Origin: a virus
Virus record (IMG/VR): IMGVR_UViG_3300025897_000022
Span: 1 to 46,713 of that record
DNA length: 46,713 bases
Reading direction: 5' to 3' (one strand)
Position numbers and translations under genes: made by a program. Below, piece after piece: positions 1-46,713 of the stretch. Position 1 is the stretch's first letter; each line of letters starts with the position of its first letter. The notes below the pieces were generated by a model that was given only the letters and a program-made list of their open reading frames with translations, was not told the origin of the DNA and did no database searches.

Positions 1-1
1 T

Positions 2-58
2 CTTAAAATGACAAGAAAAAAATTGTATAAAAAAATGAAGAAGTATAAACAATCTTAA
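2..58 (+). CDS. 3' end of an upstream gene (partial)
   Basis: The frame is open from the window edge to a TAA at 56-58. It encodes a very basic tail rich in Lys, Arg and Tyr. An ATG at 8 would give a 16-residue peptide, but no Shine-Dalgarno site is visible before it, so I read this as the C-terminus of a gene that starts outside the window. No function can be assigned. The next gene begins 14 bases downstream on the same strand, so the two may be co-transcribed. Confidence 0.4.
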   Translation, partial: LKMTRKKLYKKMKKYKQS

Positions 59-71
59 AAAGGATATTTAA

Positions 72-731
72 ATGCCAAATTCAGCAGCATTTTTAGCTAA
101 AGTAGCAGAAAAACCAAAGTGGATGACCGCACAAGAAAAAGCAAAAACATTTGCAGGTCCTGGTGGTTGGTACATGAAAAATGGAAATCCAGCCGCAGCA
201 CCAGAATTAATAGAAACTATTCCAGGATTATCAAACATGATAGATTTTGATAGTGCTGGTAATTTAGTAGCTGATGTCGGAACAATTAAAACATTATCAG
301 CTACATTGGTCAGAAGAAATAGAAGAGGATTTAATGTAGTTATTGGTTTAGAAGAACAATTTAAAAATGATAAAGCCAATAATGTTCAATTTGTGTTAGC
401 ACTGGCTTCAGGTGCAGCCACAACTACAGATGGTAATCCAATGCCTAATTTTTCACCCGGGGGAAGTAGTATTGTTTATGAGCTTGCAGCTGGAGCTACA
501 ACAGGTAGATTATTATTTCAATTACCTTTGTTAGATGAAGTACCAGCTACATTAACACTTACATTTCCAGCACCTGCTATGTTGATAGTAGAAGCTACTG
601 TTGGACCAATTGGAGTACAAACACCAACTGCAATTACAGGTCTAACAGGATTTGTAGATAGTGAAAATAGAGCATTAGATACATTAGACCTAAATGGAGT
701 ATATGGTCCAAATGATACGATATCACTATAA
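72..731 (+). CDS. Beta-rich, possibly structural protein, unknown
   Basis: A 219-residue protein starting at ATG 72 behind AAGGAT. The first 60 residues are mixed and include a GPGGWYMKNG segment. The rest is rich in Thr, Ala, Gly, Pro and Val in the alternating pattern of beta-strand proteins, with few charged residues and no Cys. There is no signal peptide or membrane segment. I do not recognise the family. Composition resembles a phage decoration or tail protein, but that is inference. A late-type promoter box overlaps the stop codon and an intrinsic terminator follows directly, so this gene ends a transcription unit. Confidence 0.75.
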   Translation: MPNSAAFLAKVAEKPKWMTAQEKAKTFAGPGGWYMKNGNPAAAPELIETIPGLSNMIDFDSAGNLVADVGTIKTLSATLVRRNRRGFNVVIGLEEQFKNDKANNVQFVLALASGAATTTDGNPMPNFSPGGSSIVYELAAGATTGRLLFQLPLLDEVPATLTLTFPAPAMLIVEATVGPIGVQTPTAITGLTGFVDSENRALDTLDLNGVYGPNDTISL

Positions 732-734
732 ATA
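727..734 (+). promoter_or_regulatory. T4-type late promoter box TATAAATA
   Basis: An exact TATAAATA, the -10-like element recognised by T4 gp55-type sigma factors, overlaps the TAA at 729-731. Expected initiation is about 6-8 bases downstream, just before the hairpin at 745, so the transcript for the gene at 799 would begin with a hairpin. An 8-base match can arise by chance in such AT-rich DNA, but intergenic placement supports it. Confidence 0.5.
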
Positions 735-744
735 AGATTTGTCA

Positions 745-774
745 ACGGCAGTTTTTATAACTGCCGTATTTTTT
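745..774 (+). terminator. Intrinsic terminator
   Basis: A perfect 9-bp stem (ACGGCAGTT at 745-753 with AACTGCCGT at 759-767), a 5-base loop and a following T-run to 774. It closes the transcription unit of the gene ending at 731. Confidence 0.85.
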
Positions 775-798
775 CACTAAGATTGGAGAACATAGAAA

Positions 799-996
799 AT
801 GCGTGATAAAGCATATCGTAAAAAACAGGAAGCTAAGAAATCTTATAAAAAATTTGTTTCCGAAATGAAACATGAGAAGTTTAAAAATCCTGTAAAAAGT
901 TCTAAAAATAAAAAAATGAATTTGAATAAATTAGATTACGATAATTTGACAGAAGACGATATTTTAAACTTAGAACATATGACTGATGAGGAATAA
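799..996 (+). CDS. Small basic hypothetical protein
   Basis: 65 residues. The N-terminal half is strongly basic (many Lys, few hydrophobics). The last 20 residues are acidic (NLTEDDILNLEHMTDEE). GGAG lies 11 bases before the ATG. The gene is first after the terminator at 745-774 and is followed 3 bases later by the next start, so it opens a run of five small genes. The charge pattern would suit nucleic-acid contact, but no family is recognised. Confidence 0.6.
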   Translation: MRDKAYRKKQEAKKSYKKFVSEMKHEKFKNPVKSSKNKKMNLNKLDYDNLTEDDILNLEHMTDEE

Positions 997-999
997 TAA

Positions 1000-1452
1000 A
1001 TGAGTTATACTCTTGAAGAATTAAGAAAACTTTCAGTCGAGGAACAAAATACATTAAACTTGGAAAGAAATGTAACTAGACAACTAATTATTAGTGCTGA
1101 TAGTATAATGAATGATTTTTTTAAAAAATATAAAAAACAAGAGTTTGTCGGACCTATAAGAAAAGATATTGTAGATGCTTCTAATAACATAAGAAACAAT
1201 ATAATGAAAATGCTTGAAAATAAATGTTCTGAAATACTTAAACAATTTAATGAAGATTATGAAAATTTCTGTGTTAAGTTCGGTTGGTATGAAAATTTAG
1301 GTGCAAAATTTAGACATAAAATAACAAGAGATGAACTTGCTTATGAGTTGTGTGAAATTATAAGAAAAATTTATTATGTTTATGTAGAAGATAAATTTCC
1401 TAAAAATTATAAAATAGATATAATAGAAACATATCTACTGAAAGAAAAATAA
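1000..1452 (+). CDS. Hypothetical protein, alpha-helical
   Basis: 150 residues, predicted mostly helical, rich in Lys, Glu, Ile and Asn, with two Cys in the middle. No transmembrane segment, signal peptide or catalytic motif was recognised. The GAGG in the end of the preceding gene can serve as its ribosome binding site. Its stop overlaps the next start (TAATG), which indicates translational coupling. Confidence 0.65.
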   Translation: MSYTLEELRKLSVEEQNTLNLERNVTRQLIISADSIMNDFFKKYKKQEFVGPIRKDIVDASNNIRNNIMKMLENKCSEILKQFNEDYENFCVKFGWYENLGAKFRHKITRDELAYELCEIIRKIYYVYVEDKFPKNYKIDIIETYLLKEK

Positions 1453-1667
1453 TGCAGAAAATTAATACAACAGATTTAATATTAACTACTCCTCAATGGT
1501 CTTCTTTTTGTGCTTCAGAAAAAGGTGTTAAAAAAGAAGTAATGCCAGATTTTGTTGTAGATAAAAGAACAATAGTTGTAGACCCTATTTCAAAAAAGAA
1601 ATTCTATAAATGTAGAATGGTTTCGGATAATGAAGTATATAAAGAAATTAAAAAATATTTAATGTGA
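1452..1667 (+). CDS. Small hypothetical protein
   Basis: 71 residues beginning at the TAATG overlap with the preceding gene. A central strand-like stretch (DFVVDKRTIVVD) is followed by a basic C-terminus. Nothing in it is recognised. It sits in the run of small genes downstream of the late-type box at 727, all on the plus strand with almost no intergenic DNA. Confidence 0.55.
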   Translation: MQKINTTDLILTTPQWSSFCASEKGVKKEVMPDFVVDKRTIVVDPISKKKFYKCRMVSDNEVYKEIKKYLM

Positions 1668-1673
1668 TTAATT

Positions 1674-1847
1674 ATGATTTTTAAAAGAAAAGCTAACCAA
1701 ATTTTTTGTTTTGATAGTGAAGAAGAATTAAAAGATTATTGTGCAGAAAATAATAACATTAATATAAAAATGTTTCAAGATTTTGATGTATCAAAATATA
1801 ATAAAAGAAACAAAAGATTTGACAAAATAAAATCCAATAAAATTTAA
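1674..1847 (+). CDS. Small hypothetical protein, 57 aa
   Basis: ATG at 1674 and TAA at 1845-1847, filling the gap between neighbours exactly. The protein begins MIFKRKANQIFCFDSEEELK, with a short acidic stretch and then a basic C-terminus. No strong Shine-Dalgarno site is visible, so expression may rely on coupling to the gene ending at 1667. Low-complexity AT-rich composition makes this less certain than the neighbours. Confidence 0.45.
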   Translation: MIFKRKANQIFCFDSEEELKDYCAENNNINIKMFQDFDVSKYNKRNKRFDKIKSNKI

Positions 1848-1849
1848 AA

Positions 1850-2095
1850 ATGATTTCATTTCAAGGAAATGGAATGCATCACAATGTAAATTCAGGTCAC
1901 TACAAGATGTATCCCAAACATTTGCAAGAAGAGATGAGATTAATTGATGAACAATATCTGATAGTTGAGAGATTGCAAATGGCAGACAAATTACCAAAAT
2001 ATCCTATTCCCGATTTTCCGCTTTCATGTGCAATGTTATATGAATTGTTTTTTGGTAAAAATAAAAAAATAAAAATTTATAAAAAAAGTCCTTGA
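1850..2095 (+). CDS. Small hypothetical protein, His/Met-rich N-terminus
   Basis: 81 residues with a His- and Met-containing N-terminus (GMHHNVNSGHYKMYPKHL) and a hydrophobic C-terminal stretch followed by a basic tail. The start lies 2 bases after the preceding stop. No ribosome binding site of normal strength is visible. The last codons overlap the -35 box of the promoter at 2092, so the gene ends an operon where a new host-type promoter begins. Function unknown. Confidence 0.5.
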   Translation: MISFQGNGMHHNVNSGHYKMYPKHLQEEMRLIDEQYLIVERLQMADKLPKYPIPDFPLSCAMLYELFFGKNKKIKIYKKSP

Positions 2096-2120
2096 CTTTT
2101 TGATTCTCTTGTGATATACT
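2092..2120 (+). promoter_or_regulatory. Sigma70 extended -10 promoter
   Basis: TTGACT at 2092-2097, a 17-base spacer and TATACT at 2115-2120 preceded by TG at 2112-2113. The gene at 2158 follows about 37 bases downstream. Recognition by the host housekeeping RNA polymerase early in infection is the likely use. Confidence 0.85.
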
Positions 2121-2157
2121 CTTTCCATCAGTCAGAAAACCCACCTTGGAGAACTAT

Positions 2158-4665
2158 ATGTCTATGGAAATATACAGTGACAGTTTGGCAAAATTGTTTG
2201 CCGCTGAGAATATTGGTGTAGAAATCAAGAAAACATCAACAGCATATTTTGATGTCAAGAATCGCAGAATGACATTTCCAACTTGGATTCTAGAACTGCC
2301 TGTTGCCTCCCGTGAACTCCTCATGTTGCATGAAGCATCACATGCTCTCCACACACCTGAATTTGGTACTCATGAAAAAGCCAAAGAATATGAGCAAGTT
2401 TTCAGAACTATTCTAAATGTTTTGGAAGACAAACGCATAGAAGATATGATGAAAGAAAAGTTTCCCGGTTCAAAAGCCACATTTATTCGTGGATTTTTTG
2501 AGCTTGTGAACAAGAACTTTTTTGGCATTCGTTTTCATGACAGTACAGAAGAACTTAGTTTAATTGATAGAATGAATCTACATTTTAAAGGTGATTATTA
2601 CTTTGAATGTGAATTCACAGAAGAGGAGCAATATTGGGTAGACCGCGCCGTACAAAATAAGACCTTTGAGGAAGTGTATCAAAATGCTCTAGAATTGTTT
2701 GAGTGGATTAAAAAAGAATACTCTAAAGAAGTGTTGGAAAACATCAAATTCAATTTGGATGATTTGCAATTTGGTGATAGTGATTATGATGATGTTTATG
2801 GCAATCCAATTCAAATGGATTTAGACAAAGTTAAAGAATCTATTGGTGAAGAAGCATTTGAAGAATTGATGAACGCAATTGAAGAGAATAGAAAAGAAGA
2901 TGCGGAAAATATTATCAATCAAAATCTAAAGGATGATAGACTAGATTTTGCTGAGAATAATTCTGCGAAAACAGATCAGAATTGGGAAAAGAACCAAGAA
3001 AATTTCATGAAGGATAGAGAGAATCAATACAATTCTTTCTCATACCGACATCCGCTAAATCTTAATATTCCAAGAAGAATCAATTGTGATGATTTTATTG
3101 TTAAAAATAGAGTTGTCACTGAAACATTAACAGAAAATTTTTCATATCTTTCCGATACAGAAAGAGAAAGTTTTCAAAACTTTATGAAAAAGCATAAAGA
3201 TTCTATGCGACAGATTCTCTCTCATATGGTTAGAGAATTTTATCGCAAAAAAGCTGCAGAAGATTATCGTAGAACGCAAGAATCTAAAACTGGTAATCTT
3301 GACTTGCACAAATTACCACATTACAAATATAATTCCGATTTGTTCCTAAACAAGTCTGTGATAAAAGATGAAAAAAATCATGGGTTTGTGTTGCTTCTAG
3401 ATTGGTCTGGCTCCATGAGTTCAATCATGACCAATGCAATTTTACAATTAATCAATAAAGTTACTTTCTGTAAAGCGATTGATGTTCCATTTGTAGCATA
3501 TGCATTTTCATCCGAAGCAGGAAAAAGCTATGATACTCCACAAGATATTGTGGTACATGCAACAGATGAAAATGATTTAAGAATCGGTTATACTTATAAA
3601 CTAATAGAGTTGTGTGATTCTACTAGAAAGAATTATGAAGAACAACTCCGAAATCTATATTATCTTGCATATTGCTTCATCAATAATAACATGATACCAG
3701 TTCATAGATATACATCAATGAAAAATTCTTGTGATGAATATCTACGCATACATGGTAATGAAAAAGTAGATTCATTTCCTCAACAAAATTGGAGAGTAAG
3801 ACAATTAGAACAATCTGTTGTTTTGAGTGATTTGTTTGAATTGGGTTCTACTCCACTGAACGATAGTTTAGTATTGATGAACCACGTATTACCCAAAACA
3901 CAACAACGTATGAATGTGGATATCATGAACTTCATTACCATTACAGATGGTGATAGTGATTTTATTCAATCCCCAGCAAAGGTTAGCGATTCAAAGACAT
4001 ACAAACAAAATTGTCATCCGAAGAAAAATTCCGAAACTTATACTGAGGACTCTATTGAAATTGATAAATTACATACAATTTTTGGAAGAAATGGTACAGC
4101 ATCTAATAGACGGGGTGATAACACAATTTTCTTACGTTCACTGTATTCAGATAAGATCTATGATTTAACAATGCCAGAAATGAAAGATGGTGGATATGGC
4201 CATTCAAAGAGCAGAGAACGTACACGTACATTTGCTAAAGTATTGAAACAAGAAACCGGTGCGAATGTTATTAGCATTGAGTTGCTACCTAATAACAACA
4301 ACTCTTTCAAAAAAACCATCATGTCAATGTATAACACTGATGATTTTGAAAAAATTGAAAAAATCTCCGCTGATTATCGCAAGAATGGTTTTGCAGTAAT
4401 TGAAAATGGCTATGACAAAATCTTTGCAGTGAACACAAATGTAATCTGTGAAGAATCATACAATCGTAATTACTATTACGATGTTTCTAATCTAGATGAA
4501 GAACGTGATTATTTTGATGATATCACTCAAACTAAGGATGGTAAATATACTACCAAACAATTGAAGAATGCACTTGTGAAAAATTCTTCTCAAAAAGCAA
4601 AACGGAAGTTCCTTGCTTCCAGAATTGTTGATATTATTTCCGATAAACAGAAAATTTCTGCTTGA
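2158..4665 (+). CDS. CobT-like VWA protein with HExxH motif
   Basis: 835 residues. I chose ATG 2158 because GGAG lies at 2147-2152; the in-frame TTG at 2146 overlaps that site. A zinc-protease-like HEASH is at about residues 58-62, followed near residues 87-96 by NVLEDKRIED, as in CobT-like proteins. An acidic linker follows. From about residue 405 comes a von Willebrand A domain with the MIDAS motif DWSGS (Asp415, Ser417, Ser419) and a later TDGD (Asp597). In cobaltochelatase the CobT VWA subunit works with the AAA+ subunit CobS, and the very next gene is CobS/MoxR-like, so the two probably form a chaperone-like complex. The substrate is unknown. Cobalamin synthesis is not implied by sequence alone. 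Confidence 0.8.
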   Translation: MSMEIYSDSLAKLFAAENIGVEIKKTSTAYFDVKNRRMTFPTWILELPVASRELLMLHEASHALHTPEFGTHEKAKEYEQVFRTILNVLEDKRIEDMMKEKFPGSKATFIRGFFELVNKNFFGIRFHDSTEELSLIDRMNLHFKGDYYFECEFTEEEQYWVDRAVQNKTFEEVYQNALELFEWIKKEYSKEVLENIKFNLDDLQFGDSDYDDVYGNPIQMDLDKVKESIGEEAFEELMNAIEENRKEDAENIINQNLKDDRLDFAENNSAKTDQNWEKNQENFMKDRENQYNSFSYRHPLNLNIPRRINCDDFIVKNRVVTETLTENFSYLSDTERESFQNFMKKHKDSMRQILSHMVREFYRKKAAEDYRRTQESKTGNLDLHKLPHYKYNSDLFLNKSVIKDEKNHGFVLLLDWSGSMSSIMTNAILQLINKVTFCKAIDVPFVAYAFSSEAGKSYDTPQDIVVHATDENDLRIGYTYKLIELCDSTRKNYEEQLRNLYYLAYCFINNNMIPVHRYTSMKNSCDEYLRIHGNEKVDSFPQQNWRVRQLEQSVVLSDLFELGSTPLNDSLVLMNHVLPKTQQRMNVDIMNFITITDGDSDFIQSPAKVSDSKTYKQNCHPKKNSETYTEDSIEIDKLHTIFGRNGTASNRRGDNTIFLRSLYSDKIYDLTMPEMKDGGYGHSKSRERTRTFAKVLKQETGANVISIELLPNNNNSFKKTIMSMYNTDDFEKIEKISADYRKNGFAVIENGYDKIFAVNTNVICEESYNRNYYYDVSNLDEERDYFDDITQTKDGKYTTKQLKNALVKNSSQKAKRKFLASRIVDIISDKQKISA

Positions 4666-4690
4666 CATTTCTCCACAACACTGATATACT
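4662..4690 (+). promoter_or_regulatory. Sigma70 extended -10 promoter
   Basis: TTGACA at 4662-4667, a 17-base spacer and TATACT at 4685-4690 with TG at 4682-4683. The upstream gene's stop codon lies inside the -35 box. The -10 sits in the loop of a perfect inverted repeat. It drives the AAA+ ATPase gene at 4733. Confidence 0.85.
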
Positions 4691-4705
4691 ATTTCAGTGT
4701 TGTGG
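4673..4705. repeat. 12-bp inverted repeat around a -10 box
   Basis: CCACAACACTGA at 4673-4684 is the exact reverse complement of TCAGTGTTGTGG at 4694-4705. The 9 bases between them hold the -10 box TATACT. It could be an operator, or a terminator hairpin for the upstream gene. No T-run follows, which favours a regulatory site. Confidence 0.75.
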
Positions 4706-4732
4706 ATTTCCCCTATAATCAAGGAGATTATT

Positions 4733-6061
4733 ATGAGCCGTGAGATTGAACTTGTACGTGAACACCTGAATAATGACGTTGCTACTCGCAAAGAGATTGT
4801 TGTTGCTGCTAAAGAACTTGGAATCAAACATGGTCCTGTGTTGCGAAAAGCAGAGAAAATTTCTCATGGTGTTTATAAATTGGAGACTGTATTGAAAAAG
4901 ACCCCACCTGTTAAAGAAAAAGTTGTAAATTTTCGGCCTAAACAAGAAGAGGTGAGTAAAGGTTATATACCTGAAAAAGACCCTTGCTTTGTTGCTTTTG
5001 GAGACTTCAGCGTAGTAGATGCCGTAATTGCATCCAAACGTTTCATGCCTGTCGTAATTACTGGCGATTCTGGTAATGGCAAGACTAAAATGGTAGAGCA
5101 AGCTTGTGCCAAAAACAAGCGTAATTTCTATCGTATGAATATTACTGTTGAAACAGATGAGATGGATATTCTTGGTCACTATAATTTGATCAATGGTGAA
5201 ACAGTATGGGAGGACTCCCCACTAGTGGAAGCCGCTAAAGTTGGTGGCATTGTATTACTAGATGAAATCTTTGCTGGCAATCCAGCACGGATGTTGGCAT
5301 TGCAAGGTATTCTAGAAGGCAAGCCATTTCTAATCAAGAAAACTGGTGAACGTGTTATTCCGGCAGAAGGATTCAATATTATTGCAACTGACAATACAAA
5401 GGGGAATGGTTCTGAATCTGGACGTTACATCGGAACTAACATTCAAAACACCGCATTTCTTGAGCGATTTGTAATGTGTATTGACCATGACTATCCACCA
5501 AAAGCTAAAGAAATCAAGATGTTGGATAAGTACATTGAAGTATACAATATCAATATTGATGATAAGGATTATACAAATAAACTTGCGCAATGGGCAGAAG
5601 TCACTCGCAAATCTTACAAAGATGGTGCAATTGATGAACTTGTAACAACACGGAGATTGTTTCATATTTTGGACATTTATTCCGTATTGAACGATAAAGA
5701 AAAAGCTATTCAATACGCAATCTCTAGATTTGATGAAGAAGTGCGAGATTCCTTCTTATCACTTTATAAAAAGATTGATGAAACTGTTGTTGACCCTAAT
5801 CATCAACCAATTGAAAAGGAAAACCTAGTAACATTAGACCAACTTATAGATGAAGTTTTTGATGAGAAAGAAAAACAACATTATTTATTAGATTCTGCTG
5901 ATTATGATGAAAGGCATAAGTTGTTCAAATTATATCTTGAAACTTTGGAAGAATATACAGAATTAGAGCAATCTTATGATAGAGTTTTGCAAGCCGATTT
6001 GATTTATCAACGAAAACTTTTAATTGAAAAATTGTGGAATATTTTTGATTCCGCTTCTTAA
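4733..6061 (+). CDS. cobS: CobS/MoxR-type AAA+ ATPase
   Basis: 442 residues from ATG 4733 behind AAGGAG. The in-frame ATG at 4697 is rejected because it lies within the promoter's expected start region. An N-terminal segment of about 50 residues looks like a small helical DNA- or protein-binding module. The AAA+ domain has Walker A GDSGNGKT (about 111-118) and Walker B VLLDE (Asp177-Glu178), followed by an IIATDN sensor-1 region and an ERF arginine region. This matches the cobS gene carried by marine T4-like phages. It most likely works on or with the VWA protein encoded just upstream. Whether it has any role in cobalamin is undecided. Confidence 0.8.
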   Translation: MSREIELVREHLNNDVATRKEIVVAAKELGIKHGPVLRKAEKISHGVYKLETVLKKTPPVKEKVVNFRPKQEEVSKGYIPEKDPCFVAFGDFSVVDAVIASKRFMPVVITGDSGNGKTKMVEQACAKNKRNFYRMNITVETDEMDILGHYNLINGETVWEDSPLVEAAKVGGIVLLDEIFAGNPARMLALQGILEGKPFLIKKTGERVIPAEGFNIIATDNTKGNGSESGRYIGTNIQNTAFLERFVMCIDHDYPPKAKEIKMLDKYIEVYNINIDDKDYTNKLAQWAEVTRKSYKDGAIDELVTTRRLFHILDIYSVLNDKEKAIQYAISRFDEEVRDSFLSLYKKIDETVVDPNHQPIEKENLVTLDQLIDEVFDEKEKQHYLLDSADYDERHKLFKLYLETLEEYTELEQSYDRVLQADLIYQRKLLIEKLWNIFDSAS

Positions 6062-6069
6062 AACATCCT

Positions 6070-6115
6070 AAATAGTAGAGAAACATTGGTAGTGTAAGTG
6101 TTCTCTACTATTTTA
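6070..6115 (+). terminator. Hairpin, probable terminator
   Basis: A 13-bp perfect stem (6070-6082 with 6101-6113) encloses an 18-base loop and ends in a short T-run. It lies between the cobS-like gene and the glycosyltransferase. The 5' arm overlaps a TAAATA core resembling the late promoter box, so it may instead lie at the 5' end of a late transcript. Confidence 0.6.
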
Positions 6116-6138
6116 TTAATTTATTTTGGAGTATATTA

Positions 6139-7038
6139 ATGGCTGAAGCAGAAAATACTGGTAATGTGTCCCCAGGTATGAAAACACAATTAGAACCTAA
6201 AGACTTTGAAGGTAAAAGTTTGATGGTTTGTATGCCTTGTTATGGTGGAATGATGGTAGCTGAAACAGCATCTCGCCTAATTGACCTCAACACTCTTTGT
6301 TCTTATTTCGGAATTAAACTTCAGTGTAAATTTATTATGAATGAAAGTTTGATTCAGAGAGCCAGAAACTATCTCACGCATTATTTTGAAATTTCCGATT
6401 TCACTCATATGATGTTTATTGATGCTGATATTGTTTTTGATCCAAGAGATGTATTACATTTATTACATCTTTCAGATGAAGACCATCAAGTCATTGGTGG
6501 ACTTTATCCTAAAAAACATATTCTTTGGCCGAGAGTAGATAAGGCAGCAAAGGTTCCCGGATTTTTAGATGATCCTAATAAATTATCAGAATTTGGTGGG
6601 GATTTCGTTTTTAATCCCGCACATAGAGGTGAAATTGAAATTTTTAAGCCTGTAGAAGTTTTAGAAATCGGAACTGGTTTTATGATGATTAGTAAAACTG
6701 CACTAGAAACATATCGTAATGCATATCCTAATTATGAATATAGACCAGACCATAATCATTCAAAAGATTTTAATGGTTCAAAAAATATTACTGCATATTT
6801 TCATGTAGACTTCGACAGACCAGATACAACTGGTGGTGAAACTAATCGTCTTCTTTCTGAAGATTATTTCTTTTGTCAAATGTCACGTAAAGCAGGAACT
6901 AAAATCTGGGCATGTCCTTGGATGCAATTGAGTCATGTAGGAACTTACGTATATCGTGGTTCTGTACAAGCACTTGCTGCAATGGAACAAGTGAGTACAA
7001 GACAACAAGAAATTCCTACAATTGATATTAAAGGTTAA
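6139..7038 (+). CDS. Glycosyltransferase-like protein, GT-A type
   Basis: 299 residues; GGAG precedes the ATG. A Rossmann-like N-terminal part starts at about residue 27 (SLMVCMPCYGG). A DxD motif (DAD at 95-97, preceded by MMFI) would bind the metal and nucleotide sugar. The C-terminal EDYFFC and HVGTYVYRG segments match phage GT2-like proteins. There is no signal peptide or membrane segment, so it acts in the cytoplasm. Possible substrates are modified DNA bases, virion proteins or host glycans, and the sequence does not decide. It stands alone between a hairpin at 6070 and the promoter at 7046. Confidence 0.7.
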   Translation: MAEAENTGNVSPGMKTQLEPKDFEGKSLMVCMPCYGGMMVAETASRLIDLNTLCSYFGIKLQCKFIMNESLIQRARNYLTHYFEISDFTHMMFIDADIVFDPRDVLHLLHLSDEDHQVIGGLYPKKHILWPRVDKAAKVPGFLDDPNKLSEFGGDFVFNPAHRGEIEIFKPVEVLEIGTGFMMISKTALETYRNAYPNYEYRPDHNHSKDFNGSKNITAYFHVDFDRPDTTGGETNRLLSEDYFFCQMSRKAGTKIWACPWMQLSHVGTYVYRGSVQALAAMEQVSTRQQEIPTIDIKG

Positions 7039-7045
7039 AAAAAAC

Positions 7046-7074
7046 TTTACTTTTTTAAAATTATATGGTATAAT
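7046..7074 (+). promoter_or_regulatory. Sigma70 extended -10 promoter
   Basis: TTTACT at 7046-7051, a 17-base spacer and a consensus TATAAT at 7069-7074 with TG at 7066-7067. It lies just upstream of the sliding clamp operon. The ATG at 7073 of the small gene overlaps the -10 box, so initiation would be downstream of that ATG. Confidence 0.75.
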
Positions 7075-7327
7075 GTTGATATATATTCAACCACATGAAT
7101 TATTAGGACGGTTTAAAAATAATCAAGAATTAATTGAAAGTATGTATAATCTTGGAATAGATTATGAGACAAACACATTAGATTGTGTATTTGAAGATGA
7201 GTGTGTTCCAGTTTTTAGTTTTAAGAAATATGGTTTTCTCCAAGATAATCGTTGGAGTACTTACGAAATTTCTAAAGGTTCGGCTGGTATTTTAATTGAA
7301 ATTGTGATCTCAAAAGAGGAGTATTAA
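7073..7327 (+). CDS. Hypothetical protein before the clamp gene
   Basis: The frame is open from 7022, but the first part overlaps the previous stop and the promoter. From ATG 7073 it gives 84 residues, which contain the segments PHELLGRFKNNQELIESMYN and SFKKYGFLQDNRW. The start is unresolved: ATG 7073 lies in the -10 box, so use of that promoter would require a later start (next Met at 7142). The stop is 2 bases before the clamp start. Function unknown. Confidence 0.5.
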   Translation: MLIYIQPHELLGRFKNNQELIESMYNLGIDYETNTLDCVFEDECVPVFSFKKYGFLQDNRWSTYEISKGSAGILIEIVISKEEY

Positions 7328-7329
7328 TT

Positions 7330-8031
7330 ATGATGAAACTTTCAAAATCAGACCTATTGTTCTTATCTAACTTTGCTTCAATCAATGAATCAATTCATAT
7401 CTATGAAGGAGCAATGCAAAGTACAGTTGCCAATTCTGGAAATTTATTTGCATTTGCCTCCTTTGATGAGGATTTTCCAAAAGAGTTTTGTATCTTTGAT
7501 TTAAATCATTTTATTTCTGTGTACTCTTTAGTTTCATCTACAGGAGATACAGTTTTAGAATTTCCAGAAGATAAACAATATCTGGTAATTAAATCAGATA
7601 AAACAAGCCAAGACATTCGCTTTTGTGATGCCAAACTTGTAGAAGAATTAGATAGAAATAAAAAGTATGTAATTGAAAAACCAGATATTGTATTTACAAT
7701 TAGTGAGTCATTATTAGAGTATGGTAAAAAATCTGCCGCTATTAATGGTTTTACTAATTTAGTTTTTGAAGGTGATGAAACTGATATCTATATGGTTTCT
7801 GAAACCATTACAAATAATAGTAATAATTCTTCTGAAAGACATCGTAGAAAAATTGAACAATCAAATACATCCGGACAATCATTTTCTGCTGTATTTGAAG
7901 TTTCTAAATTAAAAATGTTGAGTGATGATTATGAAGTGAGAATTGCTGCAAAGGGCGGAGCACAGTTTACATCAAAAAATCGTGATTATAAATTTTTTGT
8001 AGCACTTCAACAACCCGTAACTTTTGAATAG
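7330..8031 (+). CDS. 45: DNA polymerase sliding clamp, T4 gp45-like
   Basis: 233 residues, close to T4 gp45 (228). The beginning (MKLSKSDLLFLSNFASIN) matches the gp45 N-terminus, FDLNHFISVYSLV matches its YDLNGFLGILSLV, and FFVALQQ matches the C-terminal VVALE strand. The family forms a trimeric ring that tethers the polymerase and, in T4, also activates late transcription. AGGAG 8 bases before ATG 7330 favours that start over the adjacent ATG at 7333. It heads a run that includes the clamp loader, although three or more unrelated genes separate them here. Confidence 0.9.
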   Translation: MMKLSKSDLLFLSNFASINESIHIYEGAMQSTVANSGNLFAFASFDEDFPKEFCIFDLNHFISVYSLVSSTGDTVLEFPEDKQYLVIKSDKTSQDIRFCDAKLVEELDRNKKYVIEKPDIVFTISESLLEYGKKSAAINGFTNLVFEGDETDIYMVSETITNNSNNSSERHRRKIEQSNTSGQSFSAVFEVSKLKMLSDDYEVRIAAKGGAQFTSKNRDYKFFVALQQPVTFE

Positions 8032-8038
8032 GATTAAT

Positions 8039-8347
8039 ATGTCTTATAATGTTTGTTCCTGTAAACTTTCTACAGGTGAAGAAATTATTGCTAAAATAGA
8101 TGAAGGTCAAAATTTTTTAAACCAATCCGGCATTATAGAACTAAAACAACCTTTTGTGTTAATACAAACACAGCAGGGTATTGGAGTTATGCCTTGGATA
8201 AACACAGGTTCAACAGAATCGGTAACAATTAAAACAAGTCACGTTGTTACAATTGTTAAGACTAAATCAGAAGTAGAAGCTATGTATGTTAAAGCAACTT
8301 CAGGTATTGATATTGCAACAACAGATGCATCCTCTATTATCATGTAA
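8039..8347 (+). CDS. Sm-like (LSm/Hfq-fold) protein, marine phage type
   Basis: 102 residues from ATG 8039 behind AGGATT; the upstream in-frame TTG at 8024 lies in the clamp gene and is rejected. The pattern CKLSTGEEIIAKI, then FVLIQTQQGIGVMPW and SVTIKTSHVVTIV, alternates like a five-stranded Sm barrel. I recall similar short proteins in marine T4-like phages, one of which was solved as an Sm-like fold, but I cannot verify the match here. A role in RNA binding is therefore inference. It lies directly behind the clamp gene and is followed 1 base later by the transglycosylase gene. Confidence 0.55.
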   Translation: MSYNVCSCKLSTGEEIIAKIDEGQNFLNQSGIIELKQPFVLIQTQQGIGVMPWINTGSTESVTIKTSHVVTIVKTKSEVEAMYVKATSGIDIATTDASSIIM

Positions 8348-8348
8348 T

Positions 8349-8921
8349 ATGAAAAACACGATTATAAGCTTGAGTGTACTTATGATATCCTCTATTACCA
8401 TAAGTGCAAATGAAAAAACATCTAACATGTTTTATGATAACTCAAGATTTGAAAGAAGTGTAAAATATTGCATACTAAAGGCGAATAAAAAACAATATTT
8501 TGACTTTATAAAATCTATATTTTTGAAATATAATTTACCAAATAAATTAATTTTTATTCCTGTTATTGAAAGTTGTTTTAACCCCTATGCTAAATCTTCT
8601 CAAGGTGCATTAGGAATGTGGCAAATCAATGATATTACTGCCAGACATATTGGACTAAGAGAAGGTTTTTTCACAGATGAAAGATATAACTGGAAAAAAT
8701 CTACAGTTGCTGCAGCAAAATATTTATTATTTTTAAAAGAAAGATTTGATAGTTGGGAATTAGTTCTTGCGGCATATAATGTAGGCCCAACTTTTTTGAA
8801 AAGTCAAATTGTAAAACATAAAACTTCTAATATTGAGAAATTGAAATTACCTAAAGAAACCAAAGATTATGTTTATAAATTTAGAGCATTATTTAAATAT
8901 TTAAAATTATCAAGGAGTTAA
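8349..8921 (+). CDS. Exported lytic transglycosylase, SLT family
   Basis: 190 residues from ATG 8349; an upstream in-frame ATG at 8286 overlaps the preceding gene. Residues 1-20 form a signal peptide (basic start, hydrophobic core, SITISA before the likely cut). The SLT domain carries ESCFNPYAKSSQGALGMWQI with catalytic Glu at about 74, and AAYNVGP at about 141. The family cleaves peptidoglycan between MurNAc and GlcNAc in the periplasm. Export through the host Sec system would allow lysis without a holin. It lies oddly within the replication genes rather than beside the M15 endolysin gene at 13538. Confidence 0.85.
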   Translation: MKNTIISLSVLMISSITISANEKTSNMFYDNSRFERSVKYCILKANKKQYFDFIKSIFLKYNLPNKLIFIPVIESCFNPYAKSSQGALGMWQINDITARHIGLREGFFTDERYNWKKSTVAAAKYLLFLKERFDSWELVLAAYNVGPTFLKSQIVKHKTSNIEKLKLPKETKDYVYKFRALFKYLKLSRS

Positions 8922-8925
8922 TAGT

Positions 8926-9237
8926 ATGAGCAGCAATCAACCTAATAGTTTAACATCTGTTGTATTACCATCAGCAGAAGCAGATATTAAGGCAATTCAA
9001 AGAGTGTTAAAAGAAGTTTCTGATTGTATGACAAGAATTGATTCAGAAAAAGATTTTATTAAAGATGCTTTAGGTGATTTATCAAAGCAATATCAAATTC
9101 CAAAAGTAATGTTAAATCGTGTAGCAAAAGCTTTTCATAAAAGAAATATTGCTGAAGAACGTGCAAAAACAGAGGATGTTTTTTATTTGTATGATGGAAT
9201 ATTTTCTACCATAAAACAAGTAGAGAATGAAACATGA
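8926..9237 (+). CDS. dsbA: DsbA-like double-stranded DNA-binding protein
   Basis: 103 residues against 89 for T4 DsbA. The C-terminal two thirds align by eye: IKDALGDLSKQYQIPKVMLN with the T4 IKDIRIRAKDELGVDGKMFN, and EDVFYLYDGIF with EEVVELYDTVF. T4 DsbA binds double-stranded DNA, including late-promoter regions. AAGGAG precedes the ATG. Its stop overlaps the next small gene by ATGA. Confidence 0.75.
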   Translation: MSSNQPNSLTSVVLPSAEADIKAIQRVLKEVSDCMTRIDSEKDFIKDALGDLSKQYQIPKVMLNRVAKAFHKRNIAEERAKTEDVFYLYDGIFSTIKQVENET

Positions 9238-9326
9238 CTTCAATGATTTTATTTGCTATCGGACTTGGATTGGGTTTTGGTGCTGGCATTTACCTGTCAA
9301 AAAATGTGTTGACAACTAAAGAATAA
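9234..9326 (+). CDS. Single-span 30-aa membrane peptide
   Basis: ATG 9234 overlaps the dsbA stop. The peptide has one hydrophobic Gly-rich helix (ILFAIGLGLGFGAGIYL) followed by a short polar tail. GxGxG spacing suggests helix packing in the membrane. The promoter at 9309 lies in its last codons. It is too short to assign, but translational coupling to dsbA and clean composition make it a plausible gene. Confidence 0.5.
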   Translation: MTSMILFAIGLGLGFGAGIYLSKNVLTTKE

Positions 9327-9337
9327 TTTGTTATAAT
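9309..9337 (+). promoter_or_regulatory. Perfect consensus sigma70 promoter
   Basis: TTGACA at 9309-9314, exactly 17 bases, TATAAT at 9332-9337, with an extended TG at 9329-9330. This is the best promoter in the window. The next ATG (9347) is only 10 bases after the -10 box, and its GGAG (9338-9341) would lie upstream of the expected start site near 9344. Confidence 0.9.
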
Positions 9338-9346
9338 GGAGTTGTT

Positions 9347-9541
9347 ATGAGAAGTAATAATAGGTTTGCAAAAGGAATTCGTAGAAAAGGAGCAATTGAG
9401 CGACTTGAAAAGAATATTGCAGACTATGTGACTCTTATGAAAGAGACTAAAGACAAGGATACTTTGAAAAAATATGAGCAAAAAATTGAAAGGCATCGGA
9501 CTGCCGTTGAGAATACAAAGAAGAATTTGAAAAATATTTAA
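9347..9541 (+). CDS. Small basic coiled-coil protein
   Basis: 64 residues, rich in Lys and Arg, with heptad-like spacing of Leu, Ile and Val from about residue 15 onward, suggesting a short helix or coiled coil. From read-through transcripts it has GGAG 5 bases before the ATG. From the consensus promoter at 9309 it would be nearly leaderless. Function unknown; charge and position among replication genes would fit a nucleic-acid-binding accessory protein. Confidence 0.6.
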   Translation: MRSNNRFAKGIRRKGAIERLEKNIADYVTLMKETKDKDTLKKYEQKIERHRTAVENTKKNLKNI

Positions 9542-9625
9542 ATGGAGTTATATTTTGAACTACCTAAAAATAAACAAATGTCTTTAAACCTGGAGTATGC
9601 AGATGCCATACAAAAAAATGAATGA
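9542..9625 (+). CDS. Possible 27-aa peptide
   Basis: ATG 9542 overlaps the preceding TAA, and the frame runs to TGA 9623-9625. Nothing like a ribosome binding site of its own is visible and the peptide is not recognised. It occupies most of the 130-base gap before gp44, so it may be a small coupled gene or simply an open frame in a leader. Confidence 0.25.
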   Translation: MELYFELPKNKQMSLNLEYADAIQKNE

Positions 9626-9671
9626 ATAATTAATAGAGTGTAAATGCATAAATTTATATAATGGTATTATT

Positions 9672-10619
9672 ATGATTGTACGTGATGAATTTTTATGGGT
9701 ACAGAAGTATCGCCCTAAAAGTGTTAATGATTTAATTTTACCAGAAGATATTAAAAATACTTTAATATCTTTTGTTGAACAAGGTAGTTTGCCTAATTTT
9801 TTATTTCATTCGCAATCAGGCGGTACTGGTAAGACTAGTGCCGCTCTCGCTATAGCTCATCAATTAAACCTAGAAGTAATGATGATCAATGCTTCTGAAG
9901 AAAGAAGTATTGATATTATTCGTACAAAAATGACAGATTTCTGTTCTGCTATGTCTGTTGATGGCAGAAGAAAAATGTTAATTCTTGATGAGGCAGACCA
10001 TCTTCCTGATTTAAGTCAAAACGCTTTGAGAAACTTTTTTGAAAAGTTTTCTTCAAACTGTTCATTTGTTATGACTGCAAATCAAGCACAAAGAATTATT
10101 GCACCACTTCAATCAAGATGTGCAGTAATTGAATTTAAATTTCCAAAAGAAGAAAAACCCAAACTTGCTGGTGAGTTTTATCTAAGAGTGTGTCATATTC
10201 TTGACAGTGAAAACGTATCTTACGATAAAAAATTAATTCAACATGCAATTGTGCATTTCTTTCCGGATTTTCGCAGATGTATAAATGAACTCCAAAGATA
10301 TAGTGCAAGTGGAGAATTATCAAATAATATTTTATCAAATGTTCAAAATGAAAGTATTGAAAACTTATTAGAGGCTATTGAAAATAAAAAATTTCAGTTA
10401 ATAAGAAAATTCATACTTGAAAATTGGCATGGTACTGAGCAAGAACTTTATCGTTCTCTCTACGAAGAACTTCTAAAAAATGCTAAACCAGAATGTATTC
10501 CCGATATTATATTAATACTTTCTAAGTATGGATTTGAATCTACATTTGCTGTAGATAAAGAAATACATACATTAGCTTGTATGGTTGAACTAATGACATT
10601 ACCTATACAATTTAAGTGA
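9672..10619 (+). CDS. 44: Clamp loader ATPase subunit, T4 gp44-like
   Basis: 315 residues, near T4 gp44 (319). WVQKYRPKSVNDLILPEDIK is the typical RFC N-terminus. Walker A is SGGTGKT (Lys54), Walker B LILDEAD (Asp106-Glu107), and the SRC motif is at 148-150. gp44 with gp62 opens the gp45 ring and loads it on primer-template DNA using ATP. The Shine-Dalgarno site is weak. The AT-rich leader contains a TATAAT at 9657-9662 without a good -35, so a local start is possible but unproven. gp62 follows 6 bases downstream. Confidence 0.93.
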   Translation: MIVRDEFLWVQKYRPKSVNDLILPEDIKNTLISFVEQGSLPNFLFHSQSGGTGKTSAALAIAHQLNLEVMMINASEERSIDIIRTKMTDFCSAMSVDGRRKMLILDEADHLPDLSQNALRNFFEKFSSNCSFVMTANQAQRIIAPLQSRCAVIEFKFPKEEKPKLAGEFYLRVCHILDSENVSYDKKLIQHAIVHFFPDFRRCINELQRYSASGELSNNILSNVQNESIENLLEAIENKKFQLIRKFILENWHGTEQELYRSLYEELLKNAKPECIPDIILILSKYGFESTFAVDKEIHTLACMVELMTLPIQFK

Positions 10620-10625
10620 GGTAAT

Positions 10626-11063
10626 ATGTCAACAAATGTTTTTGGTTTAGAGAACCATGAAGAAGTTGAATATGAATTAGAACCGCCCAAGAAAATAAAT
10701 TTGTTTGAGTATGTAAAATCAATTAATACTAAAGAACAATATCTCGGAGATAATTTAGAAAATTACTCATCATATATAGTTAACAAGGCTATTGCCAGTT
10801 ATCAAGATTGTATTTTTTTTGTAAAAGAGATGAATCTTTATCCTGCACTTAGTGATAAAATGGAGTATGACTTTTACTATTATAGTATTAGTAAAAGAAA
10901 AAGATTCGCTGAGTGGATGAAACGTGACCAAGATAAAATAGAACTTGTTAGCAAGTTTTATAATGTTTCTCTTAAAAAAGCTGCGGAGTTTCTGGATATA
11001 CTATCCGATAGTGAATTAAAAGACATAGAAAAATCACTAACTTATGGTGTTACAGAAAAATAA
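10626..11063 (+). CDS. 62: Clamp loader small subunit, T4 gp62-like
   Basis: 145 residues, shorter than T4 gp62 (187). Recognised from position after gp44 and from the core NLENYSSYIVNKAIASYQDC...MNLYPALSDKMEYDFYY...RKRFAEWMK, which follows the pattern of gp62 proteins of marine T4-likes. It bridges the gp44 ATPase ring and lacks its own ATP site. GAGG precedes the ATG. It is co-transcribed with gp44. Confidence 0.8.
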   Translation: MSTNVFGLENHEEVEYELEPPKKINLFEYVKSINTKEQYLGDNLENYSSYIVNKAIASYQDCIFFVKEMNLYPALSDKMEYDFYYYSISKRKRFAEWMKRDQDKIELVSKFYNVSLKKAAEFLDILSDSELKDIEKSLTYGVTEK

Positions 11064-11068
11064 AAAAA

Positions 11069-11076
11069 TATAAATA
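11069..11076 (+). promoter_or_regulatory. Possible late-type box TATAAATA before regA
   Basis: An exact TATAAATA lies in a very AT-rich gap 47 bases before the regA start. An extended -10-like TGTTAAAAT also lies at 11095-11103. Either could be a regA promoter. Chance is a real alternative in this composition. Confidence 0.3.
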
Positions 11077-11122
11077 TATTTGATGAGAATTATATGTTAA
11101 AATAAATTATTAAGGAGATTTT

Positions 11123-11545
11123 ATGTTATCCGAAGATACTATGAACGAAGATATATTTCGTGGCGTTGGAGTGGAAGTAGATTTAAAAAGTCAAGATGAT
11201 TTTTTAAAAGTTAGAGAAACATTAACTAGAATTGGAATAGCTTCTAAAAAAGAAAAAAAATTATACCAATCTTGCCATATACTACATAAACGTGGAAGAT
11301 ATGTAATTTTATCTTTTAAAGAACTTTTTAAATTAGATGGTAAAGAAAGTAACTTTACTGAATCAGATTTAGCTAGAAGAAACACAATTGCTAAATTACT
11401 TCATGATTGGAATTTAGTTGAAATTAAAGATTTAAATCAAGTAGAAGAACCTTTGGTTCCAATTTCTCAAATAAAAATAATTCCACATAAAGAAAAGATT
11501 CAATGGGAATTGGTAGCTAAGTACCAAGTTGGTTCTAAAAATTAA
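11123..11545 (+). CDS. regA: RegA translational repressor
   Basis: 140 residues. From about residue 17 it follows T4 RegA closely: DDFLKVRETLTRIGIASKKE, then LYQSCHILHKRGRYVILSFK, RRNTIAKLLHDWNLVEI, and near the end WELVAKYQVG. RegA binds the translation start regions of many early phage mRNAs and blocks ribosomes, so early proteins stop being made. A 16-residue N-terminal extension precedes the T4-like start. AAGGAG lies before ATG 11123. In T4 the polymerase gene 43 follows; here a pair of small paralogues does. Confidence 0.92.
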   Translation: MLSEDTMNEDIFRGVGVEVDLKSQDDFLKVRETLTRIGIASKKEKKLYQSCHILHKRGRYVILSFKELFKLDGKESNFTESDLARRNTIAKLLHDWNLVEIKDLNQVEEPLVPISQIKIIPHKEKIQWELVAKYQVGSKN

Positions 11546-11567
11546 TACCATTTACTAGTGATTTATT

Positions 11568-11762
11568 ATGAAAAAAATGACAGCATTCAAAAAAAGAACT
11601 AACATTAAATTAATTGTTAGTTCTTTCAACACAAAAAAATTCATAAAAGAATTTATGAATTTAATGGATAATAAAGGTTTGAGTGAAGAACAAATAGATA
11701 AATTATTATATAATCATTGTCTATATGATAAAAATAGTCCATTAAAATTGAATAAAGGTTAA
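11568..11762 (+). CDS. Small basic protein, paralogue copy 1
   Basis: 64 residues. It shares a helical core (FNTKKFIKEFMNL...LSEEQIDKLL) and an identical 16-residue C-terminus ending in SPLKLNKG with the next gene. The N-terminal part is divergent and its DNA holds a perfect 12-bp inverted repeat. It starts 22 bases after regA. Family unknown; a pair of duplicated small genes after regA suggests early host-takeover proteins, which is inference. Confidence 0.6.
   Translation: MKKMTAFKKRTNIKLIVSSFNTKKFIKEFMNLMDNKGLSEEQIDKLLYNHCLYDKNSPLKLNKG
11593..11626 (+). repeat. 12-bp inverted repeat inside copy 1
   Basis: AAAGAACTAACA at 11593-11604 is exactly complementary to TGTTAGTTCTTT at 11615-11626, with a 10-base loop. 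It lies within codons 9-20 of copy 1 and 48 bases after the regA stop. No T-run follows, so it is not a standard terminator. Confidence 0.7.
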
Positions 11763-11772
11763 TTATGGAAAA
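11711..11772 (+). repeat. 62-bp direct repeat, copy 1
   Basis: It covers the last 17 codons of the first small gene, the intergenic TTAATT and the first codons of the next gene. It is identical to 11911-11972, exactly 200 bp downstream; both flanking bases differ. Confidence 0.95.
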
Positions 11773-11962
11773 GGTGGTAGGTTTTAAACACCTAAAAGAT
11801 AAAGAAAATATTCATACTAAATCTTTTAATAGAAAAAAATTTATAAATGAATTTGTAGAAGTCATTAAAAATGAAAAATTATCAAAAGAACAAAAAGTAG
11901 AAATACTTTCTAATCATTGTCTATATGATAAAAATAGTCCATTAAAATTGAATAAAGGTTAA
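11765..11962 (+). CDS. Small basic protein, paralogue copy 2
   Basis: 65 residues, homologous to the preceding protein through FNRKKFINEFVEV...LSKEQKVEIL and identical in the last 16 residues. It starts 2 bases after copy 1 ends. The ATGGAAAA start is shared, within the exact repeat, with the following dUTPase gene, so translation signals are duplicated with the genes. The divergent middle against identical ends implies either recent homogenisation of the ends by recombination or selection on the DNA itself. Confidence 0.6.
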   Translation: MEKVVGFKHLKDKENIHTKSFNRKKFINEFVEVIKNEKLSKEQKVEILSNHCLYDKNSPLKLNKG

Positions 11963-11972
11963 TTATGGAAAA
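11911..11972 (+). repeat. 62-bp direct repeat, copy 2
   Basis: The second perfect copy of the repeat at 11711-11772. It spans the end of small paralogue 2, the intergenic bases and the first codons of the dUTPase gene. Recombination between the copies would delete exactly 200 bp, leaving one small gene in front of the dUTPase. Confidence 0.95.
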
Positions 11973-12504
11973 CTGGAGAGTAGTGAATGATAATAATGAA
12001 CCTGTTAAGTTAGGTGTTTATAGAATATATGAACATGCCATGTTACCTACTTTTGCTACAGATGGTTCAGCATGTTTTGATGTGTATGCTTCTTTACCAG
12101 ATGAGTCAACAGTTAAAGTATATAGCAGTAACTTTCAAGACTATGCTAAAGTACTTGTACGTTCTGATTGCATAACAATTTATAATGGTCATCGTGCTAT
12201 GATTCCAACTGGAATCATTTTTGATATTCCCCAAGGATACAGTGTACGCCTACATGCAAGATCTGGTTTAGCTTTAAAAAATGGTATTGTTTTAGTTAAT
12301 CAGGAAGCCGTTATTGATTCTGATTATGTACAAGAAACATTTGTTTTAATTGAAAATACATCATTAGTTCCTTTTGAAGTGACAGATGGAATGAGAATTT
12401 GTCAAGGTGAACTAGTTAAAAATATACCAACACTCATCAATGAATCCGTAGTGCCACCGGAAGAACGCAATCGTAAAGGTGGCTTTGGTTCAACTGGTGT
12501 GTAA
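11965..12504 (+). CDS. dut: dUTPase
   Basis: 179 residues, slightly longer than the usual 150. All five trimeric dUTPase motifs are seen in order: ATDGSACFDVYA (31-42), PTGIIFDIP (81-89), RSGLALKNGI with NQEAVIDSDY (99-121, Tyr121), RICQGEL (144-150) and the Gly-rich RKGGFGSTG (170-178). It hydrolyses dUTP to dUMP and pyrophosphate, keeping uracil out of phage DNA and feeding thymidylate synthesis. There is an insertion of about 20 residues after motif 1. The next start overlaps the stop (TAATG). Confidence 0.93.
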   Translation: MENWRVVNDNNEPVKLGVYRIYEHAMLPTFATDGSACFDVYASLPDESTVKVYSSNFQDYAKVLVRSDCITIYNGHRAMIPTGIIFDIPQGYSVRLHARSGLALKNGIVLVNQEAVIDSDYVQETFVLIENTSLVPFEVTDGMRICQGELVKNIPTLINESVVPPEERNRKGGFGSTGV

Positions 12505-12917
12505 TGAAATTAGAACATAAACACTTTATAGTTAGAGCAGAAGTAGCAGGTACTCCTAAACTACAAGATATATCTTTTGTTGAAGATTGGATGTCACGTT
12601 TAATTAAAAGTGTTGGTATGGTTACTTTAATAGAACCTAAAGCGGTTTATTGTGACAAAGAAAATAATCGTGGAATTACGGCAATTGCCGCACTTACAAC
12701 AAGTTCAACAACATTACACATATGGGATGAGAAACCACCATGTTATTTACAATTTGATTTATATTCATGTAAATCATTTGACTATGAACATGTTTTACAC
12801 GCAATCAATGAATTCGGAATGACAAGATATGAATATTATATGTTAAATCGTGAAACTCCGTTTTCTCATATACACGCAAAAGGCCATGGACTCTTTGAAC
12901 CGAGCATCTCTAAATGA
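12504..12917 (+). CDS. speD: SpeD-like pyruvoyl decarboxylase
   Basis: 137 residues, the size of bacterial class 1b AdoMet decarboxylase proenzymes. TTSSTTLHIWDE (65-76) aligns with the self-processing region and FDLYSC (84-89) with the later catalytic Cys loop. By eye Ser67 is the pyruvoyl-forming Ser, His72 the processing His and Cys89 the catalytic Cys. The Glu normally before that Ser is Thr66, and the His after it is Ser68. The family makes decarboxylated AdoMet for spermidine synthesis, but some SpeD relatives decarboxylate ornithine or arginine, so the substrate is open. Coupled by overlap to the dUTPase gene. Confidence 0.7.
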   Translation: MKLEHKHFIVRAEVAGTPKLQDISFVEDWMSRLIKSVGMVTLIEPKAVYCDKENNRGITAIAALTTSSTTLHIWDEKPPCYLQFDLYSCKSFDYEHVLHAINEFGMTRYEYYMLNRETPFSHIHAKGHGLFEPSISK

Positions 12918-13350
12918 TGCATCTGATATAATTAAAATATTTTATCTTTATCGTGATATATTTCCCCACATCAGAAAAGACTACATAGATAGAAACCTTG
13001 AAAAAGGTAATGTTATATATGAAAATGATGTTATTATAATATATAATAAGTATTTGAAAAAAACACGATTAGGCAACATACATGCTTTAAAAGGTAATTT
13101 TATACTACATCAAATAGTAACAAAATATAGAGATGGAAGAGCAACACAAATATTTAAAAAGTTTTTAAATGAATTAGATGATAAATTGTTTTTAACTGTA
13201 AGAAGCAGTAACACTAAAGCTATTAATTTTTATGAAAGGAATGGTATGAAATGTGTAGGGGATATTGCTTGGAAAAACAATACACTTCCAGGTAAAGTAT
13301 TTTTATATACTACACCAAATAATTTATATGAAAAATTTGCATTACTATAG
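12886..13350 (+). CDS. GNAT-family N-acetyltransferase
   Basis: 154 residues from ATG 12886, overlapping the SpeD-like gene by 32 bases. ATG 12850 and TTG 12895 are alternatives; similar phage proteins as I recall them begin near NRAxLxDA, which favours 12886 or 12895. The pattern FLTVRSSNTKAINFYERNGM...VGDIAWKN is the GNAT C-terminal half, where AcCoA and the NFYxxxGM turn lie. Substrate unknown. A link to polyamines is tempting because of the adjacent SpeD-like gene, but the overlap alone does not show this. Confidence 0.7.
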   Translation: MDSLNRASLNDASDIIKIFYLYRDIFPHIRKDYIDRNLEKGNVIYENDVIIIYNKYLKKTRLGNIHALKGNFILHQIVTKYRDGRATQIFKKFLNELDDKLFLTVRSSNTKAINFYERNGMKCVGDIAWKNNTLPGKVFLYTTPNNLYEKFALL

Positions 13351-13519
13351 AAGAACTTTTACATTTTTTGTTATTTTTTATGCAATGTGGTTGATACTAT
13401 TTTACGGCAGTTGGAATGTTGAAAATGAGTATTCTAAATTTCATCATGATAATTTCGTAAGATTATGTAAAACTAATTATGAGAATATACATGAAAATGT
13501 ACGAAGGTATTGTTCATAA
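13328..13519 (+). CDS. Small single-span membrane protein next to endolysin
   Basis: 63 residues from ATG 13328, overlapping the GNAT gene; the longer frame from 13265 is rejected because it lies wholly in that gene. A short basic N-terminus is followed by one hydrophobic helix (TFTFFVIFYAMWLILFYG) and a 35-residue polar domain with two Cys. N-in topology would place the domain in the periplasm. Immediately upstream of the endolysin, so a holin- or spanin-like lysis role is possible, but no family is recognised. Confidence 0.6.
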   Translation: MKNLHYYRRTFTFFVIFYAMWLILFYGSWNVENEYSKFHHDNFVRLCKTNYENIHENVRRYCS

Positions 13520-13537
13520 TTTATAGGAGAATAATAA

Positions 13538-13987
13538 ATGTTTAAACTATCACAGCGGTCATTAGACAAACTAGAAGGTGTAAAACCTGAATTAGTAGAT
13601 GTTGTTAAAAGAGCAATTGAGTTAACAACAGTAGACTTCGGAGTTATTGAAGGTTTACGAACAGAAGAACAACAGAAGGCACTTGTAGAAAAAGGTGCAT
13701 CACAAACAATGAAATCAAAACATCTCACTGGCAATGCTGTAGACTTAATGGCATATGTTGGCGGAAGAGGATGTTGGGAATTAAATGTATATGATGAAAT
13801 TGCAGATGCTGTGAAAGCCGCTGCAGAAGAACTCGGAACTCCGATTCGCTGGGGTGCTGCATGGACTGTCAGTGATTTGCGAAATTGGGAAGGAACAGCA
13901 GAGGAAGCTATGAATGCGTATATAGACATTCGTAGAGCAGAAGGAAGAAGACCTTTTATAGATGCTCCACATTTTGAGCTTGTATAA
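13538..13987 (+). CDS. M15 peptidase endolysin (L-Ala-D-Glu type)
   Basis: 149 residues. Zn ligands of the VanY/M15 fold are SKHLTGNAVDL (His62, Asp69) and DAPHFEL (His145). Size and pattern match T5-type and related endolysins that cleave L-alanyl-D-glutamate in peptidoglycan stems. There is no signal peptide, so release needs a holin or similar. GGAG precedes the ATG. Base composition is visibly richer in G+C than neighbours such as 12900-13500. Confidence 0.9.
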   Translation: MFKLSQRSLDKLEGVKPELVDVVKRAIELTTVDFGVIEGLRTEEQQKALVEKGASQTMKSKHLTGNAVDLMAYVGGRGCWELNVYDEIADAVKAAAEELGTPIRWGAAWTVSDLRNWEGTAEEAMNAYIDIRRAEGRRPFIDAPHFELV

Positions 13988-13995
13988 AAAAATCC

Positions 13996-14023
13996 TTGAC
14001 TTTTCAGATAGTTTTGATATGAT
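13996..14023 (+). promoter_or_regulatory. Sigma70 extended -10 promoter
   Basis: TTGACT at 13996-14001, a 16-base spacer and TATGAT at 14018-14023 with TG at 14015-14016. It lies 8 bases after the endolysin stop and 45 bases before the nuclease start, so the nuclease gene and following tRNA may be transcribed early and separately from the endolysin. Confidence 0.75.
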
Positions 14024-14068
14024 AGATGAATATTCACCGCTAAGAAAAATTTTAGTTAAAAAGCTACC

Positions 14069-14605
14069 ATGATTACAAAGCAAATCATAGATAGACTGAC
14101 AGATGAGGTAAAGGAATTATTTGATTTTTACGACAAAAAGAAGTTAAGAAAATCTGATAAGCAGAAATCTGAAGATATTTCTGGTTTGCTTGAGACAGTG
14201 ATGGAAGAAATGATTGAAGGTGCGATTGCTCCAAAAGTTGATAGTGAGCCAGATATTCGTTTGAATGGTGAGCCTGTTGAGATTAAAACAACATCTGGTG
14301 ATTCTTGGAGAGGTGGAGAATACTCTAAGCGAGGTGGATATTTCATTTTTGTTTCATGGAAATTGAATGAAAATAATGTCCCATCATTTTTTATAGCTGG
14401 ATTAAGTTTACAAAAAGATGATTGGATTATTAGTAAATCTAAAAATTATTATGCAACTACTTTTAATAAAAAGCAATTATTAAAAAATCAAGATAGAGTA
14501 GATTTTTATAGTGGTAAACTCAAATCATACATGCGAGGTTCACAACAATGTATTTCTTTAGTATATGATAATACTAAAGAGTTTGATTTAAAATCTTTAT
14601 TTTAA
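14069..14605 (+). CDS. PD-(D/E)xK nuclease, restriction-endonuclease-like
   Basis: 178 residues. EPDIRLNGEPVEIKTT carries Asp62, Glu71 and Lys73 in PD-x8-ExK spacing, followed by SWRGGEYSKRGGYFIFVSW, a strand and basic loop seen in type II restriction-like enzymes. The first 55 residues are helical and charged. The N-terminal motif Glu may be E49 or E50. No methyltransferase gene is near, so a simple restriction-modification pair is not supported. Degradation of host DNA or DNA processing are alternatives. It has its own early-type promoter. Confidence 0.6.
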   Translation: MITKQIIDRLTDEVKELFDFYDKKKLRKSDKQKSEDISGLLETVMEEMIEGAIAPKVDSEPDIRLNGEPVEIKTTSGDSWRGGEYSKRGGYFIFVSWKLNENNVPSFFIAGLSLQKDDWIISKSKNYYATTFNKKQLLKNQDRVDFYSGKLKSYMRGSQQCISLVYDNTKEFDLKSLF

Positions 14606-14610
14606 AATAC

Positions 14611-14686
14611 TCCTGATTAGCTCAGTTGGTAGAGCAAATGACTGTTAATCATTGGGTCGCTGGTTCGAGTCCAGCATCAGGAGCCA
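14611..14686 (+). tRNA. trnN: tRNA-Asn(GTT)
   Basis: A 76-base cloverleaf. Acceptor TCCTGAT pairs with ATCAGGA, the D-arm contains AGCTCAGTTGGTAGAGC, the anticodon GTT is at 14644-14646, the T-arm contains GGTTCGAGTCC, and CCA is encoded. It sits 5 bases after the nuclease stop. Confidence 0.97.
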
Positions 14687-14703
14687 AACCTTATGGAGTA
14701 ATT

Positions 14704-14889
14704 ATGGCTAATGCTAAACAAAAGAAAGTTGTACGTAAAATGCTTTCGCAAATTGAAGTGATGAAAAAGAAAGCAACTGAAAAAAAGGAATCTGCTGAAG
14801 TTATTGCAAGAAAAGAACAAAATATGTTGAATTATTATAAAGATAAATTCGGAAAAAGGTTTGATGAATTTGCTGATATGGTAAGCTAA
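14704..14889 (+). CDS. Small Lys-rich helical protein
   Basis: 61 residues from ATG 14704 behind GGAG. An upstream in-frame start at 14626 lies inside tRNA-Asn and is rejected. The sequence is Lys- and Glu-rich, continuous helix-like (QKKVVRKMLSQIEVMKKKA), ending in a FGKRFDEFADMVS segment. Function unknown. It lies between tRNA-Asn and the tRNA-like element in the RNA gene cluster. Confidence 0.6.
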   Translation: MANAKQKKVVRKMLSQIEVMKKKATEKKESAEVIARKEQNMLNYYKDKFGKRFDEFADMVS

Positions 14890-14897
14890 AGAGATAT

Positions 14898-14984
14898 GCG
14901 GGGTGTTCCATTCACATGTCTTATATACATGCGGCAAAACAGAGTGGCGGTGCCAATGAAGTTCAATTCTTCCACCCCGTACCA
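14898..14984 (+). ncRNA. tRNA-like element lacking a D-arm
   Basis: 87 bases. GCGGGGT (14898-14904) pairs with ACCCCGT (14974-14980), followed by A and an encoded CCA. A T-arm is clear: GAAG-TTCAATT-CTTC with the conserved closing G-C. CATGT (14915-14919) and ACATG (14927-14931) enclose a 7-base loop CTTATAT with T33 and a purine at 37, reading anticodon TAT (14922-14924; Ile AUA). Where a D-arm belongs there are only 10 bases without the usual GG, and a 25-base G-rich variable region follows. It may be a degenerate tRNA or a stable tRNA-like RNA of other function. Confidence 0.6.
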
Positions 14985-15016
14985 CATTTAAAAAAAATAT
15001 ATTTATTATGTAATTA

Positions 15017-15397
15017 ATGGAAAATAATACAAATAATGAAGATTTAAAGTTCAATGAACCTTTTCTTGAAAAAAAAGAAGTAACTGCAATTTCATATGAT
15101 AGTTCCGTAGTAGATGAAATTGTTGAGAATGAACCGCAAATCACAAAAATTGTAACTCCTGTTGATGATTGGACCTATTGGGCAAAATGGATTGGTAATG
15201 CGTTTCTCATTGTTGGTACATTACTTACTAATTTAGCATTACTTCCAATGAACTATATTTTTAGTTTGATTGGTTTATTTTTATGGGCTATTGTTGCAGC
15301 ACAATGGAATGACAGAAGTTTAGTTGTTTTAAATGTTTTTCTATTAGGTACAGTTGCAATGACTTTAGCCCAGCATATTAAAGAATATTTTTTATAA
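15017..15397 (+). CDS. Multi-span membrane protein, unknown
   Basis: 126 residues. The first 50 are acidic and soluble. Then three hydrophobic helices follow: about 57-76 (WIGNAFLIVGTLLTNLALL), 80-95 (IFSLIGLFLWAIVAA) and 102-118 (LVVLNVFLLGTVAM). Short loops make a compact hairpin in the inner membrane. The start lacks a good Shine-Dalgarno site. No transporter family is recognised with confidence. It sits between the tRNA-like element and tRNA-Arg. Confidence 0.65.
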   Translation: MENNTNNEDLKFNEPFLEKKEVTAISYDSSVVDEIVENEPQITKIVTPVDDWTYWAKWIGNAFLIVGTLLTNLALLPMNYIFSLIGLFLWAIVAAQWNDRSLVVLNVFLLGTVAMTLAQHIKEYFL

Positions 15398-15404
15398 GGT
15401 AATT

Positions 15405-15554
15405 ATGACATCTTATCATTTAGAAACCATTAAGTTTTATCAAGACCAGCAAATTAGAATGATGCGTGAATTCGTTAATAATCTAGAAAAAGTTACAGAA
15501 CAATTTCAAGAAGTTGTTGAACTTATCAAAGAGAAAGATATTAAATTTAAATAA
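15405..15554 (+). CDS. Small coiled-coil protein, 49 aa
   Basis: ATG 15405 behind AAGGTAA, 7 bases after the preceding stop; TAA 15552-15554. Regular spacing of Leu, Val and Phe (FVNNLEKVTEQFQEVVELIK) suggests a single amphipathic helix or coiled coil. Function unknown. It ends 6 bases before tRNA-Arg. Confidence 0.55.
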   Translation: MTSYHLETIKFYQDQQIRMMREFVNNLEKVTEQFQEVVELIKEKDIKFK

Positions 15555-15560
15555 TTTTAG

Positions 15561-15637
<77 letters not shown>

Positions 15638-15644
15638 GTTTTTT

Positions 15645-15670
15645 TAGGTGTTTTTAGTAAAAAATACCTA
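15645..15670 (+). terminator. Hairpin after tRNA-Arg
   Basis: An 11-bp stem (15645-15655 with 15660-15670, one G-T pair) and a 4-base loop, preceded by a run of seven T. It follows tRNA-Arg by 7 bases. The absence of a downstream T-run makes it a processing or barrier hairpin as likely as a terminator. Confidence 0.5.
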
Positions 15671-15678
15671 TATATGAT

Positions 15679-15720
15679 CAGAAAAAAACTATAAAGACTG
15701 AAACGTTTTTTCTGTTTTGT
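15679..15720 (+). terminator. Terminator-like hairpin in leader of ParB-like gene
   Basis: CAGAAAAAA (15679-15687) pairs with TTTTTTCTG (15706-15714) around an 18-base loop and is followed by TTTTGT. The stem is A-T rich and so weak alone. Confidence 0.4.
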
Positions 15721-15739
15721 CACCTGTCTAAACAACAGG

Positions 15740-15758
15740 GTTGCTGATTAGCAGCAAC
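15740..15758 (+). promoter_or_regulatory. Leader hairpin before ParB-like gene
   Basis: A 7-bp perfect stem GTTGCTG (15740-15746) with CAGCAAC (15752-15758) and a 5-base loop. A smaller hairpin, CCTGT/ACAGG, lies at 15723-15739 just before it. With the two preceding hairpins it makes the 150-base gap before 15789 a strongly structured leader. Confidence 0.5.
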
Positions 15759-15788
15759 AATTCTATAACTAACCATAGGATAAGTATT

Positions 15789-17159
15789 ATGCAAACTATC
15801 AATACCCCCAGTGTAAATCTACACACAACAGAAGCTTTCACCGCAACAGAACAAAATATTCTCAAAGAATATCTAGAAAAGAAAGAAAAGAGATTTCCTC
15901 ATAGATATGATGAAACATATCTTCAAAAGAGCGGATTGCGACTTTCTGAACATTGTGCTATTTTAAATAAAGAAGATATTGTTGTTGAGAAACCAGGTCA
16001 TTTCACAAACAATTTAGTTTGGGCAGGTGGAATCAATAATAAATTTAATGATATTAAGAAAAGTTTAAGTGAAGATGGTTATGAATTATCACATATACCA
16101 CCTGCAGTTTATTTTGATAAAAAGGAAAAAAAATATCAACTAGTTGATGGAAGAACTAGATTTAAAATTTTGGAAAATTATGATATTAGTAATATTATAG
16201 TAGATATCTATGAGAAAATTGAAGGGGCATCAGAAAAAACAGTTGAATTAGGATGTGGTAGACTACAAACACAATCAAATTTAGGAAGGGAAATTGCTGG
16301 TAAAGTTACTGATAAGGATATTATTTCAAATGTTCATTCATGGATTGAAAGTGGGTTTATCAAAAAAGAAGACTCGACTACTAAAAAAGAAGAAGATAAA
16401 CAACCTGATTTGACTAGTATAATAGAGTTTATTAATGATTTTTATAATCCATTACATGTTAAAAGTTCTAAAAAAATAAACAATTTAGCAAATGCCGCCA
16501 GAGATACATATGGACAAAATACTAAACGAATAGTTTGGATTGATGTTAAAGATGTGCAGACTTGGTTGGGTGTAGATAAAAGAACTAATACTAGAATTCC
16601 AAATAGTCAAAGACCACCAGAAGACCTTGACAACCCTATGGATAATAAGAATTCTTATGTTGATTCTTTTCCAGATGGAGCAACACATAGCAGGGGTACT
16701 TGTTATTTAGAAATTGATACAACTCAAGCAAGACGTGCCGTTGCTGCAGCAGCAAATCATGCTAGATTAAATCCTAACTGCGACATTAGAATTATTATAT
16801 ATGTTAAACAAATAACAGATAATGAAAATCCTGCAATTGCTTATAATAGAGAAATTACTAGGTTTGTTAGAACTTTTTATGGTACTCTAAATCAAATTTC
16901 AGAATGTTATTTTAATAAGGTAACTCCATTAGTTGATGTGGTTTCTATATATGGTGCTGTACCAAGTTTAAAAGAGTATCATAATACTAAAGAACTTATT
17001 CTTCTTAATTCAGCTTCGGTTGGAACTACTGGGTCTAATCCAAAATGGTTTCAAAAAAATCCCTTAAAGTTAAATGGAATATCATCATATGATTTATTAA
17101 ATACTATTTCTATCAATAATAACGAAGAAGAAGATGATGATGATAGTTGGCTTGATTAA
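15789..17159 (+). CDS. ParB-like domain protein with acidic tail
   Basis: 456 residues from ATG 15789 behind AGGATAA; the in-frame TTG 15741 falls inside a hairpin and is rejected. IPPAVYFDKKEKKYQLVDGRTRFKILE (around 103-130) matches the core of ParB/Srx-like nuclease domains, where the VDGR turn binds nucleotide. The middle and C-terminal parts are unrecognised. It ends in an acidic tail, NNNEEEDDDDSWLD, like the partner-binding tails of single-strand DNA-binding proteins. It may be a DNA-handling protein; the exact role is unknown. A terminator hairpin follows. Confidence 0.5.
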   Translation: MQTINTPSVNLHTTEAFTATEQNILKEYLEKKEKRFPHRYDETYLQKSGLRLSEHCAILNKEDIVVEKPGHFTNNLVWAGGINNKFNDIKKSLSEDGYELSHIPPAVYFDKKEKKYQLVDGRTRFKILENYDISNIIVDIYEKIEGASEKTVELGCGRLQTQSNLGREIAGKVTDKDIISNVHSWIESGFIKKEDSTTKKEEDKQPDLTSIIEFINDFYNPLHVKSSKKINNLANAARDTYGQNTKRIVWIDVKDVQTWLGVDKRTNTRIPNSQRPPEDLDNPMDNKNSYVDSFPDGATHSRGTCYLEIDTTQARRAVAAAANHARLNPNCDIRIIIYVKQITDNENPAIAYNREITRFVRTFYGTLNQISECYFNKVTPLVDVVSIYGAVPSLKEYHNTKELILLNSASVGTTGSNPKWFQKNPLKLNGISSYDLLNTISINNNEEEDDDDSWLD

Positions 17160-17169
17160 ATAAATATGT

Positions 17170-17195
17170 TGGGGAGATTTTTCTCCCCATTTTTC
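17170..17195 (+). terminator. Intrinsic terminator
   Basis: An 8-bp stem (TGGGGAGA 17170-17177 with TCTCCCCA 17182-17189), a loop of four T, and a tail ATTTTTC. It closes the ParB-like gene. An AATAAATA late-type box at 17159-17166 lies directly before it. Confidence 0.85.
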
Positions 17196-17206
17196 AAAAA
17201 AATCCC

Positions 17207-17234
17207 TTGACATTTCCCCACAATCTGCTATACT
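17207..17234 (+). promoter_or_regulatory. Sigma70 extended -10 promoter abutting a tRNA
   Basis: TTGACA at 17207-17212, a 16-base spacer and TATACT at 17229-17234 with TG at 17226-17227. The -10 box ends only 2 bases before the first base of tRNA-Asp, so the expected start site lies inside the tRNA acceptor stem. Confidence 0.8.
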
Positions 17235-17236
17235 TT

Positions 17237-17313
17237 GGCCTGTTAGTTCAGTTGGTTAGAACGCTTGCCTGTCACGCAAGAGGTCACCGGTTCAAGTCCG
17301 GTACAGGTCGCCA
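17237..17313 (+). tRNA. trnD: tRNA-Asp(GTC)
   Basis: 77 bases. Acceptor GGCCTGT pairs with ACAGGTC (one G-T), the D-arm has AGTTCAGTTGGTTAGAAC, the anticodon is GTC in loop CTGTCAC, the T-arm has CGGTTCAAGTCCG, and CCA is encoded. The gene starts directly behind a strong promoter and ends 20 bases before the next CDS. Confidence 0.97.
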
Positions 17314-17333
17314 CAACTCTTTAGGAGATTCAT

Positions 17334-17639
17334 ATGTCTGAAGAACATCCATTCGGTCGACAACTAGAAGTTATCAGTGGTTTTGAATTAGAAGACGGTT
17401 CAGCGATTAGATGCTGGAAAGACTTTGATAACGGATATTCTATTTCTACTATCCGACATAACATGTCATATGGCGGAAAAGCAGGTCTGTATGAGATTGC
17501 CGTATTCTACAAAAGAGTAGGTAGAGAAGTAGAAGGCATCACAGATGAAGGTGATTATGTTGCTGGTTGGTTGACTTATGAAGATGTGCTTGAAAGGCAT
17601 GAGAAAGTCAAGAACCTTCTACCTAATCTTCTAAACTAA
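17334..17639 (+). CDS. Hypothetical protein, 101 aa
   Basis: A soluble, acidic protein with no recognised motif, rich in Gly and aromatic residues (SYGGKAGLYEIAVFYKRVG). TTAGGAG precedes the ATG. Placed between two near-identical early promoters and behind tRNA-Asp, so early expression is likely. Base composition is closer to the helicase gene that follows than to the ParB-like gene before it. Confidence 0.65.
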   Translation: MSEEHPFGRQLEVISGFELEDGSAIRCWKDFDNGYSISTIRHNMSYGGKAGLYEIAVFYKRVGREVEGITDEGDYVAGWLTYEDVLERHEKVKNLLPNLLN

Positions 17640-17644
17640 TCTCG

Positions 17645-17671
17645 GATATTCCTGGTAAATCCAGGAATATC
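17645..17671 (+). terminator. Strong hairpin between early genes
   Basis: A perfect 11-bp stem (GATATTCCTGG 17645-17655 with CCAGGAATATC 17661-17671) and a 5-base loop. It lacks a T-run and abuts the next -35 box, so it could terminate weakly or protect the 3' end of the upstream mRNA. Confidence 0.6.
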
Positions 17672-17673
17672 CC

Positions 17674-17701
17674 TTGACATTTTCCCTCAGTCTGCTATAC
17701 T
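17674..17701 (+). promoter_or_regulatory. Sigma70 extended -10 promoter
   Basis: TTGACA at 17674-17679, a 16-base spacer and TATACT at 17696-17701 with TG at 17693-17694. The sequence around it is very like the promoter at 17207 beyond the hexamers. It drives the helicase gene at 17747. Confidence 0.87.
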
Positions 17702-17746
17702 ATTTCTATTGAGTGAGACAACTCTCCACACTAGACAAGAGGCATC

Positions 17747-19282
17747 ATGACCCCTACAGCAGAACAACAAGCAATCCTAAATGGCTTCAACACTGTAGAA
17801 GGCAACATCAAAGTTCTTGCTCTTGCAGGAACAGGTAAGACCTCCACACTCTTGGAATTGGTACAGCAGAATCCAACCCAAACTTTCCTCTACATTGCTT
17901 TCAATCGTGACGTTAAGGAAGAAGTTGAGCGCAAAGCCCGTGCCAAAGGCATGAGCAACCTCAAAGTCAAGACTCAAAATGGTTTTGCTCTTGAGCTTGC
18001 AAGAGGTGCAGGTCTTAACTGCAACAACATCAAAGGCTACATGTCCGTCAAGGATATCATCGCCCGCCTCAACTTGACTGGCAATGACAAGTTCCTTGCA
18101 TACCATGCATTTCAAGTCATGACACGTTTCATGGTTTCCCGTGATACCACAATTGCTATGAAGCATGTACCCAAGGATGTTGAAGAAAAAATCTACAACA
18201 ACATCCGCCGCTACACCAACATGACTGAAGATAAAATTCTTCAAGAAACCGATAAGCGCAAAAAACGTGCAGTACAAATTGCACAACGTCTGTTCTCTTC
18301 TTTTGACTTCAACAGTGACGTTATGCTGCATGATGTATACGTCAAGTTGGTTCAAATGCACTACAATGAAATCCCTGTTACAGAAGACGTTGTTCTTTCT
18401 GATGAATCACAAGATGTAAATCCAGTATTCTCGGATATTATCTCCCGTGTAACTGCCCGTGTGATTGCTGTAGGTGACAACAACCAAGCAATTTACCAGT
18501 TCCGTGGTGCAGCAGACTACCTGAAAGAAATGCCTTCAGAAGCTACATACACTCTGACACAATCATTCCGCTTCTTGCCAGAGATTGCAGACAAGGCAAA
18601 TGAATTGCTGCAGCATATGACAGACCTGCGCATCAAAGGTTTTGAAGGTGTGGAAGAAGAGAATACTTCCGCTGTACTGTGCCGCACCAATATGGGTTGT
18701 TTGACAGAAGCAATCTCAATGTTGGATCAAGGTGTTTCATTTTCTCTTGAAGGTGGAGTTGACAACGAAGGATTCCGCATGATTGAGGATTTGGTTTCTC
18801 TTTCAGATGGCAGAACATACGATGTACGACATCCTGACCTCAAAGGATTGCGCTCAATTGAAGAATTCAACAAAGAGTTGGAAGAGGATTTGCTAAATAG
18901 AGAGTGGAAAACTTCCTTGCGTGTAATTGACAAGATGGGAGGTTTTGACAATGCATTAAACATCATTCAGCAAATCAAAGATTCTCAGCGCAAAGTTCCT
19001 GCTGATGCTGTAGTCATCACCACTATGCACAAATCAAAAGGTAAAGAGTGGAATAGTGTGCGCATTGCTGATGATGCAGAAATGGTATTCTACAAGTCTG
19101 ATGTTGATGCAATGGGCAGAAGAACAAGAGTTGCCATTGAATTCAAAGATGCTCCTGTGATGGAGAAAAACCTCTTCTATGTTGCAGTTACCCGAGCAAA
19201 AAGAAACTTGGAACTCGGACTTTCTCAGCGATTGTTCTATGTTGAGAAGTCCGCAAATACAGTTATTCCAGAAGCCGCATAA
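17747..19282 (+). CDS. Superfamily 1 helicase, UvrD/PcrA type
   Basis: 511 residues with all SF1 motifs in order: Walker A LAGTGKT (26-32), DESQD (219-223), GDNNQAIYQFRGA (motif III region), TQSFR (motif IV), TTMHKSKGKEW (motif V) and VAVTRAKR (about 479). It unwinds DNA 3'-5' in the UvrD family, using ATP. It is shorter than cellular UvrD (about 720), like phage single-gene helicases, and could replace T4 Dda or assist repair or recombination. Its G+C is near 45% on a counted 60-base line against 20% on one in the ParB-like gene, suggesting transfer. GAGG precedes the ATG. Confidence 0.9.
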   Translation: MTPTAEQQAILNGFNTVEGNIKVLALAGTGKTSTLLELVQQNPTQTFLYIAFNRDVKEEVERKARAKGMSNLKVKTQNGFALELARGAGLNCNNIKGYMSVKDIIARLNLTGNDKFLAYHAFQVMTRFMVSRDTTIAMKHVPKDVEEKIYNNIRRYTNMTEDKILQETDKRKKRAVQIAQRLFSSFDFNSDVMLHDVYVKLVQMHYNEIPVTEDVVLSDESQDVNPVFSDIISRVTARVIAVGDNNQAIYQFRGAADYLKEMPSEATYTLTQSFRFLPEIADKANELLQHMTDLRIKGFEGVEEENTSAVLCRTNMGCLTEAISMLDQGVSFSLEGGVDNEGFRMIEDLVSLSDGRTYDVRHPDLKGLRSIEEFNKELEEDLLNREWKTSLRVIDKMGGFDNALNIIQQIKDSQRKVPADAVVITTMHKSKGKEWNSVRIADDAEMVFYKSDVDAMGRRTRVAIEFKDAPVMEKNLFYVAVTRAKRNLELGLSQRLFYVEKSANTVIPEAA

Positions 19283-19299
19283 TTTATTGGTAATAATAT

Positions 19300-19307
19300 G
19301 ATAAATA
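19300..19307 (+). promoter_or_regulatory. Late-type box GATAAATA
   Basis: GATAAATA lies 33 bases before the next start. The same variant occurs before gp25 and the FmdB-like gene, which supports it as a late promoter form in this phage. Confidence 0.45.
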
Positions 19308-19340
19308 TAAAGAAATATAAAACTTATTCAGAGAAAATAA

Positions 19341-19835
19341 ATGAAAAAATTTCTAGCGGCACTTGCTTGTGGTGCGTTCATAATTGCCAGCACAGTGCCC
19401 GTTCAAGCAGACCCTCTTTTATTTGGTAAAGAACTTCCTCCTCCTCAACAACAGGTAGTTCCAAAAGGAGTACAACCAAATGTAGATTATCCTACGGTAA
19501 TGATTGGTCAATTCATGTCATTCTGTATTAATATGATTATGATGAAATTATCCAGCGAAGGTGTACCAAGAAATATAGCTGCGGAAAATGCTGGATATGT
19601 ATGTTCTTGTATTATGGATAGTTATCGTGAAGAAAATCAGCAAGCTGAATTTCAATTTGAATTAACAAGAAAAAATGAAGGTGATGTTCCATTGTTTAAA
19701 AAACATTATACTAACTGTAGTTTATTGAATGCTGAACGAACTGGAAATATGAACATTAACCCAAGAAAAAGCATTTGGGTTAATCAACTTAACAAACCAG
19801 AAAATATTTTAATAAATTTTAAAGAGAAAAAATGA
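19341..19835 (+). CDS. Exported periplasmic protein, unknown
   Basis: 164 residues with a clear signal peptide: MKKFLAALACGAFIIASTVPVQA, with likely cleavage before DPLLFG. The mature part holds four Cys (FCINM, VCSCI, NCSLL) that may form disulphides in the periplasm. No domain is recognised. It overlaps the next gene by 4 bases. A late-type box upstream suggests late expression, when envelope-targeted products would help lysis or superinfection exclusion; this is inference. Confidence 0.75.
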   Translation: MKKFLAALACGAFIIASTVPVQADPLLFGKELPPPQQQVVPKGVQPNVDYPTVMIGQFMSFCINMIMMKLSSEGVPRNIAAENAGYVCSCIMDSYREENQQAEFQFELTRKNEGDVPLFKKHYTNCSLLNAERTGNMNINPRKSIWVNQLNKPENILINFKEKK

Positions 19836-20404
19836 GTCGTTTAACATTTCCAACTGTTTTTGCTAAAGAGCAAAATACATATTTTATTAAAGATAGAATG
19901 AGAATGTATTTGTTTGACCACACATCGCAATACATATTTCAACTTTCTTTTGTGTTAGGAGAAATAACTTCTACTGGTCTAGACAAGTATGTTTATGAAA
20001 AATATTCTGCAAGAGAAAAATTACAAGTTTTTTCAAACGAAGAAATAGTTTTTTCAAGAAGAACATATACTGATTCCAATGGTGACACCGTAAATCAGGT
20101 TGGTACTGATGGTTATACCTTTTTAAATGATCAACTATTGTATGATGCACAATTAGGATATGATGCTTTTAACATTAATAAGGATTTAATTACAGTATCT
20201 GCTGGCGGTACATATTCTACATATCCAGAACAATTGGCAGCATCAAAATATATAATGAGAGACAAAGAATGGATAACTAAATTTGCACAAAAACACTTTT
20301 TATTAATATTTAAAGCTAATAATCTAAATCAGACACCAAAAGTTTTATACGGATTTCGTATGAGAGATTTGCGTGACCATCCATATGATAAATTTAAATA
20401 TTGA
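19832..20404 (+). CDS. Hypothetical protein, 190 aa, possibly structural
   Basis: 190 residues with mixed strand pattern, many aromatic residues (Tyr and Phe) and few Cys, no signal peptide or membrane span. It starts in an ATGA overlap with the exported protein, so the two are translated together. No motif is recognised. The Tyr-rich, neutral composition resembles virion proteins, but this is only compositional. Confidence 0.6.
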   Translation: MSRLTFPTVFAKEQNTYFIKDRMRMYLFDHTSQYIFQLSFVLGEITSTGLDKYVYEKYSAREKLQVFSNEEIVFSRRTYTDSNGDTVNQVGTDGYTFLNDQLLYDAQLGYDAFNINKDLITVSAGGTYSTYPEQLAASKYIMRDKEWITKFAQKHFLLIFKANNLNQTPKVLYGFRMRDLRDHPYDKFKY

Positions 20405-20439
20405 TTAAAAGATTTTTATAATATGAAAGAGATGTTTTT

Positions 20440-20748
20440 ATGAAAGTAGAGAAACTTAAAGAATTAGTTTTTGAAGTTGCGAACTGTGAAGAAAATAATA
20501 AAAATGGTGGTGTTGGTGGATTATATATATTATTTTCTATGTGGAGAGAAGATAGCACATGGTCTTTTGTGCAGTCATACATTACCAAAGAGGGAGTTCA
20601 CCATATGACCAGAACAATCTCTCAAGAATTGTTGGATAGGCAATATCTTAAATTAACTTATGTAAATGGAAATACAAATGAAGTTAATATATTATTGAAT
20701 ACAAAAGAATATTATTATATGGAGTCTGAAGATGAAAAAGAAAGTTGA
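20440..20748 (+). CDS. Hypothetical protein, 102 aa
   Basis: 102 residues, soluble, with a central GGVGGLYILF segment and an acidic C-terminus. The ATG is preceded only by a weak AAAGAG. A TATAAT lies at 20417-20422 in the gap, without a convincing -35. Its end overlaps the next gene by 17 bases. Unrecognised. Confidence 0.55.
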   Translation: MKVEKLKELVFEVANCEENNKNGGVGGLYILFSMWREDSTWSFVQSYITKEGVHHMTRTISQELLDRQYLKLTYVNGNTNEVNILLNTKEYYYMESEDEKES

Positions 20749-20947
20749 GTTAGATTTTGATATGCCAGAATGGGCAAAATATCATGCTGTTGATGAGAAT
20801 GGTGATTTTTGTGTTTTTGATGAAAAACCTTTTCTAGTTGATAACATTGTAGGTGAAGGGATTTTTGAAACAAAAACTAATTTTATGATTTTAGCAAAAA
20901 ATTGTGTAGTTGATAATTGGAAAGCCTCATTAACTCATCTTGATTAA
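20732..20947 (+). CDS. Hypothetical protein, 71 aa
   Basis: 71 residues, acidic and compact, containing DMPEWAKYHAVDENGDFCVFDEKP. It overlaps the preceding gene, whose GGAG at 20721-20724 can serve as ribosome binding site. No membrane span. Unrecognised; coupling to the gene before it suggests a shared role. Confidence 0.55.
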   Translation: MKKKVELDFDMPEWAKYHAVDENGDFCVFDEKPFLVDNIVGEGIFETKTNFMILAKNCVVDNWKASLTHLD

Positions 20948-20961
20948 AAAAAAGGTTTATT

Positions 20962-22038
20962 ATGAAAAAAAGGCGAAAACACTCTATCATTTCAATGGAA
21001 CCCCATTCTGTTGAACAACTTTCTGAATTTGATATAGCCAGATATTATAATTATTATCGTATTAATTATACAGAAAAAGATGCTAGAAATTTTTTATGTG
21101 AATTTGTCAAATCAACAAAGAAGCAAGCAATAATTAATAGTCAATCATATATTCCATTGGCATATGGATGGTTGGCTAGAATTATTACAAATGGCAATAA
21201 AGTTCCTGTTGAGTATGTTGATAAACTCAATCATTATATTGAGAGTATTAAACTACAAAAGAGAAAGGTTGAAAAGCCCACACTTCTACCAACAATTTCT
21301 GCAGAAAGGAAAAATAAAAATAAAGAAAATGATGCATATTCTTTTTTAGAAACACTGATAGATAAATTATACGACACAAAGGGTAAACACACTATAAGTG
21401 CCGAATCTACTATTTTAATGTATGGTTTAAGTAAATCAAATACACAAGTTTTAGCTGAAAATTTAGAACAAGATCATCTAAGAGATTTGCGAAATATTCC
21501 AAACGATGAAGATCTTCAAGAAGGTTATTCTTTTCTTACTAAAAGACAATTAAACATAATTTTTAAAAATCTAAAGCAAGTAAAAGAAGAGTTACTATCT
21601 GTTAAAAATATTGTAACTTCAGAAAATAAGAAAACACGGGCTATTAAACTTAAACCTATTTCTGAAATTATTAAAAATATAAAGTTTAAAAATGAAGTTT
21701 ACGGTCTTTCTACAGTAGAAATAAAGCATCTATTAGGCAAGCGAGTTGCGTATGTAGTGTCTGATGCGAAACGAACTATTCTGAGATTGGAGTCTAAATC
21801 TGGATTTGATGCGAGATCTTCTTTTCTTACAAATGTGGATTCTGCTGAAAAGATTATTGTATATGGTAGATATCAAGAAAGTGCTGCAATTTATTTGGCA
21901 AAAGCAAAAACTGAAAAAGACGCAAAGAATTTAAAAAAGCACATTCGGGTTCGTAGGTATGAACCTATAGAAATTAAAAACAATGAATATCGCACTACTG
22001 ATAAATTCTGTGTTATTCAAAATTATTTAGATTTATGA
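20962..22038 (+). CDS. Hypothetical protein, 358 aa, basic
   Basis: 358 residues. Residues 1-100 are helical, a Lys-rich linker follows near 95-120, and the C-terminal 110 residues (KHLLGKRVAYVVSDAKRTIL...AIYLAKAKTEKDAKNLKK) look like an alpha/beta domain. Overall basic, so nucleic-acid contact is possible. I do not recognise the family. It begins 14 bases after the previous stop and lies directly before the DUF6433-like gene. Confidence 0.65.
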   Translation: MKKRRKHSIISMEPHSVEQLSEFDIARYYNYYRINYTEKDARNFLCEFVKSTKKQAIINSQSYIPLAYGWLARIITNGNKVPVEYVDKLNHYIESIKLQKRKVEKPTLLPTISAERKNKNKENDAYSFLETLIDKLYDTKGKHTISAESTILMYGLSKSNTQVLAENLEQDHLRDLRNIPNDEDLQEGYSFLTKRQLNIIFKNLKQVKEELLSVKNIVTSENKKTRAIKLKPISEIIKNIKFKNEVYGLSTVEIKHLLGKRVAYVVSDAKRTILRLESKSGFDARSSFLTNVDSAEKIIVYGRYQESAAIYLAKAKTEKDAKNLKKHIRVRRYEPIEIKNNEYRTTDKFCVIQNYLDL

Positions 22039-22048
22039 GGTAACAATT

Positions 22049-22477
22049 ATGTCTTTGAAACCAATTCCTATTATCTTTAAAGAAATATCAGATGCTAAAA
22101 CACATCTAGAAAAAGTTAAAGTTTTAAAAAATAATCGCAATAGTATGGTTGATTTACTATTGGAATTAGCATTTAGTAAAAATTTAAAAATTAATTTGCC
22201 CGATGGTGAACCACCTTATATAAAAACGGGAGAAGCAGATTTATTTAATGCTACTCTTTTATATGCTAACAGAAAGTCAATTGAATTGTTTATAAATGAA
22301 AATACAATGCATATTCCTCAAGTCAAACGTGAGCAATTATTCATAGATTTATTAGAAAATTTGGATATCAATGAAGCAAAACTTTTATGTGAAGTTAAGG
22401 ATAAAAATTTAATTTCTTATCCCGGTATTAAAAAGAAAGTTATAGAAAAAGTTTATCCCCAATGGGAACTTATTTAA
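22049..22477 (+). CDS. DUF6433-like conserved marine phage protein
   Basis: 142 residues. By recollection it follows the family found in marine T4-like phages: an N-terminal helical region, LPDGEPPYI, then VKREQLFIDLLENLDINEAK, LCEVKDKNL and a VIEKVYPQ end. No function is known for the family. GAGG lies 11 bases upstream of the ATG. The DHODH-like gene follows 1 base after its stop. Confidence 0.55.
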   Translation: MSLKPIPIIFKEISDAKTHLEKVKVLKNNRNSMVDLLLELAFSKNLKINLPDGEPPYIKTGEADLFNATLLYANRKSIELFINENTMHIPQVKREQLFIDLLENLDINEAKLLCEVKDKNLISYPGIKKKVIEKVYPQWELI

Positions 22478-22478
22478 A

Positions 22479-23189
22479 ATGACTCTTTATATTGCAGCAC
22501 CTTTTGGAAATTATATTAAAACAGCAAATATTAGAAGTGTGGTAGGTTCTTTTACTGTAGAAAAAAGAACTGGATTATTAAAGCAGATAGCCACTACGCT
22601 AAGATACCATGATGGTGTATGGTATAATGCAATAGGATTAAGAAATCCTGGCATAGAATATGGGTTGAGAAGATATAATGAGTCAACAGGTGATATATTA
22701 TCTGTAGCCGCTATCAAATCCGGAGATTGGGAAATCTTAAACAATATTATACCTTTTAATACAGATATTGAATTAAATTTAAGTTGTCCTAATATAGAAC
22801 ATTTTGATGATTATAATCAAGGCATTGATAAGTTTTTAAATGGAGATAGAAAGGTAATTGCTAAACTATCACCTTTAACAACAAAAGAAACTATTGTAAG
22901 TTTAATTAATCAAGGATTTGATAGTTTTCATTGTTGTAATACATTACCAACAGAAAAAGGCGGTATGAGTGGAAAAGGCCTTTATGTTCATATAGAAAGA
23001 TTAATAAGGATCATAAAGTACTTTAAAAAAGATGCGGATATAATAGCGGGAGGAGGTATTGAAAACATAGAAGATATAAGAAAATATAATAAATTAGGAG
23101 CAACCTCATTTTCACTCGGTACTGTATGTTTTAATTTGTTTAAACTATTTAATGTGATAAAAGAATATAAAAAAAGTAATCTTGATTAA
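22479..23189 (+). CDS. Dihydroorotate dehydrogenase-like TIM barrel
   Basis: 236 residues against about 310 for class 1 DHODH. Matching segments in order: VEKRTG (27-32), NAIGLRNPGIEYGL (50-63), ELNLSCPN (98-105, with Cys103 at the position of the class 1 catalytic base), VIAKLSP (126-132, Lys129), CNTLP (153-157), GGMSGKGL (161-168) and AGGGIENIEDIRKY (190-203). The Asn, Lys and GGG elements fit FMN binding. The N-terminal roughly 40 residues are short, and the usual Lys before the EKR motif appears absent. If active it would oxidise dihydroorotate to orotate in pyrimidine synthesis; a related flavin enzyme is possible. Last gene of the plus-strand run, 4 bases from a convergent gene. Confidence 0.65.
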   Translation: MTLYIAAPFGNYIKTANIRSVVGSFTVEKRTGLLKQIATTLRYHDGVWYNAIGLRNPGIEYGLRRYNESTGDILSVAAIKSGDWEILNNIIPFNTDIELNLSCPNIEHFDDYNQGIDKFLNGDRKVIAKLSPLTTKETIVSLINQGFDSFHCCNTLPTEKGGMSGKGLYVHIERLIRIIKYFKKDADIIAGGGIENIEDIRKYNKLGATSFSLGTVCFNLFKLFNVIKEYKKSNLD

Positions 23190-23193
23190 AAAC

Positions 23194-23934
23194 TCACCTA
23201 ATTTTTCTTGCTGATTTTAATTTTTTCTTTCCTTGGCAATGTGCACGTTGGCTAAACCCCTTGGGGTTATTACAGTCAATGGACTTTTTGTATTTCTTAG
23301 TCCATTTTTCAGCAATGTCATAAAATTGTTCTCTCAGAGCTTCAGATGCTTCGCCAGTAGGGTTTACATACCAACCATAAAACTTAGCATTAGGATAATC
23401 TTTTTTCAAAGAAACAAAAGAATTTAGATTTGCTTTTGAATCATCGTACATAATGACCTTATCGTAAGTATCCTTGTTCATCAGAGAAAGAATGATTTTT
23501 TTCTTGTTTTCCTCAATAGTTCCACCCTTCATGTTACCGGCACGGTATACATGAACTTTTTTCATATCAATTCCGTACTTACGAAAGGTATCTAAAAATA
23601 ATTCTTTATCATCAAAGTCCGCTCTGGCAGTAACCATTACAACTTTATTCCCACGATTGATATCTCTCTTCAATTGTTTCATCATAGGAATGATCGGTTT
23701 TGCATTATCAAAAAATTCTTTTGCATTGCGAAAGTTCTCAAAATCAAATTCTTCACCGTCCTTGAGTTTATAGTTGGTGAACTCATGACTGTTCAGTTCC
23801 CTTATTTTTTTCCCATCTTTCATTACTCTAACTTTTGTTGATGTGTGAACCAACGTATCGTCAATATCAAAGACAACTAAAATTTTAGTGAGTGCCTCTT
23901 GCAAATTTAAAAAGAATTGTTTAAAGTTTTTCAT
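23194..23934 (-). CDS. HAD-superfamily phosphatase with capsid-targeting-like N-terminus
   Basis: 246 residues. HAD motif I is DIDDT (Asp23, Asp25), motif II VMVTARAD, motif IV IMYDDSKAN. An adenylate-like or polynucleotide 3'-phosphatase-type function is possible, but the substrate is not defined. The N-terminus MKNFKQFFLNLQE resembles T4 internal-protein capsid-targeting sequences, with a possible gp21-type cleavage after Leu-Gln-Glu13. The C-terminus has a Cys-His-Cys segment (DCNNPKGFSQRAHCQGKKK) and a basic tail. It overlaps the end of the 630-aa gene by ATGA, so the two are coupled. Confidence 0.75.
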   Translation of the reverse strand: MKNFKQFFLNLQEALTKILVVFDIDDTLVHTSTKVRVMKDGKKIRELNSHEFTNYKLKDGEEFDFENFRNAKEFFDNAKPIIPMMKQLKRDINRGNKVVMVTARADFDDKELFLDTFRKYGIDMKKVHVYRAGNMKGGTIEENKKKIILSLMNKDTYDKVIMYDDSKANLNSFVSLKKDYPNAKFYGWYVNPTGEASEALREQFYDIAEKWTKKYKKSIDCNNPKGFSQRAHCQGKKKLKSARKIR

Positions 23935-25823
23935 GTAAAATTGTATACACGGTTATTTAAATGTATTGCACCTTTCGGTGTAAGTTTTCTTCTGAAAATA
24001 GTAAATGCTATGTAGTTTAATTGTTCATCTAGTTTATTCTTTCGTACTTCTTCTGTTTCTTTTTCCAAGTCTTTAAAGAATCCAGGACCTAAATCTTTGA
24101 AATAATCATTCACTATTATATCTATAACTTTTGTTTCAAATTTAGGTTCTTTACTAAAATCGGTTATTGATTTAGTAGAATTATGCATAAAGAATCCTTT
24201 GATTCCACTCGGCTCATCACTCTTCAATATCTTTTCAAATACTTCCAATTCTTTAGAATCTCCAAAATATTTTGCCATACCAGGCCAAATATCAACTGCA
24301 GCTAATTGTAGTTTCAATGGAACTTCTTTTTTAAGTTCATACCATCTATTTACCCATCTACCTAAGTCACGGACACTTGTATTCTTTTCTTTAGCTTCCT
24401 TTAATGCGAATATAAATGAATCAACATCTAGTTTAGAGTTTTCAAGTTCCATTAATACACGCACATGCATCGGCTCTTTTATGAATGCCCACTTATAAAA
24501 ATAGTTTAGAAATTTAGCATCATCAGTATAATGATGCATTCCAACGGCAGCATCTGGTTCCTTCTTGATTACTTCTTCTAGAACATCTTTGTCTAATTTA
24601 ACATTGTAATCCTTACATGCTTTATAGAAAGTAGTCATTCTTGTATGCATTGCTACATTTCCTTTTGCATACAAAGGCCTAGTTTCTTTCATTGGATCGT
24701 ATTTGTTCCTAATAATATCTTTTAAAATATAGTTAATCTTTTTTTCTTTAGAATCTAGTTTCTTATATTCAATTGCATGTGGTGTTTTATCCTCATATGT
24801 TTTATTATCAATGATATCCAATACTTTATAACCTGCTCTGGATAAAAATACTGCTTGTACAGGCTCTGCCTCATGAATAATTCCATAACCACTTCTATCA
24901 CTAATAGAATCATATCCAATATTAATCAACAAATTAGCCCATGCGTTAGCCGCTGGTTTTGCACCTTTCTTTTCATTTGGTGATGGGTCTTTCATTATTA
25001 CCAAATCAAATTTAAAATCTCTAGATTCTTTTTTAATAAATTTATACGGGTCAGTTTTCATTTCTGCTGGAACTGATTCAACTTTATCTGGTAAAAAATC
25101 TTTTATTTTATCTTTTTCTGTTAAGTCTACTTCTGCATTAAAGCTAGTTGGACCTTCAGCATCCTTTAAAGTATAAACCATATTGTATGTGTTATCCTTG
25201 TCATATTCTTTTGAAGTTGCTGTAAGTTGTTTTACTTTCCTTGCTTGTGCAATTAATCCAGAAACTGTTCTAGTTATGTTCCAAAATTCAGCACCACGAT
25301 TTTCAGCCTTTGCACCTTTCATTGAATGCTCAATAACAGACAACATCATATAATACATTAGCTTTTCATTTTTAATATTCAATACATCCATCAATTTTTT
25401 AGAGGCATACTCAATTATTTTTCTCACATCCTTTTCTAGCATAGCTTGCTTATAATCTCTACCAACATCATTAATATTTTTATTACCCTTTCTTTTAAGA
25501 ATAGCTATTTTAGGTTTTTCTTTTACAAAAGGAACATTAAATCTTTTATATTCTTTACCACCACTATACATTAAATAAACTTCTTCTAGAGGATATGTGT
25601 ATACACCATTCGGAGTGTTGAATTTTGATTTGGTGTTCAATCCTACTTGTGCTGATAGTTCACCGCTTTTACCTGTTTCTGTAAATTCTTTTGCATTAGA
25701 TATGAATGAAATAAAAATATCTGGGTCCTTCTCATATTTTAACAATGCCTCAACAGGAAATTGTTTTACATTCAATTCTGGATTTCTTCTAGCTTCTGTT
25801 AAAATAGTTGTAAATGATTTCAT
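23931..25823 (-). CDS. 630-aa protein with capsid-targeting-like N-terminus
   Basis: The protein begins MKSFTTILTEA, resembling T4 internal proteins (MKTYQEFIAEA type), with Leu-Thr-Glu10 as a possible prohead protease site. GVYTYPL (about 69) and a segment GYDSISDRSGYGIIHEAEPV followed by QAVFLS (about 303-330) resemble parts of phage proteins related to polyvalent ART-type modules, but I am not sure. The C-terminal half looks helical and repeat-like. Highly charged throughout. No Shine-Dalgarno site is visible before the ATG. A TATAAATA late box lies about 46 bases upstream on this strand. Candidate injected protein. Confidence 0.65.
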   Translation of the reverse strand: MKSFTTILTEARRNPELNVKQFPVEALLKYEKDPDIFISFISNAKEFTETGKSGELSAQVGLNTKSKFNTPNGVYTYPLEEVYLMYSGGKEYKRFNVPFVKEKPKIAILKRKGNKNINDVGRDYKQAMLEKDVRKIIEYASKKLMDVLNIKNEKLMYYMMLSVIEHSMKGAKAENRGAEFWNITRTVSGLIAQARKVKQLTATSKEYDKDNTYNMVYTLKDAEGPTSFNAEVDLTEKDKIKDFLPDKVESVPAEMKTDPYKFIKKESRDFKFDLVIMKDPSPNEKKGAKPAANAWANLLINIGYDSISDRSGYGIIHEAEPVQAVFLSRAGYKVLDIIDNKTYEDKTPHAIEYKKLDSKEKKINYILKDIIRNKYDPMKETRPLYAKGNVAMHTRMTTFYKACKDYNVKLDKDVLEEVIKKEPDAAVGMHHYTDDAKFLNYFYKWAFIKEPMHVRVLMELENSKLDVDSFIFALKEAKEKNTSVRDLGRWVNRWYELKKEVPLKLQLAAVDIWPGMAKYFGDSKELEVFEKILKSDEPSGIKGFFMHNSTKSITDFSKEPKFETKVIDIIVNDYFKDLGPGFFKDLEKETEEVRKNKLDEQLNYIAFTIFRRKLTPKGAIHLNNRVYNFT

Positions 25824-25842
25824 AATACTAAAAAGATTTTTT

Positions 25843-25850
25843 GATAAATA
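25843..25850 (+). promoter_or_regulatory. Late-type box GATAAATA
   Basis: It lies 48 bases before the FmdB-like start and is arranged divergently with the minus-strand box at 25869. Confidence 0.5.
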
Positions 25851-25868
25851 AATGTATTGGTTATGTTA

Positions 25869-25876
25869 TATTTATA
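25869..25876 (-). promoter_or_regulatory. Late-type box TATAAATA, minus strand
   Basis: The exact box read on the minus strand, 46 bases upstream of the 630-aa gene. The two divergent units overlap: each promoter lies in the leader of the other. Confidence 0.55.
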
Positions 25877-25897
25877 AAATTTAAAATGGAGTATCTT

Positions 25898-26149
25898 ATG
25901 CCAAGCTATGATTATCACTGTGATACCTGCGAAAATGATTTTGAAATTTTTATGTCAATTTCAAAAAGACATGAACCTATTAATGAAGAATGTTCAAAAA
26001 ATAACTGTTCTCTTAAATTAAAAGTTTCATCACCAACTATCGGTTACGATAATTTTTCTTTAACTGGTAAAAAACCAGATGAAGGCTTTCGGGATAAGTT
26101 AAGAGAAATGAAAAGAAACATTCCTGGAAATACAATTAATGTGGATTAA
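25898..26149 (+). CDS. FmdB-like zinc ribbon protein
   Basis: 83 residues from ATG 25898 behind GGAG; an earlier in-frame ATG at 25841 overlaps the promoters. MPSYDYHCDTCENDFEIF is the FmdB-type start, with CDTC as first Cys pair and CSKNNC as second (spacing 4 rather than the common 2). Small zinc ribbons of this type are annotated as regulators, without clear function. It stands alone between the divergent promoters and PhoH. Confidence 0.75.
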   Translation: MPSYDYHCDTCENDFEIFMSISKRHEPINEECSKNNCSLKLKVSSPTIGYDNFSLTGKKPDEGFRDKLREMKRNIPGNTINVD

Positions 26150-26151
26150 TT

Positions 26152-26159
26152 AAAGGAGG
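26152..26159 (+). other. Perfect Shine-Dalgarno without a start codon
   Basis: AAAGGAGG followed by T is complementary to the 16S 3' end, yet no ATG, GTG or TTG lies at usable distance and the next codons include stops. It follows the FmdB-like stop directly. It may be a relic of a lost gene or a ribosome standby site. Confidence 0.5.
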
Positions 26160-26184
26160 TTTCTAATAGAGAGATATTAAATAG

Positions 26185-26212
26185 CTCACTCGGGTTTTAT
26201 ATTCTGAGTGAG
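26185..26212 (+). terminator. Hairpin before phoH
   Basis: CTCACTC (26185-26191) pairs with GAGTGAG (26206-26212), extended inward by three pairs including two G-T. No T-run follows. An ATTAAATA box at 26176-26183 lies directly before it. It could be an upstream terminator or the 5' end of the phoH mRNA. Confidence 0.5.
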
Positions 26213-26259
26213 TGATAGCAAACCTGAGTAATTCTTGTTAAAACAATACGGAGTTACTT

Positions 26260-27054
26260 ATGTCAAGAAAAAAGACACAAACTTCTAACCAAAACCGCGG
26301 ATTGCAATTAAGAGAAATTGAGCCGATGACTAATGCTCAAAATTTATTATTCAATTCTTTTTATGATGGTCATCATGTAATTTCAATGGGAACGGCGGGT
26401 ACAGGTAAATCTTTTTTATCTATTTTTCTTGGGTTAGAAGCAGTGTTTGACCCACATTCTCCATACAAAAAAGTTCTCATATGTAGGTCTTGTGTGCCTT
26501 CTAGAGACATTGGTTTTTTACCAGGAACTGAAGAAGAAAAAATTTCTGTTTATAAAAGACCATATCAATCTATTGTGCAAGAACTTTTTAAAAGAGATGA
26601 CGCTTGGGAAATTCTTGAAAAGAAGGGAGTAGTGGAGTTCTGTTCTACTTCTTTTTTAAGAGGAACAACTATAGATAATACAATTATCTTTGTTGATGAA
26701 ATTCAAAATTTAGCTTATAACGAAATTCATAACGTAGTCACTCGCATAGGAAAGGATTCGGCTTTAATTTTGGCAGGAGATTTTGGACAAATGGATTTAG
26801 ATATGGAAGAAAGTGGGATTAAAGATTTTTTTGAAATAGCTAAAAAAACAAAAGGTTTTAAAATCGTGGTGTTTCAAGAAAAAGATATTGTCCGAAATGA
26901 TTTTATTAGAGATTATATTATAGCTAAAAATCAATATGATAAAGAGAAAAAAGAAAGGATATTATACAATGGTCACAAAGTACAAAGAGAACCTTTTAAT
27001 AATATTGTAGTTGCTGGTCAGCGATATTCTATAGAAGCAACCCCCGTAAATTAA
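26260..27054 (+). CDS. phoH: PhoH-like ATPase
   Basis: 264 residues. Walker A GTAGTGKS (Lys50), the PhoH hallmarks RSCVPSRDIGFLPGT (76-90) and FLRGTTIDN, and Walker B FVDEIQN (Asp146-Glu147). PhoH proteins are RNA- or nucleotide-linked ATPases common in marine phages; the link with phosphate starvation is not certain. GGAG precedes the ATG. It lies between two hairpin-bearing intergenic regions, so it probably forms its own unit. Confidence 0.92.
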   Translation: MSRKKTQTSNQNRGLQLREIEPMTNAQNLLFNSFYDGHHVISMGTAGTGKSFLSIFLGLEAVFDPHSPYKKVLICRSCVPSRDIGFLPGTEEEKISVYKRPYQSIVQELFKRDDAWEILEKKGVVEFCSTSFLRGTTIDNTIIFVDEIQNLAYNEIHNVVTRIGKDSALILAGDFGQMDLDMEESGIKDFFEIAKKTKGFKIVVFQEKDIVRNDFIRDYIIAKNQYDKEKKERILYNGHKVQREPFNNIVVAGQRYSIEATPVN

Positions 27055-27071
27055 TCTAAATACACAAGGTA

Positions 27072-27091
27072 GGGGAATTTTAATATTCCCC
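27072..27091 (+). terminator. Hairpin after phoH
   Basis: A 7-bp stem GGGGAAT (27072-27078) with ATTCCCC (27085-27091) and a 6-base loop, without a T-run. A TCTAAATA box at 27055-27062 precedes it, as at other hairpin sites. Confidence 0.5.
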
Positions 27092-27107
27092 CAAAACGAG
27101 AAAGTAA

Positions 27108-27512
27108 ATGCAAGAATATGAAGACATAGTAAATGATGTTTTAGATTTTTGCAAATCTAGAAAGTATACAGTAGCAGGCATAGACAAATTATTTGAACAT
27201 GAAGATTTTAATATACATAATGATGAAGTTATAGCAAGAATAATGCTTTATAACCATGCTCCATTAATGCTTGAAGTTTATAATACAAATACATTAGGAT
27301 TGTTTTTTAATCTTTTTGAATGTGATCCATTTTCAGCAAGTTTATTTACTAAAGAATTTTTAGAAAAAAAAGTAGATATAATTTCTGCATTTGTTGAAAT
27401 GAAAAATTCAGAAGGAAAAATAACTAAATTACTTTTTGGTGAAAAAGCAGTAGAACAATATGCAAAAGAACGTAAAACTAAATCAGAAACACCATTATTA
27501 TTTTTAAATTAA
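27108..27512 (+). CDS. Hypothetical protein, 134 aa
   Basis: 134 residues, mostly helical and acidic in its first half, with a Phe-rich middle (LGLFFNLFECDPFSASLFTK). No membrane span of full length and no recognised motif. A weak GAGAAAG precedes the ATG. It lies 1 base before the amidoligase, so the two are probably co-expressed; it might be a partner, which is inference from position only. Confidence 0.6.
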   Translation: MQEYEDIVNDVLDFCKSRKYTVAGIDKLFEHEDFNIHNDEVIARIMLYNHAPLMLEVYNTNTLGLFFNLFECDPFSASLFTKEFLEKKVDIISAFVEMKNSEGKITKLLFGEKAVEQYAKERKTKSETPLLFLN

Positions 27513-27513
27513 A

Positions 27514-28902
27514 ATGCTACCATTTAAAAGTTTTTTAACTGAAGGTATTAAAAAAAATCAAATAGATCAAGTCTTCAGCAACAATGATTTCAAAGTTGGT
27601 CTTGAATTTGAATTTTACAATGAAAGATTCTTAGAAGATAGCAATCGTCCGAGCGCAGAAGAAACATTACTACTTGGTACACTTTCTGATTTACTCACTG
27701 GTGCAAAGAAAAAAAATAGAAACATATTGAATAATAATCGTAATGTTGAAAAGAACAAAAGAAATAAAATCATAACAGATGATGATATTTTAAATGATTT
27801 TCAGACAAGAGAACGTAAGATATTATTAGGATATTTCAAAAGACAAGGATTAAATGAGAAAACTGTTGCGGACTACATCTACTACATTGTAGCTCAAGCA
27901 GGCTCTAGATTTAAAGAGTTGTATTATCCTCAAAATTATAAACAAGATGTATTTGACAGAGTGAAAAGACAACTAAGAAAGTTGGAAAAATTTATGGATT
28001 TGCTGAACGCACAAACAGATGAGAATGTTCCATTTGCAGACGTAAGAAAATTCTATAAGCAAGAAAGAAATTTACCACCATTCATCAAGAATCCATTGAT
28101 ATCTAGTAAGCATGGTGCTACTGCAAAAGCAAATAGATGGGCAATTGTAATTGACCAATCAATTTCACCAGCACTCGGTGGTATAGAGATGGTAAGTCCT
28201 GTGATGAGACCGCAAGAGGCATTAGAAGTAACTGATAAAATGTTCAACTACATTAGAAATGTTGGTAATACAAAATCAATGGCATCTGCAGATGAATTTG
28301 AAGAATCAGACCCAGATTACAATGTAAGGGATGTGCAATGTGGATTACACATCAACATATCATTTACACCAGAAAGAATGAAAAAGTTTGATGCATTAAA
28401 ATTTTTACTCTTCTCTCATGAATCTCAAGTGAATAATAAAAAATTATTTGGAGATAGAAAAGATGCTGAATTTATAGATGGTACTTTAAAAGAAATAAAA
28501 GATAATTATTTTCGTACTGCAAAAACAGTAAATTTGTCACCAGAATCTTTAGGAAAATGGTTAGATGAAAAAGTAAAAAAGAACAATATGAAAACAGGTA
28601 TAGCAGTATTAGTAAGCACATTACAGCTTTTTGATAAGTATACCAATATCAATTACTCTCACTACAAATTCAGTAATAGAACTATTCGCAGAGCAGGTTC
28701 AGAACGTATTGAAATTCGTTACTTTGGTGGTGAAGGATATGAGGATAAAATTATGACTTTCAGAAGAGTTCTTGGTGAGTTGTTATATGCTCTGGATGTA
28801 GCTACAGATCCTGAAAAAGAAAAAGATAGATACTATAAGAAAGTTTATAAAATTTTAAATAGTATAAAAGAGTTTGATAAAGAAAAATCAAAGCGAAAGT
28901 GA
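27514..28902 (+). CDS. Amidoligase with capsid-targeting-like N-terminus
   Basis: 462 residues. After an N-terminal MLPFKSFLTEG (possible gp21-type cut after Leu-Thr-Glu10) comes the amidoligase pattern: GLEFEF (29-34), GGIEMVSP (about 222-229), CGLHIN (276-281) and IEIRYFGGEG (about 399-408). These match the glutamine-synthetase-fold amidoligases, which join a carboxylate to an amine using ATP. An inserted Lys- and Arg-rich region (about 65-190) is not part of the core. No Shine-Dalgarno site is visible. Substrate unknown: peptide, cell wall or host protein. Context with two other tagged proteins suggests delivery into the host with the DNA. Confidence 0.75.
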   Translation: MLPFKSFLTEGIKKNQIDQVFSNNDFKVGLEFEFYNERFLEDSNRPSAEETLLLGTLSDLLTGAKKKNRNILNNNRNVEKNKRNKIITDDDILNDFQTRERKILLGYFKRQGLNEKTVADYIYYIVAQAGSRFKELYYPQNYKQDVFDRVKRQLRKLEKFMDLLNAQTDENVPFADVRKFYKQERNLPPFIKNPLISSKHGATAKANRWAIVIDQSISPALGGIEMVSPVMRPQEALEVTDKMFNYIRNVGNTKSMASADEFEESDPDYNVRDVQCGLHINISFTPERMKKFDALKFLLFSHESQVNNKKLFGDRKDAEFIDGTLKEIKDNYFRTAKTVNLSPESLGKWLDEKVKKNNMKTGIAVLVSTLQLFDKYTNINYSHYKFSNRTIRRAGSERIEIRYFGGEGYEDKIMTFRRVLGELLYALDVATDPEKEKDRYYKKVYKILNSIKEFDKEKSKRK

Positions 28903-28942
28903 AATTATATGCCAATAAAAACTAATGTAGGTAATAAGAGTT

Positions 28943-29212
28943 ATGAGTGAAAATAAGTTAAACGAATATAATAGTTGGCGAGTATTATTTTATGAAAGTG
29001 AGGATGAACTTTATGAAGGATATTTGTTTAAATCTAAAAATGATGCTTTAGAAGCAGCAATGCAGTTTTGTAGACAAATGAGTCCCAATGAGAGAACAAA
29101 ACTTATAAAAGCTAATGCTAAAGGTATGATATTAGGCGCCAGAAATTCTAATGAATTTACTATCATAAAACCCCCCGAAAACGAAAAATTTAAAAAAAGT
29201 GAAAAACAATGA
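28943..29212 (+). CDS. Hypothetical protein, 89 aa
   Basis: 89 residues; the core WRVLFYESEDELYEGYLFKSKNDALEAA suggests a small alpha/beta fold, with a Lys- and Glu-rich tail. AAGAG precedes the ATG. Stop overlaps the exported nuclease start by ATGA. Unrecognised. Confidence 0.6.
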   Translation: MSENKLNEYNSWRVLFYESEDELYEGYLFKSKNDALEAAMQFCRQMSPNERTKLIKANAKGMILGARNSNEFTIIKPPENEKFKKSEKQ

Positions 29213-29646
29213 AACATCTTTTGAGTTTATTTTTAGTATTTTGTTTATTAATAATTACTAATATTTCATATGCAGAAGATTTAGAATTTCCTATATTCAA
29301 AAGTTGCTATGATGGTGACACTTGTAAGTTTGATATACCAGATGTGCCAGATGTTTTTGGTAAAGGTCTTTCAATAAGAATACGTGGTATTGATACACCA
29401 GAAATACGTGGCAAATGTGAAAATGAAAAGGTTCTAGCAAAAAAGGCAAAGGAATTCATTAACTTTCTAATGAACAAAGCGACAACAATTGAAATTAAAA
29501 ATGTGGAAAGAGGAAAATACTTTAGAGTAGTTGCTGATGTTTATGTTGATGGTAAATCAATTGCGGAATATATGATTCAAAACAATTACGCATTACCTTA
29601 TGAAGAAAACATTGATTGGTGTAGATACAGGCGCATAAGAAAATAA
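29209..29646 (+). CDS. Exported SNase-family nuclease
   Basis: 145 residues. Residues 1-22 form a signal peptide (MKHLLSLFLVFCLLIITNIS, then YA-ED). The mature protein has the staphylococcal nuclease core: YDGDTCKF (34-41), RIRGIDTPE with the catalytic-type Arg and Glu (59 and 65), and KYFRVVADVYVDGK with Arg106. The family cleaves DNA and RNA with Ca. In the periplasm it could degrade incoming or host DNA. Three Cys (33, 39, 70) may form a disulphide. It ends the plus-strand run before the fibre gene. Confidence 0.85.
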   Translation: MKHLLSLFLVFCLLIITNISYAEDLEFPIFKSCYDGDTCKFDIPDVPDVFGKGLSIRIRGIDTPEIRGKCENEKVLAKKAKEFINFLMNKATTIEIKNVERGKYFRVVADVYVDGKSIAEYMIQNNYALPYEENIDWCRYRRIRK

Positions 29647-29765
29647 CACATTACCTGAAGCTTTATATTAGACACCAGTTAATTTTTATAATCAAGATAA
29701 GCTTAGTTATAGCAAAACATTTAAAAAAATAAAAAAATAATTTACACCTCTCATATATTGAGTGA

Positions 29766-29773
29766 TATAAATA
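29766..29773 (+). promoter_or_regulatory. T4-type late promoter box TATAAATA
   Basis: An exact TATAAATA 58 bases before the fibre gene, in a 184-base gap that otherwise shows no gene. A structural gene downstream makes this the best supported late promoter in the window. Confidence 0.7.
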
Positions 29774-29830
29774 AATAAAACACTTCTATCGTATTTGAAA
29801 TATTTAAACAAAAGAATTTTTTAGGCAACT

Positions 29831-32734
29831 ATGAGTTATATTCCCCAATTATTATTAGCTAATACATTTGGCGAATGGTTGAATACAATAAATGATGTTA
29901 TAGCTGAAAATAATAATTCAACAGCAAATGGCACACCAAATACATTAACAAGATACGATGCTAACGGTTCGCTAGAATTTAATGAGTTAAAAGTCTTTGA
30001 TTTACAGCTAAAATCTGGACCTGTAATACAAGAAATCAGAACAGATTTTACACAAAATAATGATACGTCTTTATGTACAACTAAATCTGTATATGATTTA
30101 GTTTCGGGCGCAACTTCAGTAATTGTTCCTGTAAAAGCCAAGACATTAACTTTTGGAACAAGTGGATTATATGTAAATACTATTTCCACATCTTTCGGTC
30201 CATTAGATAACAAAACTCTAGTAACTTCAAATGCAGTTTATAATTTATTAAACGGAATCAGAACTGTACCTATTGCATTTAATACAGACACACTTCAATT
30301 TGGTACCGGTCTTGTTATTAATGCAATAGCAGATGATTTTAGTACTATTGATAGTAATACTGTTGCTACAACAAATGCTGTATACAATTTACTTACTGAT
30401 GGAGCAATAAGTTTAAATACAGTGTTTAATAACTTAAAATTAGGAAGTGGTCCTAATATTGATAAAATTGTTACTAACTTTACAAATACACCACCTGATG
30501 ATACAAGTTTAGTAACAGCACTTGCTGTATATAATCTAGTTGGTGGACCAGATAATAATATCACTACACTAGAAGGTGTAAGCTTAGAATTATCATCTGG
30601 CAATAAAGTGACGGATATTGTACATAATTTTATGTTTATTAATAATGATTTATTACCAACTACAAAAGCCGTTAACGATAGAATTTTTAATGTTCTCACT
30701 AGTGGAACACATACAATAAATCTTATAGCGAATACAGGTAATTTTACCGAAAGCCTAACTGCTGATGATATACACGCAAATACTGCAAATGTTGATGTAT
30801 TATTAATTGCAAATAATATTAATGTTACAAACACACTATCAATAAATAACCTAACTGCTAATTATATCACTGCAAATGTAGTAGATATGCAAACAATGAT
30901 TTTTGATGATTTAGTAGTTAATAATGTTCACACAGATTTTTCAACAATAAATGATGAAACTTTAGTAACATCAAATGCAATTTATAATCTTATAACAGAT
31001 GGTGATGTTTCTATAAATTCAGTGTTTAATAGTACAGAAACACAAACATTTATATTAAATGGAAACACTGTAACTAATGTTGTTAGTGCAATAAACAATA
31101 CAAATATAAATCAAAATACTTTAGCAACAACAGTAGCCATTTATGATTTGATATCAGGTAATAATACGACATTACCTTCAGTACCACTCTCAGCAAATAC
31201 ACTTCAATTTCCTGGTGGTGATCCTAATGTATCAATAAATTCTATATCTACAGACTTTTCAACTATTGATGACAATACTTTAGTTACTGCGAATGCTGTA
31301 TACAATTTATTAACAGATGGTCAAATACCAATTGATTCTAAATTTACATCATTAACTCTTGAAAATGGTGTAACTGTAAATGGAATTTTTGATTCTTTTA
31401 CAACTGCAAATATTAACAGCTATTCTATTGCTACAACAGCAGCAATAGAAAATGGATTGACTAATGGTTCTATTGCTGCTTATTTTAGAGAAATAGAAGT
31501 TGATAATGTTTTTTGTCAATTTATAAGTGTCAATAATTTAAATTATCTAGACTCTATTTCACAAAATACATCTTCTGAGAGATTACAGGGATCAATTGTT
31601 ACTCCATATGTTTATACTTCAGCTATTGAAGCATATAATGAAAAAGATGCAACAAGCACAGGCATATTATTCGGTGATAGAGGAGCATCTCCCGCAGGTG
31701 AAACTATTTCTTCTACAACAACTGCAATATTTGCGAATGGTAATATTCAATTAAAAATTGAAGATGGTAGTATAAATGCAATAAGCAATCCAATCATAAC
31801 AACAAGTAATGTTGTAAGTGATCATATTGACTCTGATTATGCAAAGATAAATTATATTGTTAATAAAGCAACTGCAAATACACTAGTGTTTCCTGATTTT
31901 GGAAATCAGGAATTAATTGGTAATACAGCCACTCAAACATTAACAAATAAAACTTTAGGTAAAACAGACATATCCGGAGATATTGTACCTACAGTAGATT
32001 CAATATACAGTCTAGGTTCGCCTGCTAATAAGTTTAAAGATTTATTTTTATCTTCAGCTACATTGTGGATTGGTGATAACATAAAATTGGATGCCTCTTC
32101 AGGTGTTGTAAAATATCTTAAAAGAGATGTCAATGCAGTACCATTTATAATTTCTTCGTTGGGAGGTAACGGACCTAATGCGATTGCATATGTGAATACA
32201 ACATTTAATTATAATCCAGCAAAAACTACTCTATCAGAATTAACATTAAATGACCATTTAAGTTATCTAAACACTTTTGCAGGATATGAAACATCTGATG
32301 TAGGTACATTACTACCTCCTGAAGTAGATAGTAATGGAAACAATAGCTATTATTATAATATTAATGATTATGATGAAATCATATATTCAGAAACTCCTGG
32401 TAAAAATGCTTCTGAAGTTTTAACTGATGATTTAAATGCAACTATTGATTATCATGAAACTGATAATGTTGTTTTCAAAAAACCATATGGTGATTTTTTC
32501 TTAATAGTAAATCGAGTGTCTGAGTTGGAAGGTGTAACGGTTCATGCAAAAGTGCATGTGTTGCAAAATACAACACCTTATACTTTAAGCAATATAGTGA
32601 TAAATGGAAATACAGTCTCTTCAATGAATATGTCTGGTAATTTAGAAATGCAAGTAGCAAACACTTATAATACTTACGATATTGATGCTGTTTATCTAGA
32701 CAATCAGTGGTATAGCACGGTTATGGTAAAATAA
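29831..32734 (+). CDS. Repeat-built tail fibre-like structural protein
   Basis: 967 residues. At least nine degenerate repeats of 40-70 residues share a core like TLVTSNAVYNLLTDG (about residues 78-560), alternating with predicted beta strands. After that, TLTNKTLG and DIVPTVDSIYSLGSPANKFKDLFLSSATLWIGDN (about 700-750) match a module common in phage fibres. A C-terminal beta-rich part follows. No chaperone or carbohydrate-binding motif is recognised. Preceded by a late box and closed by a bidirectional terminator. The weak ribosome binding site AGG is unusual for a structural gene. Confidence 0.8.
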   Translation: MSYIPQLLLANTFGEWLNTINDVIAENNNSTANGTPNTLTRYDANGSLEFNELKVFDLQLKSGPVIQEIRTDFTQNNDTSLCTTKSVYDLVSGATSVIVPVKAKTLTFGTSGLYVNTISTSFGPLDNKTLVTSNAVYNLLNGIRTVPIAFNTDTLQFGTGLVINAIADDFSTIDSNTVATTNAVYNLLTDGAISLNTVFNNLKLGSGPNIDKIVTNFTNTPPDDTSLVTALAVYNLVGGPDNNITTLEGVSLELSSGNKVTDIVHNFMFINNDLLPTTKAVNDRIFNVLTSGTHTINLIANTGNFTESLTADDIHANTANVDVLLIANNINVTNTLSINNLTANYITANVVDMQTMIFDDLVVNNVHTDFSTINDETLVTSNAIYNLITDGDVSINSVFNSTETQTFILNGNTVTNVVSAINNTNINQNTLATTVAIYDLISGNNTTLPSVPLSANTLQFPGGDPNVSINSISTDFSTIDDNTLVTANAVYNLLTDGQIPIDSKFTSLTLENGVTVNGIFDSFTTANINSYSIATTAAIENGLTNGSIAAYFREIEVDNVFCQFISVNNLNYLDSISQNTSSERLQGSIVTPYVYTSAIEAYNEKDATSTGILFGDRGASPAGETISSTTTAIFANGNIQLKIEDGSINAISNPIITTSNVVSDHIDSDYAKINYIVNKATANTLVFPDFGNQELIGNTATQTLTNKTLGKTDISGDIVPTVDSIYSLGSPANKFKDLFLSSATLWIGDNIKLDASSGVVKYLKRDVNAVPFIISSLGGNGPNAIAYVNTTFNYNPAKTTLSELTLNDHLSYLNTFAGYETSDVGTLLPPEVDSNGNNSYYYNINDYDEIIYSETPGKNASEVLTDDLNATIDYHETDNVVFKKPYGDFFLIVNRVSELEGVTVHAKVHVLQNTTPYTLSNIVINGNTVSSMNMSGNLEMQVANTYNTYDIDAVYLDNQWYSTVMVK

Positions 32735-32753
32735 TAATTCACAGGTGAATAAC

Positions 32754-32787
32754 AAAAAAGCCGAGGTTTTTACACCTCGGCTTTTTT
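32754..32787. terminator. Bidirectional intrinsic terminator
   Basis: A 14-bp stem (32754-32767 with 32774-32787) with a GC-rich core GCCGAGGT, a 6-base loop and A/T-runs at both feet. It separates the convergent fibre gene and gp8-like gene and should work on both strands. Confidence 0.95.
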
Positions 32788-32809
32788 TATTTAAACAGCG
32801 TTTGCACTA

Positions 32810-35149
32810 TCAGAACTGAATACTAATCTTCAAGTCTTCAGTTTGATTTTGTGAACGAGATACCATACTTCTGTTCTCAACGTAAAGAATTTTACCAGAA
32901 CCAGGTAACATGCCTGGTGTATTTGCTGTATTAGCAGTAACAGTAAATGCCTCTACATTTTGAGCATCAGCAGAATGATAACCTAGTGATTTAATTTTAA
33001 AATCACCACTTGCTAAAAGTGTACCAAAATCTTTTCTTGGCTTAATTACACGGATTCTCTTAGAGAATACATCATGATCTACAATTCTAGCAGTAGCAAC
33101 TAATAGACCTGTTGAATTTGCATAAATTCCTACATCCATATCAGGTTCAAAGTTTAATGTATTACCATTCAAACTTCCTAAAGAAGCAGATGTTAAATTA
33201 ATTCTATAACATTGGTCAGTTTTATAACCTCTAAACAATTCTGTATATGCACTTGGATTCATCCAGAGTCTTGTTTGATCTGAAGAATAGGTTCTTGGAT
33301 TTTTAAGAATACCAATCTTTCTGAATTCGTTACCAACTGTAAATTCATCAGATTCTGTACCTTCAAATCTAGCATTAATCATAACATTATGACCACCTAA
33401 TTCTTCTACAGCATCAAATCCATGTCCTCCTACGGGTGGAATATGTGCATGTACTGTAGCGGTAGAATAATTATTTGCAGTACCAGTAACCATAGCACTA
33501 TCTACACGATAATGATATTTACCAGGATTTGTTACTCTTACATCAAGTACTCTACCCGGTCGTTCTCTATGATATCCAGGTGTTGTTGTATTAAACAATG
33601 GTTCAACAATTCCATATGCATTAAATCCATCAATAGGATCTGTTGTCGTAGTACTTTGATGATTCGCTTCAATTTTTACTCTTGGATGAATTTCAACTAC
33701 AGCATCCTCATTTACTATCTGTGTTGCTGCAGGAAGACCGGCAACACCAGTAACACTTGTTCCTATCAAACTTTCTATGGTTGCAGAATCAATTGTAAAT
33801 TCAATTGTGCCATCTGTAAAGTCAGAACCACTTGTTAATTGTACACCGCTGATTGGGAATACATATCTTTTGAATGCATCTCCATTTAGAGTACTATCAG
33901 TAGAAGATTTAATTACAACACCATAATCTAACCAAGTATCTAATCCTTTATGACCCATGGCTACTAGTCCTGCATCAGGAGTGGCCGTCCATGTTCCGCC
34001 AGCATGACTTAAATTATTTGCAAAACTAAACATATTGTAGTGAGTGTTAGAACTTAAATCTAGTCCAGCATTTGTTCCTGCTTCTGGATCTGGAAAATCA
34101 CAATTGTTAACAGTATTCCATACTATTTGGAATGTCAATGAATTTTGAGAATCATCGTAATTTACTTGTGCAGAACTTGAACCAAATTGATAATATCCAT
34201 CTCCACCCTGCATTTCATATCCCTCAACAGTTGAATCATTGGTTTCAACTGCATACTTATCTACTGTAACATTTAAGATACCGCCTGGAATAGCAGTTGT
34301 TTCAATTGTATATTGATCTGAGAAATCATTTTCAATTGTTCCATTTTCTTTACGTATTCTTCTTACCGGAATATAAGAAGTGGTAACAAATTTTAATGCT
34401 TCTCCAGCATCAATAGTATAGTAATATTTCCATTGATATCCGTCATTATCGTCATCACCCAAAACCATATAATCTTCACTGATGCCACCATCAGTTACAA
34501 AGTTTAAAGGTTCTTGATATGATTTGTGATCCCACAGGTAAACAGTATTGCCGTTAACACCATTGAAATTTTCAACTTTTCTAAACTTACCAACACCTTG
34601 CTTTAAACACTTGTAAATTCTAAATCTTCTATTCACAGTGTGAATCAACATGTCATCATAAAATAAGAAAGCAGAACGGTCATCGTAACCATCATATCTT
34701 GTACCCAAAGTCCAGTTCCTAAGGCCTGATTGGATCTCTACAGTTCTTTCACGCTTAATAACGTGTGATACTTCGCTATCGGAAACTTTCTTAGCAGCAA
34801 TCATATCATCCCAGTGATTAAAGTGTGAATCTTTTACACTATCAACTGGAAATGGAGGATTGTTTTCGTTTAAATTCGGATCAATAGAACCATCCGGTGT
34901 ATCAGAAGGATTCCACGGAGATACTCTACCTATAAACAAATACATTTGGTCATCCAATGCATAGTAAGGTATAGCATTTAGGTTATTAACTGAAGGAGCA
35001 GATGTGACACTCAAATCACCATCTAGTCCAGGAGTCATGTCTTCTATTCGTATATATCCACCAACACCATGTTCTGATTTTTCTTCAAAACTTTCTTTAA
35101 ATTGTTTTGCATTACTAACACGAAAAGTATTATGCACTAGTGCGGGCAT
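32810..35149 (-). CDS. 8: Baseplate wedge protein, T4 gp8-like, enlarged
   Basis: 779 residues against 334 in T4 gp8. The gp8 signature is split: N-terminal YLFIGRVSPW, then PPFPVDSVKD and DGYQWKYYYTI (within residues 1-250) correspond to FITFGRSEPW, PPYPTDSV and DGYVWEYLFEI; the end GKILYVENRSMV...QTEDLKISIQF corresponds to EMIYMENRPPI...QTEEINILF. Between them about 450 residues are inserted, beta-rich and probably surface exposed. gp8 forms part of the baseplate wedge with gp6, gp7, gp10 and gp53. AGGAG precedes the ATG. The last gene of the minus-strand baseplate operon. Confidence 0.85.
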   Translation of the reverse strand: MPALVHNTFRVSNAKQFKESFEEKSEHGVGGYIRIEDMTPGLDGDLSVTSAPSVNNLNAIPYYALDDQMYLFIGRVSPWNPSDTPDGSIDPNLNENNPPFPVDSVKDSHFNHWDDMIAAKKVSDSEVSHVIKRERTVEIQSGLRNWTLGTRYDGYDDRSAFLFYDDMLIHTVNRRFRIYKCLKQGVGKFRKVENFNGVNGNTVYLWDHKSYQEPLNFVTDGGISEDYMVLGDDDNDGYQWKYYYTIDAGEALKFVTTSYIPVRRIRKENGTIENDFSDQYTIETTAIPGGILNVTVDKYAVETNDSTVEGYEMQGGDGYYQFGSSSAQVNYDDSQNSLTFQIVWNTVNNCDFPDPEAGTNAGLDLSSNTHYNMFSFANNLSHAGGTWTATPDAGLVAMGHKGLDTWLDYGVVIKSSTDSTLNGDAFKRYVFPISGVQLTSGSDFTDGTIEFTIDSATIESLIGTSVTGVAGLPAATQIVNEDAVVEIHPRVKIEANHQSTTTTDPIDGFNAYGIVEPLFNTTTPGYHRERPGRVLDVRVTNPGKYHYRVDSAMVTGTANNYSTATVHAHIPPVGGHGFDAVEELGGHNVMINARFEGTESDEFTVGNEFRKIGILKNPRTYSSDQTRLWMNPSAYTELFRGYKTDQCYRINLTSASLGSLNGNTLNFEPDMDVGIYANSTGLLVATARIVDHDVFSKRIRVIKPRKDFGTLLASGDFKIKSLGYHSADAQNVEAFTVTANTANTPGMLPGSGKILYVENRSMVSRSQNQTEDLKISIQF

Positions 35150-35177
35150 ATTTTTTCTCCTATTTAAATTTTCTTAA

Positions 35178-38100
35178 TTAAACTTCAATTCGTACAGTCT
35201 CTAAAAACTCTTTTCTATTTATGTTCGGATCATTATATTCTGTTTCAAATGTATTTAGCGCACTAATATTCCAAGTATAAACCTCACTCACAGTATAATT
35301 CATTTTTAATGTGGCATGTAAATACGTCTGTTTATCATCACCTTTTCTTTTTAAATGTTTTTCAATTTCAAATCTTATATAGTCATCAGTAAAAGGTCTA
35401 ATCACAGTATTTAATAAAAAATTGTCATTCGTTATTCCATTATTTATAGTGTTTATTTGACTCTCTTTAAATCCAAAGGTGTTATTTATATTTCCTTCTG
35501 AATCAAAACTTAAAATTTTCTCAAAATCTACTAAAGATATATCATCTGGAGTTGTTGAAAATGAATAATCAAAAATTTCTTTTGCAAATAATTCTGCTTG
35601 AACTGTAGGTATATTAGATTCTAAAATATAATATTTTAATTTTAAAGGAACTTTTTCTGTTATTTCTTCTTTTAAAAAAGTATCAACTTTTTTATCTAAT
35701 TGAAATAAAAAATTTCTATCTTCAATTTCATTAAATATTTTTGTTAGATTTTCATTTTGAATTAATTCTATAGTACCATCAAGGATCTTTTCAGTACCAA
35801 TAATATTTGATACAGTTTCTTTAAATTTAGATTTTCCATCTTGTATATCAACAGTTGTGATAGAATATTGAGTTTTTGGAGATACAATAGGTATTGTATT
35901 AATAATATCATATCTTAATTTAGTAAGAACTTTTGGTCTTATTTGCTTTTCTAAAAAGGATTCTGTTATTCTATCATTTAGCGATATTGCACTATTTTCA
36001 TTATAGACATAAGATTCACTAAAAAATTCAATTTCTGTAGAGTCCATAAAAGATGTAGAATCTATGAAAGTATGCTTATCATTATACAATATAGATATTT
36101 CATCACTAGTTAATTCTTCCATATCAGATATAATGACATATTCTATTTCATCATTGTTTGTCAAACCTACATCTACAGTCTTCACAGTATCATATGTGTG
36201 TTCGGCTATTTGACTATTTAAATAATTACCAATAATTTCATTTTGTTTATTAATAATAAAATCTTTTCTTCCAATTTTAGATTTATCAGAAATAAATTCT
36301 ACAAGATTTTCAAATTCAAGAACAACTTCTTCTGTTGCTATTGTATTATCTAAAATAGTTGCTTGCTTATCATATACAGTAGTACTTGATGTAATTGCAG
36401 TATGTATTAAATCTAAAGTAGGATTATATGTGAATTCTAATTCATTTAGAACAGAAACTGTTGGAATATAATCTAAATTATAAGGAACGAGTTTAAACGG
36501 TAAATAGTCATCAACAAAATTATTAAAGTATGAAGTAATTCTATCTTCATAACTTAATGTGACATTTCTGTCAAGTAATTTGGGATTATGTTCGTATTCA
36601 TCAATTACAGAGTAAATATCTGTAGTTGCATCTGCAAATGCTGTGTTACCGTATAATGTTGTAAACGGAACTATATTCACATCAATAGGTACTTTTGGAT
36701 TGTATGTTATTTCTGGTTCATTCAGTACAGTAGCCGTTGGTACAGTCTCACTTTCAAAATCCACAAAAATCTTAGGTATCATATCTAAAGAAAATTTTGT
36801 ATCCACCCATCTACTAATGACTCTATCTTCTGCAAAAGTTTTGTTTCTATCAACTATTATAGTATCATCTTCAAATCCATATTCAAATGTTACATCATGA
36901 GTTGCGTCCGCAAATGCCGTGTTTCCATATAATGTTGTGAACGAAACTATTTCTGTATTTGCAAGAACAATTGGATTATATGTAATTTCAGGCTCAGAAT
37001 GAACTCTTACAGTAGGAATATCACTTAAATTATAATACTTTAATTGTAAAGGTCTATAGAAACCAAAGAGAGTATTATCTGTCCAGGGTCCTATAATATC
37101 ACTTAATGAAAATGTTTTATGTCTATCAAGTATTAAATTTTCGTTTTTAATTTCAAATTCAAAATCAATATCTTGTGTAGCATCTAAGAATGTTGTATTT
37201 CCTGTTAATATTCTATTATCAATATTAATGACTTCCATATTTTCAACATAATCTGTAATCGGCACTACTTCAAGATATGCAGTTACAGATGGTAATGTAT
37301 CTTGACTATATTCACGTATAACCCATGGTCTCATAAAATGTTCTATGATTGTAAATTCATATGGGTAGATATAATCACTTCTAATTATAAGTTTATTTCT
37401 ATCAATAATATTGTTTTCAATGTCTTCTTCTATTTCACCCATGATATCAAAACTAGAATCTAAAAATGTTGTGTTTCCATAAAGAGATGAAAACAATTCA
37501 AAATTAGTGAGTAATTCTGTATTTGATTGTCTCTCATTTCTTATGTAAGTACCATCTATTCTTACTGAAGGTAATTTATCCAGAATATAATCATCCATTT
37601 TTATTCTAGAATAATCCTTAATTAAAATAGGAGTCCATGGTAAAATGATATCTCCTAAATCTACATACTTATTTCTATCTTCAATTATAATAGGAATTTT
37701 TATTTCGGTTTGTGCTTCTGCAAGTTCTAATTCAAAATAAATAGCTGGAGGCGCTGCATCTGAGAATATGCTGTTTGGATGTACGAGAGGACTTACATCC
37801 TCATTTGCTGTCCGTTTACTTATAATAATCGCATCTTGAATAAATGCACTTGGTATTTTATCTAAAACATAATCTGAAAATTTAACAGGAAGATATCCAG
37901 CAATAAATTGCCTTTTCCAATTCTCAAATTGAGTATCTAATGTTATGTATTTTCTTCTATCTTCTATCTCAAAATGATTTTCTATATCTGTTTTACTAAT
38001 GACTTCCGTAGAAGAATCTAAAATAACAGTGTTGGCAAAATAAATAGTTTCTTTGTCTAATACTGTAGATAAATCCTTTGATTTAGGACTTGTATACAAA

Positions 38101-41100
38101 AAGGGTTCTGACAATGCGCTTGTGGCGGGCATTGTGTCACCCAAATATGGTTTATATTTTTTATGGAGATTATAAACTATAAAATTGTTTTTGTAATCAA
38201 CAATTTTTTCATCAAAATTAAAAAATAAATTTCTATTTAAAACATCAACAAATATTTTACGATTTACATCTGTTTCTAAAGGTGTTACATCAGTTACTGC
38301 AGGGTTATCACCTCCACTTACTAGAGTGGACAATGGATCAAATCCAGATTCTGATATACCAACAAATTTATGAACAGGTGGGGGTATTACGGTAAAGTCT
38401 TGTTGAATTGATTTGCTAGGTAATGATGGGTCTAAACTGAAAGGTTCAAATGCAAAATTATTAATGTGATTCACATGCACACTCATAAAATCAATATCAC
38501 CAGAATTTACATCATTAGCAACTATGGTTGACCAAATTATAAAATTATCTTCGTTGTATATTGGTTTTAAGTTATCCAAGTCTTCAATATTTTCAAAAGT
38601 AACTAGAGTATCAACATTAAAATTTTCGCTTTCTTGAAATAATTTTCTTTCAGGTAGTAAACTATCTTCATCAAATGTAAAATTATCATAACTATCAAAA
38701 GTTAATTCATCCGAATCAAAATAAGAAGATGGTTTTATACCATATGCGCTTTTGTTTGTAGAATTCACAAAGGTATAATATATAACAGGGTCAGTATCAC
38801 TACTTGAATCTGCAAAATTTAATCTTGTAATTACATATCTTAAATCAGGTTCTTTTAATTGTAATGAATCTATGTGGTGATAATTTAAAATTTTATCATC
38901 TTCTACTTCAACACTTGGTAATCCAGATTCTGTTCCTGGATGCGCATTTATACTTCCTAATAATATTAGAGAACTTACTCTATTCTTTTCAAACTCCTCA
39001 AAGAAATTTAAAATTACAACTTTTGCTTTTGGTTCAAATTGATGGTCAGGACAAAGAACTGTTTCAATATCTGCAATAGATATTTGTGTTATTTTCTTAT
39101 CATCATCTGAATTTATTAGAATCGCTTCTCGGAAAATCTTAGGTATTTTTCCACGTATTGCAGGTATTCTGTTTTCAAAAGACAGTGTTGATATTCTATT
39201 TTTGGGTTTATCCATAGCCGGCTGAATATCAAACTTTGCAGCAGTAGACTCAATATTTAAAAATACCGCACTATTATTTTCTTCATCAGATGATTGAATA
39301 GAAAGTGGTAATATTTGTTCATCAATATTAATAACAACATGGAGGGGAACATCTGTTACTGAGCGTATTGCAGTATCAGTAAAAGAGTCATTGGATAATG
39401 TGCTTGTACTTTCAAAGAATAAAAAGTCTTTTATATTAATAGAAAATGAAGTAAATGTTGTCGGTCGTTCAGTTAATTTATGTTCAAATGTATCTAATAC
39501 AGTTTTGAATTCTTGCTGATAAGCTAATGTTAATACTACATCTACTTCATCTGTAATTACATCACTATTCTGGAAAGTCGTCCGTAGGGGTTCCACTGTC
39601 AACGGCCCTTGGGGTGAGGGTTGTGTTGTTGGCTGTGTTTCCGCTGAAGTTAAAAAAAAAATTTCCGAAGGATTTACTATCGGATAAGGGGTTGAATCTA
39701 CTGTATTATAGTCAAATATTATTGTATTTGACCTTGGTTGCATTATACTATAACTTTCAAGGTCTATGGCTACATTTTCATAATCTACATTAATGAATGT
39801 TTTTTCTATCTTCGTTACTTTTGGTAAAGTATAATTATTTTCAATAAATGATTGCCAACTAATTACTTCTAATATACCTTCATCTACTTCAAAAGGAACT
39901 TTAATTGTATCTTGATTATTCTTCAATGTCAGACAGTATAATAATCCTGTGTATGGAACTTCAATCTTATCTATTTCTTTATCAATATCTCTCAATTCCA
40001 TTATTGCTCTTTTACCCGTACCGGCTAATGTTTCATCAGGTACTGCTAAAAAGTCTAGTTCTGTTGGTGGTTTTGTTTTTGATGATAGTTTTCGTCCTTT
40101 AATTATTTTATTTGATGTAACTAAAGCTAATTCTTGGTCTGGAGAAACTGTTATAGACACACTTGAATGATCTGTATACTGATGCATTATTCCATTATAT
40201 TCTCTTGTTGCTATACTATCTGGCAATTGCCAAACTATAACACCATCTTCTTTCACATTAGCAACATGCATATAGGGTTCTAGATTTTCAAAAGTTACCC
40301 AACCATAATCTCTTGTAAGTATTTCTGCATTTGGTAAATAAGAACCTTTGCCGGATAATGTATTTCCTGAAACTAATGGTAGATATTCATTTCTTTCTGT
40401 ATCAGAAAATTCTATTTCTGCGTTGCTAAATTGTTGTAAATCAGAACTAAATCTTGGTTCATATAAATCGGTAAATGGATCTCTTACTACAATATATCCA
40501 CCCTTTGCAATATCTGGCACATGTTCAAATACACGTTCTACTCTTACTCTAAAATTATAAATTGTTCTATCTGCATCTAAAGAACCAATTGCATTTTTTC
40601 TATATCCAATTACATCAGCAATCCAGTTTGCTTCATCTTCAACATTTATAATTTTCACAAAAGATTGTACGGCTACAATACCATCATATAGTCTTGTATC
40701 AGTGATAATTGAATTTTTCTCATTTGTTTTTCCATAATCATCAAAATCTCTAAATGAATTTTCACTAGGTTTTGATATAATATCTTCTATGAAAAAACGA
40801 AATCCTTCAAAAATCGGTGCTATTGCATTTACTTCTATTTCTGGATATTCAGATGTTGCAATCTCCTCATTGTGAATAAATTCATTTTCTAATTCTATTT
40901 GATTAATAACATCACCAATAGTTGCATCTGCAAAATTTAATCTTTCTACTTCTATATGCTCAAATATTTCAGCAATTATGTAGCCACGGCTGTCTATTTC
41001 TATTTCATGCAATTCATGTGTTTTTATTCTAAAGTCAAGTTCAAGTTCAAATTTATTTCTTATAAAATGTAAAAATCCTGCAGGATGTAATTCATCTAAA

Positions 41101-43163
41101 AGTAAAGGTTCTATTAAACTTGCTGGTATTTTAGTACGTATTTCATATGAATAATTTTGATAATAATAACCATCATGAATATATTTGTTTGATGATAATT
41201 TACTTCTGTTGTCTAAGAAAGAATCAAAAGAATCAATGAACAACCCTTCTTCATATTCATATTCTGATTTCAAACCGTGTGCGATATCATCTTGATTAAA
41301 CACTCTTTCTTCTGGATTGTGAATAAATTCAAATACATCATCTGATTTAGTCATTAAACCCATTTGAAGTGTTTTAATCTGAGCTACACCATCACCTAAA
41401 ACACTTTCCAACTTAGCACTATTTGCAAGAGGATTAATCTTTATTAAATCTTTTATTTCTAAATTTAAAGTTGTGCCAAAGGGCAACCCTATCTCACTGA
41501 AATCATTTAGAATTGTATCTAATTTTATTTGATTGTTATCAAATCTTTCATTTTGTCCTAATTCAATTTCAACAAAAGTATCCGTTTCTAAATCTTTTAC
41601 TGACCTTAGTGTTATAAATCTTTTAACTTCTACGTCTTCACTGAGTATATCCAAGTCACTCAAATATATTTGTTCTTCATCAGCATCTAGAGTTACATCT
41701 CCAATACAAATAGCTTCATTAAAATCTCCAGGTGTACTTGTGCCACCTTTCATATAAACTAAAGTATCATTCTGAATATATGCAGTATTTGCTTCGTTAT
41801 TATCAAATATAACATCAAAATAGTTCAATAACTCTGCTTGTGGTAAAGGATTTTTTGCAACAACAGGTGGAGCAAATTCATATCCTAATCCGGAATCATC
41901 AAATGTAATTTCTTTTATACCACCCATTTGAAAATCAGTAACAACATCACTGGGTAATTCTTTTAATGGAGTAGCATCTCTAAACAATATGGAATTTTCA
42001 TAAACTTCATCTAGTAATGTTTCATCCTCATAAAAAGATACTGGTCTATTTTTTAATATATTGTAAAAAGAATTGAAATAAGTAGTAAGAGTTGGATTTA
42101 CTTCAATTTCTGAAACATACGCACTTGCTGTATATTCTACATTTGTAAATGCATTGTCAAAAACAATCGGGTCACCCACACGATAGCATAAACCAGGGTC
42201 ATTTATTTTTATATTAGTAATAGAATGTTTTTTAAGTTTTGTAATTTCTGCTCTACCATCACCATAATTAAACATATCACCGACTTTATGACCAATACCA
42301 CCATCTGTTATTTTTAAGCCAGTAATTGAATTTTTTATTACACCTTTTACTGCTTCTAATCCTGTGGTAATATCATATCCTACTATAATTTCATTTTCTT
42401 TAAAAGTTCCATTAATGTAAACTAAATCAAGAAAGGCCTTTGTGGTGTTGTTTTGATTTTTAGTTATGATGTCACGACATATAGCAGATGCTTTTGATTT
42501 AGGTGCATAAATGCGAGTTTGATTAAATTTACTTATGCTAGAATTATATTCAATTTGTATTAAATTTTGTTCGTAATAACCACTATCAGAAAGTCTCAGT
42601 ATATCTACTTTCGGATAATATAATTCTATAATATCATCAAAGAATATTCTAAAAAACCAATAGTAAGAATTTTCAGTATCTTTGTTTTTATAATAATCTA
42701 ATATTTTTTTGGTAAGAATATTTGGGTCTAACCTACGAAAAATACTATGATCAAGAGAAACATTCTTTTTAAAGTATTTCTGAAAGACTGTGAGTGCGGT
42801 TTCGTAATTAGTATTTTCCTCTATATCCTGAGCATATTGATGTATATTCTTATATAATTTTTTAATAAAATATATTTCACCGCTAATACCATTTACTAAT
42901 AATTCATTTCTATAAAAATTATTCGTTTCTGTTTCATAATCAAAATATACTCTATCTTTAGTAACTATTTTTACAATGGCTTTTGCTTTAGACAGAGAAC
43001 CATATATGATGTCACCCACGGATAATTTTTTATTATCTGTAAGAAGTATTACTGATGATTCTAAAAAATTATAATATTCCTCAATAAACTTCACAAAGTG
43101 AGGATATTGCTCTAAAAAATAATTTGGAATATGACTTTCAACCAATTCTTTAGGAGTTGTCAT
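35178..43163 (-). CDS. Giant baseplate protein at the gp7 position
   Basis: 2661 residues, against 1032 for T4 gp7. Residues 1-250 (starting MTTPKELVESHIPNYFLEQY) resemble a marine phage baseplate N-terminus. GLKITDGGIGHKVGDMFNYG and similar turns (about 280-440) form small beta repeats. A Hint/intein-like segment lies at about 941-1090. About eight degenerate repeats of roughly 90-110 residues lie at about 1700-2375 (pattern GNTxFxDATxD...DRNKT). Position between gp6 and gp8 equals that of T4 gene 7, but I could not see direct gp7 similarity. Start overlaps the gp6 stop (ATGA). The protein is long, acidic and rich in Asp, Glu and Ile. Confidence 0.75.
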   Translation of the reverse strand: MTTPKELVESHIPNYFLEQYPHFVKFIEEYYNFLESSVILLTDNKKLSVGDIIYGSLSKAKAIVKIVTKDRVYFDYETETNNFYRNELLVNGISGEIYFIKKLYKNIHQYAQDIEENTNYETALTVFQKYFKKNVSLDHSIFRRLDPNILTKKILDYYKNKDTENSYYWFFRIFFDDIIELYYPKVDILRLSDSGYYEQNLIQIEYNSSISKFNQTRIYAPKSKASAICRDIITKNQNNTTKAFLDLVYINGTFKENEIIVGYDITTGLEAVKGVIKNSITGLKITDGGIGHKVGDMFNYGDGRAEITKLKKHSITNIKINDPGLCYRVGDPIVFDNAFTNVEYTASAYVSEIEVNPTLTTYFNSFYNILKNRPVSFYEDETLLDEVYENSILFRDATPLKELPSDVVTDFQMGGIKEITFDDSGLGYEFAPPVVAKNPLPQAELLNYFDVIFDNNEANTAYIQNDTLVYMKGGTSTPGDFNEAICIGDVTLDADEEQIYLSDLDILSEDVEVKRFITLRSVKDLETDTFVEIELGQNERFDNNQIKLDTILNDFSEIGLPFGTTLNLEIKDLIKINPLANSAKLESVLGDGVAQIKTLQMGLMTKSDDVFEFIHNPEERVFNQDDIAHGLKSEYEYEEGLFIDSFDSFLDNRSKLSSNKYIHDGYYYQNYSYEIRTKIPASLIEPLLLDELHPAGFLHFIRNKFELELDFRIKTHELHEIEIDSRGYIIAEIFEHIEVERLNFADATIGDVINQIELENEFIHNEEIATSEYPEIEVNAIAPIFEGFRFFIEDIISKPSENSFRDFDDYGKTNEKNSIITDTRLYDGIVAVQSFVKIINVEDEANWIADVIGYRKNAIGSLDADRTIYNFRVRVERVFEHVPDIAKGGYIVVRDPFTDLYEPRFSSDLQQFSNAEIEFSDTERNEYLPLVSGNTLSGKGSYLPNAEILTRDYGWVTFENLEPYMHVANVKEDGVIVWQLPDSIATREYNGIMHQYTDHSSVSITVSPDQELALVTSNKIIKGRKLSSKTKPPTELDFLAVPDETLAGTGKRAIMELRDIDKEIDKIEVPYTGLLYCLTLKNNQDTIKVPFEVDEGILEVISWQSFIENNYTLPKVTKIEKTFINVDYENVAIDLESYSIMQPRSNTIIFDYNTVDSTPYPIVNPSEIFFLTSAETQPTTQPSPQGPLTVEPLRTTFQNSDVITDEVDVVLTLAYQQEFKTVLDTFEHKLTERPTTFTSFSINIKDFLFFESTSTLSNDSFTDTAIRSVTDVPLHVVINIDEQILPLSIQSSDEENNSAVFLNIESTAAKFDIQPAMDKPKNRISTLSFENRIPAIRGKIPKIFREAILINSDDDKKITQISIADIETVLCPDHQFEPKAKVVILNFFEEFEKNRVSSLILLGSINAHPGTESGLPSVEVEDDKILNYHHIDSLQLKEPDLRYVITRLNFADSSSDTDPVIYYTFVNSTNKSAYGIKPSSYFDSDELTFDSYDNFTFDEDSLLPERKLFQESENFNVDTLVTFENIEDLDNLKPIYNEDNFIIWSTIVANDVNSGDIDFMSVHVNHINNFAFEPFSLDPSLPSKSIQQDFTVIPPPVHKFVGISESGFDPLSTLVSGGDNPAVTDVTPLETDVNRKIFVDVLNRNLFFNFDEKIVDYKNNFIVYNLHKKYKPYLGDTMPATSALSEPFLYTSPKSKDLSTVLDKETIYFANTVILDSSTEVISKTDIENHFEIEDRRKYITLDTQFENWKRQFIAGYLPVKFSDYVLDKIPSAFIQDAIIISKRTANEDVSPLVHPNSIFSDAAPPAIYFELELAEAQTEIKIPIIIEDRNKYVDLGDIILPWTPILIKDYSRIKMDDYILDKLPSVRIDGTYIRNERQSNTELLTNFELFSSLYGNTTFLDSSFDIMGEIEEDIENNIIDRNKLIIRSDYIYPYEFTIIEHFMRPWVIREYSQDTLPSVTAYLEVVPITDYVENMEVINIDNRILTGNTTFLDATQDIDFEFEIKNENLILDRHKTFSLSDIIGPWTDNTLFGFYRPLQLKYYNLSDIPTVRVHSEPEITYNPIVLANTEIVSFTTLYGNTAFADATHDVTFEYGFEDDTIIVDRNKTFAEDRVISRWVDTKFSLDMIPKIFVDFESETVPTATVLNEPEITYNPKVPIDVNIVPFTTLYGNTAFADATTDIYSVIDEYEHNPKLLDRNVTLSYEDRITSYFNNFVDDYLPFKLVPYNLDYIPTVSVLNELEFTYNPTLDLIHTAITSSTTVYDKQATILDNTIATEEVVLEFENLVEFISDKSKIGRKDFIINKQNEIIGNYLNSQIAEHTYDTVKTVDVGLTNNDEIEYVIISDMEELTSDEISILYNDKHTFIDSTSFMDSTEIEFFSESYVYNENSAISLNDRITESFLEKQIRPKVLTKLRYDIINTIPIVSPKTQYSITTVDIQDGKSKFKETVSNIIGTEKILDGTIELIQNENLTKIFNEIEDRNFLFQLDKKVDTFLKEEITEKVPLKLKYYILESNIPTVQAELFAKEIFDYSFSTTPDDISLVDFEKILSFDSEGNINNTFGFKESQINTINNGITNDNFLLNTVIRPFTDDYIRFEIEKHLKRKGDDKQTYLHATLKMNYTVSEVYTWNISALNTFETEYNDPNINRKEFLETVRIEV
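36040..38060 (-). repeat. About 100-residue tandem protein repeats
   Basis: Degenerate tandem units share GNTAFADAT-like, DRNKT-like and YNLxDIPTV-like elements. Clear GNTxFxDAT units are read near 36640, 36905, 37190 and 37465, with weaker ones near 36045, 36360, 37770 and 38020. The two nearest copies (36640 and 36905) also share DNA sequence, indicating recent duplication. Confidence 0.7.
39890..40343 (-). other. Degenerate Hint/intein-like domain
   Basis: Residues about 941-1090 of the giant protein. SYLPNAEILTRDYGWVTFEN (Ser941 first) looks like intein block A, SITVSPDQELALV like block B with Gln1010 in place of the usual His, and YTGLLYCLTLKNN (Cys1077) like block F. No His-Asn end is found, so splicing looks unlikely. 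It is fused in frame within an intact coding region. Confidence 0.6.
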
Positions 43164-45001
43164 GTATCAAATAACTCCGCTTTTGCTAAATTAGAAGAAG
43201 TTGATGACCTATCTATAAATGCAGAAGGTGTTATATAAATGTCATCAATAGAAATTGTTAGAATTTGTTCTTTAGATGGTATAATAATAAATTCATCACA
43301 TTGAATTTCAAATGTCATTTCTGATGAATCTTCTCTTATATATGTTGGTGAAAATCCTTCTAATATAAAAATGCCAGAATCATAATCTATTTTACCTATA
43401 TTTTCTTTTAGTGTAAATTCTACGTCTGAACCGGATACGTTTATTGTGAAAACTATATCAACGCCTGTATATGTTGAATTTTCTTTTAGATAACAATTTG
43501 ATATTAAATTATTATTATTATCAATATAATCAAATCTACTTGCAGTTAAAGAACCTTTTTTAATCTTGTTATTAAAATTTATATTATAATAAACTCCAAT
43601 CCCAACTTCAATATTTCTTTTTTTGTATAAATTTATAGTTAAATATGAACCCATGAAATATTGACTTATATCATCTACAAGTTTAGTAATATTTGCTAAT
43701 TGAAAATTACTATAAAATTTTAATAAATTATTTTTAGAATAATCAAATATAACATTCTTCACATTATCTACAATTTCTATTTGATTCATATTAATGTCTA
43801 AGGAATCATAAACTACATTAGCATTAATTTTAATATAAGTATATTCGGGATTAACAATTCTTGGTAGTATGGTAATTACATTTAATTGGTCAAGTCTTGA
43901 CTTTATGTAATCTATTTCATAATTAGATAACAATGCTCTATTTTTTGGTTTAATCGCACAAAATACACTACCATACAACGGAGGAGTATTCTTTTCTCCA
44001 CCCCAAACAGAAATTGATTCTATGAAAGGAAAATATTTCATCAAAATAATTTGATAATCTTTTTCAGTGACTGTGCGATTTTGACTGAAATATAATTTTC
44101 TTGCATTATTTCTTATATCATCGGCATTTTCTTCATCTTCTCCTTGTGAAGAAAATTGAATAGTTTCTATTAAAAACGTGTTAACAAAGTCGTTTTTATT
44201 TTCAATATCAAAAGTTACACACTCATTAGCATCTTCACCTGAAGTAACCAAATAATTTAATTCAATTACATTATTATTTTTAATAATTTTTCCTAAAATT
44301 CCATCTCCAAAAATTATTTGATATTTTCCATTATAATTTTGTTCTATGTAAAATATTTCGGAATCTTCTGTAAGTAATGTAATATCAAATACTCTGTTGT
44401 ATTTTGTGCGCAATCGTTCAAGTTCATTTTCTCTAACATGTACTGTAAGGTATGTTAAATCTATATCTTTACTAGAAATTTCAAATTTATTTTCTAATAA
44501 TAAATTATTTACAACTATTTCTTCTGATATTAAAGTGCCTTGAGTGAGTGTTATATTTGATGTGAATTGATTACTATTTGCTAAAACAATAGAAGTTTCA
44601 CTAATAAATGGATACAAATTTCCATTGGCTGTTTTACCTAAGAACTTAGTTCCTGCTAATATATTTTTTGTATAATTAGCAGATAAATTTCCAGTAAGTC
44701 TAAAATTTATTTCAGCTTTAGATGCAGTTTTTGCATTTGATAAATATCCTATTTGCTTTGCTATTGATGCAGCATTTTTTCTTTTTTGTGCTGTATCTAA
44801 AAATAATTCACTTGCTACTTGATTTAAATAATAAGATTGATATTGTGTATTATATGATAATAAATCAACAACAAAGTTCAAGCCAGATGCTTCAAAATCA
44901 TAATCTTTAAATTCTGAACTGTTCTTAACATAGTCTATTAAATTTTTTCTAATTGTTAAAAAATCTAATTCGCTGATATTTTCTGATGGAATTTTTGACA
45001 T
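43160..45001 (-). CDS. 6: Baseplate wedge protein, T4 gp6-like
   Basis: 613 residues (T4 gp6 is 660). The N-terminus, IRKNLIDYVKNSSEFKDYDF, then GLNFVVDLLSYNTQY and IAKQIGYLSNAKTA, follows the T4 gp6 pattern (LIEWLNGQNEFLDYDF, LLAYNTLY, NGYLPTSKSA). The EKDYQIILMKYFP and NVVYDSLDIN segments fit baseplate J-like proteins. gp6 dimers link wedges into the ring of the baseplate and initiate sheath contraction signals. It is preceded by gp25 with 2 bases between. Confidence 0.88.
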   Translation of the reverse strand: MSKIPSENISELDFLTIRKNLIDYVKNSSEFKDYDFEASGLNFVVDLLSYNTQYQSYYLNQVASELFLDTAQKRKNAASIAKQIGYLSNAKTASKAEINFRLTGNLSANYTKNILAGTKFLGKTANGNLYPFISETSIVLANSNQFTSNITLTQGTLISEEIVVNNLLLENKFEISSKDIDLTYLTVHVRENELERLRTKYNRVFDITLLTEDSEIFYIEQNYNGKYQIIFGDGILGKIIKNNNVIELNYLVTSGEDANECVTFDIENKNDFVNTFLIETIQFSSQGEDEENADDIRNNARKLYFSQNRTVTEKDYQIILMKYFPFIESISVWGGEKNTPPLYGSVFCAIKPKNRALLSNYEIDYIKSRLDQLNVITILPRIVNPEYTYIKINANVVYDSLDINMNQIEIVDNVKNVIFDYSKNNLLKFYSNFQLANITKLVDDISQYFMGSYLTINLYKKRNIEVGIGVYYNINFNNKIKKGSLTASRFDYIDNNNNLISNCYLKENSTYTGVDIVFTINVSGSDVEFTLKENIGKIDYDSGIFILEGFSPTYIREDSSEMTFEIQCDEFIIIPSKEQILTISIDDIYITPSAFIDRSSTSSNLAKAELFDT

Positions 45002-45003
45002 CG

Positions 45004-45381
45004 TTAGCGTATTCTTTTTAATGTTTTCTCAAACGTTATCAGTTCTTGAGGATTTGATCTTAATCGGTATTTTATGTATATTGTAATACTATTTACATCT
45101 TGTTCTATTTGAGTATCTTCAAGTACTATTCTTTTTTCAAAGTTTTCAATTTGATTTTGTATACTTGTTTTTAAAATATCTTGTTGTATAAAACTGTTTA
45201 ATTCAAAGATATAATCTTGAATACCTACTCCAAACTCAGCGTTATATAATCTTTCTCCAGGTCTTGTGAATAAGATGTGATTTAATGCACGGAATATAGT
45301 TGTTCTAGCATCTAAATTTTTTACTTTTTTAGATATGGGATGGGGTATAAATTTTAAATCTATATCTGAAAATCTTGACAT
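45004..45381 (-). CDS. 25: Baseplate wedge protein gp25
   Basis: 125 residues (T4: 132). The pattern TTIFRALNHILFTRPGERLYNAEFGVGIQDYIFE matches the T4 NSLLGIITTRKGSRPFDPEFGCDLSDQLFE. IENFEKRIVLEDTQI follows the family core. gp25 sits at the interface between baseplate wedge and sheath. A GATAAATA late box lies about 20 bases upstream on the same strand. AAAGG lies 10 bases before the ATG. Confidence 0.9.
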   Translation of the reverse strand: MSRFSDIDLKFIPHPISKKVKNLDARTTIFRALNHILFTRPGERLYNAEFGVGIQDYIFELNSFIQQDILKTSIQNQIENFEKRIVLEDTQIEQDVNSITIYIKYRLRSNPQELITFEKTLKRIR

Positions 45382-45400
45382 TTAAATTAAACCTTTAAAT

Positions 45401-45408
45401 TATTTATC
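45401..45408 (-). promoter_or_regulatory. Late-type box GATAAATA, minus strand
   Basis: GATAAATA read on the minus strand in the 40-base gap before gp25. It would start the gp25-gp6-giant-gp8 transcript about 10-15 bases before the ATG. Confidence 0.5.
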
Positions 45409-45421
45409 AAGGTATATTTTT

Positions 45422-46713
45422 TTATTTTATTCTATAAAAGAATATTTGACTACTTGTAATGGTAAAGGTCAGTTTTTGCATATCTAAGTCACCATTATCA
45501 TAACCTATAAGAATATACGGTTTTAAAACATAGGACTCTTCTTGACCTATTACAATTTCTCCAATAAATTTTTTCTTTTTTCTCCTTCCAAATTTAAAAA
45601 CTTCACTAGCATCTCCATTTAATTGTTTAGCGTAACGAAATGCATTTTCTCTACCTTCAAAGAAAACTCCCATATACACATTTATTTTATTTATCTCAGG
45701 TACAATATCATTTGTTCCTGCTTGTGTAGAATCATAAGTTACTCCTAGCTCAAACTCATAGCGATATGTAAAATCATTTGTTATTAAATTAGAATATCTC
45801 ACAAGTTCCATTGCTGAAGTTGAGGTCACTCCGTGTAAATAATTATTATTTAACTTACCGAAAAGTTTAAATTCATAATTGCCTGCGTTCAAGGTTCCTG
45901 TAAAATAATTTGGATCATTAGATAAAGCGAGTGTTTTTGAATCATTTAATTCAAAACTTTCTGTTGTTCTAAATGGGATAAAAGATATTGTATACGGAAT
46001 AGGCTCTGCCTTTATGGCCACCGAAGGATTCGTATCTTCACTCAGTTGTGATAAATCATTTTCTAAATCTTGTAACGTCTTATTAGGTAACAGGTCAAGT
46101 ATCGTTTGCTCATCTAGTGGGGTTAAACCTTCTTGTGTGACCGCATCTCCTTCTTCATCTATTAATCCTAACGCATCAGCAATAAACCGTATAGGGTATA
46201 CGTTCATTCCTTTTGGTAAATAGCTTAATAAAATTAAAGAAAATCCAAATTCACTTGAAAGTTTCTTTTCTATTTTTGAAATCTCTTGCCAAATCTGACT
46301 TTTATACATTTTAATACTATTATCATCTTGATTTTTTTCATATTCTTCTTTAGGAACAACACCTATATCTGTCACATTGGCGTACAATGAGCTTCCGATA
46401 TTAAGTATATTTGATGGAAGGTCTGAAAGACTATCTATCTTTTCTTGTATTGACGCTCCCAATGCTGCTGCGGCTTGAGCTTCAGATACTCTATCTGTAT
46501 TTCCTACTTGAATTTGAGCATTGTCTTCTATTTGTTTGTTTTTATCGTCATGATTTGTTGTTTGCGCAAATAAAGAATTTATTGTTTTCTTAAAATTTTC
46601 CGTTTCTACAGGATCAATTTGACGCATTCTACTTAATAATGTATTAATGCTACTAACGTCACTTGGTCTAAAATTTATTCTAGGAACTTTAGAATAGCTA
46701 TCAGTATTTGTTA
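45422..46713 (-). CDS. Baseplate-associated structural protein (5' partial)
   Basis: At least 429 residues. The frame stays open from ATG 46627 to the window edge and reads plausible protein there (KVPRINFRPSDVSSINTLLS), and no Shine-Dalgarno site precedes 46627, so the start lies outside the window. The N-terminal part visible is Gln/Ala-rich and helical; the C-terminal 200 residues are beta-rich with a Lys-rich loop (FGRRKKKKFIG). Unrecognised, but it is the gene before gp25 in a baseplate operon, so a baseplate or tail function is likely. Confidence 0.7.
   Translation of the reverse strand, partial: TNTDSYSKVPRINFRPSDVSSINTLLSRMRQIDPVETENFKKTINSLFAQTTNHDDKNKQIEDNAQIQVGNTDRVSEAQAAAALGASIQEKIDSLSDLPSNILNIGSSLYANVTDIGVVPKEEYEKNQDDNSIKMYKSQIWQEISKIEKKLSSEFGFSLILLSYLPKGMNVYPIRFIADALGLIDEEGDAVTQEGLTPLDEQTILDLLPNKTLQDLENDLSQLSEDTNPSVAIKAEPIPYTISFIPFRTTESFELNDSKTLALSNDPNYFTGTLNAGNYEFKLFGKLNNNYLHGVTSTSAMELVRYSNLITNDFTYRYEFELGVTYDSTQAGTNDIVPEINKINVYMGVFFEGRENAFRYAKQLNGDASEVFKFGRRKKKKFIGEIVIGQEESYVLKPYILIGYDNGDLDMQKLTFTITSSQIFFYRIK

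What the first reader, a model, noticed from the sequence alone, without database searches (positions are those of the whole stretch)
23194..28902. Three clustered proteins with T4-like capsid-targeting N-termini: a candidate injected-effector set
The HAD phosphatase, the 630-aa protein and the amidoligase begin MKNFKQFFLNLQE|A, MKSFTTILTE|A and MLPFKSFLTE|G. All end in the (L/I)xE site cut by the T4 gp21 prohead protease, and all resemble the MKTYQEFIAEA leader of T4 internal proteins, which are packaged in the capsid and injected with the DNA. The rest of the three proteins is unrelated, so the shared leader suggests shared targeting. Seen: leaders and cut sites. Known: T4 mechanism. Inferred: delivery at infection.
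Basis: partly seen in the sequence, partly recalled or inferred. Interest (0 to 1): 0.78.

Follow-up and report, generated by a model that had tools for sequence, protein, structure and literature searches.

The report
Phage capsid-cargo leader on three genes
Three unrelated genes of an uncultured T4-like virus of bacteria start with the same short address tag that, in related viruses, sits on enzymes found inside the virus particle, so they are probably packed in the head and delivered into the bacterium with the viral DNA.

Summary
Each leader has the determinants reported for T4's capsid-targeting sequence: aromatic residue 4, hydrophobic residue 7, and a final [L/I]xE cut site. Three results support capsid targeting. 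(1) The leader persists while payloads diverge: in 51 aligned members of the 630-aa family (the window's included) the cut-site Glu is kept in 49, with L or I at P3 in 38. (2) A strict leader pattern opens 27 protein clusters with no BLASTP link in a capped sample of viral contigs. (3) In cyanophage S-CREM2, with the pattern fixed beforehand, 5 of 28 mass-spectrometry-detected virion proteins of non-structural or unknown kind carry it, against 0 of 24 structural and 1 of 166 undetected. The HAD protein also ends in a second [L/I]xE site followed by a basic 37-aa module (23 of 29 contexts). The 630-aa core resembles a domain of cyanophage A4's pre-ejectosome protein that looks ADP-ribosyltransferase-like. 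Not shown: a gp21 protease in this phage's fragments, virion presence of these exact proteins, or injection.

The parts
23896..23934 (-). Leader of the HAD protein (residues 1-13, MKNFKQFFLNLQE), predicted removed after Glu13
23308..23895 (-). HAD-fold phosphatase core (residues 14-209; DIDDT motif at 23-27)
   Evidence: PHROG 415 E 1.6e-11; DUF2608 28 bits over cut-off 22.6 and Acid_phosphat_B 22.4 under cut-off 27; segmentation
23194..23307 (-). C-terminal basic module behind a second cut site, DIAE|KWTKKYKKSIDCNNPKGFSQRAHC... (residues 210-246, plus stop); pI 10.7
   Evidence: module shared with other phages and viral contigs; 29 distinct contexts, 23 [LI]xE and 26 [LIVF]xE directly before it; charge
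25794..25823 (-). Leader of the 630-aa protein (residues 1-10, MKSFTTILTE)
   Evidence: conserved in the family
24789..25730 (-). Core domain of the 630-aa protein (about residues 32-345), possibly ADP-ribosyltransferase-like, with conserved TPxGxY and IHxxEPxQ
23931..24788 (-). C-terminal helical part of the 630-aa protein (residues 346-630, plus stop), no assignment
   Evidence: model m811a56d90229
27514..27543 (+). Leader of the amidoligase-like protein (residues 1-10, MLPFKSFLTE)
27544..28902 (+). Mature amidoligase-like protein (452 aa)
   Evidence: Amidoligase_2 20.2 bits, just under the cut-off of 22; relative L008 at 57%; two Salicola phage SCTP-2 paralogues
25869..25876 (-). TATAAATA, T4 late-promoter-like (recalled), 45 bp between it and the 630-aa start codon; weak support only
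   Evidence: 6 matches in the window, 11.1 expected by chance

Best explanation
The three genes encode internal head proteins of a T4-like phage. A 10-13 residue N-terminal capsid-targeting leader recruits each precursor to the prohead core; a gp21-type prohead protease cuts after (L/I)xE; the basic mature proteins stay in the head with the DNA and enter the host with it. In the HAD protein a second cut would also free a 37-aa strongly basic C-terminal peptide. The cargo would act on the host at the start of infection: the 630-aa protein most likely as an ADP-ribosyltransferase-like enzyme comparable to T4 Alt, the HAD protein as a phosphatase, the third as an ATP-dependent amidoligase. Shown here: leaders, cut-site conservation, payload diversity, co-occurrence of gp21-type proteases in some related records. 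Shown in print for other leader proteins: presence in virions. Inferred: packaging, cutting and injection of these three, and their activities.
For: Motif 3 of 50 genes versus 0.047 expected. Family of the 630-aa protein: in 51 aligned rows (the window plus 50 of 64 distinct loci) the cut Glu is kept in 49, P3 is L 22, I 16, V 5, F 4, M 2, other 2, and P1' is A in 24, while only 7 columns of the whole alignment are invariant. Amidoligase: the site is kept as LTE|GI, LLE|GI, INE|GV and IQE|GV in four proteins. Leader pattern in viral contigs: 120 hits when the scan stopped at its limit, 110 opening ORFs of 60 aa or more, against 25 hits in all (9 such ORFs) for a permuted control; 27 clusters at BLASTP E <= 1e-3 once the leader is removed. 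S-SM2 gp108 joins the leader to a near copy of the sequence that follows the predicted cut in major capsid protein gp23. Virion mass spectrometry in relatives: S-CREM2, strict leader on 5 of 28 detected non-structural or hypothetical proteins, 0 of 24 structural, 1 of 166 undetected (Fisher P 0.003 for detected versus not); S-SM1 cytidylyltransferase MKKFSAFLNE|A; S-SZBM1 cytidylyltransferase, the only protein the paper calls an enzyme among 30 detected, MRFRQFIIE|A. All four leader proteins of the phage are basic: ranks 2, 7, 11 and 15 of 87 by pI of the precursors.
Against: No gp21-type protease in any of the four records of this phage; they are fragments that also lack portal and capsid matches where tested, so not decisive. 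The nearest amidoligase relative has lost most of the leader (MKVLLE|G). HAD relatives are mixed: L201 and L014 have a leader or cut site before the domain, L012 and L013 have a leader-like start without the cut Glu, L032, L065, L071 and the partial L023 have none. Two rows of the 630-aa family lack the Glu (L326, L330) and three left-out loci show no leader before the domain (L320, L349, L374, by eye). The earlier S-PM2 virion study did not detect the cytidylyltransferase that S-SM1 shows (passage). The mass spectrometry concerns other phages and, in the passages read, reports presence, not the cut or injection. The leader is rare in S-SM1 and S-SM2 (loose motif once each).
Confidence: 0.7

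Rival explanations
1. The leader targets the proteins to the prohead and they are cut, but they work there (scaffolding, DNA condensation, head maturation) and are not host-directed effectors.
For: The mature proteins are basic; the C-terminal module is a short, strongly basic peptide found in long proteins with other basic Cys modules; a review notes an assembly phenotype for T4 IPIII.
Against: The HAD and amidoligase-like domains resemble enzyme families, and the 630-aa core resembles a domain of a pre-ejectosome protein. Payloads vary widely, which suits host-directed cargo better than assembly parts.
Confidence: 0.22
2. The shared start is a different signal, for example for translation, degradation or membrane contact, with no link to the capsid.
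For: Predicted helix over residues 4-13 in both models (low confidence there in the first), as many short N-terminal signals would give.
Against: The [L/I]xE junction is the most constant part of the start; leader proteins are enriched in S-CREM2 virions; the same site pattern recurs inside proteins before the basic module.
Confidence: 0.06
3. Coincidence of hydrophobic starts in an AT-rich genome.
For: Short motif, found after the fact; S-SM1 and S-SM2 carry the loose motif only once each (0.15 and 0.14 expected).
Against: 0 of 300 shuffles reach three; conserved in distant homologues.
Confidence: 0.02

Closest known systems
T4 internal proteins IPI-IPIII and their capsid-targeting sequence
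   Same: Ten-residue N-terminal leader; residues 4 and 7 for targeting, 8 and 10 for processing; gp21 cut after L/I-x-E; [quoted passage not shown]
   Different: Payloads here are larger and of enzyme-like families; no gp21 seen in the fragments; host unknown
T4 Alt, an injected ADP-ribosyltransferase cut by gp21 at both ends
   Same: Short N-terminal propeptide (7 residues in Alt) and C-terminal processing; possibly the same enzyme class for the 630-aa protein; the HAD protein likewise has a site near each end
   Different: No ADP-ribosyltransferase family in the Pfam or PHROG scans of the 630-aa protein; the class rests on a moderate fold match; no direct comparison with Alt was made
Virion-associated enzymes of marine cyanophages (T4-GC190 cytidylyltransferase; S-CREM2 SAM hydrolase and kinase)
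   Same: Same leader type; detected in purified virions (PMC3037559 and PMC9146016, passages; PMC10665884, passages and the section with Table 3)
   Different: Different payloads. PMC10665884 has 0 occurrences of 'capsid targeting', 'leader', 'N-terminal', 'internal protein' or 'injected'; PMC3037559 has 0 of 'internal protein' and 'protease'; PMC9146016 was not searched for these
Phage P1 DarA
   Same: Head-packaged, ejected with the DNA, and cut by the prohead protease (PMC12810830, passages)
   Different: Longer propeptide (about 9 kDa); not compared by sequence here

Membership tests
T4-type internal proteins with a capsid-targeting sequence | N-terminal leader of about 10 residues with bulky hydrophobic or aromatic residues at 4 and 7 | tested here: met
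   F4 and I7 or F7 in all three; 3 of 50 genes, 0.047 expected
T4-type internal proteins with a capsid-targeting sequence | (L/I)xE prohead-protease site at the end of the leader | tested here: met
   LQE, LTE, LTE; conserved in relatives of the 630-aa and amidoligase-like proteins, mixed for HAD
T4-type internal proteins with a capsid-targeting sequence | gp21-type protease encoded in the same genome | tested here: inconclusive
   None in the four records of this phage, which are fragments; over cut-off in 8 of 26 and 11 of 44 related records sent
T4-type internal proteins with a capsid-targeting sequence | Basic protein | tested here: met
   Ranks 2, 7, 11, 15 of 87 by pI for the four leader genes of G001
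T4-type internal proteins with a capsid-targeting sequence | Present and cut in the virion | not testable with these tools
   Needs virions; leader proteins of other phages are detected
T4-type internal proteins with a capsid-targeting sequence | Injected into the host | not testable with these tools
   Inference from T4 only
ADP-ribosyltransferases (Alt-like) | ART fold | tested here: inconclusive
   Core of the family matches 9k3a_B, Foldseek E 1.4e-3, probability 1.00, Z 7.9 over 162 residues at 4.8 A; window protein's own model Z 6.7 over 168 at 5.1 A, rank 16. That the matched region 1419-1609 is ART-like is my reading of its YHGT and GTYFS motifs (recalled); Pfam and PHROG assign no ART family there
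ADP-ribosyltransferases (Alt-like) | Catalytic residues and NAD-dependent activity | not tested
   Conserved H and E-P-x-Q are candidates only
HAD phosphatases | DxDx[T/V] nucleophile motif and family score | tested here: met
   DIDDT at 23-27; DUF2608 over cut-off; PHROG 415 E 1.6e-11; Acid_phosphat_B under its cut-off
Amidoligase_2 (PF12224) | Curated family score | tested here: inconclusive
   20.2 bits, cut-off 22

The most novel reading that the evidence does not exclude
The leader and its internal copies of the cut site form a general, modular protein-delivery code in T4-like phages of water: any protein or polyprotein that carries it is packed, cut in the prohead and delivered with the DNA. 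One short motif would then predict the injected proteome, here an ADP-ribosyltransferase-like enzyme, a phosphatase with a detachable basic peptide, an amidoligase and a small basic protein, and elsewhere SAM hydrolase, kinase and even Cas9.
Probability: 0.45. Interest if true: 0.85.

Novelty: new variant of a known kind. Interest (0 to 1): 0.72.

Why it matters
Many genes of aquatic T4-like phages have no known function, and which of their proteins enter the host with the DNA is largely unmeasured (general knowledge, not searched). If the leader predicts packaging as it does in S-CREM2 (five of six strict-leader genes found in virions), injected proteins could be read from sequence, and existing virion mass-spectrometry data could be re-searched for the cut N-termini at once.

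Tried and rejected
Fold of the full 630-aa model against solved structures: no match at E <= 0.001; three BFVD matches at E <= 0.001 have no name. The core model has no PDB match at E <= 0.001 either; its best is E 1.4e-3. Profile of the family against PDB sequences: one match at E 0.71, not credible. Profile against A-4L ORF27: no sequence match, so that link rests on fold alone. Pfam and PHROGs on family members: no consistent family. The solved-structure rows for residues 234-338 of the second model, including the top row (Z 8.2), fall in a part of low confidence and were not used.

Late promoter: TATAAATA occurs less often than chance in the window (6, 11.1 expected), so the copy upstream of the 630-aa gene is only suggestive. 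Gene neighbourhood of HAD and the basic module: in L032, L058, L065 and L071 the separate module lies about 8-9 kb from the HAD match, too far to argue a functional link.

The jumbo record G018 has gp21 but no leader excess of the class seen here (loose 0 of 423 genes, 0.23 expected; strict 1, 0.60 expected); it has another start (MSSILKGLNE). S-SM1 and S-SM2 have few leaders (strict 2 and 4, with 0.32 and 0.35 expected), and one of those in each (annotated gp5 hub/lysozyme, UvsX) is probably chance. Loss of the Glu in L326-L328 and L330 coincides with no gp21-type match over the cut-off, but a T4-type portal was not found there either and the records may be incomplete, so no conclusion is drawn.

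Limits of my counts. The background there (166 genes) comes from my own ORF calls of 40 aa or more with ATG starts (217 in all), not from the annotation. The S-CREM2 Cas9 leader, behind a 16-aa extension, was not counted. In the 51-row alignment several rows (L329, L311, L319, L336, L338, L356, L363) were begun at a later Met or at the search match instead of the first start codon, so their leader lengths are my choice, and L336 is cut too short. The 29 module contexts include near relatives (several end in ILLTE), so they are not 29 independent events. One search was sent 26 of the records behind L001-L087; one search was sent the records of 43 of the 77 loci, plus L374.
Full report
What is there. 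The window is a 46.7-kb fragment of a T4-like phage: baseplate wedge subunits (one matching T4 Gp8), sliding clamp, clamp loader, CobS and PhoH families are recognisable, and it lies inside a longer record of the same phage, G001, of 85.8 kb. The three genes named in the finding are at the stated coordinates with the stated N-termini. On the minus strand the HAD start codon overlaps the stop of the 630-aa gene by four bases; the amidoligase-like gene is on the plus strand, one small gene behind PhoH.

Chance. The stricter ten-residue form matches two, 0.12 expected. On the longer records of the same phage the loose motif matches 5 of 87 (G001) and 5 of 91 (G003) genes; the two extra ones are MKRYSEFWEVILE|K (a 70-aa basic protein) and MIIYVDIDGTICEE, which I take for a chance match to the first strand of a HAD-like protein.

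Fit to the known signal. A review of T4 head assembly reports that the first ten residues of IPIII suffice for packaging, that residues 4 and 7 matter for targeting and 8 and 10 for processing, that gp21 cuts after L/I-x-E, and that propeptides of mature virion proteins range from 7 (Alt) to 65 residues (gp23) (PMC9026906, passages read). The window leaders have F4, I7 or F7, and L-x-E; two have L8 and E10 exactly, the HAD leader has the site three residues later.

The leader outlives its payload. The 630-aa protein has no match at E <= 0.01 in 50,697 phage records; a distant member, L270, finds two huge-phage records. Family searches of viral contigs gave 77 loci in the last scan; leaving out three of the window's own species and adding the phage record L374, 75 loci have 64 distinct starts. 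In 51 aligned rows (the window and 50 of the 64) at 23-44% identity to the first row, seven columns are invariant and the cut-site Glu is among 15 nearly invariant ones: 49 of 51 rows, with L or I two residues before it in 38 and Ala after it in 24. The loci were found with patterns from the core, not the leader. Of the 14 loci left out, L320, L349 and L374 show no leader before the domain and the other eleven have a leader-like start, some from a later Met (by eye). In the amidoligase family the site is kept in four proteins although the leader length varies: LTE|GI, LLE|GI, INE|GV, IQE|GV. The HAD family is mixed.

The leader moves between payloads. A degenerate DNA pattern for M-K-x-F-x-x-F-[LF]-x-E-A found 120 places in viral contigs before the scan stopped at its limit; 110 open an ORF of 60 aa or more, 8 run off a contig end, 2 are short. 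A permuted pattern of the same make-up found 25 in all, 9 of them with such ORFs, and one of these (L248) is itself a leader protein of the cytidylyltransferase type by eye. With the leader removed, the 110 proteins form 27 clusters with no BLASTP link at E <= 1e-3; one, the cytidylyltransferase-like family, holds 77 and 22 are single proteins. Among the single ones is a HAD protein like the window's (L201).

A second site. The HAD protein ends DIAE|KWTKKYKKSIDCNNPKGFSQRAHCQGKKK.... This module occurs in cyanophages and other viral contigs. In 29 distinct contexts, some of them near relatives, it directly follows [LI]xE in 23 and [LIVF]xE in 26, while the sequence before that mostly differs; exceptions are L135, L050 and L030. 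In some contigs the whole protein is little more than leader plus module (for example L032, L051). It is strongly basic (pI 10.7). Two-site processing has a precedent in Alt.

Link to the prohead. In S-SM2, gp108 is leader plus a near copy of the segment that follows the predicted cut of major capsid protein gp23 (MKTLKQFLKE|TPTNSVGNGGYTSAGG against GGMIAE|QPTNAVGNGGYTSSGG), and it ends in the basic module.

Published virions. S-SM1: a cytidylyltransferase (T4-GC190) was detected in purified virions, though the same passage says that the earlier S-PM2 study had not detected it there (PMC3037559, passages); the S-SM1 gene starts MKKFSAFLNE|A. S-SZBM1: 30 proteins detected, cytidylyltransferase the only one called an enzyme (PMC9146016, passages); it starts MRFRQFIIE|A, one residue short of the strict pattern. 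S-CREM2: Table 3 of PMC10665884 lists 52 virion proteins. With the pattern fixed earlier, the strict leader is on 5 of 28 detected proteins not called structural (SAM hydrolase, APH/ChoK-like kinase, cytidylyltransferase, ORF13, ORF136), on 0 of 24 structural ones, and on 1 of 166 genes not detected; detected against not detected, Fisher P 0.003. The loose motif gives 3 of 28, 0 of 24 and 0 of 166. So of six strict-leader genes in that genome five were found in virions.

Protease. PF03420 (gp21 family) is over the cut-off in 8 of the 26 records sent and in 11 of the 44 sent. It is absent from the four records of the window's phage. The three longer ones and the related G004 also lack a T4-type portal and major capsid match, while both ring in S-CREM2, so these records probably miss the head genes; the absence says little.

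What the cargo may do. The family core modelled from L329 with 51 sequences is confident over most of residues 20-230. Its best solved-structure match, the only one of Foldseek probability 1.00 in the list, is chain B of 9k3a, the pre-ejectosome of cyanophage A4 (E 1.4e-3; Z 7.9, 4.8 A, 162 residues), which is A-4L ORF27. The window protein's own model matches residues 1419-1609 of the same chain (Z 6.7, 5.1 A, 168 residues, rank 16), the only row of 50 that covers its N-terminal domain. These Z values are at the level the tool calls common. The matched stretch reads YHGT...GSGTYFS, which I recognise from memory as ADP-ribosyltransferase-like; no library confirms it. I take an Alt-like role as the best guess at about even odds.

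Known or new. In the capped listings, papers holding 'capsid targeting' concern T4, T4-based vectors, P1 or SPN3US; the only listed paper with both 'capsid targeting' and 'cyanophage' is the T4 review. The cyanophage papers were searched for leader terms only in part. This is no proof that the idea is not in print. The mechanism is T4's, and the review itself suggests it as a general way to load cargo. New here, as far as these searches go, are the payloads, the spread over 27 protein clusters in a capped sample, the second site with its basic module, and the agreement with virion lists.

Noticed in passing
L381 7704-10313 (S-CREM2): A Cas9-annotated nuclease that the paper detected in virions has, after a 16-aa extension, PLRFASFMAE|AAV, a leader-like stretch: a phage may package Cas9 by the same signal.
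   Followed up: partly
L046, L054, L067 (in G018): These records have another repeated start, MS[SN]ILKG[LI]..., and echo it at the C-terminus (NE|SAI[LM]KGL) behind the basic module: perhaps a second class of capsid-targeting leader.
   Followed up: partly
L097 42801-44927 (S-SM2 gp109), L046 4666-8781: Long proteins built from several basic, Cys-containing modules separated by (L/I/F)xE sites, like polyproteins cut in the head; one module type also occurs in virion-detected S-SZBM1_139.
   Followed up: partly
L326, L327, L328, L330: Members of the 630-aa family that have lost the cut-site Glu lie in records without a gp21-type match over the cut-off; the records may be fragments.
   Followed up: partly
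G001 6958-7170: 70-aa basic protein with leader MKRYSEFWEVILE|K, a fourth candidate cargo of this phage (recalled as DUF3008-like).
   Followed up: partly
L145, L213, L383 28342-29235 (S-CREM2 ORF160): Segments resembling the mature N-terminus of the major capsid protein appear in other proteins, two of them directly behind the leader (by eye).
   Followed up: no
G001 2624-6823: A run of genes that look like purine biosynthesis enzymes (by eye from N-termini, no search).
   Followed up: no
L379 20116-25269: A-4L ORF27, annotated tail protein, is the pre-ejectosome chain 9k3a_B and seems to hold an ADP-ribosyltransferase-like domain that Pfam does not assign.
   Followed up: partly
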